This document shows positions 1-64,000 of a stretch of DNA of 64,000 nt, piece after piece. The DNA lies in the NCBI RefSeq assembly GCF_022808935.1, contig NZ_JAKZFR010000008.1:124001-188000 (forward strand), written 5' to 3'. The notes beneath the pieces are model-generated. The model made no database searches. It worked only from the letters and a program-made list of their open reading frames with translations, and was not told where the DNA came from. Position 1 is the stretch's first letter; each line of letters opens with the position of its first letter. The position numbers were made by a program, and so were the translations under genes. Origin of the DNA: Geothrix sp. SG200. Its GTDB lineage: Bacteria > Acidobacteriota > Holophagae > Holophagales > Holophagaceae.

Positions 1-986
1 ACGCGGCCCACCTGCCCTTCGCCAAGCTGGGCGAATCGGATTCCCTCAAGATCGGCGAGTGGGTGGTGGCCATCGGCAACCCCTTCGGCCTCGAGCACAC
101 CGTCACCCAGGGCATCATCAGCGCCAAGGGCCGCAAGCTCGACACCGGCGTCAGCTCCTTCCTCCAGACCGACGCCGCCATCAACCGCGGCAACTCCGGC
201 GGGCCCCTGCTGAATCTCAAGGGCGAGGTCATCGGCATCAACACCGCCATCAACCCCGCGGGCCAGAACATCGGCTTCGCCGTGCCCATCAGCCAGGTGA
301 ACCGCATCATCAAGGACCTCCGCAGCGGCAAGCCGGTGAGCCGGGGCTACCTTGGCGTGGGGCCGCAGGATCTGGACCAGGCCTACCAGGACGCCCTGGG
401 CGCCAAGGAAGGCGTGGTGGTGAGCACCGTGGAGAAGGGCCAGGCGGCGGACAAGGCGGGCGTTCAGCGCCTGGATGTCATCACCGCGGTGGACGGCCAG
501 CCCGTGCGCAGCCAGGACGAGCTGGTGAGCGCGATCTCCAGCCGCCGGGCGGGCGATTCCGTGAAGCTCAGCATCTGGCGTGACGGCAAGACCCTCACCC
601 TGACCGCCACGCTGGGGGATCGGAAGGCCCTGGAAGAGCAGCGCCGACGCGATTCCGGCGAGGAATCCGACGAGGAAGGCGGCCAGGGCGCCCAGGGTGA
701 GGTGAAGGGCGTGAACCTGGAGAAGCTCTACGGGTTCACGGTCGAGCCCCTCGACGTGAAGCGACGGCTCAAGGGCGTGGTGGTGACCTCCGTGGACCCC
801 CGTTCCCCGGCGGCCGAGCGCGGCCTGGCCCCCGGCCTGGTCATTACCGAGGTGGGCCGGCAGCCCGTGAACAACCTGGCCGAGTTCAACGCCCAGGTGA
901 AGAAGGCCGGCGGCAAGACCCTGCTGCTCTTCATCCAGAGCCCCAACGGGGCCCAGAAGATCACCCTGGCCATTCCGCCCCGCTGA
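1..986 (+). CDS. HtrA/DegP-family periplasmic serine protease, 5' end missing
   Basis: Periplasmic quality-control protease that degrades misfolded envelope proteins. The reading frame is open from base 3 and the gene begins upstream of the window, so the signal peptide and the catalytic His and Asp are not visible. The nucleophile serine lies in [10 protein letters not shown] (codon 195-197), and VAIGNPFGL is the usual protease-domain motif. Two PDZ domains follow, at about 336-620 and 730-983, separated by an acidic linker rich in E, D and G. Two PDZ domains fit DegP/MucD rather than the single-PDZ DegS. The gene ends before a strong hairpin, suggesting it is the last gene of its transcript. 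Confidence 0.93.
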
Positions 987-1004
987 ACCTGGCCATGACC
1001 CGAT

Positions 1005-1033
1005 CCGGAGCCCCGGTCCCCCCGGGGCTCCGG
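1005..1033 (+). terminator. Strong GC hairpin after the HtrA gene
   Basis: A perfect 12-bp inverted repeat, CCGGAGCCCCGG (1005-1016) and CCGGGGCTCCGG (1022-1033), surrounds a 5-nt loop and starts 18 nt after the stop codon. There is no T-tract after it, so it may act as a stability hairpin or a non-canonical terminator. Confidence 0.65.
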
Positions 1034-1078
1034 CCGTTCAGGGTAAACTCGAAGGTTCAACCAGGGTAAGGATCAATC

Positions 1079-2365
1079 ATGGGCCTGCGCCTCCTTCTTG
1101 TGGACAGCGACCGGAGCTTCCTCAAGGAGCACAAGGTCAGCCTGGAGGCGGCCTTCGATCTGGAGGTGGCCAGCTCGCCGGACGGCGTGGTGGAGCGCCT
1201 GGAGCGGGGCGACTACGCGGCCGCGCTCATCTGCGTCGAGGTGGCGGACAACAAGGGCTACGCGCTCTGCTCGACCCTCCGGAGGCAGCCGGCCCTGGCC
1301 GCGCTGAAGATCGCCCTCATCAGCGCCAAGGCCACGGAAGAGGAGTACCGCAGGCACCAGAGCCTCAAGGGCCGGGCGGACCTCTATCTGCGAAAGCCCA
1401 TCGCCCCCAGCGCCCTGGTGGCGGCCCTCTCGCCCCTGGTGCCCGCCCGCGCGGTGGATCCGGATAATCCCCTGGGCGACCTGGCGGACGTGGAGGGGGG
1501 TGACGACTGGCTGGACAACCTGCGGGGCGCGATGGCCCCGCCCGCCCCGGCACCAGCCCCGGCACCAACCAATGCGCCAACCCCGGCACCGACGTCTGTG
1601 TCGACGCCCAGCCCCGAACCGCCGCCGACCCCTCCCGTCCCCGCCGCCGCGAAACAAGGCCGGTCCACGCGGCCGCCGGACACCACCCGCGCCCATCTGC
1701 TGGAGGAGCAGGTCGTCGCCCTCCGGGAGGAGCTGCGGGTGAGGGACCAGCAGCTCCGGGAGGCCGAGGATTATCTCCACGAGCGCATCGGGGCCGCCAC
1801 CCTGAACCTCGATGAAATCGCGGCCAGGGATCGCGATCTCGCCGCGGCCCGGCAGGAGGCCGAGGATGCCCGGGCGGTTTCGGACCGGCTCGAGAAGGAC
1901 CTGGCAGCGCTGAAGTCCGCCATGCAGGTCCAGGAACGGGAACAGGCTGATCTCAAGGCCCGGCTGAAGCAGGCGGAGGCCAAGCTCGCCGCCAGCGTCG
2001 CCGGCGCCCAGGAGCGGGAGCAGGAGCTGCAGTCCAGCCAGGAGACGCTCCAGCAGCGCGAGAAGGAGGCCCTCCGGCTCACGTCCCAGGTGGCAGCGCT
2101 GCGTCAGCAGCTCGACGAGGCCCTCGTCCAGCACGATGGCGAGCGGTTGGAGCTGATGAACGGGATGGACCAGAAGGAGACGGAACTGGCCCGCCTGAAG
2201 CAGGAGCTGGCGGAACAGCGGGAGGCCCACGCGGTGCTCGAACGCGAGAAGCAGGCTGCCTATGGGCAGCTCTCCGAGCACCGGGACCGCCTCCGGAACC
2301 TGGATAACCTCCTCCGGGAGGTCCAGGATCACCTGCGGCGGGGATCCGACCTCGCCAAGGGCTGA
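1079..2365 (+). CDS. FrzS-like pseudo-receiver protein with long coiled coil
   Basis: 428 aa. Residues 1-125 form a CheY-like receiver fold: LLLVDSD at the start, ISAK near 87 and a conserved Lys in LRKPI. The usual phospho-acceptor Asp is missing, because the equivalent stretch reads ICVEVADNKGY (residues 51-61). This matches, from memory, the atypical receiver of Myxococcus xanthus FrzS, which also has NGYLIC at this place. A Pro/Ala/Thr-rich linker (about 145-205) is followed by a heptad-rich coiled coil to the C terminus. FrzS is a pole-localised motility protein; the architecture is shared, but the function here is inference. AAGGA lies 6 nt before the ATG. The gene is followed closely by the CNNM-type gene. 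Confidence 0.75.
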   Translation: MGLRLLLVDSDRSFLKEHKVSLEAAFDLEVASSPDGVVERLERGDYAAALICVEVADNKGYALCSTLRRQPALAALKIALISAKATEEEYRRHQSLKGRADLYLRKPIAPSALVAALSPLVPARAVDPDNPLGDLADVEGGDDWLDNLRGAMAPPAPAPAPAPTNAPTPAPTSVSTPSPEPPPTPPVPAAAKQGRSTRPPDTTRAHLLEEQVVALREELRVRDQQLREAEDYLHERIGAATLNLDEIAARDRDLAAARQEAEDARAVSDRLEKDLAALKSAMQVQEREQADLKARLKQAEAKLAASVAGAQEREQELQSSQETLQQREKEALRLTSQVAALRQQLDEALVQHDGERLELMNGMDQKETELARLKQELAEQREAHAVLEREKQAAYGQLSEHRDRLRNLDNLLREVQDHLRRGSDLAKG

Positions 2366-2373
2366 GGATCCCG

Positions 2374-3696
2374 ATGTCCCTCCTCGCAGCCCTCGTCTGC
2401 GTCGCCCTCCTCCTGCTCAGCGCGTTTTTCGTGATGGCGGAGTTCGCGGCCGTGCGCGTGCGCCCCACCCAGCTGGAGGCCCTGGCGGACACCGACTCCC
2501 GCGCCGCCTCCGCGCTGGAGGTCCATCGCGCGCTGGGCCACCATCTGTCCTCGATCCAGGCTGGCATCGTGCTTTGCGCTTTGGCCCTGGGCGCCGTCGG
2601 GGAGGAACTGTTCAGCCACCTCTTCCGGGCCTTGTTCGGCCACCTGCCCTGGCCCGCACTGGTGGCGCCCGTGAGTTCCGGTTTCGCCCTGCTGGTGATG
2701 ACCACCCTGGACGTGGTGCTGGCGGAGCTGGTGCCCCGAAGCCTGGCCATCCGCGCCGCCCTGCCCTGGGCCCTCCGCACCGCCGCCCCCCTGCTGGCCT
2801 GGTCGCGCCTGGTGCGTCCCCTGACCTGGGTCCTCATCCGCCTGAGCCATCTGGTGCTGCGGGCCGTGGGCCTCCATCCCGAATCCAGCGCGGAGGATCT
2901 GGTGCCTTCCGAGGCCGAGTTCCGGCGCATGCTCGAGCGCAGCCAGGCGGAAGGCCGCCTGGACCTCGACCGCAAGGAGCTCATCGAGAACCTCTTCGAC
3001 TTCAGTCGCCGCACCGTGAAGGAGATTGCCGTGCCCCGGGCGCAGGTCGTGTCCTTCGACCTCCACCAGGACCTGGAGGCCAACCTGGCCCTGGCCCGCA
3101 CCACCGTCCACACCCGCATCCCGCTGGTGGAGGGCGACCTGGATCGGGTGGTGGGGGTCGTGCACCTCAAGGAGCTGCTCTGGGCCATGCAGGATGGGCC
3201 GGCGCCCGTGGATCTGCGGGCCCTGGCGCGGCCTGCCTTCTTCGTGCCGGAGATGAAGCCCATCCAGGGTCTGCTGCTGGAGTTCCAGCAGCGCAAGCAG
3301 CACCTGGCCCTGGTGGTGAACGAGCACGGCGGCGTGGACGGCCTGGTGACGCTGGAGGACGTGCTGGAGGAGCTGGTGGGCGAGATCCAGGACGAGTTCG
3401 ACCGCGAGGCGATCCAGCTTCGGAAGACCCGGGGCGGGGCCTGGCTGGCCCAGGGCGACGTCATGCTGGAGCAGCTGGTGGATCACCTGGGGCTGGACCT
3501 CCAGGCCGAGGCGGGCTCCGTGAGCCTGGGCGGCTACTTCCAGGAACGCCTGGGCCGGGTGCTGCGTCCGGGCGACGAGCTGCGGCTCGAGGGCTGGCGC
3601 ATCCGCGTGCTGTCCATGCGCGGCCTGGCTCCCGGCCAGTTCCTCCTGAAGCCCCTGCCGGCGGAGTCCGGCGCCACGGAAGACACTGATGCTTGA
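2374..3696 (+). CDS. CNNM/CorC-family membrane protein with CBS domains (hemolysin-like)
   Basis: 440 aa. An N-terminal DUF21 membrane domain has several hydrophobic segments in the first 180 residues, including LLAALVCVALLLLSAFFVMAEF at the start. A CBS pair follows at about 205-330, with HTRIPLVEGDLDRVVGVVHLKEL as one recognisable element, then a C-terminal CorC/HlyC domain (about 345-430, with GGYFQERLGR). The family includes Mg2+/Co2+ transport-associated proteins such as YfjD, YtfL and CorC; the substrate cannot be read from sequence. The start lies 8 nt after the preceding stop, and the end overlaps the next start. Confidence 0.88.
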   Translation: MSLLAALVCVALLLLSAFFVMAEFAAVRVRPTQLEALADTDSRAASALEVHRALGHHLSSIQAGIVLCALALGAVGEELFSHLFRALFGHLPWPALVAPVSSGFALLVMTTLDVVLAELVPRSLAIRAALPWALRTAAPLLAWSRLVRPLTWVLIRLSHLVLRAVGLHPESSAEDLVPSEAEFRRMLERSQAEGRLDLDRKELIENLFDFSRRTVKEIAVPRAQVVSFDLHQDLEANLALARTTVHTRIPLVEGDLDRVVGVVHLKELLWAMQDGPAPVDLRALARPAFFVPEMKPIQGLLLEFQQRKQHLALVVNEHGGVDGLVTLEDVLEELVGEIQDEFDREAIQLRKTRGGAWLAQGDVMLEQLVDHLGLDLQAEAGSVSLGGYFQERLGRVLRPGDELRLEGWRIRVLSMRGLAPGQFLLKPLPAESGATEDTDA

Positions 3697-4534
3697 GCCC
3701 CTTGATGGGTTCCTCCTGGCCGCGGGCCTGGGCACGCGCATGGGGCCCCTGAGCGCCTGCCTGCCCAAGCCGGCTTGGACCCTGCGGGGGAGGGCGCTCC
3801 TGCAATGGGGGGCCGAGGCCTTGCGCCGATCCGGGGTCGCCCGGATCGCCTGCAACGCGCACCTGCACCCGGAACGCCTGCGCGCCGTGGCCGACGGGAT
3901 CGAAGTCTGCGACGAGCCAGAGCTGCTGGGCAGCGCCGGCGGCCTGCGCCATGCCCTGGGGCGCGTGGCGGCCGAGCTGCTGGTGTGGAACGCCGACATC
4001 TGGGCTGATGAGGTGCCTTTCGACCTCTTGCGGACCCGGCATCGCGAAGCCAGGGCCACCCTCAGCTGGCTGCTGGTACCCCATCCCGGCGGCGACTGGA
4101 ACCCCGTATGGATGGACCACGAGGGCCGGGTATTGCCGAAGGGCGTGACCGGCCCCTGGGGTCCCTACCACTTCACGGGGGCCGCCGCCTGGTCGCCGGA
4201 GGCGCTGGACCTCCTGCCCGAGGGCCCCAGCGAGATGAACGACCTGCGCCCTCGCCTGGCTTTCCACCAGGGGGTGGTGGCGGAGCCCTTCCCCTGGCGG
4301 GAGGTGGGGACTCCCGGCGCCCTCATCGAGGCCGCAGCGGACCTGGCGCCCGCCCAGGAGGGCCGCCTCCCCGGCTGCTACCTCCATGCCACCGCCCGGG
4401 TCTCCACCCAGGCCGAAGGCCGGCTCGCCCGGTGCATCCTGGGTCCCGGCGCTGCCCCGCCCTCCTCCATCACCGATGCGGACGCCCTCTGGTTCGAGGA
4501 GGGCGGCAACCAGGTGCGGCTGGGATTACCCTGA
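3689..4534 (+). CDS. murU: MurU-like nucleotidyltransferase (MurNAc-1-P uridylyltransferase candidate)
   Basis: 281 aa. The N-terminal nucleotidyltransferase signature LLAAGLGTRMGPLSACLPKP spans residues 9-28, with the catalytic-region Lys at 27, followed by GSAGGLRHAL and the metal-site stretch WNADIW. This fits the sugar-phosphate nucleotidyltransferase family that includes MurU, which makes UDP-MurNAc from MurNAc-1-phosphate in peptidoglycan recycling. The call to MurU rests on the adjacent AmgK-type kinase, which makes the substrate. The protein is longer than Pseudomonas MurU because of a C-terminal extension. The ATG overlaps the preceding gene by 8 nt, suggesting translational coupling. 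A mannose-1-phosphate guanylyltransferase-like role is the alternative. Confidence 0.72.
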   Translation: MLEPLDGFLLAAGLGTRMGPLSACLPKPAWTLRGRALLQWGAEALRRSGVARIACNAHLHPERLRAVADGIEVCDEPELLGSAGGLRHALGRVAAELLVWNADIWADEVPFDLLRTRHREARATLSWLLVPHPGGDWNPVWMDHEGRVLPKGVTGPWGPYHFTGAAAWSPEALDLLPEGPSEMNDLRPRLAFHQGVVAEPFPWREVGTPGALIEAAADLAPAQEGRLPGCYLHATARVSTQAEGRLARCILGPGAAPPSSITDADALWFEEGGNQVRLGLP

Positions 4535-4538
4535 AGGG

Positions 4539-5522
4539 ATGGACCCTCGTCTCGCCCGCGCCCTGGCGCGCTGGAACCTGTCGGATCCGCACTCCTTGGC
4601 GGGGGACGCGGGCGCGCGGCAGTACACGCGCGTGGCCCATCCCCAGCTGGGCACGGCGCTGGTGGTGCTGCATCCCCTGGACACCCCCGACAAGCCCGAC
4701 GACAGCTACTTCGAGTTCCGGGCCCTGCAGGCCTACCTGGATCCGGTGCTGCGGGTGCCCACCATCCTCCAGTGCGACGATGGGGACCGCTGCCTGCTGG
4801 TGGAGGACCTGGGCGACACCTCCCTGGAGCGCCGCCTGATGGAGCATCCCGAGGAGGAGCTGCGCTGGGCCGAGCAGGCGGGCTGGCTGCTGGCCACCCT
4901 GGCGGGCCCCCTCACCCTGGGGGCGCCGGCCCATGCCTTCTTCATGGGGCGCTCCTTCGATCAGGCCAAGTTCGCCTTCGAGTGGGAGTACTGCCGGGTC
5001 AACTTCTTCCGCGACTTCCTCCAGAAGGATCCCCCCCGCTGGCTGGACCGCATGATGGAGGAGGCCCACGCCAGCCTGGAGACCCGGGCCCACTTCTTCG
5101 CCCACCGCGACTTCCACGTGCGCAACCTCATGGTCCACGGGGACCGGCTGGTGGTCATCGACTTCCAGGACGCCCGCCGGGGCGCCGCCACCTACGACCT
5201 GGCCAGCATCCTCTACGACGGCTACTGGGACTGGTCCCGGGAGGCCGGACGCGCCCTGGTGGGGCCCCTCCAGACCGAGCTGGGCTGGAACCACGAGGCC
5301 CTTCTGGAGGAGCTGAACCTCAGTGCCCTCCAGCGGAACCTCAAGGCCCTGGGCACCTTCGGCCACCAGCTCGTGCACCGCCACAAGTGCCACTTCGCCC
5401 CGGCCATCCCGCGCACGCTGCGCCACCTGCGCGGCCACTTCCAGCGCATGAACCACCAGGATGGCGTCCTGGCCGCCGAACACATGCTGCGCCTGGCCGA
5501 GGACCGGCTGCTGAAAGGTTAG
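4539..5522 (+). CDS. amgK: AmgK-like amino-sugar kinase (APH-fold phosphotransferase)
   Basis: 327 aa. Aminoglycoside-phosphotransferase/choline-kinase fold: LLVEDLGD hinge (87-94), catalytic loop HRDFHVRN (Asp191, Asn196) and metal-binding DFQDAR (Asp208). AmgK phosphorylates MurNAc and GlcNAc at the anomeric carbon, feeding MurU. I chose the ATG at 4539, 4 nt after the murU stop, with GAAGGG just upstream; longer upstream versions of this frame overlap murU and lack family residues. The pair implies the anabolic cell-wall recycling route described in Pseudomonas, which bypasses de novo UDP-MurNAc synthesis. The MupP phosphatase partner is not in the window. Confidence 0.78.
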   Translation: MDPRLARALARWNLSDPHSLAGDAGARQYTRVAHPQLGTALVVLHPLDTPDKPDDSYFEFRALQAYLDPVLRVPTILQCDDGDRCLLVEDLGDTSLERRLMEHPEEELRWAEQAGWLLATLAGPLTLGAPAHAFFMGRSFDQAKFAFEWEYCRVNFFRDFLQKDPPRWLDRMMEEAHASLETRAHFFAHRDFHVRNLMVHGDRLVVIDFQDARRGAATYDLASILYDGYWDWSREAGRALVGPLQTELGWNHEALLEELNLSALQRNLKALGTFGHQLVHRHKCHFAPAIPRTLRHLRGHFQRMNHQDGVLAAEHMLRLAEDRLLKG

Positions 5523-5555
5523 GTCACAAGCCGCCGCCGGCGCGCTGGGAGGCTG

Positions 5556-7544
5556 GTGAAGCGGGTTATGCTCTTGGCCATGTCCTCCGTGGAGCGCGAG
5601 TCCAACCCCCTGATGCAGGCCCGGAAACTGGTCAGGGGCAAGGCGCTCTCCCAGCAGGATCTCCAGCTGCTGAAGGAGATCCTCCAGTTCACCGAAGGGG
5701 AGCTGGGCCCCCTGCTCGACTCGGGGCCCAGCCAGGCGGCGCCCGCGCTGGCAGCGCCCCAGCAGGCGAAGCTCCAGCGCTCCCTGGGCCTGTTCCTGGT
5801 CTTCCTCAACCAGCTCTCCGGCCCGAAGCAGGGGAAGGATCGCGTGGCCATGGGGCTGGTCCTGTCCCATGCCCTGAACGAGCTGAAGGCCCTGGCCCAG
5901 GAGGCCCACCTCGAGGTCCTCCAGACCCACAAGGAACCGGGCTGGGTGGTCTACCTCCTCGACCTGGTCGCCTCCCTCCGGACCATGGCCACCTCCTTCG
6001 GGCCGGAGGATCCCTACCAGCTCCTGGACGACTGGGCCGCCTTCCTGCAGGAGCGCCGGGACAGCTTCAAGGAGCTGCTGGTGGTCCTCGTGGATGGGCC
6101 CCGGGGTGAGGAGCGGGTATCCCAGCTCAACAGCCGCATGAAGGCCCTCAACCGGGCCCTCCAGGGTGCGGAGGGCCGGCCCATCGAGGCCATCCACCGG
6201 CTGGTGGACCTCCTGGAGACCTTCGTGCCCCGGGAGACCCTCTCGCGGGTCGAGCCCCTGCTGCTGGTCCAGCATGTGCTCGACACCCTCCGCCTGATCC
6301 TCCTGTGGCCCCTGGACCAGGGGATCAACTGGGGGGCCCTGGAGCAGATCCGCGGCAGCCTCACCTGGCTCTGGAACCACCTTGGCTGGTCGCTGCCCCG
6401 CTATGACAGCGGGCGCCTGGAATCCATGCTGACCCAGGAGGTCCGGGCCACCCTCAAGGGGGTGCGGGGTTCCCAGCCCAAGGCCTTCCGTGTGCTCGCC
6501 CACAGCCTGGCCTCCCATCTGACCATCCTGGGCCTCGTGGACCCGATCCCCCCCGCGGGGAACATGACGGAGCAGGAGCGCTACGCGGCGGTGCCCATCT
6601 ATTTCGTCGTGGAACGGGAGCTGGCGCGGCTCGGAGATCAGCTTGGCCGGAGCAAGATCCTAGAGGGCCTCCCGAAGGGGACGGAAGAGACCCTGCTGCT
6701 GTCGGCCTTCCTCCAGCAGGCGGTGTTCACCCTGAGCCAGGACCTGACCAGCATCCACGAGCTGCTGCACGAGGCCCTGGCCCAGGCGGACGCCGACCAC
6801 CTCGCGCTCACCCTGGACCACCTGAAGAGCGGGCTCATCAACCACCAGCGGCAGCTGATGGCCGATCTGGTGAGGACCTTCTCGGCGGAACTGCGGCAGA
6901 GCATGTTCCCGAATTCCCCCACGCTGAAGGACGAGGGCGACCAGCTGCGCCAGCGCCTCTACCGCTTGTGGGAGCAGCTCGCCCGGCTCCTGCCCAGGCT
7001 CCGGACCCAGGTCCGCGAGAAGGACTACCTGCGGCTTTCGCTCACCCTCTTCCAGGCCCACAACCACGTGAACGCCTTTCGCCGGAGCCCGGAGTTCTTC
7101 CTCATCCGGGCCCGGGACCGCTCGGAGATGGACCGGCTGACCGCGGCCTTCGGCCGCATCCTGGACGCCCAGAGCGACCTGGAGTTCGCCCTGGTGAGCG
7201 GGACCGAGCTGGTGGAGGAGCTGTTCGGCTACCTGGAGGAGTTCCTGGGCCGGATCAACGCCCGGATGCCCCTCATCAGCCATGACCTCATGGTGGCGAA
7301 GGAGGCCTTCCGGCTCAGCCAGCAGCTGCAGGAATCCCAGGGAGCGGGCCCGGGCCGGACGCGGCTGACCAAGATCCTCATCCAGTCCACCAAGAAGCTG
7401 GGCGTCCGCGACCCCCAGACCCTGTCCCTGCTGCGACGCTGGGTGCGCTCGGAGCGGGGCCGGCGGGAGACGCCGGATCCCATCGACGCCCTCAGCTCCC
7501 ACCTGGAGCGCCTGGTCACACGCCTGGAAGCGGCGATGGGCTGA
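5556..7544 (+). CDS. Large helical protein of unknown function
   Basis: About 660 aa, strongly alpha-helical, rich in Leu, Arg, Glu and Gln, with no signal peptide, no membrane segment and no motif I recognise. Possible starts are GTG 5556, ATG 5568 and ATG 5580 (MSSVERESNPLMQ). A GGAGG at 5548-5552 is too close to the GTG and far from the ATGs, so the start is uncertain by a few residues. It follows amgK by about 30 nt and precedes the chemotaxis operon. Predicted cytoplasmic scaffold or regulator; the function is not assignable. Confidence 0.7.
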   Translation: MKRVMLLAMSSVERESNPLMQARKLVRGKALSQQDLQLLKEILQFTEGELGPLLDSGPSQAAPALAAPQQAKLQRSLGLFLVFLNQLSGPKQGKDRVAMGLVLSHALNELKALAQEAHLEVLQTHKEPGWVVYLLDLVASLRTMATSFGPEDPYQLLDDWAAFLQERRDSFKELLVVLVDGPRGEERVSQLNSRMKALNRALQGAEGRPIEAIHRLVDLLETFVPRETLSRVEPLLLVQHVLDTLRLILLWPLDQGINWGALEQIRGSLTWLWNHLGWSLPRYDSGRLESMLTQEVRATLKGVRGSQPKAFRVLAHSLASHLTILGLVDPIPPAGNMTEQERYAAVPIYFVVERELARLGDQLGRSKILEGLPKGTEETLLLSAFLQQAVFTLSQDLTSIHELLHEALAQADADHLALTLDHLKSGLINHQRQLMADLVRTFSAELRQSMFPNSPTLKDEGDQLRQRLYRLWEQLARLLPRLRTQVREKDYLRLSLTLFQAHNHVNAFRRSPEFFLIRARDRSEMDRLTAAFGRILDAQSDLEFALVSGTELVEELFGYLEEFLGRINARMPLISHDLMVAKEAFRLSQQLQESQGAGPGRTRLTKILIQSTKKLGVRDPQTLSLLRRWVRSERGRRETPDPIDALSSHLERLVTRLEAAMG

Positions 7545-7581
7545 ATGCCCCCTCGGGAGCGATAGGGCCAGGCTTCCTGAC

Positions 7582-7598
7582 CGGTCAATCATTGACCG
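7582..7598. terminator. Small inverted repeat, possible terminator or operator
   Basis: CGGTCAA (7582-7588), loop TCA, TTGACCG (7592-7598): a perfect 7-bp stem about 38 nt after the preceding stop. No T-tract follows. It could be an operator half-site pair just as well as a terminator. Confidence 0.35.
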
Positions 7599-7695
7599 CC
7601 ATGGACAGATTCTGATCTAAGGCCGGGATTCCGGATTCACCGACCCTTAATGTATAAACTCCATTATATGTGTTGATATATGTATGGGCCGGGAT

Positions 7696-7711
7696 TGGCC
7701 GCCGATTTGCA
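7696..7711 (+). promoter_or_regulatory. Sigma-54 (RpoN) promoter, -24/-12 type
   Basis: TGGCCGCCGATTTGCA matches the TGGCACG-N4-TTGCA consensus: TGGC at the -24 element and TTGCA at the -12 element, with exactly 10 nt between the invariant GG (7697-7698) and GC (7709-7710). Transcription would start near 7722, about 70 nt before the cheY-like gene. Sigma-54 promoters require an enhancer-binding activator, and one of NtrC type lies at 17318-18664. Confidence 0.65.
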
Positions 7712-7792
7712 ATCCCGGCTGTAGTAGATGCCGGTTTTCGAACAGCACCGGGACGCGCTGACGCCCCGGTCCTTCTCGTGTTGAGGGCCCCC

Positions 7793-8167
7793 ATGACCCA
7801 AAGGAAAAAAATCCTGCTCGTCGACGACTCCAGCACGGTGCTCATGGTCGAGCAGATGATCCTCAAGAACAGCCCCTTCGACATCCTGATCGCGCGGGAC
7901 GGGGAGGCCGGGTTCGAGACGGCGCTGAAGGAGCGGCCCGACCTGATCCTCATGGACGTGATGATGCCGCGCATGGACGGCTTCGACGCCCTGCGGGAGA
8001 TCCGCGCCCATGAGGAGATCAAGGACATCCCCGTGATCATGGTGACCACCCGCGGCGAGGGCGTGAACATCGAGACCGGCTACACGGTCGGCTGCAACGA
8101 CTATGTCACCAAGCCGATCAACGGATCCGAGCTGCTGAGCAAGATCAACAACCTCATCGGTTCCTGA
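7793..8167 (+). CDS. CheY-like single-domain response regulator
   Basis: 124 aa, a complete stand-alone receiver domain: acidic pair Asp11/Asp12, phospho-acceptor Asp55 in LILMDVMMPRMDG, the Thr switch in MVTTRGEG and Lys in YVTKPI. There is no output domain. As first gene of the chemotaxis operon it is the obvious phosphorylation target of the CheA encoded downstream, and would carry the signal to a motor or other effector. The ATG at 7793 gives the standard receiver length; upstream in-frame codons run into the promoter region. Confidence 0.9.
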   Translation: MTQRKKILLVDDSSTVLMVEQMILKNSPFDILIARDGEAGFETALKERPDLILMDVMMPRMDGFDALREIRAHEEIKDIPVIMVTTRGEGVNIETGYTVGCNDYVTKPINGSELLSKINNLIGS

Positions 8168-8220
8168 CGCCTGGTGTCTTCCCGGTCCCGAACAACCGCA
8201 GCCGATAGCTGGAGCCTTCC

Positions 8221-8979
8221 GTGGCCAACGAACCCAATCAAGAATCCTACGTCCGCCGCGTTCTGGAGGAGACGCGCGAGTACGAGCGCCGCCTCCGCGA
8301 GGACAACGAGGGGCTGAGGGAGCTCGTCGCCACCCTCGAATGCGAGCGGGTGGCGCTCCAGAAGCGGGTCGAGGAGCTGGAGGCCGGCGCCAACCAGCAG
8401 ATGAGTGAGCTGAGTGCCCTGCGGGAGCGGCTGACCGCCCAGGTGAACGCGAACCAGAAGTCCACCGAGCAGCAGCTGGCCATCGAGCAGCAGAACACCA
8501 ACCTGGCGAACCTCTACGTGGCGAGCTACCGGCTCAACAGCGCCCTGGACCGGGCGGAGCTCGTGGACGCCATCCGGGAGATCGTCATCAACCTGGTGGG
8601 CTGCGAGGAGTTCGCGCTGCTCGAGCCGAACGGTGGCGGCGGATGGCAGGTCTGCGATTCCATGGGGCTGCCCGATGACTTCCTGGCCAGCATGACCCGT
8701 CCCGACGGGGTTCTGGCCGGCCACCTGAAGTCCCGGAAGATGCACGTGACGGATCCGGCGGTCCTCAGCATGGACGAACTGGACGTCTCCAGGCCCTCGG
8801 CCAGCATCGTGATGAGCGTCGGGGACGAAACGGTGGGCGCCGTCGCCATGTACCGCCTGCTGCCCCAGAAGTCCGGGCTCGAGCCCCTCGACCGGGAACT
8901 CTTCGACCTGCTGGCCGCGAACGCAGCCATGGCCCTCTACCGGCTGAAGCTTCAGGAATTCGTGAAGGGCGGGAAGTAG
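8221..8979 (+). CDS. Coiled-coil GAF-domain protein of the chemotaxis operon
   Basis: 252 aa, GTG start. Residues 1-95 are a charged coiled coil, and residues about 100-245 form a GAF-type domain (SYRLNSALDRAELVDAIREIV at its start and a final helix LFDLLAANAAMALYRL). There is no kinase or methyltransferase domain. GAF domains bind small ligands or mediate dimerisation, so this may be a cytoplasmic sensor or adaptor feeding the adjacent Che proteins. It sits between the CheY-like gene and cheD in the same direction, and is not a standard Che component. Confidence 0.75.
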   Translation: MANEPNQESYVRRVLEETREYERRLREDNEGLRELVATLECERVALQKRVEELEAGANQQMSELSALRERLTAQVNANQKSTEQQLAIEQQNTNLANLYVASYRLNSALDRAELVDAIREIVINLVGCEEFALLEPNGGGGWQVCDSMGLPDDFLASMTRPDGVLAGHLKSRKMHVTDPAVLSMDELDVSRPSASIVMSVGDETVGAVAMYRLLPQKSGLEPLDRELFDLLAANAAMALYRLKLQEFVKGGK

Positions 8980-9014
8980 CCACCCGCCGGCGCTTGACCG
9001 CACCAAGGAGACCC

Positions 9015-9515
9015 ATGCCCCACTTGCCCGCCCCTGGCTGGATCCCGGCTGATGCCGCCAGCGGTGGTGTATCGGTCTACCTGCATCCCGGGCACCTGCA
9101 CGTGTCCCTCGTGCCCTGCACCATGACCACGATCCTGGGTTCCTGCGTGGCGGTCTGCCTCTGGGACCCCGTCTCGCGGGTCGGAGGCATGAACCACTTC
9201 CTGCTCGCCCATCATCCAGCGGGAGAGCCCGATTCCGCGCGCTACGGCGACTCGGCCACGGACCTGCTGATCAGCGCCGCGGCCCGGGCGGGCGGGTCCC
9301 TCGGGCGCCTCCAGGCCAAACTCTTCGGCGGGGCCTGCGTGCTGGGATCGGCGGCCCCCGGCGCCAACCACCTCGGGCTCAAGAACGTGCAGGTGGCCCG
9401 GGAACGGCTCGCTGCCCACGGCATTCGCGTGGTGAGCGAGGACGTGGAGGGCGCCCGCGGCCGGAAGATCCACTTCCAGACCCTGGATGGCGCGGTGTTG
9501 GTGAGGACGCTCTAG
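9015..9515 (+). CDS. cheD: CheD chemoreceptor glutamine deamidase
   Basis: 166 aa. CheD deamidates specific glutamines of chemoreceptors and tunes their signalling. The catalytic residues are present with the same spacing as in Thermotoga CheD: Thr38, Cys44 (in TTILGSCVAVCLWD) and His61 (in GGMNHFLL). FGGACVLG and GRKIHFQT near the C terminus are also typical. I chose ATG 9015 because AAGGAG lies just upstream; an in-frame TTG at 8994 would add seven unremarkable residues. No CheC is visible in the window. Confidence 0.92.
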   Translation: MPHLPAPGWIPADAASGGVSVYLHPGHLHVSLVPCTMTTILGSCVAVCLWDPVSRVGGMNHFLLAHHPAGEPDSARYGDSATDLLISAAARAGGSLGRLQAKLFGGACVLGSAAPGANHLGLKNVQVARERLAAHGIRVVSEDVEGARGRKIHFQTLDGAVLVRTL

Positions 9516-9523
9516 GAGGCCGC

Positions 9524-11149
9524 ATGGACATCGATCTCAATGCCATCCGTGCGACGTTCTTCGCCGAGACCGGCGAACACCTGAACGAGTTCGAGGGGGC
9601 TCTGATCGAGTTGGAGCGTCAGCCCGGGGACAAGGCCCTGGCCAAGACCATCTTCCGGATCGCGCACACCATCAAGGGGGACGCCTCCATGGTGGGCTAC
9701 ACCGCCATGACGGAATTCGCCCATGGGCTGGAGAGCCTGCTGGAGAAGATCTCCGGGGGGGTGCAGCCCTTCACGCCCGCCCTGGCCACCATTCTCCTGC
9801 GCTCGGTGGACGCCCTTCGGGCCCTGGCGGGAGCCGAGGATCCGAGCCTGATGCCGGCCGGCATCCGGGAACTCCTGAACGAACTGGAAGGCGCTTCGCA
9901 GGGGGGCGGAACGCCGCAGCAGGAGCCCCAGGCCGGAGCCGAGCGGCGATCCCGGGCCCGCGACACGGCCAAGACCCTCCGGGTGAAGGTGGCCAAGCTG
10001 GACCGGATGCTGGACCTGGTCGGGGAGCTGGCCATCAGCCGCGGCCGCCTGGACACCCAGATCGCCACGCTCGCCGGCGCCAGGGCTTCCGCCATCCAGG
10101 ACGCCCACCGTGACATGGACCGCCTCTTCATCGAGCTCCAGGAGCATGTGATGCAGGCCCGGCTCGTGCCGGTCGGCACCCTCTTCCAGGGGTACACGCG
10201 GGCGGTCAGGGACCTGGCTCTGCACACGGGCAAGGAGATCGACCTCGCCATCGAGGGAAGCGATGTGGAAGTGGACAACGCTGTGGTCGAGCAGCTGCGG
10301 GAGCCCCTCATCCACCTCCTCAGGAACGCCATCGACCACGGCATCGAGAACGGGGTGGAACGGCGCGCCGCGGGCAAGTCCCCCTGCGGGCACGTGAACC
10401 TGAGGGCCCGGCACGAGTCGGCTTTCGTGATCATCGAAGTCGCCGACGACGGCGGCGGGATGGCGCGGGAGAAGCTGTTGGCGCAGGCCCGGAAGTGGGG
10501 CGGCGTGGAAGACGTCGACCGGCTCAGCGACGCCGACCTCCAGGCCCTGATCTTCGAGCCTGGGTTCTCCACGGCCACCCGGGTGACGGACCTCTCCGGC
10601 CGGGGCATCGGCATGGACATCGTGCGGCGCGCCGTGGAGCGGCTGCGGGGGACCATCTCGGTGAAGAGCCTTCCGGGCCAGGGCACCACGTTCACGCTCC
10701 GGTTCCCGCTGACGCTCGCCATCATCGAGGGGTTCGGGGTCACCGCCGGGGATGAGTCCTACGTCATCCCGCTGGATGCGGTGGTCGAATGCGTCGACCT
10801 CCCCGCCGAGCAGCGCAGCGAGGTGGAAGGTTCCGGCGTGCTCAGCCTGAGGGGCGAACCGCTGCCCTACCTGGGCCTCCAGGAGCTCTTCCGCTTCGGG
10901 ACGGGCGGCGAGGGCCGCCGGAAGATCGTCGTGGTCCACCATGGCGAGGGCCGCGCGGGGATCGCCGTGGACGACCTCCAGGGCGAGTGCCAGGCGGTGA
11001 TCAAGCCGCTGGGCAACCTGTTCAAGCAGACCATCGGCATCTCGGGCTCCACCATACTGGGCAGCGGCCGGGTCGCCATGATCCTCGACGTCCCGGCCCT
11101 CCTGCGCGAGGCGGTGGCCCGCACCGCAGCCCGCGGCGAGGCGCCCTGA
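9524..11149 (+). CDS. cheA: Chemotaxis histidine kinase CheA
   Basis: 541 aa. The P1 HPt domain carries the phospho-histidine His48 in RIAHTIKGDASMVG. After a short linker come the dimerisation domain (KTLRVKVAKLDRMLDLVGEL), the ATPase domain (HLLRNAIDHGIE, DDGGGM, GRGIGMDIV) and the C-terminal CheW-like domain. There is no recognisable P2 response-regulator docking domain, so the protein is shorter than E. coli CheA (654 aa). It phosphorylates the CheY-like protein and CheB. It begins 9 nt after cheD. Confidence 0.95.
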   Translation: MDIDLNAIRATFFAETGEHLNEFEGALIELERQPGDKALAKTIFRIAHTIKGDASMVGYTAMTEFAHGLESLLEKISGGVQPFTPALATILLRSVDALRALAGAEDPSLMPAGIRELLNELEGASQGGGTPQQEPQAGAERRSRARDTAKTLRVKVAKLDRMLDLVGELAISRGRLDTQIATLAGARASAIQDAHRDMDRLFIELQEHVMQARLVPVGTLFQGYTRAVRDLALHTGKEIDLAIEGSDVEVDNAVVEQLREPLIHLLRNAIDHGIENGVERRAAGKSPCGHVNLRARHESAFVIIEVADDGGGMAREKLLAQARKWGGVEDVDRLSDADLQALIFEPGFSTATRVTDLSGRGIGMDIVRRAVERLRGTISVKSLPGQGTTFTLRFPLTLAIIEGFGVTAGDESYVIPLDAVVECVDLPAEQRSEVEGSGVLSLRGEPLPYLGLQELFRFGTGGEGRRKIVVVHHGEGRAGIAVDDLQGECQAVIKPLGNLFKQTIGISGSTILGSGRVAMILDVPALLREAVARTAARGEAP

Positions 11150-11230
11150 GCCGGCTCCGGCCGGAAGTCCCCCCATTTCCGCTTCAGACCCTGACCGTTT
11201 CATCCGTTTGTTAAGTAGAAAGGAGTCCCC

Positions 11231-12871
11231 ATGTTCTCGATCCGAGACCTGAAGATCAGGACGAAGCTGTTCCTGGCGTTCGGGATCATCGCCGCCCTCC
11301 TCGTGGCCGTGGCCCTGGTGGGCAACAACGCCGTCGACCAGCTCAGCCGGGAAGCCAACAACATCCTGAGCCACGAGTACGTCCTCGCCGAGGCCTTCAC
11401 GAACATCGGCACCGATACCCTCAACCTCCGCCGCTACGAGAAGGATGTGTTCCTCAACTTCGAGGACGCGGCCAAGCGGGAGGGCTATGTCCGGAAGTGG
11501 AAGGAGACCCACGCCTCCCTGGTCGAGAACCTCGATCAGATCGAGAAGCGGCTCGAGACCAGCGAGGACAAGGATGCCGTCCGGGCGATCCGCCTGGACC
11601 TCGGCACCTACAGCACGGAGTTCGAACGAGTCCTCCCCCAGATCGACATGGGCCTGTTCAAGACCTCGCAGGAGCTGAACAAGGCGGAGGATCCCTTCAA
11701 GGACGCCGTCCATCGCCTCGAGGCCACCGCGGAAAAGGCCATGGTCAGGCACGAGAAGGAGATGACCGCGAAGGCCCAGCAGATGCAGGGCTTCTCCCAG
11801 ACCGTGCTCCGGATGGTCATGGTGGTCACGATCGCCTCGGTGGTCGCGGCGCTGGTGGTGGCGTGGCGGATCTCCCGGGGCATCTCCGTGCCCCTGCTCC
11901 GGGTGGCCGAGGGCATGCGGAAGATGGCCGACGGCGACCTGAGGGACAAGGTCGATGTGTCGGGCAAGGACGAGCTGGCCGAGATGGGCGCCGCGTTCAA
12001 CCGCATGGTGGAGAACCTGTCCCAGACCATCGGGGAGGTGAGGACGGGCGCCAACGCGCTGGCCTCGGCGGCCCAGCAGGTGTCCTCCACCTCGCAGGGG
12101 CTCTCCCAGGGGACCAGCGAGCAGGCCTCTTCCGTGGAGGAGACCACCGCCAGCCTGGAGGAGCTGAGCAGCTCCATCGAGCAGAACGCCGACAACAGCC
12201 GCCAGACCGAGCAGATGGCCATGCAGAGCGCCCGGGACGCGGACGAGAGCGGCCAGAGTGTGGAAAAGACCGTCGAGGCCATGAAGATGATCGCCGAGCG
12301 CATCTCGATCATCGAGGAGATCGCCTACCAGACCAACCTGCTGGCCCTGAACGCGGCCATCGAGGCGGCGCGGGCCGGCGAGCACGGCCGGGGCTTCGCC
12401 GTGGTGGCCACCGAGGTCCGCAAGCTGGCGGAGCGGAGCCAGGGCGCGGCCAAGGAGATCAACGAAGTGGCTGGTGGCAGCGTGGGGGTGGCCATAAAGT
12501 CGGGCGAGCAGCTCAAGGAGCTCGTCCCCGCCATCCGCAAGACCGCCGAGCTGGTCCAGGAGGTCGCGGCCACATCGCGCGAGCAGGCCAGCGGCGTGAA
12601 GCAGATGAACAAGGCCATGACCCAGGTGGACCAGGTCACCCAGCGGAACGCCTCGGCGGCGGAGGAGCTCTCCTCCACGGCGGAGGAGCTCGCCTCCCAG
12701 GCGGAGGCCCTCCAGCAGCTGGTGGCCTTCTTCAAGGTGACGGGGGACGAGGCGGTTGCACGGCATGCCCCCGCCGTCCCCTTCATGCGTCCGGAACCCG
12801 CCCCGCTGGCGGGCAGGGCCATGAAGCCCGCGGTCGGCCTCGGCCAAGACCAGCACTTCAAGCGGTTCTGA
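11231..12871 (+). CDS. Methyl-accepting chemotaxis protein
   Basis: 546 aa. TM1 lies at about residues 13-33. A helical-bundle sensor domain (4HB/HBM type, containing [11 protein letters not shown]) follows to about 190, then TM2 ([18 protein letters not shown]), a HAMP domain, and a cytoplasmic signalling hairpin with the conserved tip [20 protein letters not shown]. The C-terminal tail is Pro/Ala-rich and lacks the NWETF-type CheR tether. The ligand is unknown. It is the only receptor in the cluster and the likely substrate of the neighbouring CheR, CheB and CheD. AAAGGAG precedes the ATG. Confidence 0.94.
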
Positions 12872-12882
12872 GGGAGGCGGCG

Positions 12883-13428
12883 ATGGACACGAGCGTTCTG
12901 GCCGACCTGGCCAACCACGACCAAAGCCAGTACCTGTCGTTCTTCATCGCGGACGAGGAGTTCGCGGTGAGGATTTTGAAGGCCCGGGAGATTCTGGAGT
13001 ACGGGACGGTCACCAAGGTGCCCGGGGCCCCTCCGACGGTGCGCGGGGTGATCAACCTGCGCGGCGCGGTGGTGCCCGTGGTGGACCTGGCGCTGAAGTT
13101 CGGGCTTCCTGAGCGGGAAGTCACGAAGCGGACCTGTGTCGTGATCGTCGAAGTGGGCGCGGGCGAGGACAAGACGACCATGGGGGTGATCGTGGATTCG
13201 ATCAGCCAGGTGGTCGACCTTCCGGAGGAGCAGATCGAGCCTGCGCCGGACTTCGGGACCAAGGTCAAGCTGGAGTACCTGCTCGGGATGGGGCGCTCCG
13301 GCAAGAAGTTCGTGATGGTCCTGGACATCGACAAGGCCCTCTCCCCGTCCGAGCTCTCTTCGGTCGCCGCCATCGCCGGGCAGGCCGCGGAGGCGCCGCA
13401 GGGCGCGGAACCCGGGTCGGGCGACTGA
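12883..13428 (+). CDS. cheW: CheW adaptor
   Basis: 181 aa, a single CheW-like SH3 domain coupling receptors to CheA: YLSFFIADEEFAVRILKAREI, GVINLRGAVVPVVDLALKFG and MGVIVDSISQVVDL are the characteristic strands. An Ala/Gly/Glu-rich tail follows. GGGAGG lies upstream of ATG 12883, 11 nt after the receptor stop. Confidence 0.93.
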   Translation: MDTSVLADLANHDQSQYLSFFIADEEFAVRILKAREILEYGTVTKVPGAPPTVRGVINLRGAVVPVVDLALKFGLPEREVTKRTCVVIVEVGAGEDKTTMGVIVDSISQVVDLPEEQIEPAPDFGTKVKLEYLLGMGRSGKKFVMVLDIDKALSPSELSSVAAIAGQAAEAPQGAEPGSGD

Positions 13429-13444
13429 AAGGCCACCCTCAGCT

Positions 13445-14362
13445 ATGGACCGACCGCGGCGTCCCGCCTCCCCCGCGTCTGAGGCCGTGGGGGACTACGC
13501 GATCCGGAAGGAGGAGTTCCGGGCCTTCCAGGACCTGATCCACCGGGAATCCGGGATCTTCCTCGCGGACCACAAGCTGGCCCTCCTGGGGGGCCGCCTC
13601 CACGCGCGGCTTCGCGCCCTGGGCCTGACGAGCTACGGGGAGTACTTCCAGGCCGTCCAGAAGGACGAGGCCGAGCGCATCGAGATGCTCGACCGGATCT
13701 CGACCAACGAGACCCACTTCTTCCGGGAGCCCCACCAGTTCGAATTCCTGAAGACCCAGGTGCTGCCCAGGTGGGTGGAGGATGCGCGGGCCGGAAGGCG
13801 GTCCAAGTCCATCCGGGTCTGGAGCGCCGCCTGCTCGACGGGAGAGGAGCCCTACTCCATCGCCATGCTCCTGCTGGACCAGCTGCCGTCGGCGGAGGGC
13901 TGGTCCATCGAGATCCTGGGCACCGACATCTCCACCCGGGTGCTGCAGAAGGCCAAGGATGCGCTGTGGCGCATCGAGAAGGCCGAAGAGATCCCCACGC
14001 CCTACCTCAAGGCCTTCATGCTCGAAGGGACGGGCCCCGAAAAAGGCAAAATGAAGGCCGGGCCCGAGATCCGATCGCTGGTGTCCTTCTCCCGGATGAA
14101 CCTGAACAGCCGGCCCTACCCCGTGCCTGGCGGGTTCGACATCATCTTCTGCCGGAATGTCCTGATCTACTTCAACACGGCCACCAAGGCGGGGGTGGTG
14201 GAGGAGCTGCTGGCGCATCTGGCGCCGAGCGGCCTGCTGCTCCTGGGTCACGCCGAAAGCCTCCACGGCCTCACCGAACAGGCGCGCAGCGTGGGACCCA
14301 CCATCTACGCGCCGCTCCAGTCCACCTACTTCAGCGGGCAGAAGCTGCCACGGCTGCGCTGA
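13445..14362 (+). CDS. cheR: CheR protein-glutamate methyltransferase
   Basis: 305 aa. An N-terminal helical domain is followed by the SAM-dependent methyltransferase fold: ISTNETHFFRE, the SAM-binding stretch SAACSTGEEPYSIAMLL, the acidic LGTDIS, and FDIIFCRNVLIYF. It methylates receptor glutamates for adaptation, opposing the CheB encoded just downstream. Confidence 0.94.
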   Translation: MDRPRRPASPASEAVGDYAIRKEEFRAFQDLIHRESGIFLADHKLALLGGRLHARLRALGLTSYGEYFQAVQKDEAERIEMLDRISTNETHFFREPHQFEFLKTQVLPRWVEDARAGRRSKSIRVWSAACSTGEEPYSIAMLLLDQLPSAEGWSIEILGTDISTRVLQKAKDALWRIEKAEEIPTPYLKAFMLEGTGPEKGKMKAGPEIRSLVSFSRMNLNSRPYPVPGGFDIIFCRNVLIYFNTATKAGVVEELLAHLAPSGLLLLGHAESLHGLTEQARSVGPTIYAPLQSTYFSGQKLPRLR

Positions 14363-14486
14363 CCGTGATTTCAAGGGCCGGGTCCGGCCGCCGATAAGAT
14401 CCCTGACGTACGTATTCTCTTGTCTCGCGGCATCGGGCCACGTACTTCTTTAGCCAGGCCAGGACCACGCAGGCAGGTGGAGCGCG

Positions 14487-15566
14487 ATGCCAGAACTCCA
14501 GCGGAACCCCGGACAGCCCCCGATCCAGGTCCTGGTCGTGGACGATTCGGCCGTGGTCCGGCAGGCGCTTACGGCCGTCCTGGGCCAGGAGCGGGACATG
14601 CGGGTGGTGACCGCGCAGGATCCCATCTTCGCCCTCCAGAAGATGCAGACGCTGAGACCGGACGTCATCGTCCTGGACCTCGAGATGCCCCGCATGGACG
14701 GCATCACCTTCCTGCGCCGGCTGATGAAGGACGATCCCCTGCCCGTGGTGATCTGCTCGAGCCTCGCCGCGCGGGGAGCGGAAGCGGCCATGCTGGCCCT
14801 CGAGGAAGGGGCCCTCTCGGTCATCACCAAGCCCCAGCTCGGGGTCCGGGACTTCCTGCACGAGTCGGCCATGCAGATCATCGACACGGTGCGCGCCGCC
14901 GCCCACTCCCGCCTGCGCCGGAGGCGGGCCGCGCCCCTTCACCGGCCCCCCATCGAAACCGGCGCGCCGGTGCTGGGGACCACCACGGACCAAGTGGTGG
15001 TGGTGGGGGCGTCCACGGGGGGAACGGAGGCGCTCCGGGAGCTGCTGTCGGCCATGCCAGTGGATTGCGCGGGCATCGTGGTCGTCCAGCACATGCCAGA
15101 GCTGTTCACCGCGGCCTTCGCCAAGCGGCTCAACGAGGTCTGCCGGATCGAGGTGAAGGAGGCCGAGGACGGGGACGGGATCCTCGTGGGACGCGCCCTG
15201 ATCGCGCCTGGGAACCGCCACACGGAGGTGGCGCGGTCGGGCGGCCGCTACGTGGTCCGCGTGAGCGACGGGCCCCTGGTCTCCCGCCACCGCCCGAGCG
15301 TGGACGTCCTGTTCCACTCCGCCGCCCGCGCCGCCGGGTCCAACGGGGTGGGCGTGATCATGACGGGGATGGGGGATGACGGCGCCAATGGCATGCTGGA
15401 GATGAGGCGGGCCGGCGCCTACAACCTGGCCCAGGACGAAGCCTCCTGCGTGGTGTACGGCATGCCCAAGGAGGCGGTGGAGCGGGGCGGAGTGGATGCC
15501 GTGGTGCCGCTCCAGGCGCTGCCGAAGGCCATCCTCGACGCCGTGCGGCGGGGGCGGCGGGGCTGA
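14487..15566 (+). CDS. cheB: CheB methylesterase with receiver domain
   Basis: 359 aa. The N-terminal receiver has phospho-acceptor Asp64 in VIVLDLEMPRMDG. The C-terminal methylesterase has the catalytic Ser in VVGASTGGTEAL, His in VVVQHMPE and Asp in TGMGDDGANG. It demethylates and deamidates receptors after phosphorylation by CheA. The 124 nt after cheR show no clear promoter, so it is probably in the same operon and is its last gene, facing an oppositely oriented signalling gene. Confidence 0.95.
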   Translation: MPELQRNPGQPPIQVLVVDDSAVVRQALTAVLGQERDMRVVTAQDPIFALQKMQTLRPDVIVLDLEMPRMDGITFLRRLMKDDPLPVVICSSLAARGAEAAMLALEEGALSVITKPQLGVRDFLHESAMQIIDTVRAAAHSRLRRRRAAPLHRPPIETGAPVLGTTTDQVVVVGASTGGTEALRELLSAMPVDCAGIVVVQHMPELFTAAFAKRLNEVCRIEVKEAEDGDGILVGRALIAPGNRHTEVARSGGRYVVRVSDGPLVSRHRPSVDVLFHSAARAAGSNGVGVIMTGMGDDGANGMLEMRRAGAYNLAQDEASCVVYGMPKEAVERGGVDAVVPLQALPKAILDAVRRGRRG

Positions 15567-15582
15567 TACGCCCCTTCGGCCC

Positions 15583-17193
15583 CTATTCAGCTTTGATGCG
15601 CACCGAGAAGGAATACATCTTCGAGTTGGAGTACCGCGTGACCACGCGGAAGTTCCGCAGCAGGTACCAGCACCGGGCCTTCACGTTGCCGTCCGGGGTG
15701 GAGGACCAGAGGTTGGATTCGTCGTCCGGATTCAGGAAGTCGCCGTACGGGTTCCGGTGACCCACGAAGGGGATCTGGAGGATGGCCTGGCCGTTCGCCA
15801 GGCGGCTGTTGTCGCTCAGCCCCGGGATGGCTTCGAAGATCGTGCCCCACTCGTCGTCCGAGGGGATGCGGGATCCGAACAGCTTCATGGCGGCGTGCCA
15901 GGTGAACAGGATGTTCCCGTTGAACTCGTAGATGCCCTCGCGGTGGTCCGGAGCGGCGGCTTCGTTGTGGCGCCGGAGCCTGATGCCCCCCACCTCGACG
16001 GAATCCGGGTGGACGGTGATGGCATGGACCTTGGCCAGCTCTTCCGGGGTGCTGGCGTAGCGCTCCTCCAGCTCCTGGAGGAACTGGACCACGGGGTCGT
16101 CCGCCGGGGCGGTGTGGCGCGCGGGAGAGGGCGCCGAGGCGGGCCTGTCCGGCTGGAGGCGGACGGTCCCCAGCAGGAGGTCCGCCTCCTGCTGGAAAGT
16201 GGACAGGGGCACCTGGATGCCCGCCTCGATCAGCTTGGCGGCCCGGGCGATGCGTTCGGTCAGCACGCCGTGGATCAGGAGCGCCTCCTCGTGGAGGCGA
16301 AGGATCTCCGGGGTGTCCAGGGGGGGCGGAGGGCTGGGGGCCGGGTGGAACAGGAGCTGGGCGCCTGCGGGGGTCAGCTCCCTCTCCCTGGATGGCTCGA
16401 CGCTGGGGTGCGTGTCTTCGTGGAGCAGCTCTGGCGGGAAGGTCCTGGGGGGCGGTTGGATGACGGGGGGGATCCGGCCGGAAGTCAGGGAAGGGGCCGA
16501 GCCCTCGACCGGCGAGCGCAGGGCCTCATCCCGCAGCCTCAGGCCCTCCAGGAGCACCATGGCCGTGCTCTCCCGGATGGAGTGCATGGGAGCCTCGATG
16601 CCCTCCTGCATGTCGAAGTTGCCGCCCTTCCAGGCGATGAGGTCGTAGACCGCCTGGGCCCCCGTGATCTGGTCCCGGACCGCGTGGACCACCTGGCCGT
16701 CCTTGAGCCAGACGCGGCCCGTCTGCCGGCCCAGCCGCACGGTCAGGCAGCCCGTGTTCCGGGTGGCGGAGTACAGCTGGACGAGGTCCACGAACCCCAG
16801 GCTCAGGGAACCGGTGAAGCCGCCCTGGTTGGACTGGATGGCGAGGTCGACCTCTTCGATGAGGGCCTTGGGGGCGAACGGCTTCTCGACGAAGCCGAAG
16901 GCGCCCCGCTGATCGATCTCCTTGCGCATCTGGGGGCTGCCGAAGGCCGTGATGAAGATGATGGAGAGGTCCGGCTGGATCTTCTGGGCCTGGATCATCA
17001 GGTCGATGCCGTTCACCACGGGCATCTGGAAATCGGTGATCAGGACATCGACCTTCTCCCGATGGAGGAGGGACAGGGCCTCCATCGGGTTGGAGCAGAT
17101 CTTGAAATCCACGGTCGGGCGCTCGCGCGCGAAGTGCTGAGACACCGACCAGAGGAGATCCTCTTCGTCATCCACCATCAGGACACTGGCCAT
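15583..17193 (-). CDS. Response regulator with PATAN (DUF4388) domain and lectin-fold-like C terminus
   Basis: 536 aa from the chosen ATG. Residues 1-125 form a receiver with Asp54 (LITDFQMPVVNG) and Lys in FVEKPF. Residues about 130-225 look like a DUF4388/PATAN domain (GFTGSLSLGFVDLVQLYSAT and GRVWLKDGQVVHA). A Pro-rich linker and a helical stretch lead to a C-terminal module of about 110 residues, with RIPSDDEWGTIFEAIPGL and NLWSSTPDGN and ending in FSVRIKAE, resembling the 'Fibrobacter major paralogous' / formylglycine-enzyme-like C-type lectin fold. A second ATG at 17232 would add 13 residues before the receiver. It is an unusual combination; the output is unknown. It shares orientation with the upstream NtrC-type gene. 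Confidence 0.75.
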   Translation of the reverse strand: MASVLMVDDEEDLLWSVSQHFARERPTVDFKICSNPMEALSLLHREKVDVLITDFQMPVVNGIDLMIQAQKIQPDLSIIFITAFGSPQMRKEIDQRGAFGFVEKPFAPKALIEEVDLAIQSNQGGFTGSLSLGFVDLVQLYSATRNTGCLTVRLGRQTGRVWLKDGQVVHAVRDQITGAQAVYDLIAWKGGNFDMQEGIEAPMHSIRESTAMVLLEGLRLRDEALRSPVEGSAPSLTSGRIPPVIQPPPRTFPPELLHEDTHPSVEPSRERELTPAGAQLLFHPAPSPPPPLDTPEILRLHEEALLIHGVLTERIARAAKLIEAGIQVPLSTFQQEADLLLGTVRLQPDRPASAPSPARHTAPADDPVVQFLQELEERYASTPEELAKVHAITVHPDSVEVGGIRLRRHNEAAAPDHREGIYEFNGNILFTWHAAMKLFGSRIPSDDEWGTIFEAIPGLSDNSRLANGQAILQIPFVGHRNPYGDFLNPDDESNLWSSTPDGNVKARCWYLLRNFRVVTRYSNSKMYSFSVRIKAE

Positions 17194-17317
17194 GGTCGAA
17201 TGGAATGCAACGGGGACGCCAAGTGTTTGCATGCTGCTAATCGAATATATAATTTGGCTTAATGGTTGGATAGGTCGGGCCTGGGACGGCGATCCGGATC
17301 ATTTATTAACCAGGTGA

Positions 17318-18664
17318 TCAGTCTTTGACCGGGTAGGCGCCGGCCTTCCGGAGCCAGGACCGGAGGGTCACCCGGGTCACGCCCAGGGTCCTCGCGGTCT
17401 GGCTGAGGTTGCGTCCGGAGGCCTCCCAGGCGTCCACCATCCGGCTCCGCATCGTGTCCTCCAGGCGCTCCTGGGGCGCGGGCGGCAGGGGACCGGCGGA
17501 GGAGCCCGCGATCTCGGGGGGCAGGTCCGCCAGCTGGATCTCGGCCCTGGGCGTGAGGATGGTGGCGCGCTCGAGGACATTGCGCAGCTCGCGGATGTTC
17601 CCGGGCCACCGGTAGCGAGTCAGGGCCGCCATGGCCTCGGCGGAGCAGCCCGAAGGAGCGGTGCCCATGCTCTCCCGGAACTTCGCCAGGAAGCAGTCCA
17701 CCAGGAGCGGAATGTCCTCCAGCCGCTCCCGCAGCGGTGGCAGGTGGACGGCCAGGACCTTCAGGCGGAAGTAGAGATCCTCCCGGAACCGGCCGGCCTC
17801 CACGAAGGCGGAGAGCTCCCGGTGGGTCGCGGCCACGATGCGGACGTCCACCTGGATCTCCCGCTCGCCGCCCACCCGGCGGAAGGGGTGCCCTTCCAGC
17901 ACCCGCAGCAGCTTGGGCTGGAGGTCGAGGGGAAGCTCCCCGATTTCATCCAGGAAGAGCGTGCCCCGGGAGGCCAGCTCGAACAGGCCCCGGCGGGCCG
18001 ACTTGGCGCCGGTGAAGGCGCCGGCCTCGTGCCCGAACAGCTCGGATTCCACCAGCTCCTTGGGCATGCAGGCCGCGTTGACCACCACGAAGGGGCCATC
18101 CTTCCGGGGACTGGCGCGGTGGACGAAGCGGGCGGCCAGCTCCTTGCCGGTGCCCGTTTCTCCCGTGATGAGCACGGGGGCATGCACGGCCCCGGCCGCC
18201 TGGGTGAGGGCCCGCATGGCCCGCTGGAAGGCCGGGGCCGAGCCCACGATCCCCTCGCCCGCCATGGACTGGCGCCGCATGGCCTCGAGGCTCCGACGGA
18301 GGGTGCTCTGCTCGAGGGCGGCCGAGAGGCTCGAGAAGAGCGTCTCGGCTCCCACCGGCTTGGTGAGGTAGTCCGCGGCGCCGAGGCGGAGGGCCCGGAT
18401 GGCGGAAGCTGCTTCGTCGCGGGCGGTGAGGACGAGGACGGGCGTGGTGGGGTCCTGGGCCAGGAGGCCCTTGAGCAGGTCGTGACCGTCCTCGTCGGGC
18501 AGGCCGAGGTCCATCACCACCAGGTCGTGGAGGGCCCGGGCGGCCAGGCTCCGCGCCTGGGCGGCCGTGGCGGCGCGCTCGACTTCGTACCCCTGGCGGC
18601 TCAGCAGCCCGCCGAGGGCGAAGGCCAGGTCATCGTCATCTTCCGTCAGCAGCACCCTGGGCAC
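17318..18664 (-). CDS. NtrC-family sigma-54-dependent response regulator
   Basis: 448 aa. Receiver with Asp52 (VVMDLGLPDEDG), an AAA+ domain with Walker A GETGTGKE, the sigma-54 contact loop GAFTGA, Walker B TLFLDEIG and the R-finger region RWPGNIRELRN, then a C-terminal Fis-type helix-turn-helix (NLSQTARTLGVTRVTLRSWL). When phosphorylated it should activate RpoN promoters. Its start overlaps the end of the adjacent histidine kinase gene by 29 nt, so the two form a cognate pair. The sigma-54 promoter before the chemotaxis operon is a candidate target. Confidence 0.94.
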   Translation of the reverse strand: MPRVLLTEDDDDLAFALGGLLSRQGYEVERAATAAQARSLAARALHDLVVMDLGLPDEDGHDLLKGLLAQDPTTPVLVLTARDEAASAIRALRLGAADYLTKPVGAETLFSSLSAALEQSTLRRSLEAMRRQSMAGEGIVGSAPAFQRAMRALTQAAGAVHAPVLITGETGTGKELAARFVHRASPRKDGPFVVVNAACMPKELVESELFGHEAGAFTGAKSARRGLFELASRGTLFLDEIGELPLDLQPKLLRVLEGHPFRRVGGEREIQVDVRIVAATHRELSAFVEAGRFREDLYFRLKVLAVHLPPLRERLEDIPLLVDCFLAKFRESMGTAPSGCSAEAMAALTRYRWPGNIRELRNVLERATILTPRAEIQLADLPPEIAGSSAGPLPPAPQERLEDTMRSRMVDAWEASGRNLSQTARTLGVTRVTLRSWLRKAGAYPVKD

Positions 18665-19736
18665 GAGGGGCCTCCCGTGGGAGCGAGAGCAGGAGGCAGG
18701 TCTCCTGCTGGGGGATGGAGGTGGCCACCAGGCTGCCCTGGTTCTCCAGGGCCAGGCGATGGGCGATGGCCAGCCCGATCCCGGTCCCCTTGGGCTTGGT
18801 GGAGAAGAAGGGCGAGAAGATCTTGGTCAGCAGCTGGGGCGGGATGCCGGGGCCGTCGTCGCAGATGCGAATGTGGGTCATGGTCTGGCCCCGGAGGGTT
18901 CCCGCGGAGGCCGCCTCGATCCGGATGCGGGTGGGATCCTTCACGGCGTCCAGGGCGTTCTCCAGGAGCGCCACGAGGATGCTCACGGTCTGCACCTCGT
19001 CCGCGTAGACCGTGAGGCCACCGGGCGGAACGGAGAGGGTGGGGCTGGTGCCGAAGGGGCGCAGGCGGCCCTCGAGGCTCTCCATGGAGCGGAGCACCAT
19101 GGACTTCACGTCGAGCACCTTGGGGGTGGGCACGGATGGGCGGCTGAAGTCGAGGAAGACCTTCATGAGCGATTCGATGCGCAGGGCCAGCTTCTGGAGG
19201 CGCTCCACGCACTCCAGCTGGGGGCCGGGCTGGAGGTCCTGGTTCAGGAGCTCGCAGAGGGTCCGGATGGAGGCGAGGGGGTTCCGGACTTCGTGGGCGA
19301 AGGAGGCCGCCAGCTGCCCCAGGTCCGAGTAGCGTTGGCGCTGGCGCTCGTTCTCCTGGAGGTTCCAGAACTCCGCCTTCTGCCGGATGGCGGCCGAGAG
19401 CCCTTCAAAGAGGACATCGGGCGTGACGGGCTTGGTGAGGTAGTCCGTGGCGCCATACCGGAGGCCCCGGATGGCGGAAGCCGCGTCGTCGCGGGTGGTC
19501 ATGACGAGGATGGGCAGGCTGGGGTGCTGGTAGGACAGCCCGCGCAGCAGCTCGAACCCGTCCTCGTCCGGGAGGCCCAGGTCCATGATCAGCGCATCGT
19601 AGGCCGTCCGCGAGAGGCAGTCCCTCGTCTCCGAGGCGTTGGCGGCCCACTGGACCGAACAGCCGCGGGTCCTCAGGATCTCCTCGGCCATCATCGCCGT
19701 GACCGGATCGTCTTCGGTGAGCAGAATCGAGTACAT
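18636..19736 (-). CDS. Soluble histidine kinase with N-terminal receiver
   Basis: 366 aa. The N-terminal receiver (Asp52 in LIMDLGLPDEDG) closely resembles the receiver of the neighbouring NtrC-type regulator. HisKA has His148 in FAHEVRNPLASIR, followed by HATPase motifs LLENALDAV, DDGPGIP and GTGIGLAI. There is no membrane segment and no other sensor domain, so input probably comes through phosphorylation of the receiver. ATG 19736 gives the normal receiver start; longer in-frame versions reach into the divergent promoter region. Confidence 0.92.
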   Translation of the reverse strand: MYSILLTEDDPVTAMMAEEILRTRGCSVQWAANASETRDCLSRTAYDALIMDLGLPDEDGFELLRGLSYQHPSLPILVMTTRDDAASAIRGLRYGATDYLTKPVTPDVLFEGLSAAIRQKAEFWNLQENERQRQRYSDLGQLAASFAHEVRNPLASIRTLCELLNQDLQPGPQLECVERLQKLALRIESLMKVFLDFSRPSVPTPKVLDVKSMVLRSMESLEGRLRPFGTSPTLSVPPGGLTVYADEVQTVSILVALLENALDAVKDPTRIRIEAASAGTLRGQTMTHIRICDDGPGIPPQLLTKIFSPFFSTKPKGTGIGLAIAHRLALENQGSLVATSIPQQETCLLLSLPREAPRAQGAADGR

Positions 19737-19873
19737 GGGATCCAAGAGTGGGCCGGGCGGGCCGATGGCGCGCGTGGCCTGACGCGGGTTTCTCCAGGGT
19801 ACCGCAAAGGCGGGGCCGGGCCCCGGGTTTCCGGGCCGGGGAAAACAGGGGATCATGTCTTTCGGCCACCGCC
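19737..19873. promoter_or_regulatory. Divergent intergenic region between two kinase genes
   Basis: 137 nt between two divergent signalling genes, so it must carry promoters for both or one. It is GC-rich; the only notable structure is a run of GGGCC/GGCCC and CCGGGTTTCCGGG symmetry around 19815-19840. I see no convincing -35/-10 or sigma-54 match. Confidence 0.4.
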
Positions 19874-21838
19874 ATGCAACCGCCCTCCCTGCCTCCCGAT
19901 GAAGCCTTCCGTCTGGAGGTGGTGCGGAGCCTCGGCCTCCTGGACACCCCGGCGGAAGCGCGCTTCGACCGCATCGCCCGGGCGGCGGCCCGGTTCTTCC
20001 GGATGCCCGTCGCCTTCGTGGGCCTGGTGGACGCCACCCGCCTGTGGCTCAAAGCCAGGCAGGGGCTCGACCAGGCCGAGGCGCCGCGGGACCTGTCCTT
20101 CTGCGGCCACGCCATCCTGGCCTGGGAGCCCTTCGTCGTGGAGGATGCCCGCCTGGATGAACGGTTCGCCGACAACCCCCTGGTCGTCGGCCCTCCCTAC
20201 ATCCGGTTCTACGCGGGCATGCCCCTGCGAGGCCCCGGGAACGCCCTGGTGGGAACCCTCTGCGTGATCGATCGGCTTCCCCGCACCTTCTCGCGCTCGG
20301 ATCGGGAGTACCTGCTGGATCTGGCTGCCTGGGCGGAGCTGGAGCTGATCCATCCCCCCGCGGGGGCCGGGAATGCCGTGGCACCCGCGGGAGCGGCCGC
20401 CCATGCCCCGCAGGCGCTGGACCGGGACGCCCACCTGAAGCTCATGCTCCAGGCCCTGCCGGACTTCCTGTTCCGCCAGGATCGCCAGGGGACGTACCTG
20501 GAGGTCGTGGCGCGCTCCACGGGTGACCTGGTCAAGCCTCCCGAGCAGCTCCTGGGTCACACCATTTCAGAGGTCCTGCCTCCGGAGGAGGCCATGGCCT
20601 TCCTTCAGGGCATCGGCGAGGTGCTCGACACCGGGGAGACGCGCACCATCGAATACCACCTCACCATCGATGGGCGCGGGGAGGATTTCGAGGCGCGCAT
20701 CGTGCCCTGCGAACCCGGCCAGGTCCTCAGCATCGTCCGCAACATCTCGGCCCGGCGCGATCACGAGCGCATGCAGGAACGGTTCCTGCGCACGGTCATC
20801 CACGAGCTGCGGACGCCCCTCTCCAGCATCAGGAGCAGCCTGGAGCTGATGCTCGAACAGGAACGCGTCGACGGCCTGTCCGGGAAGGCCCGGGATTTCG
20901 CAGCCATGGCCCACACCAACACCGTGCGCCTCGCCCGCATCGTGGACGAGATCCTCGGGCAGGCGAAGCGAGGCTACCTGTCCGTCTCCCTGCGGCGCTG
21001 CGACCTCCGGGACCTCGCCCGCCAGGCCGTGGAGATGGTCCAGGCCTACAGCGATTCCTTCGGCGTGCGCCTGCCCTTGCAGCTCTGCCCGCAGGAGGCC
21101 GACGTCCGCGCGGACCCCGACCGGGTGATCCAGATCCTGGTGAACCTGCTGTCGAACGCGGTGAAGTACAGCCCTCCGGGGGAATCCGTGGTCACGCGCG
21201 TCGTGTCTTCCGGGTCCGGCTGGGCGGTGGAGGTGGAGGACCACGGTCCCGGCATCCCGGCGGCCTTCCAGCCCAGGGTCTTCCAGGAGTTCTCCCAGGC
21301 CGGCGGTCCCCACCAGCAGCCTGGAAGCGGGCTCGGCCTATCCATCTCCCGGTCCTTCGCCCAGTCCATGGGGGGCGCCATGGCCTTCGAGTCCGAGCCC
21401 GGGCGCACCATCTTCCGCCTGGAGCTTCCGGTGCCGCTCCGCCCCTCCGTACCGGACGATGGTGGGCCCGAGGGGCCCACTGCCATCCTGCATGTGGAGG
21501 ACGACGATGTGGTGAGCGAGCTTCTGGCCAGCGCCCTGGAAGGCGTGGCGAGCGTCGATCACGTCAGCACGCTGGAGGCGGCCCGGCGGCGGATCCCGGA
21601 GGGCCGCTGGGGCCTGGCGGTCCTGGACGGCATGCTGCCCGACGGGGCCGGCGTCGACCTGCTGCCCTTCTTGCGCGAAGCCTATGGCGCCGACTTTCCG
21701 GTGGTCCTCTACACCGGGGACAGCCAGTCGGTGGAATCGGACGGGGAGTTCGTCCATGTGCTCATGAAAGGGCGTTGCGGGCCCGACGAGATCCGTCGGG
21801 TCGTCCAGGGAGCCCTGGAAAGCCGCCAGCGGCGCTGA
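19874..21838 (+). CDS. Hybrid histidine kinase: GAF-PAS-HisKA-HATPase-receiver
   Basis: 654 aa from ATG 19874. A GAF domain of the type starting 'LLDTPAEARFDRIARAAARF' occupies about residues 15-160, followed by a PAS domain (about 190-300), HisKA with His in FLRTVIHELRTPLSSIR, HATPase (LVNLLSNAVKYS, DHGPGIP, GSGLGLSIS) and a C-terminal receiver with Asp in LAVLDGMLPDGAG. No membrane segments, so cytoplasmic. The hybrid layout requires an HPt partner, and one is encoded convergently just downstream. Confidence 0.92.
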   Translation: MQPPSLPPDEAFRLEVVRSLGLLDTPAEARFDRIARAAARFFRMPVAFVGLVDATRLWLKARQGLDQAEAPRDLSFCGHAILAWEPFVVEDARLDERFADNPLVVGPPYIRFYAGMPLRGPGNALVGTLCVIDRLPRTFSRSDREYLLDLAAWAELELIHPPAGAGNAVAPAGAAAHAPQALDRDAHLKLMLQALPDFLFRQDRQGTYLEVVARSTGDLVKPPEQLLGHTISEVLPPEEAMAFLQGIGEVLDTGETRTIEYHLTIDGRGEDFEARIVPCEPGQVLSIVRNISARRDHERMQERFLRTVIHELRTPLSSIRSSLELMLEQERVDGLSGKARDFAAMAHTNTVRLARIVDEILGQAKRGYLSVSLRRCDLRDLARQAVEMVQAYSDSFGVRLPLQLCPQEADVRADPDRVIQILVNLLSNAVKYSPPGESVVTRVVSSGSGWAVEVEDHGPGIPAAFQPRVFQEFSQAGGPHQQPGSGLGLSISRSFAQSMGGAMAFESEPGRTIFRLELPVPLRPSVPDDGGPEGPTAILHVEDDDVVSELLASALEGVASVDHVSTLEAARRRIPEGRWGLAVLDGMLPDGAGVDLLPFLREAYGADFPVVLYTGDSQSVESDGEFVHVLMKGRCGPDEIRRVVQGALESRQRR

Positions 21839-21865
21839 GGGAGCCGGCCCGCCCGGGTCCCCGGA

Positions 21866-22276
21866 TCACTGCGGCGCGTGGGCCCTGAGGTGGTCGCGGA
21901 AGGCCTGGATGGAAGCGGCGCCGACCTCCTGGAATCCTGCCAGGGCTGACCGGCAGGCCGTCGGATCGCCGCCCTTCGCGGCTGTTTCGATGGCCGCGGC
22001 GCGGGACCGGAGCGTCGCCAGTCCGATGCTCCCCGAGGAGCCCTTCAGGCGGTGGGCGGAGGCGCGCACCCGCCCAAAATCAGCGGCCTCGAGGGCCTCC
22101 CGCAGGTGGCGGCCCTCCTCGGCGAAGCGGCACTCGAACAGATCGACCATCTGGAGGAGGCGCGCCTCGGGGATCCCGTGCTGGAGGCAGGTGTCCAGGT
22201 AGGCGCAGTCCAGGAGGGGGGACCGGGGACGAGCCCCTTCCGCCTCCTGACCTGAAGGGCGCTGTCGATCGGACAT
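21866..22276 (-). CDS. HPt-domain phosphotransfer protein
   Basis: 136 aa. A four-helix HPt domain with the phospho-accepting His75 in AHRLKGSSGSIG, preceded by about 20 disordered residues. HPt proteins relay phosphate between hybrid kinase receivers and final response regulators. It is convergent with the hybrid kinase, 27 nt apart, which makes the two natural partners. Confidence 0.88.
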   Translation of the reverse strand: MSDRQRPSGQEAEGARPRSPLLDCAYLDTCLQHGIPEARLLQMVDLFECRFAEEGRHLREALEAADFGRVRASAHRLKGSSGSIGLATLRSRAAAIETAAKGGDPTACRSALAGFQEVGAASIQAFRDHLRAHAPQ

Positions 22277-22568
22277 GCCCGCCTCCTCAAGGAATAGTCT
22301 AGGCCGTTCAAGCCATTTCCCGGCGGCACGATCAGATGACTCAGGAATCTTCTATATTCAATGAACCGCCTCGAGATCTGCGCACCCGGTGCGGCGTCCG
22401 ACCCCGGGGGCCGACGGATGTCGCACCCGGCAAAAAATGTCGCAACTGCTTCCCCCACCCTGCGGGTTCCGCCCAGGCTAGACTGGCCGATCTCCTTCCA
22501 CCGCCGACCCGCTCCTCCGCGCCTTCGCGCCGGGCCCCCGGCGACGGCGGGAGGCGCTGGAGGCATCC
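22277..22568. other. Intergenic region between the HPt gene and the CocE-type hydrolase
   Basis: 292 nt. It carries divergent signals for both flanking genes. A locally AT-rich stretch (about 22331-22362, with TTCTATATTCAAT) and a TAGACT (-10-like) near 22481 are possible promoter parts. No small gene or structured RNA is evident. Confidence 0.35.
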
Positions 22569-24518
22569 ATGTCCATCACGCGATCCCTGGGGTCATCGGC
22601 CCTCACGCCGGCCCTCAGGCTGGCCCTCACGCTGGCTCCGGCCGCGGGGCTCATGGCCCAAGGCCCGGGCCTGCCGAGCGAGATGCCGGCCGAATTCAAG
22701 GAGGCCTCGGGGAGCTGGGACCACACGCGCCGGGAGGTGATGATCCCCATGCGGGACGGGGTGAAGCTGAAGACCATCATCCTGATCCCCAAGGGCGCCA
22801 AGGACGCGCCCATCCTCCTGACCCGCACGCCCTACAGCGCCGCCGTGCAGACCAGCCACGCCGCCAGCGCCCACCTGGGGCCGGTGCTCCAGGGCTATGA
22901 CAACGTGACGGACCTCATCGTGGAAGGCGGCTACATCCGCGTGATCCAGGACATCCGCGGCAAGTACGGCTCCGAAGGCGACTACGTCATGAACCGGCCC
23001 CTGCGCGGGCCCCTCAACCCCTCGGAGGTGGACCACAGCACGGACACCTGGGACACCATCGACTGGCTGGTGAAGCACCTGCCGGAGAGCAATGGCCGCG
23101 TGGGCATCCTGGGCATCTCGTACGACGGCTTCCTGCCCCTCATGGCGCTGGTGGACCCGCACCCGGCCCTGAAGGCGGTCGTGCCCATGAATCCCATGGT
23201 GGACGGCTGGCGGGGGGACGACTGGTTCCACCACGGCGCCTTCCGCGCCCAGAACCTCAGCTACATCTACGAGCAGCAGGCCACCCGCGGGAACGACCTG
23301 AAGTGGTGGACCGACGTCTTCGACGACTACGACCTGTTCCTGCGGGCGGGCTCCACGGGGGCCCTGGCCGCCAGCCGGGGCATGGAGCAGCTGGGCTTCT
23401 GGCGCAAGATCACCGAGCATCCGGCCTACGACGCCTTCTGGCAGCAGCAGGCCATGGACAAGGTGCTGGCGAGCCGGCCCCTCCGAGTGCCCACGCTCCT
23501 GGTGCACAGCCTCTACGACGCCGAGGACATCTACGGCGCGCTGGCGGTGTGGAAGGCGCTCAAGCCCAAGGACACGACGGGCGACCGCCTCTTCCTGGCC
23601 ATGGGCCCCTGGAGCCACGGCGGCGAGATCGGGGAGGGCAGCAGCCTGGGCCCCCTGAAGTTCGGCCAGGACACGGCCCTGCAGTTCCGTCGCGAGGTCC
23701 TGAAGCCCTTCCTCGACCAGCACCTGAAGGGCGCCGCGAAGGCGGACCTACCTCCCGTGAGCGCCTTCGAGACGGGCACCAACACGTGGCGGAAGCTCCC
23801 GGCCTGGCCCGTGGCCGGCGAGGGCAGCGCGGTGCGCGGAACGCCCTTCTACCTCGAGGCGGGGCTGAAGGTGTCCACCACTGCCCCGAAGGCCGGCGGC
23901 GCCTCGTACGAAGCCTATGTATCCGACCCGGCCAAGCCCGTGCCCTTCCGGGCCCGGCCCATCCAGCCCGTGGGCTACGATCCGGCGCACACCTGGTCCC
24001 AGTGGCTCACGGACGACCAGCGGGAGGCCTCCGGCCGGCCCGATGTGCTGGCCTTCGTGTCCGAGCCCCTGAAGGAGCCCCTCCGCATCGCCGGCGAGCC
24101 CGTGGCGAACCTGGTGGCTTCCACCACCGGCACCGACGCGGACTGGGTGGTGAAGGTCATCGACGTCTACCCGGACGAGGTCGCGGGCCAGCCGCAGATG
24201 GGCGGCTACCAGCTCATGGTGTCGGCAGACATCTTCCGGGGCCGCTACCGCGAGGGCTGGGACAGCCCGAAGGCCCTGAAGCCCGACGAGCCGCTGACCT
24301 ACCGCTTCGCCCTGCCGGCGGCGAACCACGTGTTTCTGCCGGGGCACCGCGTCATGGTGCAGGTGCAGTCCACCTGGTTCCCCCTCTACGAGCGCAATCC
24401 TCAGACCTTCGTGCCCAACATCTTCTTCGCGAACCCCGGAGACTACCGGAAGGCCACCCAGCGCGTCTGGCACACGCCAGGCCGGGCCAGCTTCGTGGAG
24501 CTGCCGGTGGCGAAGTAG
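22569..24518 (+). CDS. Secreted CocE/NonD-family hydrolase (X-Pro dipeptidyl-peptidase-like)
   Basis: 649 aa. The signal peptide covers residues 1 to about 35, ending in LMAQG. The alpha/beta-hydrolase core has the nucleophile elbow GILGISYDGFLPLMAL, and the C-terminal region is the jelly-roll domain of the X-Pro dipeptidyl-peptidase/CocE family (FVSEPLKEPLRIAGEP). Family members cleave peptides, acyl esters or beta-lactam side chains; the substrate is not predictable. Full length for the family. No close neighbours in the same operon. Confidence 0.88.
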   Translation: MSITRSLGSSALTPALRLALTLAPAAGLMAQGPGLPSEMPAEFKEASGSWDHTRREVMIPMRDGVKLKTIILIPKGAKDAPILLTRTPYSAAVQTSHAASAHLGPVLQGYDNVTDLIVEGGYIRVIQDIRGKYGSEGDYVMNRPLRGPLNPSEVDHSTDTWDTIDWLVKHLPESNGRVGILGISYDGFLPLMALVDPHPALKAVVPMNPMVDGWRGDDWFHHGAFRAQNLSYIYEQQATRGNDLKWWTDVFDDYDLFLRAGSTGALAASRGMEQLGFWRKITEHPAYDAFWQQQAMDKVLASRPLRVPTLLVHSLYDAEDIYGALAVWKALKPKDTTGDRLFLAMGPWSHGGEIGEGSSLGPLKFGQDTALQFRREVLKPFLDQHLKGAAKADLPPVSAFETGTNTWRKLPAWPVAGEGSAVRGTPFYLEAGLKVSTTAPKAGGASYEAYVSDPAKPVPFRARPIQPVGYDPAHTWSQWLTDDQREASGRPDVLAFVSEPLKEPLRIAGEPVANLVASTTGTDADWVVKVIDVYPDEVAGQPQMGGYQLMVSADIFRGRYREGWDSPKALKPDEPLTYRFALPAANHVFLPGHRVMVQVQSTWFPLYERNPQTFVPNIFFANPGDYRKATQRVWHTPGRASFVELPVAK

Positions 24519-24597
24519 GAGGGAATTTTTGCCCTGCCCGGGAGTAGGATGGGCGCAGGATCCCCTCCTGAACCAGGCCCTTGGACGGAGACGCCCC

Positions 24598-25887
24598 GTG
24601 TCGTTTCGATCGCTGCTGAGTCGACTGCTGCCCCGGAAGCCCGCGCCCACCGCCGGCACCTGGGAGCGGCCGAGGGCCCTGGACCGGGGCCGGGTGGGTC
24701 GGCCGCAGATCGCCATGGACGACCAGGGGAACGCCCTGGCGGCCTGGCATCACCGGAGCGCGGACCACGAAGGCGTCTACATCTGCCGCTACCACGCGGA
24801 CCAGCGGAGCTGGGACGTGGTGCCCCGGCGCCTCGACAGCGCCCGCACCCAGGCCCAGGCGCCGGAGATCGCCATGAACTGCCGCAGCGAACTGGCGGTG
24901 GTCTGGCACGAGCAGGAGGGGGACCAAGTCCGGGTCTGCGCCCGCCACATGCTGGGGAGCCAGGAAACCTGGGTGCCCTACCCCATGACCCTCCAGGCCG
25001 CCCCCGGCGAGGTGCACAGCCTGCACACGGCCATGGACCTCCAGGGGAACATCCACGTCGTCTGGTGCCATGGGACCCCCGGGGCCTACCGCGTCTACAC
25101 CAGCGGGTACCGGGCCGATGACGGGGGATGGGACCCGCAGCCCATCCCGCTGGGAGATCCCTCCTCCGAGCCCATGTTCCCCCAGCTGGCGGTCAATGAC
25201 GCGGGCCAGGGCCTGGTGGCCTGGGATGCTGGCGGGAACCGCATCGTGGCCTGCCACTACGATCCCGGAGGCCGCTGCTGGAGCGATCGCCCCACGCGAG
25301 TGGCCGAGGGCCGCTCCATCTACCTCCGGATGGCCGTGGACGCGCGGGGAAACGCCATCGTGCTGTGGGTGGAGGAGGGGGATGCCGGCATCCGCACCCT
25401 GCAGGCCAGCCACCTGGACGCCCGCCGGATCGAGTGGACGCGGGCCCCGCGCCTCAGCTCGGGCCGCGCCATCCTCTGGCCCCAGGTGGGCATGGATGCC
25501 CGGGGCGGCGCCCACCTGGTGTGGCGACAGGAGGCGGCGGGCCTGATGAAGCTCTACGCCAAGCGCTTTGCCGAGGGGCGCTGGGACGAGCAGCGCACCC
25601 TGCTGGTGGAGGATGCCGGCCACAGCCAGGCCCACGCCCTGGCCGTCAATCCCGAGGGTCACGCCGTGGTCCTCTGGCTCCAGCGCCAGGCCGCCCAGGC
25701 CATGGTCTGCGTCCGGCGCTTCGATGGCCGGGCCTGGAGCGCCCGGCCCCTCCTCCTGGGCACGCCCAGCCGCAAGGACATCCAGAACCCCGGCGCCGTG
25801 CTGGCTCCCGGCGGCCACGTGGCCGTCATCTGGCGCCAGGGCGACCCCCAGGACGGATTCATCCTGAGCGCCATGGGCCAGGCCTAG
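24598..25887 (+). CDS. Predicted beta-propeller repeat protein
   Basis: 429 aa from GTG 24598, preceded by GGACGGAG. It consists of about seven full repeats of 45-60 residues plus a half, each with the pattern P-x-[IVL]-A-[MV]-[ND]-x-x-G-x-x-x-[VA]-x-W, for example [45 protein letters not shown] and [15 protein letters not shown]. This suggests a seven-bladed propeller (sialidase/PQQ-like topology). No clear signal peptide. Function unknown; scaffold or ligand-binding is inference. The stop overlaps the convergent sirtuin gene by 4 nt. Confidence 0.75.
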
Positions 25888-26588
25888 GTCCGCAGGAGCT
25901 CCTCCACGAAGGCCGGCACGAGGTCCGTGGCCCGGCCCGCGCGATGCTCCCGGAAGGCGTCCACCACGCGGCTGGGCTCGAGGTTGAGCTCCACCGTGCG
26001 GGCCCCGGGACGCACGGCCGCCACGAAACCCGCGGCGGGGTAGACGTGGCCGCTGGTGCCGATGGCCGCGAAGAGGTCGCAGCGCTCCAGGGCGCCGAAG
26101 ATGCGGTCCATTTCCAGCGGCACCTCGCCGAACCAGACGATGTGGGGGCGCATCCCTCCGCGCCGGCAGACGGGGCAGCGGCTGTCGGCATCCATGTCGC
26201 CGGGCCAGTCCAGGACCGCCCGGCAGGCCAGGCAGCGGCCCTTGAGCAGCTCGCCGTGCATGTGGAGCAGGTTCCTCGATCCGGCGCGATCGTGGAGGTC
26301 GTCCACGTTCTGCGTGACCACCAGCACCTCGCCGGGCCACTCGCGCTCCAGGCGCGCCAGGGCCGCGTGGGCCGCATTGGGCCGAACGCCCGGCAGGCTC
26401 CGCCGCCGCTCGTTGTAAAAGCGGTGCACCAGGGCGGGGTTGCGCTGGAAGGCCTCGGGGGTGGCCACGTCCTCCACCCGGTGGTTCTCCCAGAGGCCGT
26501 CGGCGTCCCGGAAGGTGCGCAGGCCGCTCTCCGCGGAGATCCCCGCGCCGGTGAGGATCACGAGGGAGGCATCGCGGGTGAGGGCCAT
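25884..26588 (-). CDS. cobB: NAD-dependent protein deacylase of the Sir2 family
   Basis: 234 aa. Sirtuin motifs in order: [15 protein letters not shown] (NAD binding), [12 protein letters not shown], the catalytic His in LHMHGEL, a zinc site of two Cys pairs (CLAC and CPVC), and [12 protein letters not shown]. It removes acetyl or other acyl groups from lysines using NAD. It starts 9 nt after the stop of the phosphatase gene, in the same direction, and so is probably co-transcribed. Confidence 0.93.
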
Positions 26589-26597
26589 GCCGGAATC

Positions 26598-28217
26598 CTA
26601 GCGCCTCGGCAGCAGGTCCAGCGCCCGGCCGTCCACGGGGCCGGGCTTCAGGCCCAGTTCCCGGGCGAGGGTGGGGGCGAGGTCGACGGTGCGGACGGGC
26701 TCGGGTCGCTCGCCGGCCTTCCAGGGGCCCCAGAAGATCAGCGGGACCCGCCGGTCATAGGCATAGGGGGTCCCATGGCCCGTGGGCCATTCCGTGGGGG
26801 GCACGCCGAAGACCGTCCAGGGCTTGAAGGCCACGAGCACGTCGCCGCTGCGCCCGGCGGCGAAGCTGCGACGCAGGAGGACGCGGAGGCTGGAGTCCCG
26901 CGGGCTGCCCGTGGCAGCAGGATCCGTGACGGCCAGCTCCTCGGCGGTGAAGGCGTCGGCCACCTCGGGCCGGGCACGCAGCCAGGCCTGGACCTTCGCA
27001 ATCACGGCCTTCCGGTCCAGCCCGGCGGCCTTGAGGGCAGCCTCCCGCAGGTAGAGATCGTTCGGCTCGGGCGAGTCCTCCACGAGGTCGGCGTCCACCT
27101 TGAAGGCGGCCTTCAGCGCCTCCCGGAGTTCCTTCAGGAAGGCGGGCACATCGATGCGCCGGGCGGGGAACCCGTTGTCGGACAGGGCCTCGGGAATGTC
27201 CATGCCGCCGTGATCGGCGCAGAGCACCACCCAGGCGCCCGGGTCCCGGCGCCGCACGGCCTCCAGCAGCCGGGCCAGGGTGCGGTCCAGGCGATGGATC
27301 TGGTCGCGCATCTCCGTGCCCAGGATCCCGTAGCTGTGGCCGATGTAGTCCGTGGCCGAGAAGCTCACGGTCAGCAGGTCCGTGGCCGGGCCCCGGCCCA
27401 GGTGCTCCGCCTCCATCAGGGTTTCCGCAGCCTCCAGGGTGACCTCATCGAGGAAGGGCGACTTGCGGAACCGGGTCTCGAAGCGCTTGTCGAGGGGCAT
27501 GCCCGCGCCCTGGACGAGGCGGGGCAGGGCGCCATTGCGGATGACCTGGCCGGGGAAGGTCCAGGTGGCCACGCGGCCTTCGGGGGTCGACGGCTCCTTC
27601 CTCCAAAGCCAGCTGCGCGTGGCGAAGCGCTCCTTCAGGCCAGCGTCGAAGGTCATCATCCACGCGGGGAGCCGCTCGGCGTAGGCCGGAGACGTGATGA
27701 AGCCGGCGGTTCCGGAGAACCAGTAGACCGCCGTGGGCCGGCGGCCCGCCATGAGGATGGCCGCGCGGTCCTTGCCCGACACCGAGAAGGCGCGGCTGCC
27801 GGGGGCCTGGGCCTGGAGCCAGTCGCCCAGCGTCTCGCCCAGGAAGCGCGCGTTGGTGGAGGTGGCGGAGCCGCCGCCCTCCCCGTTCTCCACGCAGTAG
27901 ACGAAGCGGCCGGACGCGCGCTCGAACCAGCGGTTCTCGACGATGCCCGTGTGCGCCGGGAACCGGCCCGACAGCAGCACGGAGTGGCCCGGACCGGTCT
28001 CGGTGAAACCGTGGTCGTGGTAGGCCTCGGTGAAATAAGTCCCTTCGCGCATGAGGCGGGCCAGGCCGCCGGTCAGCTCGGGCCCGTAGGTCTGCATCAG
28101 CTCGGCGGAGAGCTGGTCCACGGAGACGGCCACCACCAGCCGGGGGCGCTCGGCGGCGGTGAGCGTAAGGGTGAGGGTCGCGGCCAGGATGCCGGCGAGA
28201 TTGGGCAGTCGCCGCAT
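26598..28217 (-). CDS. Secreted alkaline phosphatase/phosphodiesterase (PafA-like)
   Basis: 539 aa. Signal peptide (MRRLPNLAGILAATLTLTL), then the type I phosphodiesterase/nucleotide pyrophosphatase fold: metal-ligand Asp in VVAVSVDQLSAE, nucleophile Thr in GFTETGPGHSVLLSG, FSATDYIGHSYG, and CADHGGMD. The Thr nucleophile and the SATDYIGH motif fit PafA-type phosphatases. Likely periplasmic phosphate scavenging. Its ATG overlaps the stop of the upstream gene (TGATG), indicating translational coupling. Confidence 0.88.
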   Translation of the reverse strand: MRRLPNLAGILAATLTLTLTAAERPRLVVAVSVDQLSAELMQTYGPELTGGLARLMREGTYFTEAYHDHGFTETGPGHSVLLSGRFPAHTGIVENRWFERASGRFVYCVENGEGGGSATSTNARFLGETLGDWLQAQAPGSRAFSVSGKDRAAILMAGRRPTAVYWFSGTAGFITSPAYAERLPAWMMTFDAGLKERFATRSWLWRKEPSTPEGRVATWTFPGQVIRNGALPRLVQGAGMPLDKRFETRFRKSPFLDEVTLEAAETLMEAEHLGRGPATDLLTVSFSATDYIGHSYGILGTEMRDQIHRLDRTLARLLEAVRRRDPGAWVVLCADHGGMDIPEALSDNGFPARRIDVPAFLKELREALKAAFKVDADLVEDSPEPNDLYLREAALKAAGLDRKAVIAKVQAWLRARPEVADAFTAEELAVTDPAATGSPRDSSLRVLLRRSFAAGRSGDVLVAFKPWTVFGVPPTEWPTGHGTPYAYDRRVPLIFWGPWKAGERPEPVRTVDLAPTLARELGLKPGPVDGRALDLLPRR

Positions 28218-28861
28218 CAGAAGGTCACTCCCACGCCGAAGGTCCACATCCGCTCGAACTCCTGGCCGCTGCCCTGGGCGGTGAAGTAGGCGCCCAGGTC
28301 CGAGGCGCTGCCGAGCTGCACCGGATGATCCTTGCTGACCGGCTGCTGGTAGCTGGCGGCCAGATAGGGATGGACCAGCACGCTGGGAATGCGCCAGCGG
28401 GCCCCCACCCGCAGCCAGGTGCGGCTTAGGTCCTTGGCGCTGGAAGCCCCCGCCGTGTCCACGGTGTAGCGCTGGAAGCGCTGGATGAGGCCAATCTCGC
28501 CGGCCAGGCCCACGAAGGGCACCCACACCTGAGCGTTGAGACCCACCCCCACGCCCTGCTGCTTCAGGGCGGTGCCCTGGGCGGTGGTGCCCGTGGCCAG
28601 GCTGCCGTCCGCCTTGAACTGCGAGTATTCCAGGCCGCCCTCCAGCTTCAGCAGGGGGCCCACCTGGAAGATCTGGTGGTTCACGGTGGCGATGAAGCCC
28701 TTGCCCGTGTCGAAGTCCCCGGCCACCAGCTGGCCCGTGCCCGAGATCAGGGTCTGGGGCAGGTTCTGGCCCGAGGGCCGCGGCAACTCCAGGCGCAGGT
28801 CCCACTGGGCCGAGAGGGGCAGGGCGGTGGCAAGCAGGGCGGGCAGGACGGCAAGGCGCAT
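28217..28861 (-). CDS. Small outer-membrane beta-barrel-like protein
   Basis: 214 aa. Signal peptide MRLAVLPALLATALPLSAQ, followed by alternating hydrophobic strands and a terminal aromatic strand ending FGVGVTF, as in outer-membrane barrels. No family recognised. The ATG at 28861 has a GGAG sequence upstream. Co-transcribed and coupled with the phosphatase gene, so it may be a partner porin or surface protein. Confidence 0.7.
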   Translation of the reverse strand: MRLAVLPALLATALPLSAQWDLRLELPRPSGQNLPQTLISGTGQLVAGDFDTGKGFIATVNHQIFQVGPLLKLEGGLEYSQFKADGSLATGTTAQGTALKQQGVGVGLNAQVWVPFVGLAGEIGLIQRFQRYTVDTAGASSAKDLSRTWLRVGARWRIPSVLVHPYLAASYQQPVSKDHPVQLGSASDLGAYFTAQGSGQEFERMWTFGVGVTF

Positions 28862-28883
28862 CGGGGCTCCGGCAAAACCTCGA

Positions 28884-29516
28884 TCATACCGTCCGCAGAT
28901 TCCAGGCCCGCAGGGGCGTGTAACTTCCCTGCGGGCCGCTCTCGAAAAGCACCAGCCGATCCGCCGTGAAGCTGACGGGAGGTGGCGCGTCGACCCCCCC
29001 CAGGGGCCGGGGCCGCCGGAGCCGCGCCAGCGTGAGGTGCGCCCGGAAGGGTTTGGCGTCGAAGGCCTCGCCCGCCGCCGCCAGGGCTCCGCGCAGGTCC
29101 GCGGCCAGGGCCTCGAGGGCGGGGCTGGGAGCCAGCGCCAGCCAGAGCACCCGCGCCCGGGGGCCTGCCATGAAAGGGGGGACCGCCCGCTCGCCAAGGC
29201 TCACTCTGCGTCCCCCCTTTGACCCCCACGTGATGCCTGAGCCAAGCCCAGGCATCACGTCTGCAGGGAAGGTGCCCAGCCCGGCCGTGGCCAGGAGGAA
29301 GGCCCGATGGCGGCCGGCGACCTCGGCGCCAAGGGCTTCCAGAGCGGACAGGCCTTCCATCGGGCGCTCGCCCAGGAAGGCCAGGGTCAGGTGCAGGCCC
29401 TCCGGTCGGGACCAGCGGTCGATCCCCGGGTGTGCGGCCTGCCAGCGCCCCAGGGATGCCTGCAGCACTGGCGGGAGCGGCAGGGCGAAGAAGAGCCTCA
29501 GCGATGATTCCGCCAT
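28884..29516 (-). CDS. thpR: RNA 2',3'-cyclic phosphodiesterase (ThpR/LigT) with an in-frame insertion
   Basis: 210 aa. Two HxTx catalytic motifs, HLTLAFLG (His42) and HLTLARLR (His160), define the 2H phosphoesterase family, which opens 2',3'-cyclic RNA ends. Family members usually run from a GLG-x-FP motif almost directly to RVLWL. Here about 32 extra residues (about 86-119, rich in Gly, Pro and Arg) lie between GLGTFP and RVLWL. The corresponding DNA is a pair of perfect hairpins (29173-29260), which points to an inserted palindromic element translated in frame. It overlaps the end of the upstream thioredoxin-like gene by 19 nt. Confidence 0.85.
   Translation of the reverse strand: MAESSLRLFFALPLPPVLQASLGRWQAAHPGIDRWSRPEGLHLTLAFLGERPMEGLSALEALGAEVAGRHRAFLLATAGLGTFPADVMPGLGSGITWGSKGGRRVSLGERAVPPFMAGPRARVLWLALAPSPALEALAADLRGALAAAGEAFDAKPFRAHLTLARLRRPRPLGGVDAPPPVSFTADRLVLFESGPQGSYTPLRAWNLRTV
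29173..29260. repeat. Palindromic element inserted in frame within thpR
   Basis: Two adjacent perfect hairpins. The first has arms AAAGGGGGGAC (29173-29183) and GTCCCCCCTTT (29210-29220). The second has arms ACGTGATGCCTG (29228-29239) and CAGGCATCACGT (29249-29260) around a 9-nt loop. The span, about 88-96 nt, equals the excess length of the encoded protein. Comparable in behaviour to Rickettsia palindromic elements, although not homologous on the evidence here. No second copy was found by eye in the window. Confidence 0.7.
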
Positions 29517-30049
29517 TTGATGCTGCACCCCATGCTCGGATGCTGGACCTCCAGGGGCTCCTGGCCCGCCAGCACGCGGTCGATGGCGGCCTTCAGCTCC
29601 CGCCGGGTCACGTGGGCCGCGTCCTTCCAGTTGTCGTCCAGGCGGCCGCGGTAGACCAGGTGGCGGTGCTGGTCGTAGAGGAAGAAGTCCGGCGTGCACA
29701 CGGCGCCGAAGCTGCGTGCCACCGCCTGCTCCTCGTCCCAGAGGTAGGGGAAGACGTAGCCCTTGGCCGCCGACCGGGCCCGCATGGCCTCGAAGCTGTC
29801 CTCCGGGTAGGTCTCCGCGTCGTTGGCATTGATCCCCACCACCGCGCAGCGCCCCTGGTAGGCCTTCGCCAGCGCGTTGAGGCGGTCGTCCACGGCCTGG
29901 ACGTAGGGGCAGTGGTTGCACATGACCACCACCAGCAGGGCGGGGCAGTGGAAGTCGCGCAGCGACCAGAGCCGCCCGTCCACCCCGGGCAGCGTGAAGT
30001 CCGGACAGGTTGTGCCGAGCGGGACCATGGTGGATTCCGTCAGGGCCAT
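29498..30049 (-). CDS. Thioredoxin-like redoxin (AhpC/TSA fold)
   Basis: 183 aa. The N-terminal CPDFTLPGVDG and the CNHCPYV motif (Cys44, Cys47) place it in the redoxin family of cytoplasmic thioredoxin-fold proteins; FGAVCTPDFFLYD carries the cis-Pro region, and the C terminus has the typical SMGCSIKWR. It probably acts as a thiol peroxidase or reductase. I chose ATG 30049 because GGAGG lies just upstream; longer in-frame versions add nothing conserved. First gene of the thpR-containing operon. Confidence 0.85.
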   Translation of the reverse strand: MALTESTMVPLGTTCPDFTLPGVDGRLWSLRDFHCPALLVVVMCNHCPYVQAVDDRLNALAKAYQGRCAVVGINANDAETYPEDSFEAMRARSAAKGYVFPYLWDEEQAVARSFGAVCTPDFFLYDQHRHLVYRGRLDDNWKDAAHVTRRELKAAIDRVLAGQEPLEVQHPSMGCSIKWRNHR

Positions 30050-30119
30050 GGGGACCTCCGGGGTGCTCCTCCAATGTACGCCCAGGGGCAAGCAGACCAT
30101 GCCGAGGTCATTTTTTTGA

Positions 30120-30147
30120 CTTGACCCGGCGTTCCCTGCCTCTAGGC
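30120..30147 (+). promoter_or_regulatory. Possible sigma-70 promoter
   Basis: TTGACC (about 30120-30125) and TAGGCT (about 30142-30147) are separated by 16 nt, just after a T-run, and lie about 20 nt before the ATG of the sigma-54 activator gene. Confidence 0.4.
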
Positions 30148-30167
30148 TGAATCCAACCCAGGAGCCC

Positions 30168-31643
30168 ATGACCCAGCTGCCGCGCCTTCACTGGTCCACC
30201 CTCGGCGAAGACACGGGGGGGCTGGAGCATCGGTGGGCGGGCCTTTGGGATGTGACGGTGGACCACAGCTCCTCGCCGGCCCTGCCGCCCAGGGATACGG
30301 ACCTGTGGGTGATCAGCGCCAAGGGCGCCTGGCCGCCGCCGGAGATGACGCGCCTCATGGCCGAGGTGATGGCCCTGCCCATCCTCCTCGGCTTGAAGCC
30401 GGATGCGCCGCCCATGGATTCCAAGGCCCTCGCCGAGTGGGGCGCCCTGGGCAGCGTGCGCTGGGGCCTGCTGGGCCCCGAGCCGCCCATGCCGGGCCTG
30501 CGGCCGCGCTCGGGCAACACCACGCAGCTCAGTGCCTCCCAGGCCCTGGCCTTCGGCCTCATCGGCACCAGCCCCGCCATGCAGGAGGTGCTGGCCCGGG
30601 CCCGCAACGCCGCCGCCACGCGGGCCACGGTCCTTCTGCTGGGGGAGAGCGGCACGGGCAAGGAGGTCATCGCCCGGGCCATCCACCGCATGAGCGCCGA
30701 TGCCGCGGAGCCCTTCGTGGCCGTGCACTGCGGCGCCATCCCCGAGAACCTCCTGGAGTCGGAGCTCTTCGGCTACAACAAGGGCGCCTTCACGGATGCC
30801 CGAAAGGACACGCCCGGCAAGTTCCGCGAAGCCCAGGGCGGGACCATTTTTCTCGATGAAGTCGGGACCATGCCCCTGGCGGCCCAGGTGCGCCTCCTGC
30901 GGGTGCTCCAGGAACGCGAGGTGCAACCCCTGGGCGGCGGCGCACCCGTGAAGGTGGACCTGCGGGTGGTGACGGCCTCCAACGTGGACCTGTGGAAGAA
31001 GGTGCAGGACGGCAGCTTCCGCGAGGACCTGTTCTATCGCCTGGAAGTGGTGCCCATCCTCATGCCGCCCCTGCGGACGAGGGTGGAGGAGATCCCCTTC
31101 CTGGCCCAGCACTTCCTCAACCGCAAGGCCCGCGAGCACCGCCTCTATCCCAAAGCATTGCATCCCAGCGTGGATCCCCTGCTGATGTCCCTGCCCTGGC
31201 CCGGCAACGTGCGTCAGCTGGAGAACGCCATCGAGCGGGCCATCGTGCTCTCGGGCACCCGGCCGGTGCTCACGCGGGAGGACTTCACCTTCCTCGCGGA
31301 CCGGATGGGGCTGCCTTCGAATGGCGCCGAACCGCCGGCCCCGAACGTGGTGCCGGCCACCTTCGTACCTCCGGCCTTCGTGCCCCCAGCCTTCGTACCT
31401 CCGGCCTCGGCCTCGTTCCCGCCCCCGGCGGCGGCCTTCGGGGTGGACCTGCCGCCCGAGGGCATGGACCTGAACCAGGTGGTGTCGGACATGGAGAAGA
31501 CCCTCATGCTCCAGAGCCTCGCCATCACCCGGGGCAACAAGAAGCGCGCGGCCGACCTGCTGGGCCTGAAGCGCACGACCTTCCTGGAAAAGATGAAGCG
31601 GCTGGATCTGGAGGATGCGGACGGGGCCGAAGCGGAGGCCTGA
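30168..31643 (+). CDS. Sigma-54 activator with variant GAFTDA loop
   Basis: 491 aa. Residues 1-125 form a regulatory domain that I do not recognise; no receiver Asp. The AAA+ domain has Walker A GESGTGKE (159-166), [13 protein letters not shown] (GAFTDA at 206-211), Walker [10 protein letters not shown] and [14 protein letters not shown] Pro/Ala linker includes three [10 protein letters not shown] repeats (15-nt DNA repeats near 31360-31404), then a C-terminal Fis-type HTH ([20 protein letters not shown]). The Gly-to-Asp change in the sigma-54 contact loop is unusual and could alter activity. Stand-alone gene upstream of prmA. Confidence 0.88.
31360..31404 (+). repeat. 15-nt tandem repeat encoding FVPPA
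   Basis: Three imperfect copies of CTTCGTACCTCCGGC inside the linker of the sigma-54 activator gene; they encode the pentapeptide repeat FVPPA. Likely length-variable. Confidence 0.75.
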
Positions 31644-31666
31644 GGCGCCCCTGTTAACCTGAGGGC

Positions 31667-32548
31667 ATGACGGACGCGACGCATCTGAGGTGGAAGCTGG
31701 AGGTGCCCGACCCCCAGGAAGAGGCGCTCTGCGCCTGGCTGGAGGAGCGGGGATCCTCTGCCTTCTACCGCGAGGCCGATCCGCCGCGGGCCTGCTTCGC
31801 CTATTTCCCCCCGGACCAGAAGCCGCCGGATGCGGCGGGCCTGGCGGCCTTCCCCGGTGTGCGCCTGCTGGAGGCCGAGGCCTTCGGCGACGAGGACTGG
31901 CTGGCCAAGAGCCGGGAGGGCTTCGGCGCCTTCGAGGTGGGCACGCGCTTCCACGTGCGGCCCCTCTGGGACGCGGCGCCCGGTCCGGCGGATCGCCTGG
32001 ACCTGGTGGTGAACCCGGGCCTCGCCTTCGGCACCGGCGGGCACGAGACCACGCGCCTCTGCATGGAGCTGCTGGAGGAGCTGGCCGCCGCGGGCCGCCT
32101 GAAGGGGCCGGTGCTCGACATCGGCGCGGGCACGGGCATCCTCTCCCTGGCGGCCTTCCTGCTGGGCGGGCGCGGCCTCACGGCCTTCGACATCGATCCC
32201 GACTGCGGTCCCGCCATGACCGAGCTGATGGAGCTGAACGCCCACCTGCTGAAGGGGATGGCAGCCGGAATCCGGCCCTACGAGAGCTTCGTAGGCACCC
32301 TGGACCACCCGCAGGTGCAGGGCCCCTACGCGGGCCTCCTGGCCAACATCCTGCTGGAGACCATCCAGGAGCTGCTGCCCCGCATGGCGGAGGTGGCCGC
32401 CCCCGGCGGCTGGCTCGTGGCCAGCGGCATCCTGGCCGAGCGCACGGACGAGGCCCTGGTGAGCCTCGTCTCGCACGGCTTCAAGCCGGAGAAGGTGCTG
32501 AAGGAAGGCGAGTGGATCGCGGTGCTGGCGACGCGGGAACCTTCATGA
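31667..32548 (+). CDS. prmA: Ribosomal protein L11 methyltransferase
   Basis: 293 aa. Family features: N-terminal domain ending LEAEAFGDEDWLAKSREGF, then VVNPGLAFGTGGHETTRLCMELL, the SAM-binding motif VLDIGAGTGILSLAA, and NILLETIQEL. PrmA trimethylates ribosomal protein L11. GAGGG precedes the ATG. The stop overlaps the start of murI (ATGA). Confidence 0.93.
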   Translation: MTDATHLRWKLEVPDPQEEALCAWLEERGSSAFYREADPPRACFAYFPPDQKPPDAAGLAAFPGVRLLEAEAFGDEDWLAKSREGFGAFEVGTRFHVRPLWDAAPGPADRLDLVVNPGLAFGTGGHETTRLCMELLEELAAAGRLKGPVLDIGAGTGILSLAAFLLGGRGLTAFDIDPDCGPAMTELMELNAHLLKGMAAGIRPYESFVGTLDHPQVQGPYAGLLANILLETIQELLPRMAEVAAPGGWLVASGILAERTDEALVSLVSHGFKPEKVLKEGEWIAVLATREPS

Positions 32549-33336
32549 GCCGTGCGGATCGCCCGATTGGCGTCTTCGACTCGGGCATCGGGGGCCTGAC
32601 GGTCATCCACGCCCTCCGCCAGCTCGTGCCCCAGGAGGAGCTGATCTACCTGGGCGACACGGCGCGGCTGCCCTACGGCAGCAAGAGCCACCACACCATC
32701 GAGCGCTACACGCTCCAAATGGGCGAGCTGCTCCAGCGCCACGACCCCAAGCTCATCGTCATCGCCTGCAACACGGCCAGCGCCCATGGCCTGCCCGCCC
32801 TCCAGGCCGTGAGCCCCTGCCCGGTCATCGGGGTCATCGAGCCCGGCGCGGAGGCCGCGGCGGAGGCACCCGGCGCTGTGGGCGTCATCGGCACCCTGGC
32901 CACCGTGGGCAGCGGGGCCTACGAGGCGGCCATCCGCCGCCGGGACCCGGTAAAAATCATCCACAGCGTGGCCTGCCCCCTGCTGGTGCCCCTGGCGGAA
33001 GAGGGCTGGTTCGACGATCCCGTCACCGACAGCGTCTGCCGCCGCTACCTGGACCTGCTGCCATCCGATGTGAAGACCGTGGTGCTGGGCTGCACCCACT
33101 ACCCCACCCTGCTGCCCAGCCTGGAGCGCTGCCGCCCTGGCACCCACTGGATCGACAGCGGCCGGGTCACCGCCAAGGTGGTGGACCGCCTGCTCCAGGG
33201 CAGCCTGGGCTACCGCACGCAAAGCGCCCGAGGCAGCCTCCGCGTCCAGCTCACGGACGCCAGCAGCCGCCTGAAGGAGGTGGGAAGCCGCTTCCTGGAA
33301 GAGGCGCTGGGGGACGTGGAAGTGGTGGACATCTGA
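32545..33336 (+). CDS. murI: Glutamate racemase
   Basis: 263 aa. Supplies D-glutamate for peptidoglycan. The motifs FDSGIGGLTV, YLGDTARLPYG, the first catalytic Cys in VIACNTASA and the second in LGCTHYPTL are all present. ATG overlaps the prmA stop by 4 nt, so translation is probably coupled. Confidence 0.95.
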   Translation: MSRADRPIGVFDSGIGGLTVIHALRQLVPQEELIYLGDTARLPYGSKSHHTIERYTLQMGELLQRHDPKLIVIACNTASAHGLPALQAVSPCPVIGVIEPGAEAAAEAPGAVGVIGTLATVGSGAYEAAIRRRDPVKIIHSVACPLLVPLAEEGWFDDPVTDSVCRRYLDLLPSDVKTVVLGCTHYPTLLPSLERCRPGTHWIDSGRVTAKVVDRLLQGSLGYRTQSARGSLRVQLTDASSRLKEVGSRFLEEALGDVEVVDI

Positions 33337-33353
33337 CGGCGGGGAGGGCGGGG

Positions 33354-33881
33354 ATGGACCAGGACCTGTGCATCCGTGAGCTCCGGGAAGACGAGTCCGA
33401 ACGGCTCGGCCGGCTGATGGTCGAGGTCTATTCGGGCCTGGCGGGCTTCCCCACGCCGGAAGAGCAGCCCGGCTACTACGCGATGCTGGCCCGGATTGGA
33501 GAATTCGCGGACAGGAAGGACGCCAAGGTGCTCGTGGCCGTCTCGTCCTCGGGCGAGCTGTTGGGCGGTGTCGTCTATTTCGGGGACATGGCTGAGTACG
33601 GCTCCGGCGGAACCGCCACGGCGGTCACGAACGCCTCTGGCATCCGCCTGCTCGGCGTGGGCCCGAAGTTCCGGGGCATGGGGATCGGCCGGGCCCTCAC
33701 CCAGGCCTGCATCGGGTTGGCGAGAGAGCGGGGGCACGCCGAGGTGGTCCTGCACACGACCGAGGCCATGGGGATCGCGTGGGGGCTCTACGAGCGGATG
33801 GGATTCGAGCGCTCGCAGGACCTCGACTTCATGCAGGGCGCGCTGCCGGTCTTCGGGTTCAGGCTCCGTCTGAACGCTTAG
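33354..33881 (+). CDS. GNAT-family N-acetyltransferase
   Basis: 175 aa. The GNAT acetyl-CoA loop is visible as GVGPKFRGMGIGRALTQACI, followed by the C-terminal YERMGFERSQDLDF. The substrate is unknown. It starts 17 nt after murI and could be co-transcribed. The stop overlaps the convergent histidine kinase gene by 4 nt. Confidence 0.88.
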   Translation: MDQDLCIRELREDESERLGRLMVEVYSGLAGFPTPEEQPGYYAMLARIGEFADRKDAKVLVAVSSSGELLGGVVYFGDMAEYGSGGTATAVTNASGIRLLGVGPKFRGMGIGRALTQACIGLARERGHAEVVLHTTEAMGIAWGLYERMGFERSQDLDFMQGALPVFGFRLRLNA

Positions 33882-35497
33882 GCCGCGCCCGGAAGGGTAA
33901 ACACCACGCAGGTGCCCTTCCCCTCCACGCTGTCGATGCGGATGTCGCCGCCGTGGCCGCGGACGATCTCGCGGCAGATGCTGAGTCCCAGGCCCGTGCC
34001 CTTGCCTTCGGGCTTGGTGGTGAACATGGGGCGGAAGACCTGGCTCAGGAGCTCGGCGGGGATCCCCTGGCCCGTGTCCTGGAAGCGGATCTCCCACCAC
34101 AGGCCGTTGGGCGTGCTCTCTTCGGCGGGCCTGGCGGACACCCTGATCGCGCCGCCCCCGGGCATCGCGTCCACGGCGTTTTTCATGAGGTTCAGGAAGA
34201 GCTGCTCCATCTGCTTGCGGTCCACATTCAGGCGGCAGCCGGCGGGCAGGTCGACGTCCAAGGTGATGCCATGCGAGGTGAGGGTAGGCGCCCAAAGCTG
34301 ATGGAGGTCCTCCAGCAGCTCCCCGAACGCCTGGGCCACCTGGTGCAGCTGGGGCCGGCGGGTGAGGTCGAGCATGCGGCGGACGATGCCGCTCACGCGC
34401 TGGATCTGGGCCTGGATGACGCCGAGGCGCTCGCGCACCTTGTCGGGCAGGTCCTTCTGGCCCTCCATGAGCTGCAGGTGGCCATTCACCAGGTTGAGCG
34501 GGGTGCCCACCTCATGCGCGAAGGTGGCCGCCAGCTGGCCCGCCACCGCCAGGCGCTCCTGGCCGCCCAGCTCCTCCCGCAGGAGGGCGTTGCGCTCGGC
34601 CATGGCGGCCAGCTCGACGTTCTTGGCCTGGAGCTCTGACAGGGCGGCGTCGATGCGGTCCTGGAGGTTGGCGTTGAGGCCGCGGATCTCGCGGATGAGG
34701 GATTCGCGTTCCTCGCCGGCCCGCTGGAGCTGGACCGCCATGCCGTTGAACTGGGCCGCGATCAGGCCCAGCTCGTCGCTGCGCCGGATCGGGATGCGGG
34801 CCCCGGACTCGCCCCGCTCCAGCTGCTCCATGGCCAGGACGGTGGCCTCGATGGGATCGCTGATGAGCACCCGCAGGATGAGCCAGAGGAGGATGAATTC
34901 GCCGAGCAGGACCCCCGGAAGGGTGCGGTAGGTCCGCTTGAGGTTGGCGTCCCAGACCACCTCCCAGCGCTCCAGGTCGCAGTAGACCCGGATGAGGCCC
35001 AGGGTTGGCTGGCCGGGCCGGTGAAGGCGGATGGGCTGGTAGACCTTCCAGGCCCGCCCGCCGGTGTTCAGGTCCACCAGCTCCGCCTGGGGTTTGGTGA
35101 GCGTCAGATAGGAGCCGATTTCCGGCCCCCATTCCACGGTCGCCTCGTCCCCGGAGGAGCGCACCAGCTCCACCTCGTTGCTCCTGCCCACCCGCCTGAA
35201 GACATCAATCTGGAAGATGCTGCGGTCGGGGCCCGCGATGCTCTCCAGCAGCTGGTCGAGCTTGTCCGCGTCCCGGAAGGAGGGATCCCGCTCCACGATG
35301 TCCGTCTCCACCGTGCCCGCGGTGTCGATGGTGAGCTGGCGGGAATAGCTCTCCAGCTCGCGGCGACTGTTGCGGGTGATGGAGTAGGCCACCGCCACGG
35401 TGAGCACGCTGGTGACGAGGCCCAGCAGCAGGAACAGCTTGGCGTGCACACTGCGCAGCCAGGCCAGGGGGCGGATCCTCACGCGCCAGAAGCTCAT
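33878..35497 (-). CDS. Membrane sensor histidine kinase
   Basis: 539 aa. TM1 (LFLLLGLVTSVLTVAVAYSI), a periplasmic sensor region of about 150 residues, TM2 (FILLWLILRVLI), HAMP, a coiled coil, HisKA with His in AATFAHEVGTPLNLVNGHL, and HATPase (NLMKNAVDAMPGGG, DTGQGIP, GTGLGLSI). The ligand is unknown and no cognate response regulator is adjacent. Its ATG overlaps the CHAD gene stop (ATGA), so the two form an operon. Confidence 0.93.
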   Translation of the reverse strand: MSFWRVRIRPLAWLRSVHAKLFLLLGLVTSVLTVAVAYSITRNSRRELESYSRQLTIDTAGTVETDIVERDPSFRDADKLDQLLESIAGPDRSIFQIDVFRRVGRSNEVELVRSSGDEATVEWGPEIGSYLTLTKPQAELVDLNTGGRAWKVYQPIRLHRPGQPTLGLIRVYCDLERWEVVWDANLKRTYRTLPGVLLGEFILLWLILRVLISDPIEATVLAMEQLERGESGARIPIRRSDELGLIAAQFNGMAVQLQRAGEERESLIREIRGLNANLQDRIDAALSELQAKNVELAAMAERNALLREELGGQERLAVAGQLAATFAHEVGTPLNLVNGHLQLMEGQKDLPDKVRERLGVIQAQIQRVSGIVRRMLDLTRRPQLHQVAQAFGELLEDLHQLWAPTLTSHGITLDVDLPAGCRLNVDRKQMEQLFLNLMKNAVDAMPGGGAIRVSARPAEESTPNGLWWEIRFQDTGQGIPAELLSQVFRPMFTTKPEGKGTGLGLSICREIVRGHGGDIRIDSVEGKGTCVVFTLPGAA

Positions 35498-36405
35498 GGG
35501 TGCGTTCCCTCCAGCCCAGGCAGGCCCAGGGCCGGGCGCACGGCCCCAGCGAAGGCGGCGGGGCCCTGGCTTCCGGCGAAGGCCTTGAAGCGGTCAAAGG
35601 CGGCCTCCCGCAGGCGGCCGGTCTCCTCCAGCAGGGCCCTCACGCCACTCGCCAGGAGGTGACGGCCTCGGGTCTGAAGCTGTTCCTCCTCCGCCCTCAG
35701 CAGGGTCTCCAGGGCCGCGAGGTCGTGGTACTCCCCCAGGATGGTCTGGAGCGCCCGCAGATCCTTGAGCACGGACTCGGGCAGGGCCGAGAAGGCCCCC
35801 TCCAGGGCTTCCACGGTGTAGCGCAGCTTCTTGATGCGGATGCGGGCCTTGTGGAGGGCGGGGGCGTCCTCGAGGGCGGCCAGGGCTGTCAGGCCTCCGA
35901 GGGCGGTTTCGGCGCGGGGCGCGAGGCAGGCCCAGGCGGCCTCCTGCAGGGAGGCCCGCTGGAAGGGGGCCGGAAGGCTCGGCACCTCCAGGAGCCGGTC
36001 CAGATCCGGCAGGCGCAAGTCCTCCAGCTCCCGGTGCATGGTCCGCCGGGCTCGGGTCCGGGCCCGGTCCACCCGCTCCTGCAGGTGCTCGATCACGGCA
36101 ACCTGGACGGGGTCCGAGGCGGTGTGCCGGCGCGTCTCCAGCCAGGCGGCGTGGACATCCAGCTCCCGGGGGAGGCCCAGGGTGTCCACGAGCCGCTTCA
36201 GGGCCCGCCGCTGCCGCTTGTGGCCGGGGTAGGCCTCGGGGTCCAGCAGGTCGAGCACGGCCCCCAGGCGCCGGGTCGCCACGCGCACCTGGTGCAGGGG
36301 CTCTTCCTCCGAGGCCCACCCCTCGACGGCCAGGAGCGCCTGGAGCGCCGCCAGCCGCACCTCCAGGGCGCGGTGGAGCAGGATCGCCAGCTCGGCCGGA
36401 TGCAT
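35494..36405 (-). CDS. CHAD-domain protein
   Basis: 303 aa. CHAD domains are helical bundles with conserved His and basic residues that bind polyphosphate; both signature stretches are present (HQVRVATRRL near residue 39, and HKARIRIKKLRYTVEAL). No triphosphate-tunnel (CYTH) domain. Linkage to a membrane histidine kinase is unusual. TAGAAT lies 6 nt before the ATG and no ribosome binding site is obvious, so initiation may be leaderless. Confidence 0.85.
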   Translation of the reverse strand: MHPAELAILLHRALEVRLAALQALLAVEGWASEEEPLHQVRVATRRLGAVLDLLDPEAYPGHKRQRRALKRLVDTLGLPRELDVHAAWLETRRHTASDPVQVAVIEHLQERVDRARTRARRTMHRELEDLRLPDLDRLLEVPSLPAPFQRASLQEAAWACLAPRAETALGGLTALAALEDAPALHKARIRIKKLRYTVEALEGAFSALPESVLKDLRALQTILGEYHDLAALETLLRAEEEQLQTRGRHLLASGVRALLEETGRLREAAFDRFKAFAGSQGPAAFAGAVRPALGLPGLEGTHP

Positions 36406-36462
36406 CAGACGATTCTAGACGCACTCCGCGAAAGCGAAAAAATGGCGTAAACTGGGAGGCCT

Positions 36463-36690
36463 ATGGAACACATCCACATCAAGGGCGCCAGGGAGCACAA
36501 CCTCAAGAACCTCGATTTGTCCCTGCCGCGCAATCAGCTGGTGGTGATCACGGGCCTGTCGGGCTCGGGCAAGTCCAGCCTGGCCTTCGACACCCTCTAT
36601 GCCGAAGGCCAGCGCCGCTACGTGGAGAGCCTCTCGGCCTACGCGCGGCAGTTCCTGGACCGAGGCTCCGTCTCTGCGATCGCGCCCTAG
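36463..36690 (+). pseudogene. Truncated duplicate of the uvrA 5' end
   Basis: The first 66 codons encode exactly the same residues as the full uvrA gene 320 nt downstream, including Walker [10 protein letters not shown], and then the frame runs into unrelated sequence and stops at TAG. Comparing the two copies by hand, 12 codons differ and every difference is synonymous. It keeps a good ribosome binding site (GGGAGG) and a TAAACT -10-like element. It could not be a functional UvrA. It is either a remnant of recombination between diverged uvrA alleles or a translated leader. Confidence 0.85.
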
Positions 36691-36737
36691 GGCGCGGGAG
36701 CAGGAGGACAGCGCGGGGCGCTGTCCGATAGACGGAG
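36666..36737. repeat. Cloverleaf-like palindromic insert between the uvrA copies
   Basis: An outer stem CTCCGTCT (36666-36673) / AGACGGAG (36730-36737) encloses a perfect 16-bp palindrome (36681-36696, centred on CCCTAGGG) and a 9-bp hairpin GGACAGCGC (36706-36714) / GCGCTGTCC (36718-36726). It begins just after the point where the uvrA duplicate loses homology. Could be a small mobile palindromic element or a structured RNA leader. Confidence 0.65.
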
Positions 36738-36782
36738 TGGAGAAGCCCAACGATTGATCATTCAGGAAGTCAGGTTGCTGCC

Positions 36783-39614
<2,832 letters not shown>

Positions 39615-39623
39615 ACGCCGGCC

Positions 39624-40568
39624 TCAGCGCCGCCCGCTCGCCCAGATGATCTCGTCGGAGGCGTCGCCGTTCTCCACCGCCTGGTGGGCGCCCTCCTCGA
39701 ACACGGCCCAGAGGGCGTCCAGCCGCTTGCGGCGGAAGCGCGGGTTGGGAATGGTGCGCTCCAGGGCTTCCTTGGTGGCGGGCGGGTGCTCCAGGCGGGC
39801 CATGAGCCATCGGTTGCCAAGCTCCATGACGGCGGCCACGTCCCCTTCGTTGCCCCAGGCCCAGCGCAGGGCCGTGAGCTTCCGGGCGCGTTCCACCGCC
39901 AGGTCGCCCAGGTGCTTCACCTTCTCCACCACCGGGTCGTGCTTGGGGGGGGCATAGGCCCGCACCCGCTTCAGCAGGTGGCGCATCTCCTTGGGCAGGG
40001 CCGCCAGGCGCGGTCCGATCTCCGGGTGATCCCGCTTGGCGTCGGCCTCGTCGGCCAGGATGCGCAGCAGGGGCAGCAGCAGGGCCGCGTCCCGGCTGGC
40101 GTAGCTGATCTGCGTGTCCCGCAGGGGGCGCAGCATCCAGTTGGAATCCTGCTCCTCCTTGGGGATGTCCAGGCCGAGCTTGAGCTTGGCCATGGTCTTG
40201 AGGCCGGGCTGGGGGTAGCCCAGGGCGCGGGAGAGCAGCATGGTGTCGAAGATGCTGGCGGGCACCACGTCGTAGAGGCGCTTGAACACGATGCCGTCCC
40301 CGGAGAAGTCGTGGACGATCCAGGGCACCTGGGCCATGGCCTGCAGGGCCGGTCGCATGAGGCCACCGAGGGGGATCGGATCCACCAGCCAGGCCTGATC
40401 GTGGGTGGCCACCTGCAGCAGCGCGAGCAGGCAGTGGTGCATGCCCGTGAGGCTGCACTCGATGTCCACCGACAGCACACCCGCCGCGTGCCACAGGGGC
40501 AGCGCCTCCTGGAGCTTCTCGGGCGTATCCACGTAGGTCGTGGGAAGGTCGAAGTGGTCGAGCACCAT
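39624..40568 (-). CDS. RNase D-like 3'-5' exonuclease with HRDC region
   Basis: 314 aa. DEDD exonuclease motifs: DIE in LSVDIECSL, HDFSGDG, and YASRD in QISYASRDAALLL. The C-terminal half, helical, resembles the HRDC helicase/RNase D domain. Probably processes or degrades structured RNA such as tRNA precursors. I chose ATG 40568; an in-frame start at 40595 would add nine residues. The stop lies 9 nt from the convergent uvrA stop. Confidence 0.83.
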   Translation of the reverse strand: MVLDHFDLPTTYVDTPEKLQEALPLWHAAGVLSVDIECSLTGMHHCLLALLQVATHDQAWLVDPIPLGGLMRPALQAMAQVPWIVHDFSGDGIVFKRLYDVVPASIFDTMLLSRALGYPQPGLKTMAKLKLGLDIPKEEQDSNWMLRPLRDTQISYASRDAALLLPLLRILADEADAKRDHPEIGPRLAALPKEMRHLLKRVRAYAPPKHDPVVEKVKHLGDLAVERARKLTALRWAWGNEGDVAAVMELGNRWLMARLEHPPATKEALERTIPNPRFRRKRLDALWAVFEEGAHQAVENGDASDEIIWASGRR

Positions 40569-40623
40569 CCGATCAGTATGGCAGTCCGGTACCATGATCC
40601 TTCGTCACGATCTGCGAGGACTC

Positions 40624-40893
40624 ATGAACCGCTCCCTCTTCTGGACCACCTTCGCCACCGTCTTCCTCGCCGAGGTGGGCGACAAGACGCAGCTCGCGGC
40701 CATGACGGCGACGGTGCGCAGTGGGCAGATCTGGACCGTGTTCCTGGCCGCCAGCGCCGCCCTTGTCTGCGCCACGGCCATCGGCGTGGCCCTGGGTGGC
40801 GTGCTGTTCAAGTACATTCCCGAGGCCGCCATCAGGTGGGTGGCGGGGGCGGCCTTCATCGGGGTGGGCCTGTGGGTGCTGATCAAGGGCTGA
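40624..40893 (+). CDS. Half-size GDT1/UPF0016 membrane protein
   Basis: 89 aa. Three hydrophobic segments and a single copy of the family motif EVGDKTQLA. Full-size bacterial and eukaryotic members carry two such copies; single-copy versions are known to occur as pairs or homodimers. Family members transport Mn2+ or Ca2+. The presence of one motif suggests dimerisation. The DCC gene start overlaps its end. Confidence 0.82.
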   Translation: MNRSLFWTTFATVFLAEVGDKTQLAAMTATVRSGQIWTVFLAASAALVCATAIGVALGGVLFKYIPEAAIRWVAGAAFIGVGLWVLIKG

Positions 40894-41318
40894 GCCCGGG
40901 CCAGAACCCGGGCCAGAACCCGGGCCAGAACCCGGGGCCGGCCCGTGTCTTCTACGACGGTGGCTGCGGCCTCTGCCAGGGGGCGGTGCGCTTCGCGGCC
41001 CGGCGCGACACCTTCGGGCGCCTCCGCTTCGCCCCCCTGGACGGCCCGACCTTCCGGCGGACCGTGCCCGCCGAGGCGCGCCGGGATCTGCCGGACAGCC
41101 TGGTGGTCCTCACGGTCGAGGGCGCGGTGCTGTCCCGCTCGGGAGCCATCCTCCACCTGCTGGGGCGGCTGGGATCGCCTTGGCCCGCGGTGGCCGCCGC
41201 CCTGGCTTGGGTGCCCGTTCCGCTGCGGGACGGGATCTATCGCCTGGCGGCCCGCCTCCGGCGTCGCCGGACTGCCTGTGATCTCGCCCCGGCCGGAGAT
41301 GACCGGTTCGAGCCATAG
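40872..41318 (+). CDS. DCC-family (DUF393) thiol-disulfide oxidoreductase-like protein
   Basis: About 148 aa. The signature FYDGGCGLCQGAVRFAARRD identifies the DCC family, with a CxxC in a thioredoxin-like setting. No ATG precedes the domain; GTG 40872 is the likely start, inside the end of the GDT1 gene, with CTG 40890 as alternative. The N terminus contains a PGQN repeat from three perfect 12-nt repeats. It sits upstream of the bufferin operon. Confidence 0.7.
   Translation: MGADQGLSPGQNPGQNPGQNPGPARVFYDGGCGLCQGAVRFAARRDTFGRLRFAPLDGPTFRRTVPAEARRDLPDSLVVLTVEGAVLSRSGAILHLLGRLGSPWPAVAAALAWVPVPLRDGIYRLAARLRRRRTACDLAPAGDDRFEP
40895..40930 (+). repeat. 12-nt tandem repeat (CCCGGGCCAGAA x3)
   Basis: Three perfect copies at the start of the DCC-family gene, encoding PGQN repeats. 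Slippage here would change only the N-terminal length, in multiples of four residues. Confidence 0.85.
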
Positions 41319-41405
41319 AAATTTTTAAGTGTCACAAAGCCCCCCGGACAGGCACTCCAAAGGCTGACGACAGCACCACAGTCCCAATCCCCCAAAACCG
41401 GGGGA

Positions 41406-41458
41406 GGGACTTCGTCCCACCAGCGGGGCCGCTCGGCCCCAGGCGCGGCCCTGGCCGC
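41406..41458 (+). promoter_or_regulatory. Three-hairpin leader of the bufferin operon
   Basis: Three consecutive perfect hairpins: GGGAC-TTC-GTCCC (41406-41418), GGGGCCG-CT-CGGCCCC (41425-41440) and GCGGCC-CT-GGCCGC (41445-41458). The ribosome binding site AAGGAGG follows at once (41459-41465), 4 nt before the ATG. The arrangement suggests control of translation or mRNA stability. A T/A-rich stretch at 41319-41332 may belong to the promoter. Confidence 0.6.
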
Positions 41459-41469
41459 AAGGAGGATTC

Positions 41470-41796
41470 ATGATCACCAAACTCATCGGGGCGGCCACCC
41501 TGTTCGCAGCGGGCTCCCTGGTCGCCGGCGCGCCGGCCACCCTGGGCGCCGCGTCCGTCGAACCTTTCGGCGCGGACGCCGCCCTCAGCACCGCCGCCGG
41601 TTGCGGCGCCAAGGACGCCAAGGACGCGGGCAAGGCCCCCGCCAAGGATGCGAAGGCCAAGGAGGGCTCCTGCGGCAAGGGCTCCTGCGGCAGCAAGGAC
41701 GCCAAGGCGAAGAAGGGGTCGAAGGACGGCTCCTGCGGCAAGGGCTCCTGCGGCAGCAAGGACCCCAAGAAGGACGCCCCCGCGGACAAGAAGTAG
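41470..41796 (+). CDS. Bufferin-like Cys-rich RiPP precursor peptide
   Basis: 108 aa. A Sec-type signal peptide (residues 1 to about 28) is followed by a Lys/Asp/Gly/Ala-rich region with five cysteines: one in AAGCGAKD and two copies of GSCGKGSCGSKD. These are the type of C-G containing motifs (EGKCG-like) found in bufferins and related MNIO substrates. In such RiPPs the MNIO enzyme converts cysteines to metal-binding thiooxazole groups. The following genes encode exactly that enzyme and its partner. The two motif blocks are encoded by a perfect 36-nt direct repeat (41665-41700 and 41728-41763). Presumed function: copper or other metal sequestration in the periplasm. Confidence 0.78.
   Translation: MITKLIGAATLFAAGSLVAGAPATLGAASVEPFGADAALSTAAGCGAKDAKDAGKAPAKDAKAKEGSCGKGSCGSKDAKAKKGSKDGSCGKGSCGSKDPKKDAPADKK
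41665..41763 (+). repeat. 36-nt direct repeat in the bufferin-like precursor
   Basis: Two perfect copies of 36 nt (41665-41700 and 41728-41763), 63 nt apart start to start. Each encodes GSCGKGSCGSKD. Identity including third codon positions implies a recent duplication or conversion. Confidence 0.9.
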
Positions 41797-41807
41797 CGGG
41801 GCGACGC

Positions 41808-42686
41808 GTGGCTCAGGGCAGATCTCCCGGATCCTTCCAGGGCGTGGGCCTGGGACTCCGGCGCGCCCACCTCGAGGAGGTGGCGGGCCAGGAGGGCCAC
41901 GGCGTCCCCTTCTGGGAGACCTGCCCGGAGAACCTGATCGGGGATGGCGGCCGCCACCACCGGCTGGCTTCCGCCATCCTCGACCGGGATCCGGTCCTCA
42001 CCCACGGCCTGGCCATCTCTCTCGGCGGCTTCGATCCCTGGGATGGGGACTACCTGCGGGAACTGGACCGCTTCCTGGTCCGCACGGGGACGCCCTGGCA
42101 CTCCGAGCACCTCTGTTTCACGGGCGTGGACGGCAGCTGCCTCCACGAGCTGCTGCCCCTGCCCTTCACCCGCGAGGCGGCCCGGCACGCCATCGCCCGG
42201 GCCAGGGACCTCCAGGGCCGGCTGTCCGTTCCGCTCCTGCTGGAGAACATCACCTACTACGCCCACCTTGGCGAGCCCGAGATGGATGAGGCGGCGTTCA
42301 TCGCGGAGGTGCTTGAGGGCGCGGACGTGGGCTGGCTGCTGGACGTGAACAATGTCTACGTGAACGCCCTCAACTTCGGCTTCGATCCCAAGGCCTGGCT
42401 GGCCCGCATGCCCCTGGACCGCGTCGCCCAGATCCACATCGCCGGCCACAGGAAGTTCGGATCCATCACCGTGGACACCCACGGGGCGGACGTGATCGAC
42501 CCCGTCATCGAGCTCATGCAGTGGACCCTCGCCCGCCTGGGGCGGCCCGTCCCGGTGCTGCTGGAGCGGGACAACCACATCCCGGACTTCGGGGACCTCC
42601 TGGCGGAGCGGGCCCGGATTCAGGTCGCCTACGATGCGGCGCTGGCTCCAACGGAGACCGCGCCGGCGGAGGCCGTCCATGCCTGA
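41808..42686 (+). CDS. MNIO (DUF692) RiPP-modifying enzyme, BufB-like
   Basis: 292 aa from GTG 41808, 11 nt after the precursor. DUF692 TIM-barrel iron oxidase: GVGLGLRRAHLEEV, FWETCPENLIG, HGLAISLG, WHSEHLCF, LLLENITYYA, LLDVNNVYVNALNFGFD, HIAGHRK, DTHGADVIDPV and LLERDNHIPDF. These include the His, Asp, Asn and Glu ligands of the multinuclear iron site. MNIOs modify cysteine residues of RiPP precursors. GTG 41808 gives the family N terminus. Overlaps the next gene by 8 nt. Confidence 0.9.
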   Translation: MAQGRSPGSFQGVGLGLRRAHLEEVAGQEGHGVPFWETCPENLIGDGGRHHRLASAILDRDPVLTHGLAISLGGFDPWDGDYLRELDRFLVRTGTPWHSEHLCFTGVDGSCLHELLPLPFTREAARHAIARARDLQGRLSVPLLLENITYYAHLGEPEMDEAAFIAEVLEGADVGWLLDVNNVYVNALNFGFDPKAWLARMPLDRVAQIHIAGHRKFGSITVDTHGADVIDPVIELMQWTLARLGRPVPVLLERDNHIPDFGDLLAERARIQVAYDAALAPTETAPAEAVHA

Positions 42687-43449
42687 GTCCCCTACCTTCC
42701 GTCTCCAGCGGGCCATGGCTTCCCTGATTCTGGACGAGGAGCCGGAAGACTTCGGCGCGCCGGCGGAACGCCTGGGGCTCCCGGCGGCGGACCAGCAGGC
42801 CTTCCGCGAGCAGCCCGAGGCCATGGACCTGTACCGGGAGCTGGCCCGCCTGAGCCTCACGGAACCCCTGGACACCACCTTCCCCGTGCTGAAGGCCCTG
42901 CTCGAGGGAGCGGAGGTCTGGGCGTCGTGCGTGCAGGCCTTCCTGTCGGCCCGGGTGGTGCGGAGCACCCACTACCGCGACATCGCCCCCAGCTTCCTGG
43001 GCTGGCTCGTGGATACGGGCTGGGGCCAGGACCGCTGGCCCTTCCTGGCGGAGCTGGCCCACGCGGAGCTCCTGGAGGTGCTGGTGGCCCGCTTCCCGGA
43101 GGCCGACCCGCGCCAGGATCTCCATGATGACCCGAGGCCCGGGGATACTGTGTGGCTTGACCCCGGAACCCAGGTGGTGGCCTACGCCCACGCCGTGCAT
43201 CGGGCCACCGAGGCGGCTCCCGTGCCCGAGGCGCGGCCCACCCACCTCCTGGCGTTCCGGGACGCGGAAGGGGAGGCCCGCGTCATGGAGCTCACGGCGG
43301 CCACCGCCGCCTTGCTTCTCCAAGCCCGCACGCGCCCCCTGGCCGAATCCGCGGCGGCCCTGGGCTTCGCCGATCCGGCCCCGGCGCTCGACCTCCTCCG
43401 GGACCTGCGCCGGCAGGGCGCCGTCCTGGGTTTCCGCGCGCCCCACTGA
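42679..43449 (+). CDS. DUF2063 RiPP partner protein, BufC-like
   Basis: 256 aa. An N-terminal DUF2063 domain, with VWASCVQAFLSARVVRSTHYRDIAPSFLGWLV as its recognisable centre, and a C-terminal region with a winged-helix-like arrangement. In MNIO pathways this protein binds the precursor and delivers it to the DUF692 enzyme. It overlaps the DUF692 gene by 8 nt, the usual coupled arrangement. Confidence 0.82.
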   Translation: MPESPTFRLQRAMASLILDEEPEDFGAPAERLGLPAADQQAFREQPEAMDLYRELARLSLTEPLDTTFPVLKALLEGAEVWASCVQAFLSARVVRSTHYRDIAPSFLGWLVDTGWGQDRWPFLAELAHAELLEVLVARFPEADPRQDLHDDPRPGDTVWLDPGTQVVAYAHAVHRATEAAPVPEARPTHLLAFRDAEGEARVMELTAATAALLLQARTRPLAESAAALGFADPAPALDLLRDLRRQGAVLGFRAPH

Positions 43450-43489
43450 TTCTTGTCCCCCCTGTCATCCCCCAGCCATCGAGGTCCCC

Positions 43490-44071
43490 ATGCGACTCCG
43501 CGCCTTCGCGCCCCTGCTTCTGCTGACCCTTTCCCTCACGGCCCAGGGCCGGACTTTCCGGGTGGACACCACGCACACGGTGCTGGGCTTCAAGGCGTCC
43601 ACCCTGCTCTTCGACGTGCCGGGCCGCTTCACGCGCTACAAGGCCGACATCCAGGGCGATCCGGCCACGCTGGAGGGCGCGAAGGTCCGCCTGGACATCG
43701 ACGCCCGCTCCGTGGACACCGCCAACGGCACGCGTGACGAGCACCTGCGCTCACCGGATTTCTTCGACGTGGCGAAGCACCCCGCCATCACCTTCGTGTC
43801 GCGGGAGGTGAAGCGGGACGGGGACAAGGTGGTGGTGCGCGGCACGCTCTCGATGCATGGGGTGAGCCGGGAGCTGAGCCTGCCCTTCACGCCCGCGGAG
43901 GGCACGAACGGGGCCGGGGCCCACACATGGGCGTACCGGGCCACGGTGCCGCTGGATCGCCTCGACTACGGCCTGGGAGCCGACAGCGTGGCCGCCAAGA
44001 TCAGCCTGAAGCGGCAGGTGGAGCTGGACCTGATGCTGGTGGGCTTCTTCGACCCGCCGGGAAAGAAGTAG
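43490..44071 (+). CDS. YceI-family periplasmic protein
   Basis: 193 aa. Signal peptide MRLRAFAPLLLLTLSLTAQG, then the YceI lipocalin-like barrel: FRVDTTHTVLGFKAS, RSVDTANGTRDEHLRSPDFFDV, KHPAITFVS and TLSMHGVSRELSLPFT. The family binds isoprenoids or other hydrophobic compounds. GAGG lies 5 nt before the ATG, 40 nt after the DUF2063 gene, so it may belong to the same operon. The last gene before a convergent phosphoesterase gene. Confidence 0.9.
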   Translation: MRLRAFAPLLLLTLSLTAQGRTFRVDTTHTVLGFKASTLLFDVPGRFTRYKADIQGDPATLEGAKVRLDIDARSVDTANGTRDEHLRSPDFFDVAKHPAITFVSREVKRDGDKVVVRGTLSMHGVSRELSLPFTPAEGTNGAGAHTWAYRATVPLDRLDYGLGADSVAAKISLKRQVELDLMLVGFFDPPGKK

Positions 44072-44072
44072 A

Positions 44073-45251
44073 TCAGGCCCGCCTCAGCGTGAAGATCGCG
44101 ATCTCCGGCGGGGCGGCGATGCGCAGCGGGAGGCCCACCACGCCCAGGCCGCGGCTCACGTAGAGCACATCCTCGCCCTGGCGGTAGAAGCCCTGGGTGC
44201 GGGGGCCGATGAGGTGGGCGCTGCTGACGCCGGGGATGGGATTGATCTGGCCGCCATGGGTGTGCCCGGACAAGGTCAAGCGGGCGCCCGCGGTCAGGGC
44301 CTCCTCCCATTCGCTGGGGCGGTGGTTCAGGCAGAGGCGGAAGGCGTCGACGGGCACGTCGCGGGTGGCCTCCGCGGGCCGGGGACCGGGCCCGAAGACC
44401 ATGCGCCGGAACCGGCCGTTCCGGGCCATCGGGTCCTGGAGGCCCATCACCGCCAGGGTGCTGCCATTCCGGCGGACCAGGGCGGAGGCATTCTCCACGC
44501 AGCGGATGCCGGCGGCCTCCAGGTCCCGCCAGATGGGCCGGGGATCATCGAAGTAGTCGTGGTTGCCGAGCACGGCGAAGGTTCCGAAGGCCGCCGGGAA
44601 GCCCGCGAAGGCGTCGACCACCGGCCCCAGCTCGTCGGGCCGGCTGTCCACCAGGTCGCCGGTGATGAGGAGCAGGTCCGGCCGCTCCCGGGCCGTGAGG
44701 TCCCGCCACCGGCGCACCAGCTCCGGGCCCACCAGGGGGCCGGAATGCAGGTCGCTGAGCTGGGCGAGGCGGAGACCCTCGAGCCCCGGCGGGAGGTTCG
44801 TGAAGGCCAGCTCGTGGCGGGTGATGACCGGATCGCCATAGGCCTCCCGCGCGCCCCGGGCGCCGAAGGCCACCGCGGCTCCCGTGCTCGCCAGGGCAGC
44901 GGTCCGAAGGAAGGCGCGCCGTCCGGGGTCCAGGGCCTCGCCCGGGGGCTCGGGCTTGTGGCGGCTCCACAGGTGCCAGAGGCCTTCGGCCGCCATGCCA
45001 GCCAGCAGGTGGAGGACCGTGAAGGCCTGGAAGTAGAACCCCCCTCGGGCCATGCCCCGCAGGAGGGGCAGGGCGCCATGGCCGCCCAGGCCGATGATGC
45101 GGAGCCCGGCGAAGAGGATCAGGGGGATGTGGATGAGCCCCAGGATCCAGGGCAGCGCCCGATGGTACCGGCTCGGCAGTTCCAGTCGCAGCAGGCGCAG
45201 GTGCAGCCACTGGACGAGGAAGATGAGGACGAGGCCGGTGAGGAAGAGCAT
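44073..45251 (-). CDS. Membrane-anchored metallophosphoesterase
   Basis: 392 aa. Three or four N-terminal hydrophobic segments (to about residue 95) are followed by a calcineurin-like phosphoesterase domain: QLSDLHSG, LLITGDLVD, VLGNHDYFDD, and LSGHTHGGQ. The RRAFLRTAALASTG stretch around residue 110 looks like a twin-arginine signal in an internal position. Family members include YaeI-type phosphodiesterases acting on lipids or nucleotides. The ends are convergent with yceI, 1 nt apart. Confidence 0.87.
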   Translation of the reverse strand: MLFLTGLVLIFLVQWLHLRLLRLELPSRYHRALPWILGLIHIPLILFAGLRIIGLGGHGALPLLRGMARGGFYFQAFTVLHLLAGMAAEGLWHLWSRHKPEPPGEALDPGRRAFLRTAALASTGAAVAFGARGAREAYGDPVITRHELAFTNLPPGLEGLRLAQLSDLHSGPLVGPELVRRWRDLTARERPDLLLITGDLVDSRPDELGPVVDAFAGFPAAFGTFAVLGNHDYFDDPRPIWRDLEAAGIRCVENASALVRRNGSTLAVMGLQDPMARNGRFRRMVFGPGPRPAEATRDVPVDAFRLCLNHRPSEWEEALTAGARLTLSGHTHGGQINPIPGVSSAHLIGPRTQGFYRQGEDVLYVSRGLGVVGLPLRIAAPPEIAIFTLRRA

Positions 45252-45270
45252 CAGGATTCCCAGGATGACA

Positions 45271-47835
45271 TCACGGCCGCACGATCACGCTGAGGGTTCC
45301 CACGGTACGACCCTTCATGGCGCCGTCCAAGGGGCGATGCAGGCCCAGGGCGAAGGACAGGTTCCCGGCGAGGCGGCGCACCACGTCCATGGGCAGTCCC
45401 AGGTTCCGGCTGTCCAGCTCCAGGCCCGCCACCCGCCGGGCCGAGGGCCGGGGATCGGGATCCTGCCACACGGCCGCGTGCTCCACGTAGACCGTGAGAG
45501 GGCCGAGTCCCAGGTCGCCGCGCAGGCGACGCAGCCGGTCGCCCGTGGCCGTGTAGGCGGGCAGGGCCGCCTGGACCACGCGGTTGGCGTCCAGGGAGGT
45601 GGGCAGCAGTGAGGTCCCCACGCCGCCCAGGTGGAAGCGGTCCAGGGCCGAAGGGTCGCCGCCCTGGCGGCCCTCTTCCAGCCGCACCGTCAGCGGGGAC
45701 CAGGGGTTGATCCAGCGCAGCGTGAGGGTGGCGCGCGCCAGGGTCCAGGTCTGGCCGTCCGTGCGGCCGCGCTGTTCCCGGGCCGCCAGGGCGGCACGGA
45801 GACCCTGCCGGTCCCGGCTCCAGGAGCTGCCCAGGCCGGCCTCCACGCCCCAGAGGGCCCGGCTGATCGAGGCCCCGCCCTGGAGCGCGACCCGCTCGTA
45901 GGCCAGGATGGGCCGGATGTGGGAGTGAGGCCGGCCCAGGTCCTCCCGGTCGAAGGCCAGCTCTACGCCCCGGCGCTCGCGGTCGAAGCCTGCCACGGGC
46001 TCGAACCGCTGGCTGGAGGGGCGCTCCAGGAGAGAGAAGACCTGGAGCGAAGGCGCCCAGCGCCAGCCGCGCCAGGCCGCGCCGGCCATGCCGCCCCGGG
46101 GGCCCGCGCCGTCCCCCAGCCCTGCCAGCGCCTGCCAGTTCAGGCGGCCCAGGATGTCGTTGCCTCCGGCGCCAAGCTGGATGACTTCTCCCGATGGAGT
46201 GAAGCTGTAGCCCGCCAGGGAGAAGGCTTCGTGGCTCTCCCCGACGCGGTAGGGGTGGGGCGCCACGGGGACCGGCGGCGGCAGGGGGCTCGGCTCGTCG
46301 GGCCGGGGGAGAACCTGGTCCTTGATCAGTGCGGCGGGATCCTTGGGCAGGTCGCGGGGCTCAAGGGGCGGCAGGGTGGCGTCGAGGCGGCGGATCTGGA
46401 CGCCCGTGGCGCTGAGCTGGGTGTAGTAGATCCACTTGCCGTCCGGCGTGGCCACCGGGTTCCAGGCGGCGGCCAGGGTGCGCGTGAGGGGCCTTCCTGC
46501 GGCATCCACCACGTTCCAGACACCGCCCACCTCCTTCCACGAGGGGCCGGCCGCGGCGGTGGGCTTCGCCGCGGCGGGCTTTGCCGCGATGGCGGAGGCG
46601 CGACGCACGCCCTGGCCCAAGGTCCAGATCCGGGCCTGGGGCCTCAGCACCCCCTCTTCGTCCGGCAGGCGCAGCTGGAAGGCGATGGCGTCCGGGGCCG
46701 TCCAGACAGGCTTCCATGGGAGGGCGCCATCGATGGGCCCCAGCCGCCGCATTGGAGGCAACACCGGCACGAGGGAGGCGCGGTCGGGGGGCTCTCCGGG
46801 CTGGGGCTTGGCGGCCTTGGGCGTGGCCTTCAGGTCCCAGACGTAGAGGCCGGGCTTCTTGGCGGACTGCACCCGGGCCAGGAGCTTGGTGCCGTCGGGA
46901 CTCACGGCCAGGTCCGTGGCCCAGCCGGGCAGCTGGGTGACCAGGTCTCCCTCGCGCAGGCCCTGGGCCTTGGCGAAGCGCTCCAGCTCCAGGGCGGTGT
47001 GGGTCAGCTCGGCGCAAAAGCGCTGGTAGCCGTCCTTGGGCGCGAAGCCGAAGGTGGCGGTGAAGGCCGCGTCGAAGTCGCGCTTCCCCGCCAGGTGGAT
47101 CCAGAGGGTCTGGAGCACCTTCGGGTCGCCGGAGGTGGTCTCCAGCCACGCCAGGTAGGCGCTGCCGCCCAGGTAGGCCAGGCTCCCGCCCAGGAAGCCC
47201 TGGGTGCCGCTCAGGTCCTCGTAGGTGGGGAGCTTGCCTTCGAGGGCCCACTGCCGCAGCACCGCCGCGCGGAAGGCGCTGTGGGGGCGGCCGCTGCCCG
47301 TGAGCTTGCCCTCGATGAGGGTGGCGTAGCCCTCGGTGACCCATCGGGGGGACTTCTCCGCCAGGGGCCCCAGCACCTCGGTCCAGCGCCGCCAGAGGCT
47401 GGGCTTCAGGGCCGGACGCAGCAGGTGGTGCATGTGGCCCAGCTCGTGGGCCAGCAGCAGCTCGGCCCAGCCCCGGTGGTGACCGATGGGCGAGTCGGGT
47501 GCCGGTTCCGTCTTCCACAGCACCACGTGGGGACGAGGGAGGATGGGGAAGGCCAGGCCGTTGGCCTCCATCACGGGATCCAGGATCAGGATGTCGATGG
47601 GTTTCCCCGGCTTCTCGTAGGCGAAGCCGACCAGCCCCAGGTATTGGGAATGAATCCCTTCCACGCGGGAGGCCACGTCCCAGCCGAAAGCCTCGAAGGC
47701 CGCCGGGCAGTGGATCCGGTAGTGCGCCGTGGCGAAGGTGAGCCAGCGCGCGTCGGGCGCCTGGACCCGGGCCGGGGCCGCCTGGATCAGGGCGGGAAAG
47801 AGGGCCAGGGCGGGTGTCAGGGTCCGGAGGCGCAT
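45271..47835 (-). CDS. Secreted gluzincin metallopeptidase with a C-terminal beta-rich region
   Basis: 854 aa. Signal peptide, then the zinc site HELGH (His130, Glu131, His134) and the third ligand in VTEGYATL (Glu168), as in M1/M61-like gluzincins. The middle part has WD40/PD40-like strands (DLAVSPDGTKLLA, NPVATPDGKWIYY). The C-terminal 300 residues are beta-strand rich and could be an outer-membrane barrel. Start ATG 47835 begins the hydrophobic leader. Substrate unknown. Transcribed away from apbE. Confidence 0.8.
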   Translation of the reverse strand: MRLRTLTPALALFPALIQAAPARVQAPDARWLTFATAHYRIHCPAAFEAFGWDVASRVEGIHSQYLGLVGFAYEKPGKPIDILILDPVMEANGLAFPILPRPHVVLWKTEPAPDSPIGHHRGWAELLLAHELGHMHHLLRPALKPSLWRRWTEVLGPLAEKSPRWVTEGYATLIEGKLTGSGRPHSAFRAAVLRQWALEGKLPTYEDLSGTQGFLGGSLAYLGGSAYLAWLETTSGDPKVLQTLWIHLAGKRDFDAAFTATFGFAPKDGYQRFCAELTHTALELERFAKAQGLREGDLVTQLPGWATDLAVSPDGTKLLARVQSAKKPGLYVWDLKATPKAAKPQPGEPPDRASLVPVLPPMRRLGPIDGALPWKPVWTAPDAIAFQLRLPDEEGVLRPQARIWTLGQGVRRASAIAAKPAAAKPTAAAGPSWKEVGGVWNVVDAAGRPLTRTLAAAWNPVATPDGKWIYYTQLSATGVQIRRLDATLPPLEPRDLPKDPAALIKDQVLPRPDEPSPLPPPVPVAPHPYRVGESHEAFSLAGYSFTPSGEVIQLGAGGNDILGRLNWQALAGLGDGAGPRGGMAGAAWRGWRWAPSLQVFSLLERPSSQRFEPVAGFDRERRGVELAFDREDLGRPHSHIRPILAYERVALQGGASISRALWGVEAGLGSSWSRDRQGLRAALAAREQRGRTDGQTWTLARATLTLRWINPWSPLTVRLEEGRQGGDPSALDRFHLGGVGTSLLPTSLDANRVVQAALPAYTATGDRLRRLRGDLGLGPLTVYVEHAAVWQDPDPRPSARRVAGLELDSRNLGLPMDVVRRLAGNLSFALGLHRPLDGAMKGRTVGTLSVIVRP

Positions 47836-47871
47836 GGCCCCAGTGTGAACCCAGGGTGTGATGGGGATCAT

Positions 47872-47894
47872 AATTTGAGAATTCATCTCAAATT
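47872..47894. promoter_or_regulatory. Fur-box-like palindrome 1
   Basis: A perfect 9-bp inverted repeat, AATTTGAGA / TCTCAAATT, with a 5-nt spacer, centred on TGAGAATTCATCTCA. This resembles the Fur operator core TGATAATnATTATCA. It lies between the metallopeptidase gene and apbE, which are divergent. Confidence 0.6.
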
Positions 47895-47921
47895 TGGGTT
47901 GAAATGTGGAATCAGTTGTTG

Positions 47922-47936
47922 TGAGACTCATTCTCA
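47922..47936. promoter_or_regulatory. Fur-box-like palindrome 2
   Basis: TGAGACTCATTCTCA, inverted repeat TGAGA / TCTCA around CTCAT, close to the TGAGAATGATTCTCA type of Fur site. Located 28 nt after the first palindrome and touching the probable apbE start. Confidence 0.6.
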
Positions 47937-48907
47937 TGTTTGTGATGCCCCCCCTCTCCCTTCCGGCGACCGCTTTGGTTGGGCCGGCTCCGGTTGTCTC
48001 TGCTTTGGTCGCTCCGGAGCGGCCGGCCCTGGATCGCCGCGTACTCGCCATGGGGACGGAGCTGAGCCTGCACCTGGAGGGCCCCGGGGACCTCGGCCGG
48101 GCCTCGGGGGCGGCGCTGGCGGAGGCTGCCCGCCTTGAGGCCGCGTGTTCCACCTGGGACCCGGCCTCCCCCTGGAGCCGCCTGAACGCGGCCCAGGGCC
48201 GCCCCGTGGCGCTGGACCGCGAGTGGCTTGACCTGCTGGCGCGGATGAAGGCCTGGCAGGCGCGCACGGACGGGGCCTTCGACCCCGTCCTGATGGCCCT
48301 GGTGCGGGCCTGGGGCATCCGGGAAGGGGGCCGGACGCCGACGCCGGTGGTCCTGGCGGCCGCACGTCGCGCCTCGGGCGCCGCCCTCCTGATCCTCGAT
48401 CGAGCCGCAGGCACGGCCCGATTGGCCCTTCCCGGGGCGGGGGTGGAAGAAGGCGGCTTCCTCAAGGGCTACGCTCTGGACCGCCTGCGCCAGGCGGCGG
48501 GCACGCCCGCGGGCCTGCTGGATTTCGGCGGCCAGCTGCTGGCCTGGGGTGTGCCGGTGGAGGCCTCCGTGGCCGATCCCCGGGATCGTCGTCAGGCCCG
48601 CCTCACCCTCTCCCTGAGCGAGGCGTCGCTCTCCAGCAGCGGCACCTCCGAGCGGGGTCGCCACATCCTCGATCCCCGTACGGGCGAGCCGTGTCCCGCC
48701 TGGGGCAGCACTGCGGTGGTGGCCGCGGATGCTCTCACGGCCGACGTGTTGTCCACGGCCCTCGACGTGATGGGCCCCGATGCGGGCCTTGCCTGGGCCG
48801 AGCGCCAGGGCGTGGCCGCCGCCTTCCTCCTCCACGACGGCTCGGTGCGGATGACACCGGCCTTCCGATCCCTCCACCCCACCCTGATTTCCCAGGAGAC
48901 CCGATGA
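47936..48907 (+). CDS. apbE: FAD:protein FMN transferase
   Basis: 323 aa from ATG 47936. Covalently attaches FMN to Thr/Ser of extracytoplasmic flavoproteins using FAD. ApbE features: VLAMGTELSLHL, AARLEAACSTWDPASPWSRLNAA, GGFLKGYALDRL, GLLDFGGQLLAWG, and SSSGTSERGRHILDPRTG near the C terminus. Starts are uncertain (GTG 47906, ATG 47936 or ATG 47945) because no clear ribosome binding site is visible; the hydrophobic N terminus suggests a signal peptide. First gene of a four-gene operon; the FMN-binding protein encoded two genes downstream carries the expected target motif. Confidence 0.88.
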   Translation: MFVMPPLSLPATALVGPAPVVSALVAPERPALDRRVLAMGTELSLHLEGPGDLGRASGAALAEAARLEAACSTWDPASPWSRLNAAQGRPVALDREWLDLLARMKAWQARTDGAFDPVLMALVRAWGIREGGRTPTPVVLAAARRASGAALLILDRAAGTARLALPGAGVEEGGFLKGYALDRLRQAAGTPAGLLDFGGQLLAWGVPVEASVADPRDRRQARLTLSLSEASLSSSGTSERGRHILDPRTGEPCPAWGSTAVVAADALTADVLSTALDVMGPDAGLAWAERQGVAAAFLLHDGSVRMTPAFRSLHPTLISQETR

Positions 48908-50187
48908 AGTCCCTCCTCACCCCCCTCATGTGCGCGCTGCTGGCCGCGCCCGCCTTCGCCCAGGAAAAGCCGGACACGGAGAAGCGCCCCAGTGCCGACC
49001 AGCGGATCGCCGACCTGGAGCGCCGCCTGGACGCCATGTCCCGGGAGCTCGAGAGCCAGAAGGCCGGCAGCGCGATGCCAGTCGTGGCGGAAGAGGGCCG
49101 CTTCGGCCTGGGCGCAGGCGCCAGCAAGGTCTACGCGGTGCCGTCGGGCCTAAGCATCGGCGGCTACGGTGAGTTCCTCTACGAGAACAAGGCCGCGACC
49201 CTCCAGGACGGCAGCCACGTCGGCACGGAGAAGAAGCTCGACGCCCTTCGCCTCGTGCTCTACACCGGCTACAAGTTCACGGACCGCATCGTGTTCAACT
49301 CCGAGATCGAGTTCGAGCACGGCGGCTACAGCGACGACAAGCCCGAGGGGGAAGTGGTCGTCGAGTTCGCCTACCTGGACTTCCTGATCAACAAGGCGTT
49401 CAACATCCGCGCGGGACAGATGCTGGTGCCCATGGGCTTCATCAACGAGTTGCACGAGCCTCCGGCCTTCCTGGGCGCCCGGCGGCCCATGGTCGAGCGC
49501 ACGCTCATTCCCGCCACCTGGCACGAGAATGGGGTGGGTGTCCACGGTGACCTGCCCGGCAACCTCACCTACCGCGTCTATCTCATGAACGGCCTGGACG
49601 CCTCGGGATTCGGCGCCTCGGGCATCCGCGGTGGCCGCCAGGCCGGCAAGGAGGCCAACGCCCAGAGCCTGGCCTGGACAGGCCGCCTGGACTGGACGCC
49701 CATCCCCGGCGTGCTGGCGGGTGCGAGCTTCTACACCGGCAACAGCAACCAGACGGGCCTCGGCGAAGCACTCACCACCACCGTGTGGGACGCCCACGCC
49801 GAATACCGGGCCCGGGGCTTCCAGGTCCGCGGCCTCTACACCCGCGCCTCCAACACCGCCGGGGCCGTGGCGGCCCTGGATGTCGCGGACCCGGCCCGCG
49901 AAGTGGGCACGAAGCAGTGGGGCGGCTACCTGGAGGCGGGCTATGACCTCCTCCGCGGCTCGCGGCAGGCCCTCATCCCCTATGTCCGCTACGAGCGTCT
50001 CGACGCCCAGCAGCAGGTGGCGGCGGGCGTCTTCGCGGACGGCAGCCGGGACCGCACGCTCCTGACCACTGGCGTGGCCTACAAGCCCATCCCCCAGGTG
50101 GCCGTGAAGGCCGACTGGACCCGCGACGAGAACCGCGCCCACACGGGCCGGGACCAGTTCAGCCTGGCCCTGGGCTACACCTTCTGA
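48904..50187 (+). CDS. Outer-membrane porin
   Basis: 427 aa. Signal peptide (MKSLLTPLMCALLAAPAFAQ), a short coiled coil (ADLERRLDAMSRELESQ), as in many porins that reach to the peptidoglycan, and a beta-barrel ending in FSLALGYTF. Resembles phosphate-selective porin O/P family proteins (LRLVLYTGYKFTDRIVFNSEIEFEH; AYLDFLINKAFNIRAGQMLVPMG). Its ATG overlaps the apbE stop (ATGA). It may let an iron chelate or electron shuttle cross the outer membrane; this is inference. Confidence 0.85.
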   Translation: MKSLLTPLMCALLAAPAFAQEKPDTEKRPSADQRIADLERRLDAMSRELESQKAGSAMPVVAEEGRFGLGAGASKVYAVPSGLSIGGYGEFLYENKAATLQDGSHVGTEKKLDALRLVLYTGYKFTDRIVFNSEIEFEHGGYSDDKPEGEVVVEFAYLDFLINKAFNIRAGQMLVPMGFINELHEPPAFLGARRPMVERTLIPATWHENGVGVHGDLPGNLTYRVYLMNGLDASGFGASGIRGGRQAGKEANAQSLAWTGRLDWTPIPGVLAGASFYTGNSNQTGLGEALTTTVWDAHAEYRARGFQVRGLYTRASNTAGAVAALDVADPAREVGTKQWGGYLEAGYDLLRGSRQALIPYVRYERLDAQQQVAAGVFADGSRDRTLLTTGVAYKPIPQVAVKADWTRDENRAHTGRDQFSLALGYTF

Positions 50188-50195
50188 GGCCCTCC

Positions 50196-50714
50196 ATGAT
50201 CCGCATCCTGGCCCCCCTCGCCTTCTCCCTGCCGCTCTTCGCCGCCCTGCCCACCACGCAGGAGGCCCTGGCCCTTGCCTTCCCCGGCGCCCAGTTCGCC
50301 CGGAAGGAATTCGCGCTGAGCGAAACCCAGGCGGGCCGCGCGAAGGCCCTGGCGCAGATCGAGGTGCCGGGGCGCTGGCTCGTGGCCTACGAGGCGCGGC
50401 GGAACGGAACCCTGGTGGGTGTCGGATTCTTCGACACCCACCGGGTCCGCACCTTGAACGAGACGCTGCTGGTGGCGATCTCCCCCGAAGGCCGCATCCT
50501 CCGCGTGGAGGCCGTGGCCTTCCACGAGCCCGCCGAATACATGGCCAAGGAGGCCTGGGTGAAGCAGTTCGAGGGGAAGGGCCTCGACCCGCAGCTCACC
50601 CTCAAGGGCGCCATCCACCCGCTGTCGGGCGCCACGCTCACCGCGAACGCCATGACGGACGCGGCCCGCCGCTGCCTGGCCCTGCACCAGGTGCTCTACA
50701 AGGAGGCGAAATGA
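50196..50714 (+). CDS. FMN-binding domain protein (flavinylation target)
   Basis: 172 aa. Signal peptide, then an FMN_bind domain ending with HPLSGATLTANAMTDAARR. SGATLT is the flavinylation motif; the Thr is the likely site of covalent FMN attachment by ApbE. This is the RnfG/NqrC/YhaH-type carrier domain, used for electron transfer outside the cytoplasm. It begins 8 nt after the porin stop and overlaps the next gene. Confidence 0.87.
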   Translation: MIRILAPLAFSLPLFAALPTTQEALALAFPGAQFARKEFALSETQAGRAKALAQIEVPGRWLVAYEARRNGTLVGVGFFDTHRVRTLNETLLVAISPEGRILRVEAVAFHEPAEYMAKEAWVKQFEGKGLDPQLTLKGAIHPLSGATLTANAMTDAARRCLALHQVLYKEAK

Positions 50715-51166
50715 GCGCCTGGGAGCGCTGGAGCCTGCATCTGGCCGCCCTGGCCACGGCAGGCACGGGTCTCATGGACGGCCTGCTGCGCTGGTTCGGG
50801 CAGCGGGCCGGGGAGTTCGGCCCTGAGCCCCACCCCTGGCTGCCCGCGGCCCAGCACCTTCACGTGCTCACGGCGCCCCTCCTCCTCTTCGCCCTGGGCA
50901 TGACCGTGCGCGGCCATCTCCAGGCACGGTTGAGGAAGGGGTCGGAGGGCCGCCGCACGGGCCTGGGCGCGGCCTTCCTCATCGCGCCCATGGTGCTGAG
51001 CGGCTACGGCATCCAGGTGGTGACCGATCCTGCCTGGCGCACGGCCCTGGCCTGGGTCCACGGGATCAGCGCCGGCCTCTTCCTGCTGGCCTACCTGGGC
51101 CACCTCCTCCTCCGGACGAAGCGGGCGCCCGAGGCGTCGCCAGCTCGGGTCGTCGCCCTGACCTGA
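50711..51166 (+). CDS. Small membrane protein with His pairs, cytochrome b-like (DUF4405-like)
   Basis: 151 aa. Four transmembrane segments with His in LHLAALATAG, HLHVLTAP, WVHGISAGLFLL and YLGHLLL, positioned to ligate heme b. Together with the flavinylated protein it could move electrons from the quinone pool to the periplasmic FMN domain. The family assignment is inferred from size, topology and context. Overlaps the FMN-binding gene by 4 nt. Confidence 0.75.
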   Translation: MSAWERWSLHLAALATAGTGLMDGLLRWFGQRAGEFGPEPHPWLPAAQHLHVLTAPLLLFALGMTVRGHLQARLRKGSEGRRTGLGAAFLIAPMVLSGYGIQVVTDPAWRTALAWVHGISAGLFLLAYLGHLLLRTKRAPEASPARVVALT

Positions 51167-51168
51167 CA

Positions 51169-51186
51169 GGGGAGGTGCTAGCGTCT
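51169..51186 (+). promoter_or_regulatory. 18-nt motif before mutL, possible leaderless promoter
   Basis: GGGGAGGTGCTAGCGTCT ends 5 nt before the ATG of mutL. The same 18 nt occur at the same distance before the gene at 61386. TGCTAGCGT resembles an extended -10 element, which would place the transcription start nearly at the start codon. Confidence 0.4.
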
Positions 51187-51191
51187 AGGCC

Positions 51192-52988
51192 ATGGCCAAG
51201 ATCCGCGTGCTCCCCGACCAGGTCGCGAACCAGATCGCGGCGGGCGAGGTTGTCGAGCGGCCCAGCTCGGTGCTGAAGGAGCTGGTGGAGAACGCCCTGG
51301 ACGCCGGGGCCCGGCGCCTGGAGATCGCCTGGGAGGAGGGCGGCAAGCGCCTGCTGGAGGTGGCCGACGACGGCTCGGGCATGGCCCGGGACGACCTGTA
51401 CCTGGCCCTGGAGCGCCACGCCACCAGCAAGGTGCGCACGGCCGATGATCTGGGGCACCTGGGCACCTTCGGCTTCCGCGGCGAGGCCCTTCCCAGCATC
51501 GCCAGCGTGAGCCGCTTCGACCTCGCCAGCGCCGAATCGGATGGCGCGGGCCACCGGCTGCGCTGCGAGTTCGGCGTCATCAGGGAAGTCTCGCCCGTCT
51601 CCCGCAGCCGGGGCACGACGGTCGCCGTGCGCGACCTCTTCGCCCAGCTGCCGGCGCGGCGGCGCTTTCTGAAGTCCACGGACACGGAGCACGCCCAGCT
51701 CTGGGGCACCGTGGCGCGCCTGGCGCTGAGTTCCCCCGGCGTCCACTGGACCGTGCGCCCGGACCGCGGCGCGCCCCTGGTGCTGCCGCCCGTGGAGGAC
51801 GCGGGCCAGCGCCTGGCGCCCCTGCTGGGCGAGAAGCTGGGCCGCCTCGTGCCCTTCGTGAACGGCGAGCCCCCCTGGCGCCTGCGGGGCTTCGTCTCGC
51901 CGCCGGACCTCAGCTTCCGCGACCGCAACCACCTCTACCTCTTCGTGAACGGCCGTGCGGTGCGGGACCGCCTGCTGCTGGCGGCCCTCAGCGAGGCCTG
52001 GTCCGGCACCTTCGCCAGGGGCTCGTACCCGGCGGCCGTGCTCTTCCTGGAACTGCCTCCGGAGGCGGTGGACGTGAATGTGCATCCCACCAAGGCCGAG
52101 GTCCGCTTCCGCGAGCCCCAGCGGATCTTCGCCTGGGTGCGGGGCGGGGCCGAGGAGGCCTGGGCGCAACTCCGGGGCGGCCTGGCTTCCGTGCTGGAGC
52201 TCCCGCCGAAACCGCTCGAGGCCGAGTTCGAGCTGGATCCTTCGCGCCGGGCCGCAGCCCAGCATCCCCGCCTCTGGTCCGATCATTCCGTCGGGGCCCC
52301 GGGGGCCTACCAGGCCCTCGATGCGGCGTTCAGCACACGGCCCCTGGAGACGATCTACGCCTACGAACCGAGGTCTCCAGGGGTCGCCGAGAACTTGGAT
52401 CCCAGCGGTGCCATCCGCTACCTGGGTTCGTTCCAGCAGACGTATCTTCTGGCGGAAATCGAAGGGGACCGGGGGCCCGAGCTGTGGATCGTGGACCAGC
52501 ACGTGGCCCACGAGCGGGTGCTCTTCGAGCGGCTCTTCCTGCGCCGTCACGCCCCCGCCATCCAGGCCCTGATGCCGCCCCAGGTGGTGCAGATCGGGCC
52601 GGAGGCCCTGGCGCGGCTCGTACCCTTCCTCTCGGAGCTGGCGGCGGCGGGCGTGGAGGCGGAGCCCTTCGGAGATGGCGCCCTGGTGGTGCGCGGCCTG
52701 CCGGACTTCCTGGCGGACCGCGATCCCCAGGCCCTGCTGGAGGACCTGCTGGCCCGGCTCGAGCGCGAGGGCCGCGTGGATCTGGACGTGTTCCGTCGGG
52801 ACCTCAACGCCGAGCTGGCCTGCCGCGCGGCCATCAAGAAGCACCACGCCCTGCCCCCGGAGCTGGCCCTGGGCCTCATCCGGGACCTGCTGGCCTGCGA
52901 GGTGCCCAACACGTGTCCCCACGGAAGGCCCATCCTCAAGAAGCTCACCCTCGAGGATCTGGAGCGGAGCTTCGGGCGGCGGCTGTAG
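51192..52988 (+). CDS. mutL: DNA mismatch repair protein MutL
   Basis: 598 aa. N-terminal GHKL ATPase: IAAGEVVERPSSVLKELVENALDAG, DDGSGM, ATSKV, GFRGEALPSI and VNVHPTKAEVRF. The C-terminal dimerisation domain contains DQHVAHERVLFERL and CRAAIKKHHALPP. The endonuclease motif DQHAX2EX4E appears as DQHVAHERVLFE, so the protein may or may not cut DNA. Its last 44 nt overlap the convergent large activator gene. Confidence 0.95.
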   Translation: MAKIRVLPDQVANQIAAGEVVERPSSVLKELVENALDAGARRLEIAWEEGGKRLLEVADDGSGMARDDLYLALERHATSKVRTADDLGHLGTFGFRGEALPSIASVSRFDLASAESDGAGHRLRCEFGVIREVSPVSRSRGTTVAVRDLFAQLPARRRFLKSTDTEHAQLWGTVARLALSSPGVHWTVRPDRGAPLVLPPVEDAGQRLAPLLGEKLGRLVPFVNGEPPWRLRGFVSPPDLSFRDRNHLYLFVNGRAVRDRLLLAALSEAWSGTFARGSYPAAVLFLELPPEAVDVNVHPTKAEVRFREPQRIFAWVRGGAEEAWAQLRGGLASVLELPPKPLEAEFELDPSRRAAAQHPRLWSDHSVGAPGAYQALDAAFSTRPLETIYAYEPRSPGVAENLDPSGAIRYLGSFQQTYLLAEIEGDRGPELWIVDQHVAHERVLFERLFLRRHAPAIQALMPPQVVQIGPEALARLVPFLSELAAAGVEAEPFGDGALVVRGLPDFLADRDPQALLEDLLARLEREGRVDLDVFRRDLNAELACRAAIKKHHALPPELALGLIRDLLACEVPNTCPHGRPILKKLTLEDLERSFGRRL

Positions 52989-55900
52989 GTCCTTCCGAGC
53001 GGCTCCGCTCGGCCACCAGGTCCACGCCCAGGCGCTTGGCGGTGGCGTAGAGGGCCGGACGGGCCAGGCCCAGGGTCTCGGCGGCTTCGGCCACCCGGAA
53101 CCCGCAGGCCTGGAGGGTGTCCAGCAGGAGTCGCCGCTGGAAGGCCTGGGTGGCCTCCTCCCAGCTTCGCGCCTGGACGGCCGGTGCGCTCAACTCCGGC
53201 AGGTGCGCCGGTCTCAGTGTGCCGCCCTCGCAGCGGAGGAGGCCGCGCTCCAGTGCGTGCAGCAGCTCCCGCACGTTCCCCGCCCAGGGCAGGCGGGCCA
53301 GGGCCTGGGGCAGGCCGGGCGCCAGGGCGGGCACCGGCCGCCGGGCCGAGGCCGCCGCCTTCACCACCAGGCGGGGCAGCAGGAACGGGAACTCGTGGCG
53401 GCGGGCTGAGAGGGACGGCAGACGCAAAGTCGCGCCCTGGAGGCGATAGAGCAGGTCACGCCGGAAGGACTCCGCCGTGGCCAGGGCCTCGATGTCCCGA
53501 TGGGTGGCGGCGACGAAGCGCACGTCCACGCGGATGACCTGGTCCGAGCCCACCCGCCGGATCTCTCGTTCCTGGAGCACCCGCAGCAGCAGGGACTGGA
53601 GGCGTGGGGAGAGGTCCGCCACCTCGTCCAGGAACAGGGTCCCGCCCCGGGCGGCTTCGATGGCGCCGCGCCGGTCACGATCGGCCCCGGTGAAGGCGCC
53701 CTTCACGTGGCCGAAGAGCTCGGATTCCAGCAGGCCCTCGGCGAAGGCGGAGCAGTTCACAGCCACCAGGGGGCCCGAGCGGCCCGAGCGCCGGTGCAGC
53801 TCGCGGGCCGCCAGCTCCTTGCCCGTGCCCGTGGCCCCGAGGATCAGCACCGGCAGATCCGAGGCGGCCACGCGGTCCAGCTCCCGCAGCACCGAAGCCA
53901 TGGGTTCGCTGCCATCCGTGAGCAGCAGGCCGCCATCCTCCAGAGAGTCCAGGGGCCGGATCTCCTGAAGCCGGGCCAGCCAGGGGGCCAGGAGCAGGGG
54001 CTCCACCGGGGCCGCGGGGGCGGTTTCCGGCGCCTGGGCGAGCAGGATGCCACCCACGGGACAGCCGTCCCACCGCAAGGCGTGGCCTCGCCAGACCCAG
54101 CCGTCCTGCCGGAAGGGGGCAAGGCCGCCCTCCCGGGCCAGCCGGCCCAGGGCCCCTTCGGGAGGCGAATCGCCGGCGCCCAGCGTACGAACCTCGGCCC
54201 CGGCACCCCAGACCAGCCAGGTGGGGGTGGATCGCTGCGCCAGCCATCGATCCAGCACGGCTTCGGCGTCCTGGGCCGGAACGGCCTCCACTGGGGGCCA
54301 GAGGACCGCCAGGCGCTCCTGGTGGCGGGGCGCATGGGCGCGATCCGCGATGGCCTGGAGCGCCAGCAGATGCTCGGCCCGGCGGAGGTCCGGCCGCCGC
54401 TCCAGCACCTGCAGGCCCAGCTCCAGGCGCATGATCTGGGTGGGGCAGCCTCGCCAGGCCGCCCAGAAGGCCGGAGGATCACCGGTACCCCGGAAGAGCC
54501 GGTGGGCCTCCCAGCTGAGACGGGTCTCGGGATCCGCGCCCGCCGGGGGCGGATCCGTCAGCGGACCCAAAGCGGCTTCCAGGAATCGGGCGTAGGGGTG
54601 GGTCCGGACCTGGGGCAGGGCCTCCCGGACCAGATCCCAGCGCTCCCGATCCGCTCCGTGCAGGGCCAGGAGGCCCCAGGCCGCGGGAACCTCCGGATGC
54701 GCCGCCACCAGGCGGCGGATCCGCACCAGGGCCGCGTCCGGGTCGAGGTTCACGTCCGCGAGCTGGGCCTCCTCCAGGTCCTGCCAGGGCTGGGGAAGGG
54801 GTCCGCGCAGGGCGGCCCAGCGAGCGTGGGCAGGGAGGTCCGCCCACTTGAGGGCCAGGTGCGCGGCGTTGGAGGCGGCCCGCTCCGCCCAGCCTGGCGC
54901 CCCCAGCCGCAGGAAGTGGGCGTGGGCCAGGGTGAAGGCCCGCAGGGAGCCCTCTGGATCGCAGGCCGAGTCCGCCCGCAGGCCCTCGGCCATCCAGTGG
55001 AAGGGGTCGGCGCAGGGATGGGCCGAGGTGCCCCAGTCCGGGTAGCCCGGTGCCGGCGGGGCCGCCTCGCCGCCCCAGCGCATGCGGATCCGGTCCCAGG
55101 CGGGGTCGCCTGAGGGCGTGGGTGGCGCAGGCCGGTGGAGGGCTTCCTGGATGTCAGCCTCCAGGGCACTGCGCCAGCCCTTCGGCTGATCCTCGGTCAG
55201 CTCCAGGCGCAGGAAGGCCGTCAGGGACGCGTCCGGAAGCCCGCCGCCCGCGAGGTCGCCGGAAGCCAAGGGGGCGAGACCCGACGGGGAGGCGCCCGCG
55301 CCCCGGGCCCAGGCCCGCAGGCGGGGATCCAGCACAAGCCGTCCCGAGGCGAGCTCCGCCAGCCAGGGCGCACCGGGATGCGGGGCCAGTTCTTCGCAGG
55401 ACCCCTCGAGGGCCAGGGGGCCGGCCAAGGCCTGCAGGAGCGGCCAGGGCAGCGACGGATCCAGGGTGCCTTCCGGCAGCAGGCGTCCCTCGGCGTCCTG
55501 GCTCCGGAGCAGGAACATCCACCACTCCGGCGGCAGGGGGTGGAGGTCGGACGGCACCAGGATCTCCAGGAAGGGCGGGAGCACCAGGCGGCCGCCCTCT
55601 TCCACGGCCCCCAGGACCGCGATCCAGCGCAGGCGCTGGGACCGGTCGAGGAGGACGGATCCCGCCGCCATCCACGGGCCGCCATCTCCCTCCAGCAAGG
55701 CTTCCCAGGCCCAAGCAGACAGTTCGCTCTCCCGGGCGCCCCGCCGGTCCGCCGGTACGGCGGGGCTGCCGTGGCGCAGGAGGGCCACCCAGGCAGGGTC
55801 GGGGCGGGGGCCAAAGGCCGTGGGTGGCGCCGTCACCTGGGGACCGAAGGGGCGCCGGGCCTCCTGGGCGAGCCGGGGCCAGCGGCCCTCGCGCCCCCCC

Positions 55901-56013
55901 AGCATCCAGGCCTGGGCGATGGCGGCCAGGGCCCAGGCCGGGTCTCCCCAGCGCCGTCCCCGGTCCAGGCCCCAGGGGGCCTTCCAATGGCCCAGCCAGG
56001 AGGCCTTCAGCAC
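52945..56013 (-). CDS. Very large sigma-54 activator with about 690-residue helical N-terminal region
   Basis: 1022 aa from GTG 56013. The N-terminal 690 residues are Trp-, Leu- and Ala-rich and helical, with no recognisable domain; TPR/HEAT-like packing is possible. The AAA+ domain begins near residue 700 with Walker A GATGTGKE, GAFTGA, GTLFLDEVADL and PWAGNVRELLHALE; a Fis-type HTH follows (FRVAEAAETLGLARPALYATAKRLG). Typical activators are 450-500 aa. Overlaps the end of aroA by 7 nt and the end of mutL by 44 nt. The signal it responds to is unknown. Confidence 0.87.
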   Translation of the reverse strand: MLKASWLGHWKAPWGLDRGRRWGDPAWALAAIAQAWMLGGREGRWPRLAQEARRPFGPQVTAPPTAFGPRPDPAWVALLRHGSPAVPADRRGARESELSAWAWEALLEGDGGPWMAAGSVLLDRSQRLRWIAVLGAVEEGGRLVLPPFLEILVPSDLHPLPPEWWMFLLRSQDAEGRLLPEGTLDPSLPWPLLQALAGPLALEGSCEELAPHPGAPWLAELASGRLVLDPRLRAWARGAGASPSGLAPLASGDLAGGGLPDASLTAFLRLELTEDQPKGWRSALEADIQEALHRPAPPTPSGDPAWDRIRMRWGGEAAPPAPGYPDWGTSAHPCADPFHWMAEGLRADSACDPEGSLRAFTLAHAHFLRLGAPGWAERAASNAAHLALKWADLPAHARWAALRGPLPQPWQDLEEAQLADVNLDPDAALVRIRRLVAAHPEVPAAWGLLALHGADRERWDLVREALPQVRTHPYARFLEAALGPLTDPPPAGADPETRLSWEAHRLFRGTGDPPAFWAAWRGCPTQIMRLELGLQVLERRPDLRRAEHLLALQAIADRAHAPRHQERLAVLWPPVEAVPAQDAEAVLDRWLAQRSTPTWLVWGAGAEVRTLGAGDSPPEGALGRLAREGGLAPFRQDGWVWRGHALRWDGCPVGGILLAQAPETAPAAPVEPLLLAPWLARLQEIRPLDSLEDGGLLLTDGSEPMASVLRELDRVAASDLPVLILGATGTGKELAARELHRRSGRSGPLVAVNCSAFAEGLLESELFGHVKGAFTGADRDRRGAIEAARGGTLFLDEVADLSPRLQSLLLRVLQEREIRRVGSDQVIRVDVRFVAATHRDIEALATAESFRRDLLYRLQGATLRLPSLSARRHEFPFLLPRLVVKAAASARRPVPALAPGLPQALARLPWAGNVRELLHALERGLLRCEGGTLRPAHLPELSAPAVQARSWEEATQAFQRRLLLDTLQACGFRVAEAAETLGLARPALYATAKRLGVDLVAERSRSEGPTAAARSSAPDPRG

Positions 56014-57290
56014 CCCAGCATCCCGCGCCAGACCTCCCAGAAATCCGGGAAGGTCTTCGCCACACAGTGGGGATCCCGGACCTCGCCGCCGCAGTGCAGG
56101 CCGCCCACGGCGGCGGCGAAGGCCATGCGGTGATCGTTCCGGGGATCGAAGGGCGGCCGGGCTCCAGGTCGGGGACCGGGCCGGGGCCCAGGCTGGACGC
56201 GCAGGGTGTGATCGCCGATCACCTCGGCGCGGCCCCCCAGCCAGCGCACCAGCTCCGCCGAGGCGTCCAGGCGGTCGCACTCCTTGAGGGGAAGCGTGTG
56301 CAGTCCGCGCAGCTCCGAGGGACCCGGTGCCAGGGCCGCCAGGGCCGCCAGCACGGGGCCCAGGTCCGGGCAGTCCGTGAGATCCGCCTCCAACCCGCGC
56401 TGGAGCGGCCCTTCCAGTTCCAGATCCTGGGGCCCGGTCCAGCGGGCGCGGCATCCCGCGGCCTGGAGGATGGCCACCATGGCGCGGTCGCCCTGGGCGT
56501 CGTCGGGGTCCAGGGGCGCCAGGCGGAGGGTCCGGCCCGTGGCGGCGGCGGCGGCCAGGAAGGCGGCAGCGCCGCTCCAGTCGCCGGGCAGAACAAGGTC
56601 CTGCGGGACCAGGGCGCCGCCGGGGATGAGCCACTGCCCCGGTTCCAGCCGCGCTTCGCAGCCGAAGCGCCGAAGCCACTGGGTGGTGAGGGCCAGGTAG
56701 CTGGGGCTGGCCACCTCCATCCAGCGCAGGATCCCGCCGCCGGGCAGGGCCGCCGCGGCCAGGGCCAGCCCCGTGAGGAACTGGCTGCTGAGGCGGGCAT
56801 CCACCTCTAGGTCCAGGCGCTCCGGGGCGCTCGCCGCGGGGCGCAGCCAGGCGCCCTTCGCATTGGGTTCCCAGGCGGCGCCCAGGGCTTCCAGGGGGGC
56901 CAGCAGGGGCCCCAGGGGGCGCTCGAAGAGGCGGGGATCTCCCTCGAGCCGCACGGGGCCTTCGGCCTTCAGGGCCAGCCAGGGCAGGAGGAAGCGCAGG
57001 GTGGTGCCGGAGGCGCCGAGCCAGAGGGGGGCATCCGCGTGGGGGCGACGGCCCCCCTCGACGCGCCACAGGTCGCCGTCCTCCTGGATCTCCAGCCTGA
57101 GTCCCGCCAGGGCCCGCCGCATCCAGCGGGTGTCCTCGGCCTCCAATCCCCCGCGGAACCGGCTGGTGCCCGGCGCCAGCGCCGCGAGCAGGAGGGCCCG
57201 GTTGGTGACGGACTTCGATCCGGGCACCCGGACCGGGTGCAGCGCCGCTCCCCGGGGCAGGGAGGTGTCTTCAGGAAGTGACAGGAGCAT
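56007..57290 (-). CDS. aroA: 3-phosphoshikimate 1-carboxyvinyltransferase (EPSP synthase)
   Basis: 427 aa. Shikimate pathway step to chorismate. Family motifs: VPGSKSVTNRALLLAA, LGASGTTLRFLLP, a linker region with LPLKECDRLDA, DPRNDHRMAFA, and VAKTFPDFWEVW. A proline/arginine-rich repeat (PGPRPGPRPGARPP) occurs just before the DPRNDHR motif and is unusual for the family. Coupled to the large activator gene downstream. Confidence 0.95.
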   Translation of the reverse strand: MLLSLPEDTSLPRGAALHPVRVPGSKSVTNRALLLAALAPGTSRFRGGLEAEDTRWMRRALAGLRLEIQEDGDLWRVEGGRRPHADAPLWLGASGTTLRFLLPWLALKAEGPVRLEGDPRLFERPLGPLLAPLEALGAAWEPNAKGAWLRPAASAPERLDLEVDARLSSQFLTGLALAAAALPGGGILRWMEVASPSYLALTTQWLRRFGCEARLEPGQWLIPGGALVPQDLVLPGDWSGAAAFLAAAAATGRTLRLAPLDPDDAQGDRAMVAILQAAGCRARWTGPQDLELEGPLQRGLEADLTDCPDLGPVLAALAALAPGPSELRGLHTLPLKECDRLDASAELVRWLGGRAEVIGDHTLRVQPGPRPGPRPGARPPFDPRNDHRMAFAAAVGGLHCGGEVRDPHCVAKTFPDFWEVWRGMLGC

Positions 57291-57341
57291 ATGGCAGGGT
57301 GCCGCGCCCGGCCCCCCGCCGCAAGCCCATCGAAGGAGGGA

Positions 57342-57731
57342 TCAGCCGATGTTCTCGAAGATCGGCTTGGAGATGCGCTTGTTCGTCTCCTTGGTCCACT
57401 GGTAGGTGCCGTAGAAGTCGATGGTGCGCTTGTAGCGGAGGGTGATGGTGCAGGTACCGGCCTCGCCGCTGCCGCTCTTGACGACCCGGATGGCATTCTT
57501 GTCCGTCAGCACCTCTGGGATCTGCAGTTCCCGGGCCTTATCCCGGACTTCCCGCTCGACGGTCTCGATGGGCTTCTTGGCGGCACTGCTGGCGATGAAG
57601 TCGCAGGCGTCCACCAGTTCGCTGTCGCTGTAGTAGACCGGAACGGCCTTGTAGCCGGCGGCGGCCAGGGTGCCGAACACGAGCAGGGAGACGATGCAGC
57701 CGATCTTGCCTTCGCCGCGCTGACGCTTCAT
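57342..57731 (-). CDS. Small single-TM protein, DUF4845-like
   Basis: 129 aa. One N-terminal transmembrane segment (KIGCIVSLLVFGTLAAAGYKAVPVY) and a periplasmic domain of about 95 residues. Resembles DUF4845-type proteins of unknown function, but this is tentative. GGAGGAA precedes ATG 57731. Confidence 0.6.
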   Translation of the reverse strand: MKRQRGEGKIGCIVSLLVFGTLAAAGYKAVPVYYSDSELVDACDFIASSAAKKPIETVEREVRDKARELQIPEVLTDKNAIRVVKSGSGEAGTCTITLRYKRTIDFYGTYQWTKETNKRISKPIFENIG

Positions 57732-57744
57732 GGGTTCCTCCAAA

Positions 57745-59781
57745 CTACTTCAGGTCTTCAAGGGCCTGTCGGGCCAGGGGGGCGACCAGGGGGCCATCGG
57801 GGCCGAGCAGGGTTGCCTGAGGATACTTCAGTGCCTGCCGGAATGCCTGCGTTGCTTCGGCCTGGTAGGCGCTGCCCAGGCGGAGGAAGCACCGGCCTGT
57901 GTGGTAGTCGAGGGTGCCCTGGCTCACGCCGCTCGTGGTGCCGAGCCGGGCGTCCCGCAGGAGCTCGATGGCCTTGTCATACCGCCGGAAGTGCATGAGG
58001 CCCAGGCCGAGGTTCATCCGGATGAGGTTCGCCTCGTCCCCCGCCTTCGCCCCAGCGTAGTCCAGCCGCAGGCGGGCCAGGACGGCCGGGTAGCAGAGGG
58101 CCGGGGAGCCCAGGGGAAGCTCCAAGGCCTCGTCCTGGACCGGAAGGCTCACGGGGGAACCCCCCTGGCTGAGGGTCACGGACCCCTTCGCGGAAGCCAG
58201 CACCTGGCGCAGGGCCTGGACCGATGCCACGGGTTTGCCGTTGGCCAGGGTGAGGGCCCTGCCGACCTGGATGCCCGCTTTCTGATCGGCCTCGGAGGCG
58301 GACAGGACCCAGGGGCCCGGCTCTCCGGGGAGATCGAGGAGGGACAGGCCCAGACCGGGCTCATGAAGCGGGGGCATGGCGTTGAGACGGGCCACGAGGG
58401 GCCCCAGGGGATCCTCCTCCAGGGGCTTCACCAGCAGCCGCTCCTCCTCGCCCTCGAGGGTCGAGATCCGAAGCTCCACCTGGTGGACCACCTTCCCCGG
58501 CATCGGAATGGCGGAGAGGATGAGTTCAGCCTCCCGCGAGGCCCTCACCCGCGCCAGGGCCTCCTGGGGTGTCTCGCCAGGATGGGCGGGCAGGTAGGCC
58601 ACCTGCTGAAGGCGTTCGCCAAGGCCCTCCAGCTGCGACAGGAGCCGGGCCCGGCCGGTGAATTCCAGGTCTCCCTCCAGGCCCAGGAAGGCGAGGCGCG
58701 GCTTCGGCCGGGCCTCCACCGCGAGGGCCTTGCCCTCCTCCACGGTGATGCGCCGGTAGAAGCCACCGGCCGGGAAGCGGACGAGCAGATCATAGGAACC
58801 TGAGCAGACCGGCAGCTGTGCCACGGGCAGGGGGCCTTGGCTCTGGCCGGAGAGGAAGAGCTCGCCGCCGGGCCAGGCGGATTGGACGGATAGGATGCCT
58901 TTGGAAGGGTCCAGGCGGATGGGCTCCAGGATGTGGTCGGCGAAGGGGGTGGCCAGATCCGCCTGCATCTCGAGCACCTTGGTCCGGTGGCAGGGAGCCC
59001 GCAGCTCCAGCTGGTGCTTGCCCGGGGCCAGCTCGCCGATGATGAAGGGCTCGGAGACCTCCTCCGGGCGCAGGCCCAGGGGCGCCACCAGGGGGGCGGC
59101 ATCCGGGCCCGCCTGGCCTTTGGCATGGCCCAGGCTGCGGCCGTCCAGAAGCACCTCCGCACCGCTCGGCCGCACGTACAGGGCCACGGTGGAGGAGATG
59201 CGCGTGAGCTTGAAGTCCGCGGACTTGGCGTCCCCGGAGACGAGGTCGAGGATCAGGTCGACGGGCGCATAGCCCGGGCGACTGTAGGTCAGCTTGTGCG
59301 AGCCGAAGGGGAGGAAGCGACGGGCCTGGGGAGACCCCGGACGGCCGTCCACGATCAAAGTCCCCCCTTCGGGTGCGTAGCTGAGCCGCACGGGGGCGTA
59401 GTTCTCCGCCCTCAGACGGTCGAAGAGGGCCATCAGGCGCTGGGAAGTGAGGGTCCGATCCACCTCGAAGTCCGGGTTCAGGTCGATGAGCGCCTGGAGG
59501 CGGGCCTGGGCCCGGGGCTTGGTCTGGGGGCTGCGGTCGTCCAGCACCGCCAGCCAGTTGTAGCTTTCGCAGAGCACCTGGGCCCAGGTGGGATCAAGGG
59601 CGGCGGCCTTGGGCGACAGGGATGCGACCACCTGCTCGAAGCGGGTCGTGGCGCCCTCGCGATCTCCCTGGGTGGCCCAGAGGGCCTTGGCCTGGAGGAA
59701 GGTGTCCTTGAGGGCCGCATCCTGGGCGCCGAGGCCCAGGCTCAGCAGGAAGACAAAGGGGAGGAGTCGGCGCAGGCGCAT
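57745..59781 (-). CDS. Secreted PEGA-domain protein with TPR regions
   Basis: 678 aa. Signal peptide MRLRRLLPFVFLLSLGLG; N-terminal TPR-like helices; PEGA-type beta domains (RLSYAPEGGTLIVDGRPGS, VALYVRPSGAEVLLDGRSLG, LSVQSAWPGGELFLSGQSQG); and a C-terminal TPR-like helical region with PDZ-like ADQKAGIQVGRALTLANG. Probably periplasmic or surface-associated. It starts 1 nt after the stop of the next gene on the same strand, so they are co-transcribed. Confidence 0.75.
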   Translation of the reverse strand: MRLRRLLPFVFLLSLGLGAQDAALKDTFLQAKALWATQGDREGATTRFEQVVASLSPKAAALDPTWAQVLCESYNWLAVLDDRSPQTKPRAQARLQALIDLNPDFEVDRTLTSQRLMALFDRLRAENYAPVRLSYAPEGGTLIVDGRPGSPQARRFLPFGSHKLTYSRPGYAPVDLILDLVSGDAKSADFKLTRISSTVALYVRPSGAEVLLDGRSLGHAKGQAGPDAAPLVAPLGLRPEEVSEPFIIGELAPGKHQLELRAPCHRTKVLEMQADLATPFADHILEPIRLDPSKGILSVQSAWPGGELFLSGQSQGPLPVAQLPVCSGSYDLLVRFPAGGFYRRITVEEGKALAVEARPKPRLAFLGLEGDLEFTGRARLLSQLEGLGERLQQVAYLPAHPGETPQEALARVRASREAELILSAIPMPGKVVHQVELRISTLEGEEERLLVKPLEEDPLGPLVARLNAMPPLHEPGLGLSLLDLPGEPGPWVLSASEADQKAGIQVGRALTLANGKPVASVQALRQVLASAKGSVTLSQGGSPVSLPVQDEALELPLGSPALCYPAVLARLRLDYAGAKAGDEANLIRMNLGLGLMHFRRYDKAIELLRDARLGTTSGVSQGTLDYHTGRCFLRLGSAYQAEATQAFRQALKYPQATLLGPDGPLVAPLARQALEDLK

Positions 59782-59782
59782 G

Positions 59783-61273
59783 TCAGTTCAACCGGTACAG
59801 GAGGTCGTTGCGGCGGTCGCAGAGGATGAGGCCGCCGGAGCGGTCCAGGGCGAGCGACGTGATGCGGCCGCTGATGCCCAGGCTCTTGAAGGTGGCCTGG
59901 CGAAGCACCGCGCCATGGGGATCGAGGACCAGGACGCCCTCCCCGAAGTCGCCGCCATCCACCAGGACCGCCACCTGCCCTGCCCCATCCGAGGCCAGGG
60001 CGATCACGTTCCGGAAGGGGGCCGGGAGATCCTTGCCGTAGGGGACCACCACGCGCGGCTGGCCATCGGCATCCAGGAAGAGCAGCTTGCGATCCGCGTC
60101 CGAGGCGATGGCCATGCCGCCCGTGGGCAGGGTGGTCAGGGCGTTGGCGGTGGGGGAGGCCACGGTGCGGGAGGTGCCATCCAGGTTGAAGACGGTCAGG
60201 GCCGGGGTTTTCGCATCCGCCACCCAGAGCGACCCCCAGCGGTCCAGGGCGGCCCCGCTGGGAGCGCCGAGGTTGTTCAGCGGCATGGGGGCCGCCTGCT
60301 CCCGCGCGAGGCTGCCCTTGGAAAGAAGCCAGACCTCGCCGGTGGGCGAGACGACCATGGCCTTGGCTCCGGCTGCGGCAGGACCGGTGGGGGCCAACTC
60401 ACCCCCGTGGAGCCGGAAGGCATGGTCCAGGTCGTTCTGGTAGATCAGGAGATCCCCGTCCGGTGCGGTGGCCAGGAGGATCGGCGTCCGCAGCCACTTC
60501 ACCCGCCCTGCGGGCCAGGATCCTTCGTTGGTCAGGGGCGGCTTCTGGAGCCGATGCCTCACCCTCACGGTCGTGCGCCAGGCGGCTTCCTCCGCTTCGG
60601 GCGTGTGGGGGGCCAGGGTTCGCAGCCGCTGGAGCATCCGGAGGCAGCCCGGCAGATCGTCCAGGAGGTCCATGGTCTCCGCGGCCTCCAGCATGGCCCG
60701 GGGGGCCATGGCGGCGTCCGGATGAAGGCGGAAGGCCTCCACGAAGCATTGGAGGGCCCGGCCCCACTGCCCCTGGTCCCGCCAGGCGCGGCCCAGCCGG
60801 AACCGGGCCTCGGGCACGGCCGGGGACTCCGGGAAGAGGTCGATGACGCGGTTGAACTCGGCCATGGCGTCCTTGAGCTCCGCCGGGCGGCGGGCCTGCC
60901 GGGCGAGCAGGGTCCCCCTCAGCAGCAGGCCTTCCGCGGCTTCGGGGGTCCGGATGTGGTCGGCCTTGAGCCGGTCCAGGAAGGGCATGGCGGCCTCGGG
61001 CTTGTGGTTCACCTCCACCTGGAGCCGGGCAAGCCCCAGGAGGGCTCGCGGGGCGAACACGCTTCCAGGGGCGGACTGGAGCAGCTGGCCCCAGGTGTCC
61101 GCGGCCTCCTGGTAGGCCTTGGCCGCGTAGGCGCGTTCGCCGCTCTGGTACAGGCGTTCGGCCAAGTCGGCTCCCTGGGCTCGCCCGGCCACCTGGACCA
61201 GGACCAGGAGGGCGCAGAGCAGGGCGACCGGGACGCGGGACCAGACGCGGGACCTGGAGGGGACGGGCAGCAT
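59783..61273 (-). CDS. Secreted TPR plus NHL-repeat protein
   Basis: 496 aa. Signal peptide (PVALLCALLVLVQVAGRAQG), TPR units in the first half (YQSGERAYAAKAYQEAADTWGQLL; EFNRVIDLFPESPAVPEARFRLGRAW), and a C-terminal propeller of NHL/SMP-type repeats (SGAALDRWGSLWVADA, NVIALASDGAGQVAVLVDGG, ITSLALDRSGGLILCDR). ATG 61273 has GAGG upstream; ATG 61300 is an alternative. First gene of a pair with the PEGA protein. Function unknown. Confidence 0.75.
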   Translation of the reverse strand: MLPVPSRSRVWSRVPVALLCALLVLVQVAGRAQGADLAERLYQSGERAYAAKAYQEAADTWGQLLQSAPGSVFAPRALLGLARLQVEVNHKPEAAMPFLDRLKADHIRTPEAAEGLLLRGTLLARQARRPAELKDAMAEFNRVIDLFPESPAVPEARFRLGRAWRDQGQWGRALQCFVEAFRLHPDAAMAPRAMLEAAETMDLLDDLPGCLRMLQRLRTLAPHTPEAEEAAWRTTVRVRHRLQKPPLTNEGSWPAGRVKWLRTPILLATAPDGDLLIYQNDLDHAFRLHGGELAPTGPAAAGAKAMVVSPTGEVWLLSKGSLAREQAAPMPLNNLGAPSGAALDRWGSLWVADAKTPALTVFNLDGTSRTVASPTANALTTLPTGGMAIASDADRKLLFLDADGQPRVVVPYGKDLPAPFRNVIALASDGAGQVAVLVDGGDFGEGVLVLDPHGAVLRQATFKSLGISGRITSLALDRSGGLILCDRRNDLLYRLN

Positions 61274-61362
61274 GGAAGCCTCGGGACAGAGGAAAAGCAT
61301 AGCCGCGACCCGGGATCCGGTCCGGGGCCAACCGGTGGCGCCGTTGGAGCCCCGGCGGCCAC

Positions 61363-61380
61363 GGGGAGGTGCTAGCGTCT
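61363..61380 (+). promoter_or_regulatory. Second copy of the 18-nt mutL-type motif
   Basis: GGGGAGGTGCTAGCGTCT, identical to the sequence before mutL and also ending 5 nt before the ATG. See the mutL entry. Confidence 0.4.
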
Positions 61381-61385
61381 TGGGT

Positions 61386-62066
61386 ATGCGTGCCGCGATC
61401 TTCGCCCTCCTGGCCGTCTGCCTCCAGGCCCAGCCGCCGGCCTTCCTGGCCCAGCTCCCCCCGGCGGCCCAGGCCGAGGCCCTGGACATCATCGATCGGG
61501 CCGATTTCATCTTCGAGACCCAGACCCAACCCAAGCATGTGCGGCTGGCGAGCATGGAGAAGCTCTTCGACCACCCCCGGCTGGCCTCGGCCATGTGGCG
61601 GCACTGCCAGTTCGTGCCCGGCTTCTACGCCTTCATCCATCCAGACGGGTCCTGGAGCATCGATGACGCGCATGGGCTGAAGGGCACGCTCCGCCTGGTG
61701 TACCGGCGACCTGGGCATCGGGTCTACCTCGTGGAGGGCGTGGCCGAGAAAGGCCGTCTGAAGACACCCTTCGCCGTGAAGGCGAAGATGCTCACCTCGT
61801 ACCGCTACTGGGAGGGGAAGAACGGCTTCGAGACCCACCTCCAGACCTGGACGGCTTTGGACTCCGCCCTGCTGGGGGCCATCGCCCGACCCTTCAGGGG
61901 CTACATCAAGCACCGGCAGGATGAGTTCATCGCCTACATCAACGGGAACGTCGCCACCTTCGGCGAGTTCGCCGACCTGAGCCCCCAGGACTTCCACGGC
62001 CCCCTCAAGCGGGACGGCGATGCCATCGCCCTCCGCGAGTTCGAGACCCTGTTCCTGAGGAAGTGA
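61386..62066 (+). CDS. Secreted protein of unknown function
   Basis: 226 aa. Signal peptide MRAAIFALLAVCLQAQ; the mature part is a compact alpha/beta domain with SYRYWEGKNGFETHLQTWTAL and IKHRQDEFIAYINGN. No family recognised. Its stop overlaps the next ATG (TGATG), so it is translationally coupled to the membrane protein downstream. Confidence 0.75.
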   Translation: MRAAIFALLAVCLQAQPPAFLAQLPPAAQAEALDIIDRADFIFETQTQPKHVRLASMEKLFDHPRLASAMWRHCQFVPGFYAFIHPDGSWSIDDAHGLKGTLRLVYRRPGHRVYLVEGVAEKGRLKTPFAVKAKMLTSYRYWEGKNGFETHLQTWTALDSALLGAIARPFRGYIKHRQDEFIAYINGNVATFGEFADLSPQDFHGPLKRDGDAIALREFETLFLRK

Positions 62067-62773
62067 TGGGGGTTCCCTTCACGGAGGCGATCGGGGGTCC
62101 TTTTCGGACTCTCTTCCGGGCTTTGGTCCGACCCTCCGAGGCGTTCACCGATCCGCCGCCCACCCTTGGCCGGGCCCTGGCCCGGATGCTGGCGGTGTGG
62201 GTGCCGCTGTCCCTGGCCAACACCGGCCTGACGGTCTGGCGAGCGCTCGAGTCCTATGATCAGCTTCGGCGCAGCGCCCCGCCAACCTGGCTGGAGCAGG
62301 CCCTGGGCGCCGATCCGGACGTGCTGCGGGAACTGCTCCGGTCCCTCCCGCCCTCACCGGCATTCGGCCACGTCTGGCCCTGGCTGCTGCTGGTCGTGCC
62401 CCTGGGCGTGCTGGGGACCTGGATCCATGACGCCGTCTGGGACCACGCCGGGCTGTGGCTGGTGGGGGGGCTGAAGGCGAAGCGCGGCTTCCGGGCCACC
62501 CTGGTGGCCGAGGCCGAGGCCCTGCGCATTACGGCCCTGGGCACGCTGATCGGCCTGCTGGGCTTCCTGCCCGTCTTCGGCCCACTGCTGTTCCTCCCGC
62601 TGCTGGCCCTGGATGGCTACCTGTGGCTCTTCCGCGGCTTCGCCCTGGGGGCCAGGCACGGCTGTGGCGTCTGGCGGGGAATGGCCGCCACCGTGGTCCA
62701 TGCCGCCCTGCTGGGAACCTGTGCGCTCGGCTTGGCGGTGGTCCTGCTGGCGATGCTGCGGGTGGGCCCGTGA
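62066..62773 (+). CDS. YIP1-like multi-TM membrane protein
   Basis: 235 aa. About five hydrophobic segments; RTLFRALVRPSEAFTDPPPTLGRALARML at the N terminus resembles YIP1-family proteins. Function unknown. An in-frame GTG at 62063 is one codon upstream. Overlaps the next gene by 4 nt (GTGA). Confidence 0.68.
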   Translation: MGVPFTEAIGGPFRTLFRALVRPSEAFTDPPPTLGRALARMLAVWVPLSLANTGLTVWRALESYDQLRRSAPPTWLEQALGADPDVLRELLRSLPPSPAFGHVWPWLLLVVPLGVLGTWIHDAVWDHAGLWLVGGLKAKRGFRATLVAEAEALRITALGTLIGLLGFLPVFGPLLFLPLLALDGYLWLFRGFALGARHGCGVWRGMAATVVHAALLGTCALGLAVVLLAMLRVGP

Positions 62774-63144
62774 GGCGGGTGCCCTGGATCGCGCTGGTGG
62801 CCCTGGCCCTGGGGCTGACCGTCCGGCTGGCGGGCTTCCTGGCCCCCTGGGCCGGTCTGCTTCCCGGCTGCGCCTTCAAGCGCGTCACGGGGGTCGCCTG
62901 CGCCACCTGCGGGCTGACACGCGGCACCCTGGCCCTGGGTCAGGGCCAGTGGGGAGCGGCCCTTCATTGGTACCCGGCCCTGGCGATCCTCGCCGCCGCG
63001 GCGCCCGTCGCGATCCTCTGGGACCTCCGCCGGGCCTGGCGGGGCGATCCCTATCCGCCGCTTCCGGATTCCCGGGGCCTCCGGGTCGGGGCCTGGCTCC
63101 TGCTGGCCGGGATCTGGGCGCTCCAGGCGGCCCGGGGGATCTAG
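62770..63144 (+). CDS. DUF2752 membrane protein
   Basis: 124 aa, GTG start overlapping the preceding stop. Contains the family pattern CAFKRVTGVACATCGLTRGTLAL with Cys pairs and a membrane segment at each side. DUF2752 proteins are small inner-membrane proteins of unknown function. Confidence 0.82.
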   Translation: MRRVPWIALVALALGLTVRLAGFLAPWAGLLPGCAFKRVTGVACATCGLTRGTLALGQGQWGAALHWYPALAILAAAAPVAILWDLRRAWRGDPYPPLPDSRGLRVGAWLLLAGIWALQAARGI

Positions 63145-63211
63145 AGGCCCGGGTTTTGCCATGGCCCGCCAGTGCGGTCATGCTGTCAGCACGCATTGCC
63201 GGAGTCCCATC

Positions 63212-63568
63212 ATGTTCCAGAAACTCCTGGATCGGCTCATCGAACAGGTGCCCGAGGCCTTGGCCGCGACCTTCAACGATCGCGACGGGGATCCCATCTG
63301 CTCCCGCACCATCCAGGTCTCCAACGAGGGGCTGCAGCTTCTCGGGGCCTACCAGCATGTGGTGAAGCGGCACCTCCAGCAGGCGGTGGAGGAGTTCGAC
63401 CGCGGCGAGGTCAAGCAGGTGGCCTTCGCCACGGAGCAGCACTGGATCCTCATGATGGGCGCCAAGGAGCAGTGCACGCTGGTGCTGGTGATGCAGCGGG
63501 ACGGCCTGCTTGGCCGGGCCCGCTTCTACATGGAGAAGGCCGTCGAGGCCCTGAACGCCGAACTGTAG
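63212..63568 (+). CDS. Roadblock/LC7-domain protein
   Basis: 118 aa. Roadblock fold: VPEALAATFNDRDGDPI, then YQHVVKRHLQQAVEEFDRGEVKQVAFATEQHWILMM and ARFYMEKAVEALN. Similar proteins (MglB type) regulate small Ras-like GTPases, but no such GTPase is in the window. GGAG lies 7 nt before the ATG. Confidence 0.75.
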   Translation: MFQKLLDRLIEQVPEALAATFNDRDGDPICSRTIQVSNEGLQLLGAYQHVVKRHLQQAVEEFDRGEVKQVAFATEQHWILMMGAKEQCTLVLVMQRDGLLGRARFYMEKAVEALNAEL

Positions 63569-63577
63569 GGAGCCCCG

Positions 63578-64000
63578 ATGGAACGCCTCATGGGTCTGGC
63601 CGGAATCGTGGCCTTCATGGCCATTGCGTACGCGCTGTCGCACAAGCGCAGCGCCATCCACTGGCGGACCATCGCCTGGGGGCTCGCCCTCCAGTGGGTC
63701 TTCGCCCTGATCGTCCTCAAGGGTTCGGCCATCGCGGGGCTGCTGTCCTTCCTGCCCTTCCCGAAAGGGGCCGGGTGGGTGGTGCTGCTGCTGATGTTCA
63801 CGCCCATGCTGCTCCGGAGGTTCGCGTCCTACGAGAACAGGCCCCTCAACTGGGGCCTCTTCGGCGTCATCGTCCTGGGCCTGCTCCGGGGCAACCTGGT
63901 GGGCTCCACCTTCGACAAGATGCGCGTGGTGGTCGAGCACCTCATGGCCTACGCCCACGAGGGCGCCAGCTTCGTCTTCGGCTCGCTCTCCGACGGGCCA
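63578..64000 (+). CDS. NupC-like nucleoside transporter, 3' end missing
   Basis: 141 residues, cut by the window edge. N-terminal part of a concentrative nucleoside transporter (CNT): MERLMGLAGIVAFMAIAYALS, IHWRTIAWGLALQWVFALIVL, and EGASFVFGSL, all characteristic of the family. The transporter uses H+ or Na+ gradients to import nucleosides. It begins 9 nt after the roadblock gene, so the two may be co-transcribed. Confidence 0.85.
   Translation, partial: MERLMGLAGIVAFMAIAYALSHKRSAIHWRTIAWGLALQWVFALIVLKGSAIAGLLSFLPFPKGAGWVVLLLMFTPMLLRRFASYENRPLNWGLFGVIVLGLLRGNLVGSTFDKMRVVVEHLMAYAHEGASFVFGSLSDGP

Follow-up and report, generated by a model that had tools for sequence, protein, structure and literature searches.

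A three-gene RiPP operon, coding for a cysteine-rich precursor, an MNIO enzyme and a DUF2063/RRE partner in this order, was identified from open reading frames and a profile search in the genome of Geothrix sp. SG200, within the stretch of 64,000 nucleotides that was analyzed (the window). Judged from its sequence, the operon probably works like the oxazolin, fontiphorin and gonophorin ("captophorin") pathways, in which case its product would be a thiooxazole peptide that binds Cu(I) and lessens copper stress. It is no new kind of system but a variant, specific to its lineage, of a peptide family that was described recently. The source organism is a soil and sediment bacterium. The features of the region, in coordinates of the window, are:

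40890..41318, + strand, DCC thiol-disulfide oxidoreductase-like gene, a neighbor with tentative start (PF04134, E=5.3e-20)
41330..41355, + strand, conserved element TGTCACA-n15-GCAC, an uncertain promoter candidate (footprint in the upstream alignment)
41425..41440, + strand, leader hairpin 1, GGGGCCG-CT-CGGCCCC (alignment footprint; 29 loci, 94.8% of cells paired, two pairs changed on both sides)
41445..41458, + strand, leader hairpin 2, GCGGC-CCTG-GCCGC (29 loci, 93.8% of cells paired, one pair changed on both sides, four of five pairs invariant)
41459..41465, + strand, RBS AAGGAGG of the precursor gene (direct reading; a GGAGG-like site aligns in relatives)
41470..41796, + strand, RiPP precursor of 108 amino acids, ATG start (signal-like N-terminus, then AGCGAKD, EGSCGKGSCGSKD and DGSCGKGSCGSKD)
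41808..42686, + strand, MNIO enzyme (DUF692, MbnB_TglH_ChrH), GTG start (PF05114, E=1.2e-85)
42679..43449, + strand, partner (PME-type 1/HvfC-like) with DUF2063 and an RRE-type C-terminal domain (PF09836, E=2e-12; PF22106, E=8e-11)
43490..44071, + strand, YceI-family secreted protein, possibly accessory (PF04264, E=6.6e-36)

The precursor stop and the MNIO start are separated by 11 bases, the open reading frames of MNIO and partner have 8 bases in common, and the YceI gene starts 40 bases 3′ of the partner gene. Coordinates and Pfam matches thereby agree with the sequence-only reading, which had described a precursor with five cysteines, a DUF692 enzyme and a DUF2063 partner that overlap or nearly touch. 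The operon type that it proposed is further borne out by the recurrence of a related precursor gene ahead of the MNIO at 41 of 41 Holophagaceae loci. Of the features of the captophorin class (PMC13097082), an MNIO, a PME1 partner with DUF2063 and RRE, and an adjacent Cys-rich precursor are encoded here.

Homologs of the precursor were found in 36 of 100 genomes, with Geothrix terrae and G. paludis as the nearest named relatives. Absence of the precursor from related operons, which had been named as a result that would speak against the operon, did not occur, as a related precursor precedes the MNIO at all 41 loci, at 40 of them directly and at one with a radical SAM gene in between. The partner is encoded at 40 loci, the exception being cut by a contig end. 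In these surveys, L095 and L132 lay outside the precursor-finder set, the L095 precursor being identified separately, and L083 lay outside the pattern recount, its precursor being identified in the other two surveys. The Holophagaceae precursors vary in core type (SCG, GCG, HKCG and RRC/PRC) as well as in the number and context of their cysteines (4–12 Cys). This wide variation would fit an unmodified secreted metal-binding protein, rich in Lys, Asp and Cys, and an MNIO with a different substrate, but such a reading is highly improbable, given that precursor and MNIO stay together at every locus and that no further precursor-like ORF is needed.

The N-terminus of the precursor, MITKLIGAATLFAAGSLVAGAPATLGA, looks like a Sec signal peptide when judged by eye. 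The block GSCGKGSCG is present twice, and each of the five cysteines is followed by glycine. This clustering is beyond chance: when the 81 residues after residue 27 were shuffled, four GSCG appeared in 0 of 200,000 shuffles and two or more in 16. When the precursor gene is compared with those of its two closest relatives, pS is 0.124 and 0.149 and pN 0.021 and 0.029, the pattern that purifying selection on a protein would leave. Among 44 Holophagaceae precursors, Gly follows Cys at 229 of 249 positions and Ala at 11.

A repeated EGKCG motif is missing, since KCG occurs at none of the five cysteines. The spacing, which had been thought to differ from this classical motif, is the same, the cysteines being five residues apart in both GSCGKGSCG and EGKCGEGKCG. 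The difference lies in position 3, with Ser for Lys, and in the second repeat, which has Lys for Glu at its position 1. Ser before Cys is also seen in the EGSCG repeats of Myxococcota, and by sequence inspection the gonococcal NgoA carries two QGSCG/EGSCG sites; its product bears 5-thiooxazoles, and the accessible text of PMC13097082 does not specify the sites carrying them. The suggested search against MNIO substrate families gave no assignment, with NF050188 reaching 19.7 bits against a cut-off of 95 and NF050137 not listed at E<=1. NgoA, taken as a control, likewise stays under the cut-off of NF050188 (48.3 bits), yet passes NF050137 (43.3 vs. 19.5 bits). The current family models overlook the Geothrix precursor.

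The best PDB match of the MNIO enzyme is 3BWW, both by sequence (4.8e-50) and by fold (1.7e-22, TMt 0.87), a structure described in the accessible part of PMC13419390 as closely related to HvfB. In the phylogenetic tree, the MNIO groups with the HvfB/oxazolin-type ("captophorin") and Myxococcota enzymes, in the same half as the EGKCG/EGSCG enzymes of N. gonorrhoeae and P. aeruginosa. The split (100/100) leaves 35 rows associated with Cys-Lys and 6 associated with DUF2282 on the other side; long branches were flagged. L101 (short) and the duplicates L161 and L168 were left out of the MNIO alignment, and the tree was calculated without L107 and L108 as well. Regarding the HvfA family, an MNIO of the HvfB branch is present, and the EGKCG repeat, a precursor score above the curated cut-off and Phe at the position of FonB F250 are not. 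The partner matches the HvfC model NF050145 with 9.1e-30, which is under the cut-off, and its fold matches 3DEE (NGO1945) and TglI (8HI7).

The sequence-only reading had called the operon bufferin-like; a bufferin in the strict sense of Buf1 or Buf2 is not supported. A true bufferin would have the MNIO, the DUF2063 partner and a precursor with a signal-like N-terminus in common with the Geothrix operon, and the BufB model scores nearly as high on the MNIO as HvfB does (250.1 and 259.5 bits, both under cut-off). Membership in Buf1 was rejected, as a Pfam search with the precursor gave nothing at E<=1, DUF2282 included, and membership in Buf2 was rejected because the five cysteines do not match the 6 or 12 of Buf2 with their Cys-Lys motifs and the MNIO lies outside the Cys-Lys group. 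With precursor type and MNIO branch both elsewhere, a true bufferin is barely conceivable, in spite of the shared enzyme family, partner type and proposed copper role.

Nine likely metal-site or catalytic residues, picked by family knowledge and from papers, are unchanged in 47 of 47 Holophagaceae MNIO rows, and both gating arginines are retained in the MNIO of the window (R18, R19). The FonB F250 position, mapped by way of 3BWW and L185, is occupied by Asn256. Phe stands there in L184, L185 and 3BWW and in 0 of 47 Holophagaceae MNIOs, where it is replaced mostly by Asn, and also by His, Ser, Gln or Thr. Asn256 was rejected as a marker of Ser-Cys cores, since L094, L141 and L145, with HKCG cores, and two of the six MNIOs associated with DUF2282 have Asn as well, and the Phe-bearing L184 and L185 accompany precursors with GSCG. 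A missing Arg19 was likewise rejected as an indicator of Arg-rich cores: the two RRC/PRC loci carry Leu, but Arg is equally missing from L090, L100, L139 and all five Myxococcota rows.

In the mechanism that we infer, including the thiooxazole chemistry, the choice among the five cysteines, the export and the copper role, the precursor would be synthesized with a Sec-type signal sequence, presumably cleaved later, and handed to the MNIO by the RRE-type domain of the partner. Using its diiron site and O2, the MNIO would convert cysteines of the [E/D]GSCG and KGSCG repeats to 5-thiooxazoles, each with a loss of 4 Da. O2 use is plausible, as terminal oxidase families were found in a search of the source genome. 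After export, the peptide would bind extracytoplasmic Cu(I) and so relieve copper stress. In this Holophagaceae version, a Ser-Cys-Gly core would take the place of Lys-Cys-Gly and a selectivity residue that is mostly Asn the place of Phe. According to the accessible text of PMC13097082, position 3 could be Ala, Arg or Thr for FonBC, which required a small residue after Cys; it failed on a substrate that had Arg at position 1, and E6A impaired processing. Since the second repeat starts with Lys (KGSCG) and both gating arginines are kept, in each pair the second Cys may react poorly or differently.

The precursor-MNIO-DUF2063/RRE partner operon is common to Geothrix and to oxazolin (HvfABC, Haemophilus influenzae), fontiphorin (FonABC) and gonophorin (NgoABC), as are the half of the MNIO tree, the five-residue register with Gly after Cys and the invariant metal-site residues. 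Unlike these systems, Geothrix has Ser before Cys (Gly, Lys or Arg in its relatives) and not Lys, opens the second repeat with Lys, and carries Asn256 for the HvfB-type Phe; its operon is without DoxX and its precursor stays below the NCBIfam HvfA cut-offs. Precursors with EGSCG in Myxococcota (e.g., L151 with four EGSCG) are similar in having Ser before Cys and an MNIO from the same half of the tree, whose selectivity position holds Asn or Gln in five of five rows. Unlike the Geothrix precursor they are short and have a lipobox-like AGC, and that of L151 passes NF050137 (21.5 bits, cut-off 19.5). No homolog of the window partner was detected by tblastn at the Myxococcota MNIO loci (E<=1e-3). 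Methanobactin (MbnABC) and TglHI share the MNIO fold and a related partner fold with the Geothrix system, but belong to another branch and make other products; the partner of MbnB differs as well according to the literature.

Neither "Acidobact..." nor "GSCG" or "GSC" appears in the main text of PMC12452194 or of PMC13097082, and such motifs may be tabulated in their supplements; a literature search on GSCG-type repeats had no title on MNIO peptides among the matches listed. Thiooxazole-type metallophore clusters, so far mostly from Pseudomonadota, are hereby probably extended to Geothrix and its relatives. For testing the substrate rules of FonB, the Holophagaceae offer a natural series without mutants: the residue before Cys is Ser, Gly, Lys or Arg, Lys is found at repeat position 1, and the selectivity site of the enzymes is occupied by Asn, His, Ser or Gln. 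Geothrix and its relatives are known for iron reduction.

The neighboring genes had been suggested as accessory. For DCC this was not confirmed: it is present only inside an RNase D-GDT1-metallophosphatase block, at 16 of 19 block loci and at 0 of 22 others, the latter referring to genes on contigs, some of which end near the operon. YceI stands beside the operon at 18 of 19 block loci and at 3 of 22 others (L082, L090 and L096, where it is kept outside this conserved chromosomal block). With 21 of 41 loci in all, a core role is unsupported, and YceI is weakly linked to the operon. No DoxX gene is among the named operon genes, and the one DoxX match of the genome sits on a different contig.

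The presence of YceI at 21 of 41 loci overall and the lack of a copper gene among the named genes beside the operon would suit a different job for the same enzyme chemistry: handling of a soft metal other than copper, buffering against redox changes or oxidative stress in an iron reducer, or a function at the cell surface. In the accessible text of PMC12538549, copper protection was not robust in Microbulbifer and the authors hesitate to assign it to such a cluster, and for some clusters that of PMC12452194 proposes a response to metals other than copper. Against this, the thiooxazole peptides characterized in the cited papers, as far as accessible, bind copper, and bufferins aid growth under copper stress (PMC12452194). 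A non-copper job is rather unlikely, and copper binding remains the preferred reading.

A more far-reaching proposal appears doubtful, namely that Holophagaceae MNIOs and cores have co-diversified while the leader peptides stayed related, that the Ser hydroxymethyl beside the thiooxazole alters the metal preference or is itself modified, giving an undescribed product type, and that a two-hairpin leader RNA controls expression. The two conserved hairpins ahead of the precursor gene have weak covariation support. Of the cells, 94.4% are paired; shuffles give 93.4%, and 11 of 500 reach the observed value. There are three two-sided pair changes (reached in 13 of 500 shuffles), and pairing falls to 45–54% when the helices are slid. 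The leader alignment A2 was made without L089. An Rfam scan of the leader gave nothing close to a gathering score. No sigma-70-like site was found in 41200–44200, and no regulon of the upstream element emerged: TGTCACAN{14,17}GCAC occurs once in the own genome, at this site, and the reversed control also once, elsewhere. The leader model R1 spans the ribosome site and the ATG, so that gene starts score easily. In 60 genomes it gave 23 matches below 1e-10, nearly all of them its own training rows, and the next match in the own genome after the precursor has 24.1 bits. At older loci weak matches (13–24 bits) end at the precursor start, with others elsewhere too (L146, L092, L093). Clear matches beyond the training rows are a second locus in genome G004 (70.6 bits) and a second locus in G. 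fermentans (33.6 bits).

The genes of the operon in the window are arranged as follows:
41470-41796, + strand, precursor ORF of 108 amino acids with five cysteines
41808-42686, + strand, MNIO (DUF692) gene with a GTG start
42679-43449, + strand, DUF2063 partner gene
43490-44071, + strand, YceI gene

Precursor and MNIO genes are separated by 11 bases, MNIO and partner genes overlap by 8 bases, and a DCC-type and a GDT1-type gene are located upstream of the precursor. The precursor ORF is a real gene, since none of 200,000 shuffles contained four GSCG motifs and synonymous changes prevail when it is compared with its two nearest relatives (pS 0.124 and 0.149 vs. pN 0.021 and 0.029). Between the GDT1 and DCC genes (40897-40936), three head-to-tail GGGCCAGAACCC-like 12-mers were found.

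Judged by the MNIO, Geothrix terrae (94% identity, best segment) and G. paludis (92%) are the closest among named records. Homologues of the precursor were identified in 36 and of the MNIO in 43 of 100 genomes, own genome included, which carries a single MNIO copy. The precursor lies upstream of the MNIO in all 41 Holophagaceae loci analysed that carry this MNIO (L062-L101 and the window's own), directly so in 40, and is thus kept in related operons, as the sequence-only reading had demanded. The partner follows in 40 of the 41, the exception (L101) being cut by the contig end. In the second MNIO locus of G. fermentans (L096:4287-6552; G007 contig 1), a radical SAM/SPASM gene (PF04055 5.5e-16, PF13186 4e-5), present in 1 of 60 genomes (E<=1e-40), is inserted between a GSCGAGSCGG precursor and the MNIO, partner and YceI genes.

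The DCC gene is confined to loci with the conserved RNase D-GDT1-metallophosphatase block (16/19 vs. 0/22 others), and YceI nearly so (18/19 vs. 3/22). Ahead of the precursor gene (41330-41458), a conserved TGTCACA-n15-GCAC element is accompanied by two GC-rich hairpins, whose conservation extends over 29 loci. Where only one side of a pair has changed, the result is mostly G-U, and few pairs have changed on both sides; the region may plausibly act as an RNA leader, or might instead be a DNA site.

The GSCG spacing was previously read as differing from EGKCG, but the cysteines are five residues apart in both GSCGKGSCG and EGKCGEGKCG. The window core differs in having Ser for Lys at position 3 and Lys for Glu at position 1 of the second repeat. 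Among 249 cysteines counted in 44 Holophagaceae precursors, Ser stands before the Cys in 143 cases, Gly in 36, Lys in 25, Arg in 14, Thr and Asp in 10 each and another residue in 11, and Gly follows in 229; 29 of the 44 contain a [STA]CG[KA]G[STG]CG pair. Among relatives, GGCGGGGGCG (seven) is found, as are HKCG/DGKCG cores that carry SCGKGSCG at the C-terminus and, in L091 and L099, two RRC/PRC cores. These two (L091:6935-7213, L099:6571-6828) combine the family's leader with an Arg-rich core (GRRCAGVPRCG repeats, nine cysteines), and the adjacent MNIOs carry Leu in place of Arg19.

GSCG already occurs outside Holophagaceae: twice in the gonococcal precursor NgoA (L185), adjoining EGKCG repeats, and as EGSCG in a P. 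aeruginosa plasmid precursor (L184) and, fourfold, in a Myxococcota precursor (L151). The gonophorin product bears 5-thiooxazoles, according to PMC13097082.

The operon has the MNIO enzyme, the partner with DUF2063 and RRE, and the adjacent Cys-rich precursor that define the MNIO-PME1 cluster, whereas its precursor lacks the EGKCG motif, the DUF2282 of Buf1 and the Buf2 pattern and scores below the HvfA model cut-offs. It would therefore operate in the manner of a captophorin pathway, and Ser-Cys-Gly variant is the best name for it. The MNIO scores 259.5 bits for HvfB and 250.1 bits for BufB (NCBIfam), both below cut-off, and is nearest to 3BWW by sequence and fold, a structure closely related to HvfB (PMC13419390). 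The modeled partner structure matches NGO1945 (3DEE) and TglI; sequence search alone did not find 3DEE.

In a tree of 95 MNIOs (midpoint root, long branches flagged by the program), a 100/100 branch separates 47 Holophagaceae, five Myxococcota and two EGKCG/EGSCG-precursor rows (N. gonorrhoeae, P. aeruginosa plasmid) from 35 Cys-Lys rows, labeled by their precursors or, where none was printed, by position among such rows, and six DUF2282 rows. Residues R15, R16 and F250 of FonB, tied to core choice in PMC13097082, probably correspond to R18, R19 and N256, as aligned via 3BWW and L185 rather than FonB's own sequence. Arg occupies R18 in 47/47 and R19 in 42/47 Holophagaceae rows; at position 256, Asn is found in 37 rows, His in six, Ser in two, and Gln and Thr in one each, with Phe in 0/47. 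This position is Asn (3) or Gln (2) in Myxococcota, Asp (22), Ala (10), Gly, Glu or Gln (one each) in Cys-Lys rows, and Asn (2), Thr, Ala, Ser or Asp in DUF2282 rows. This suggests a match between selectivity residues and core type which is not strict, as exceptions exist.

By analogy with characterised relatives, cysteines would be converted to 5-thiooxazoles in a partner-guided, O2-dependent manner, after which the modified peptide would be exported and would bind Cu(I). O2 use is plausible, since the own genome has three haem-copper oxidase-type matches, a family that also includes NO reductases, and two cytochrome bd-type matches. Simple transfer from FonBC needs caution, because FonBC rejects Arg at position 1 (PMC13097082) and Lys opens the second repeat here.

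Further MNIO loci encode other precursor types. Those of Myxococcota (L149-L153) have short EGSCG-type precursors, several of them lipoprotein-like, and an Acidobacteriota precursor (L179) upstream of the MNIO contains a long run of ASCKGEK-type repeats. Directly upstream of the MNIO in L105 (3946-5823; PF12902 2.4e-21) and L106 lies a ferritin-like protein with a C-terminal Cys-Lys, Buf2-like tail, possibly a fusion substrate of the MNIO.
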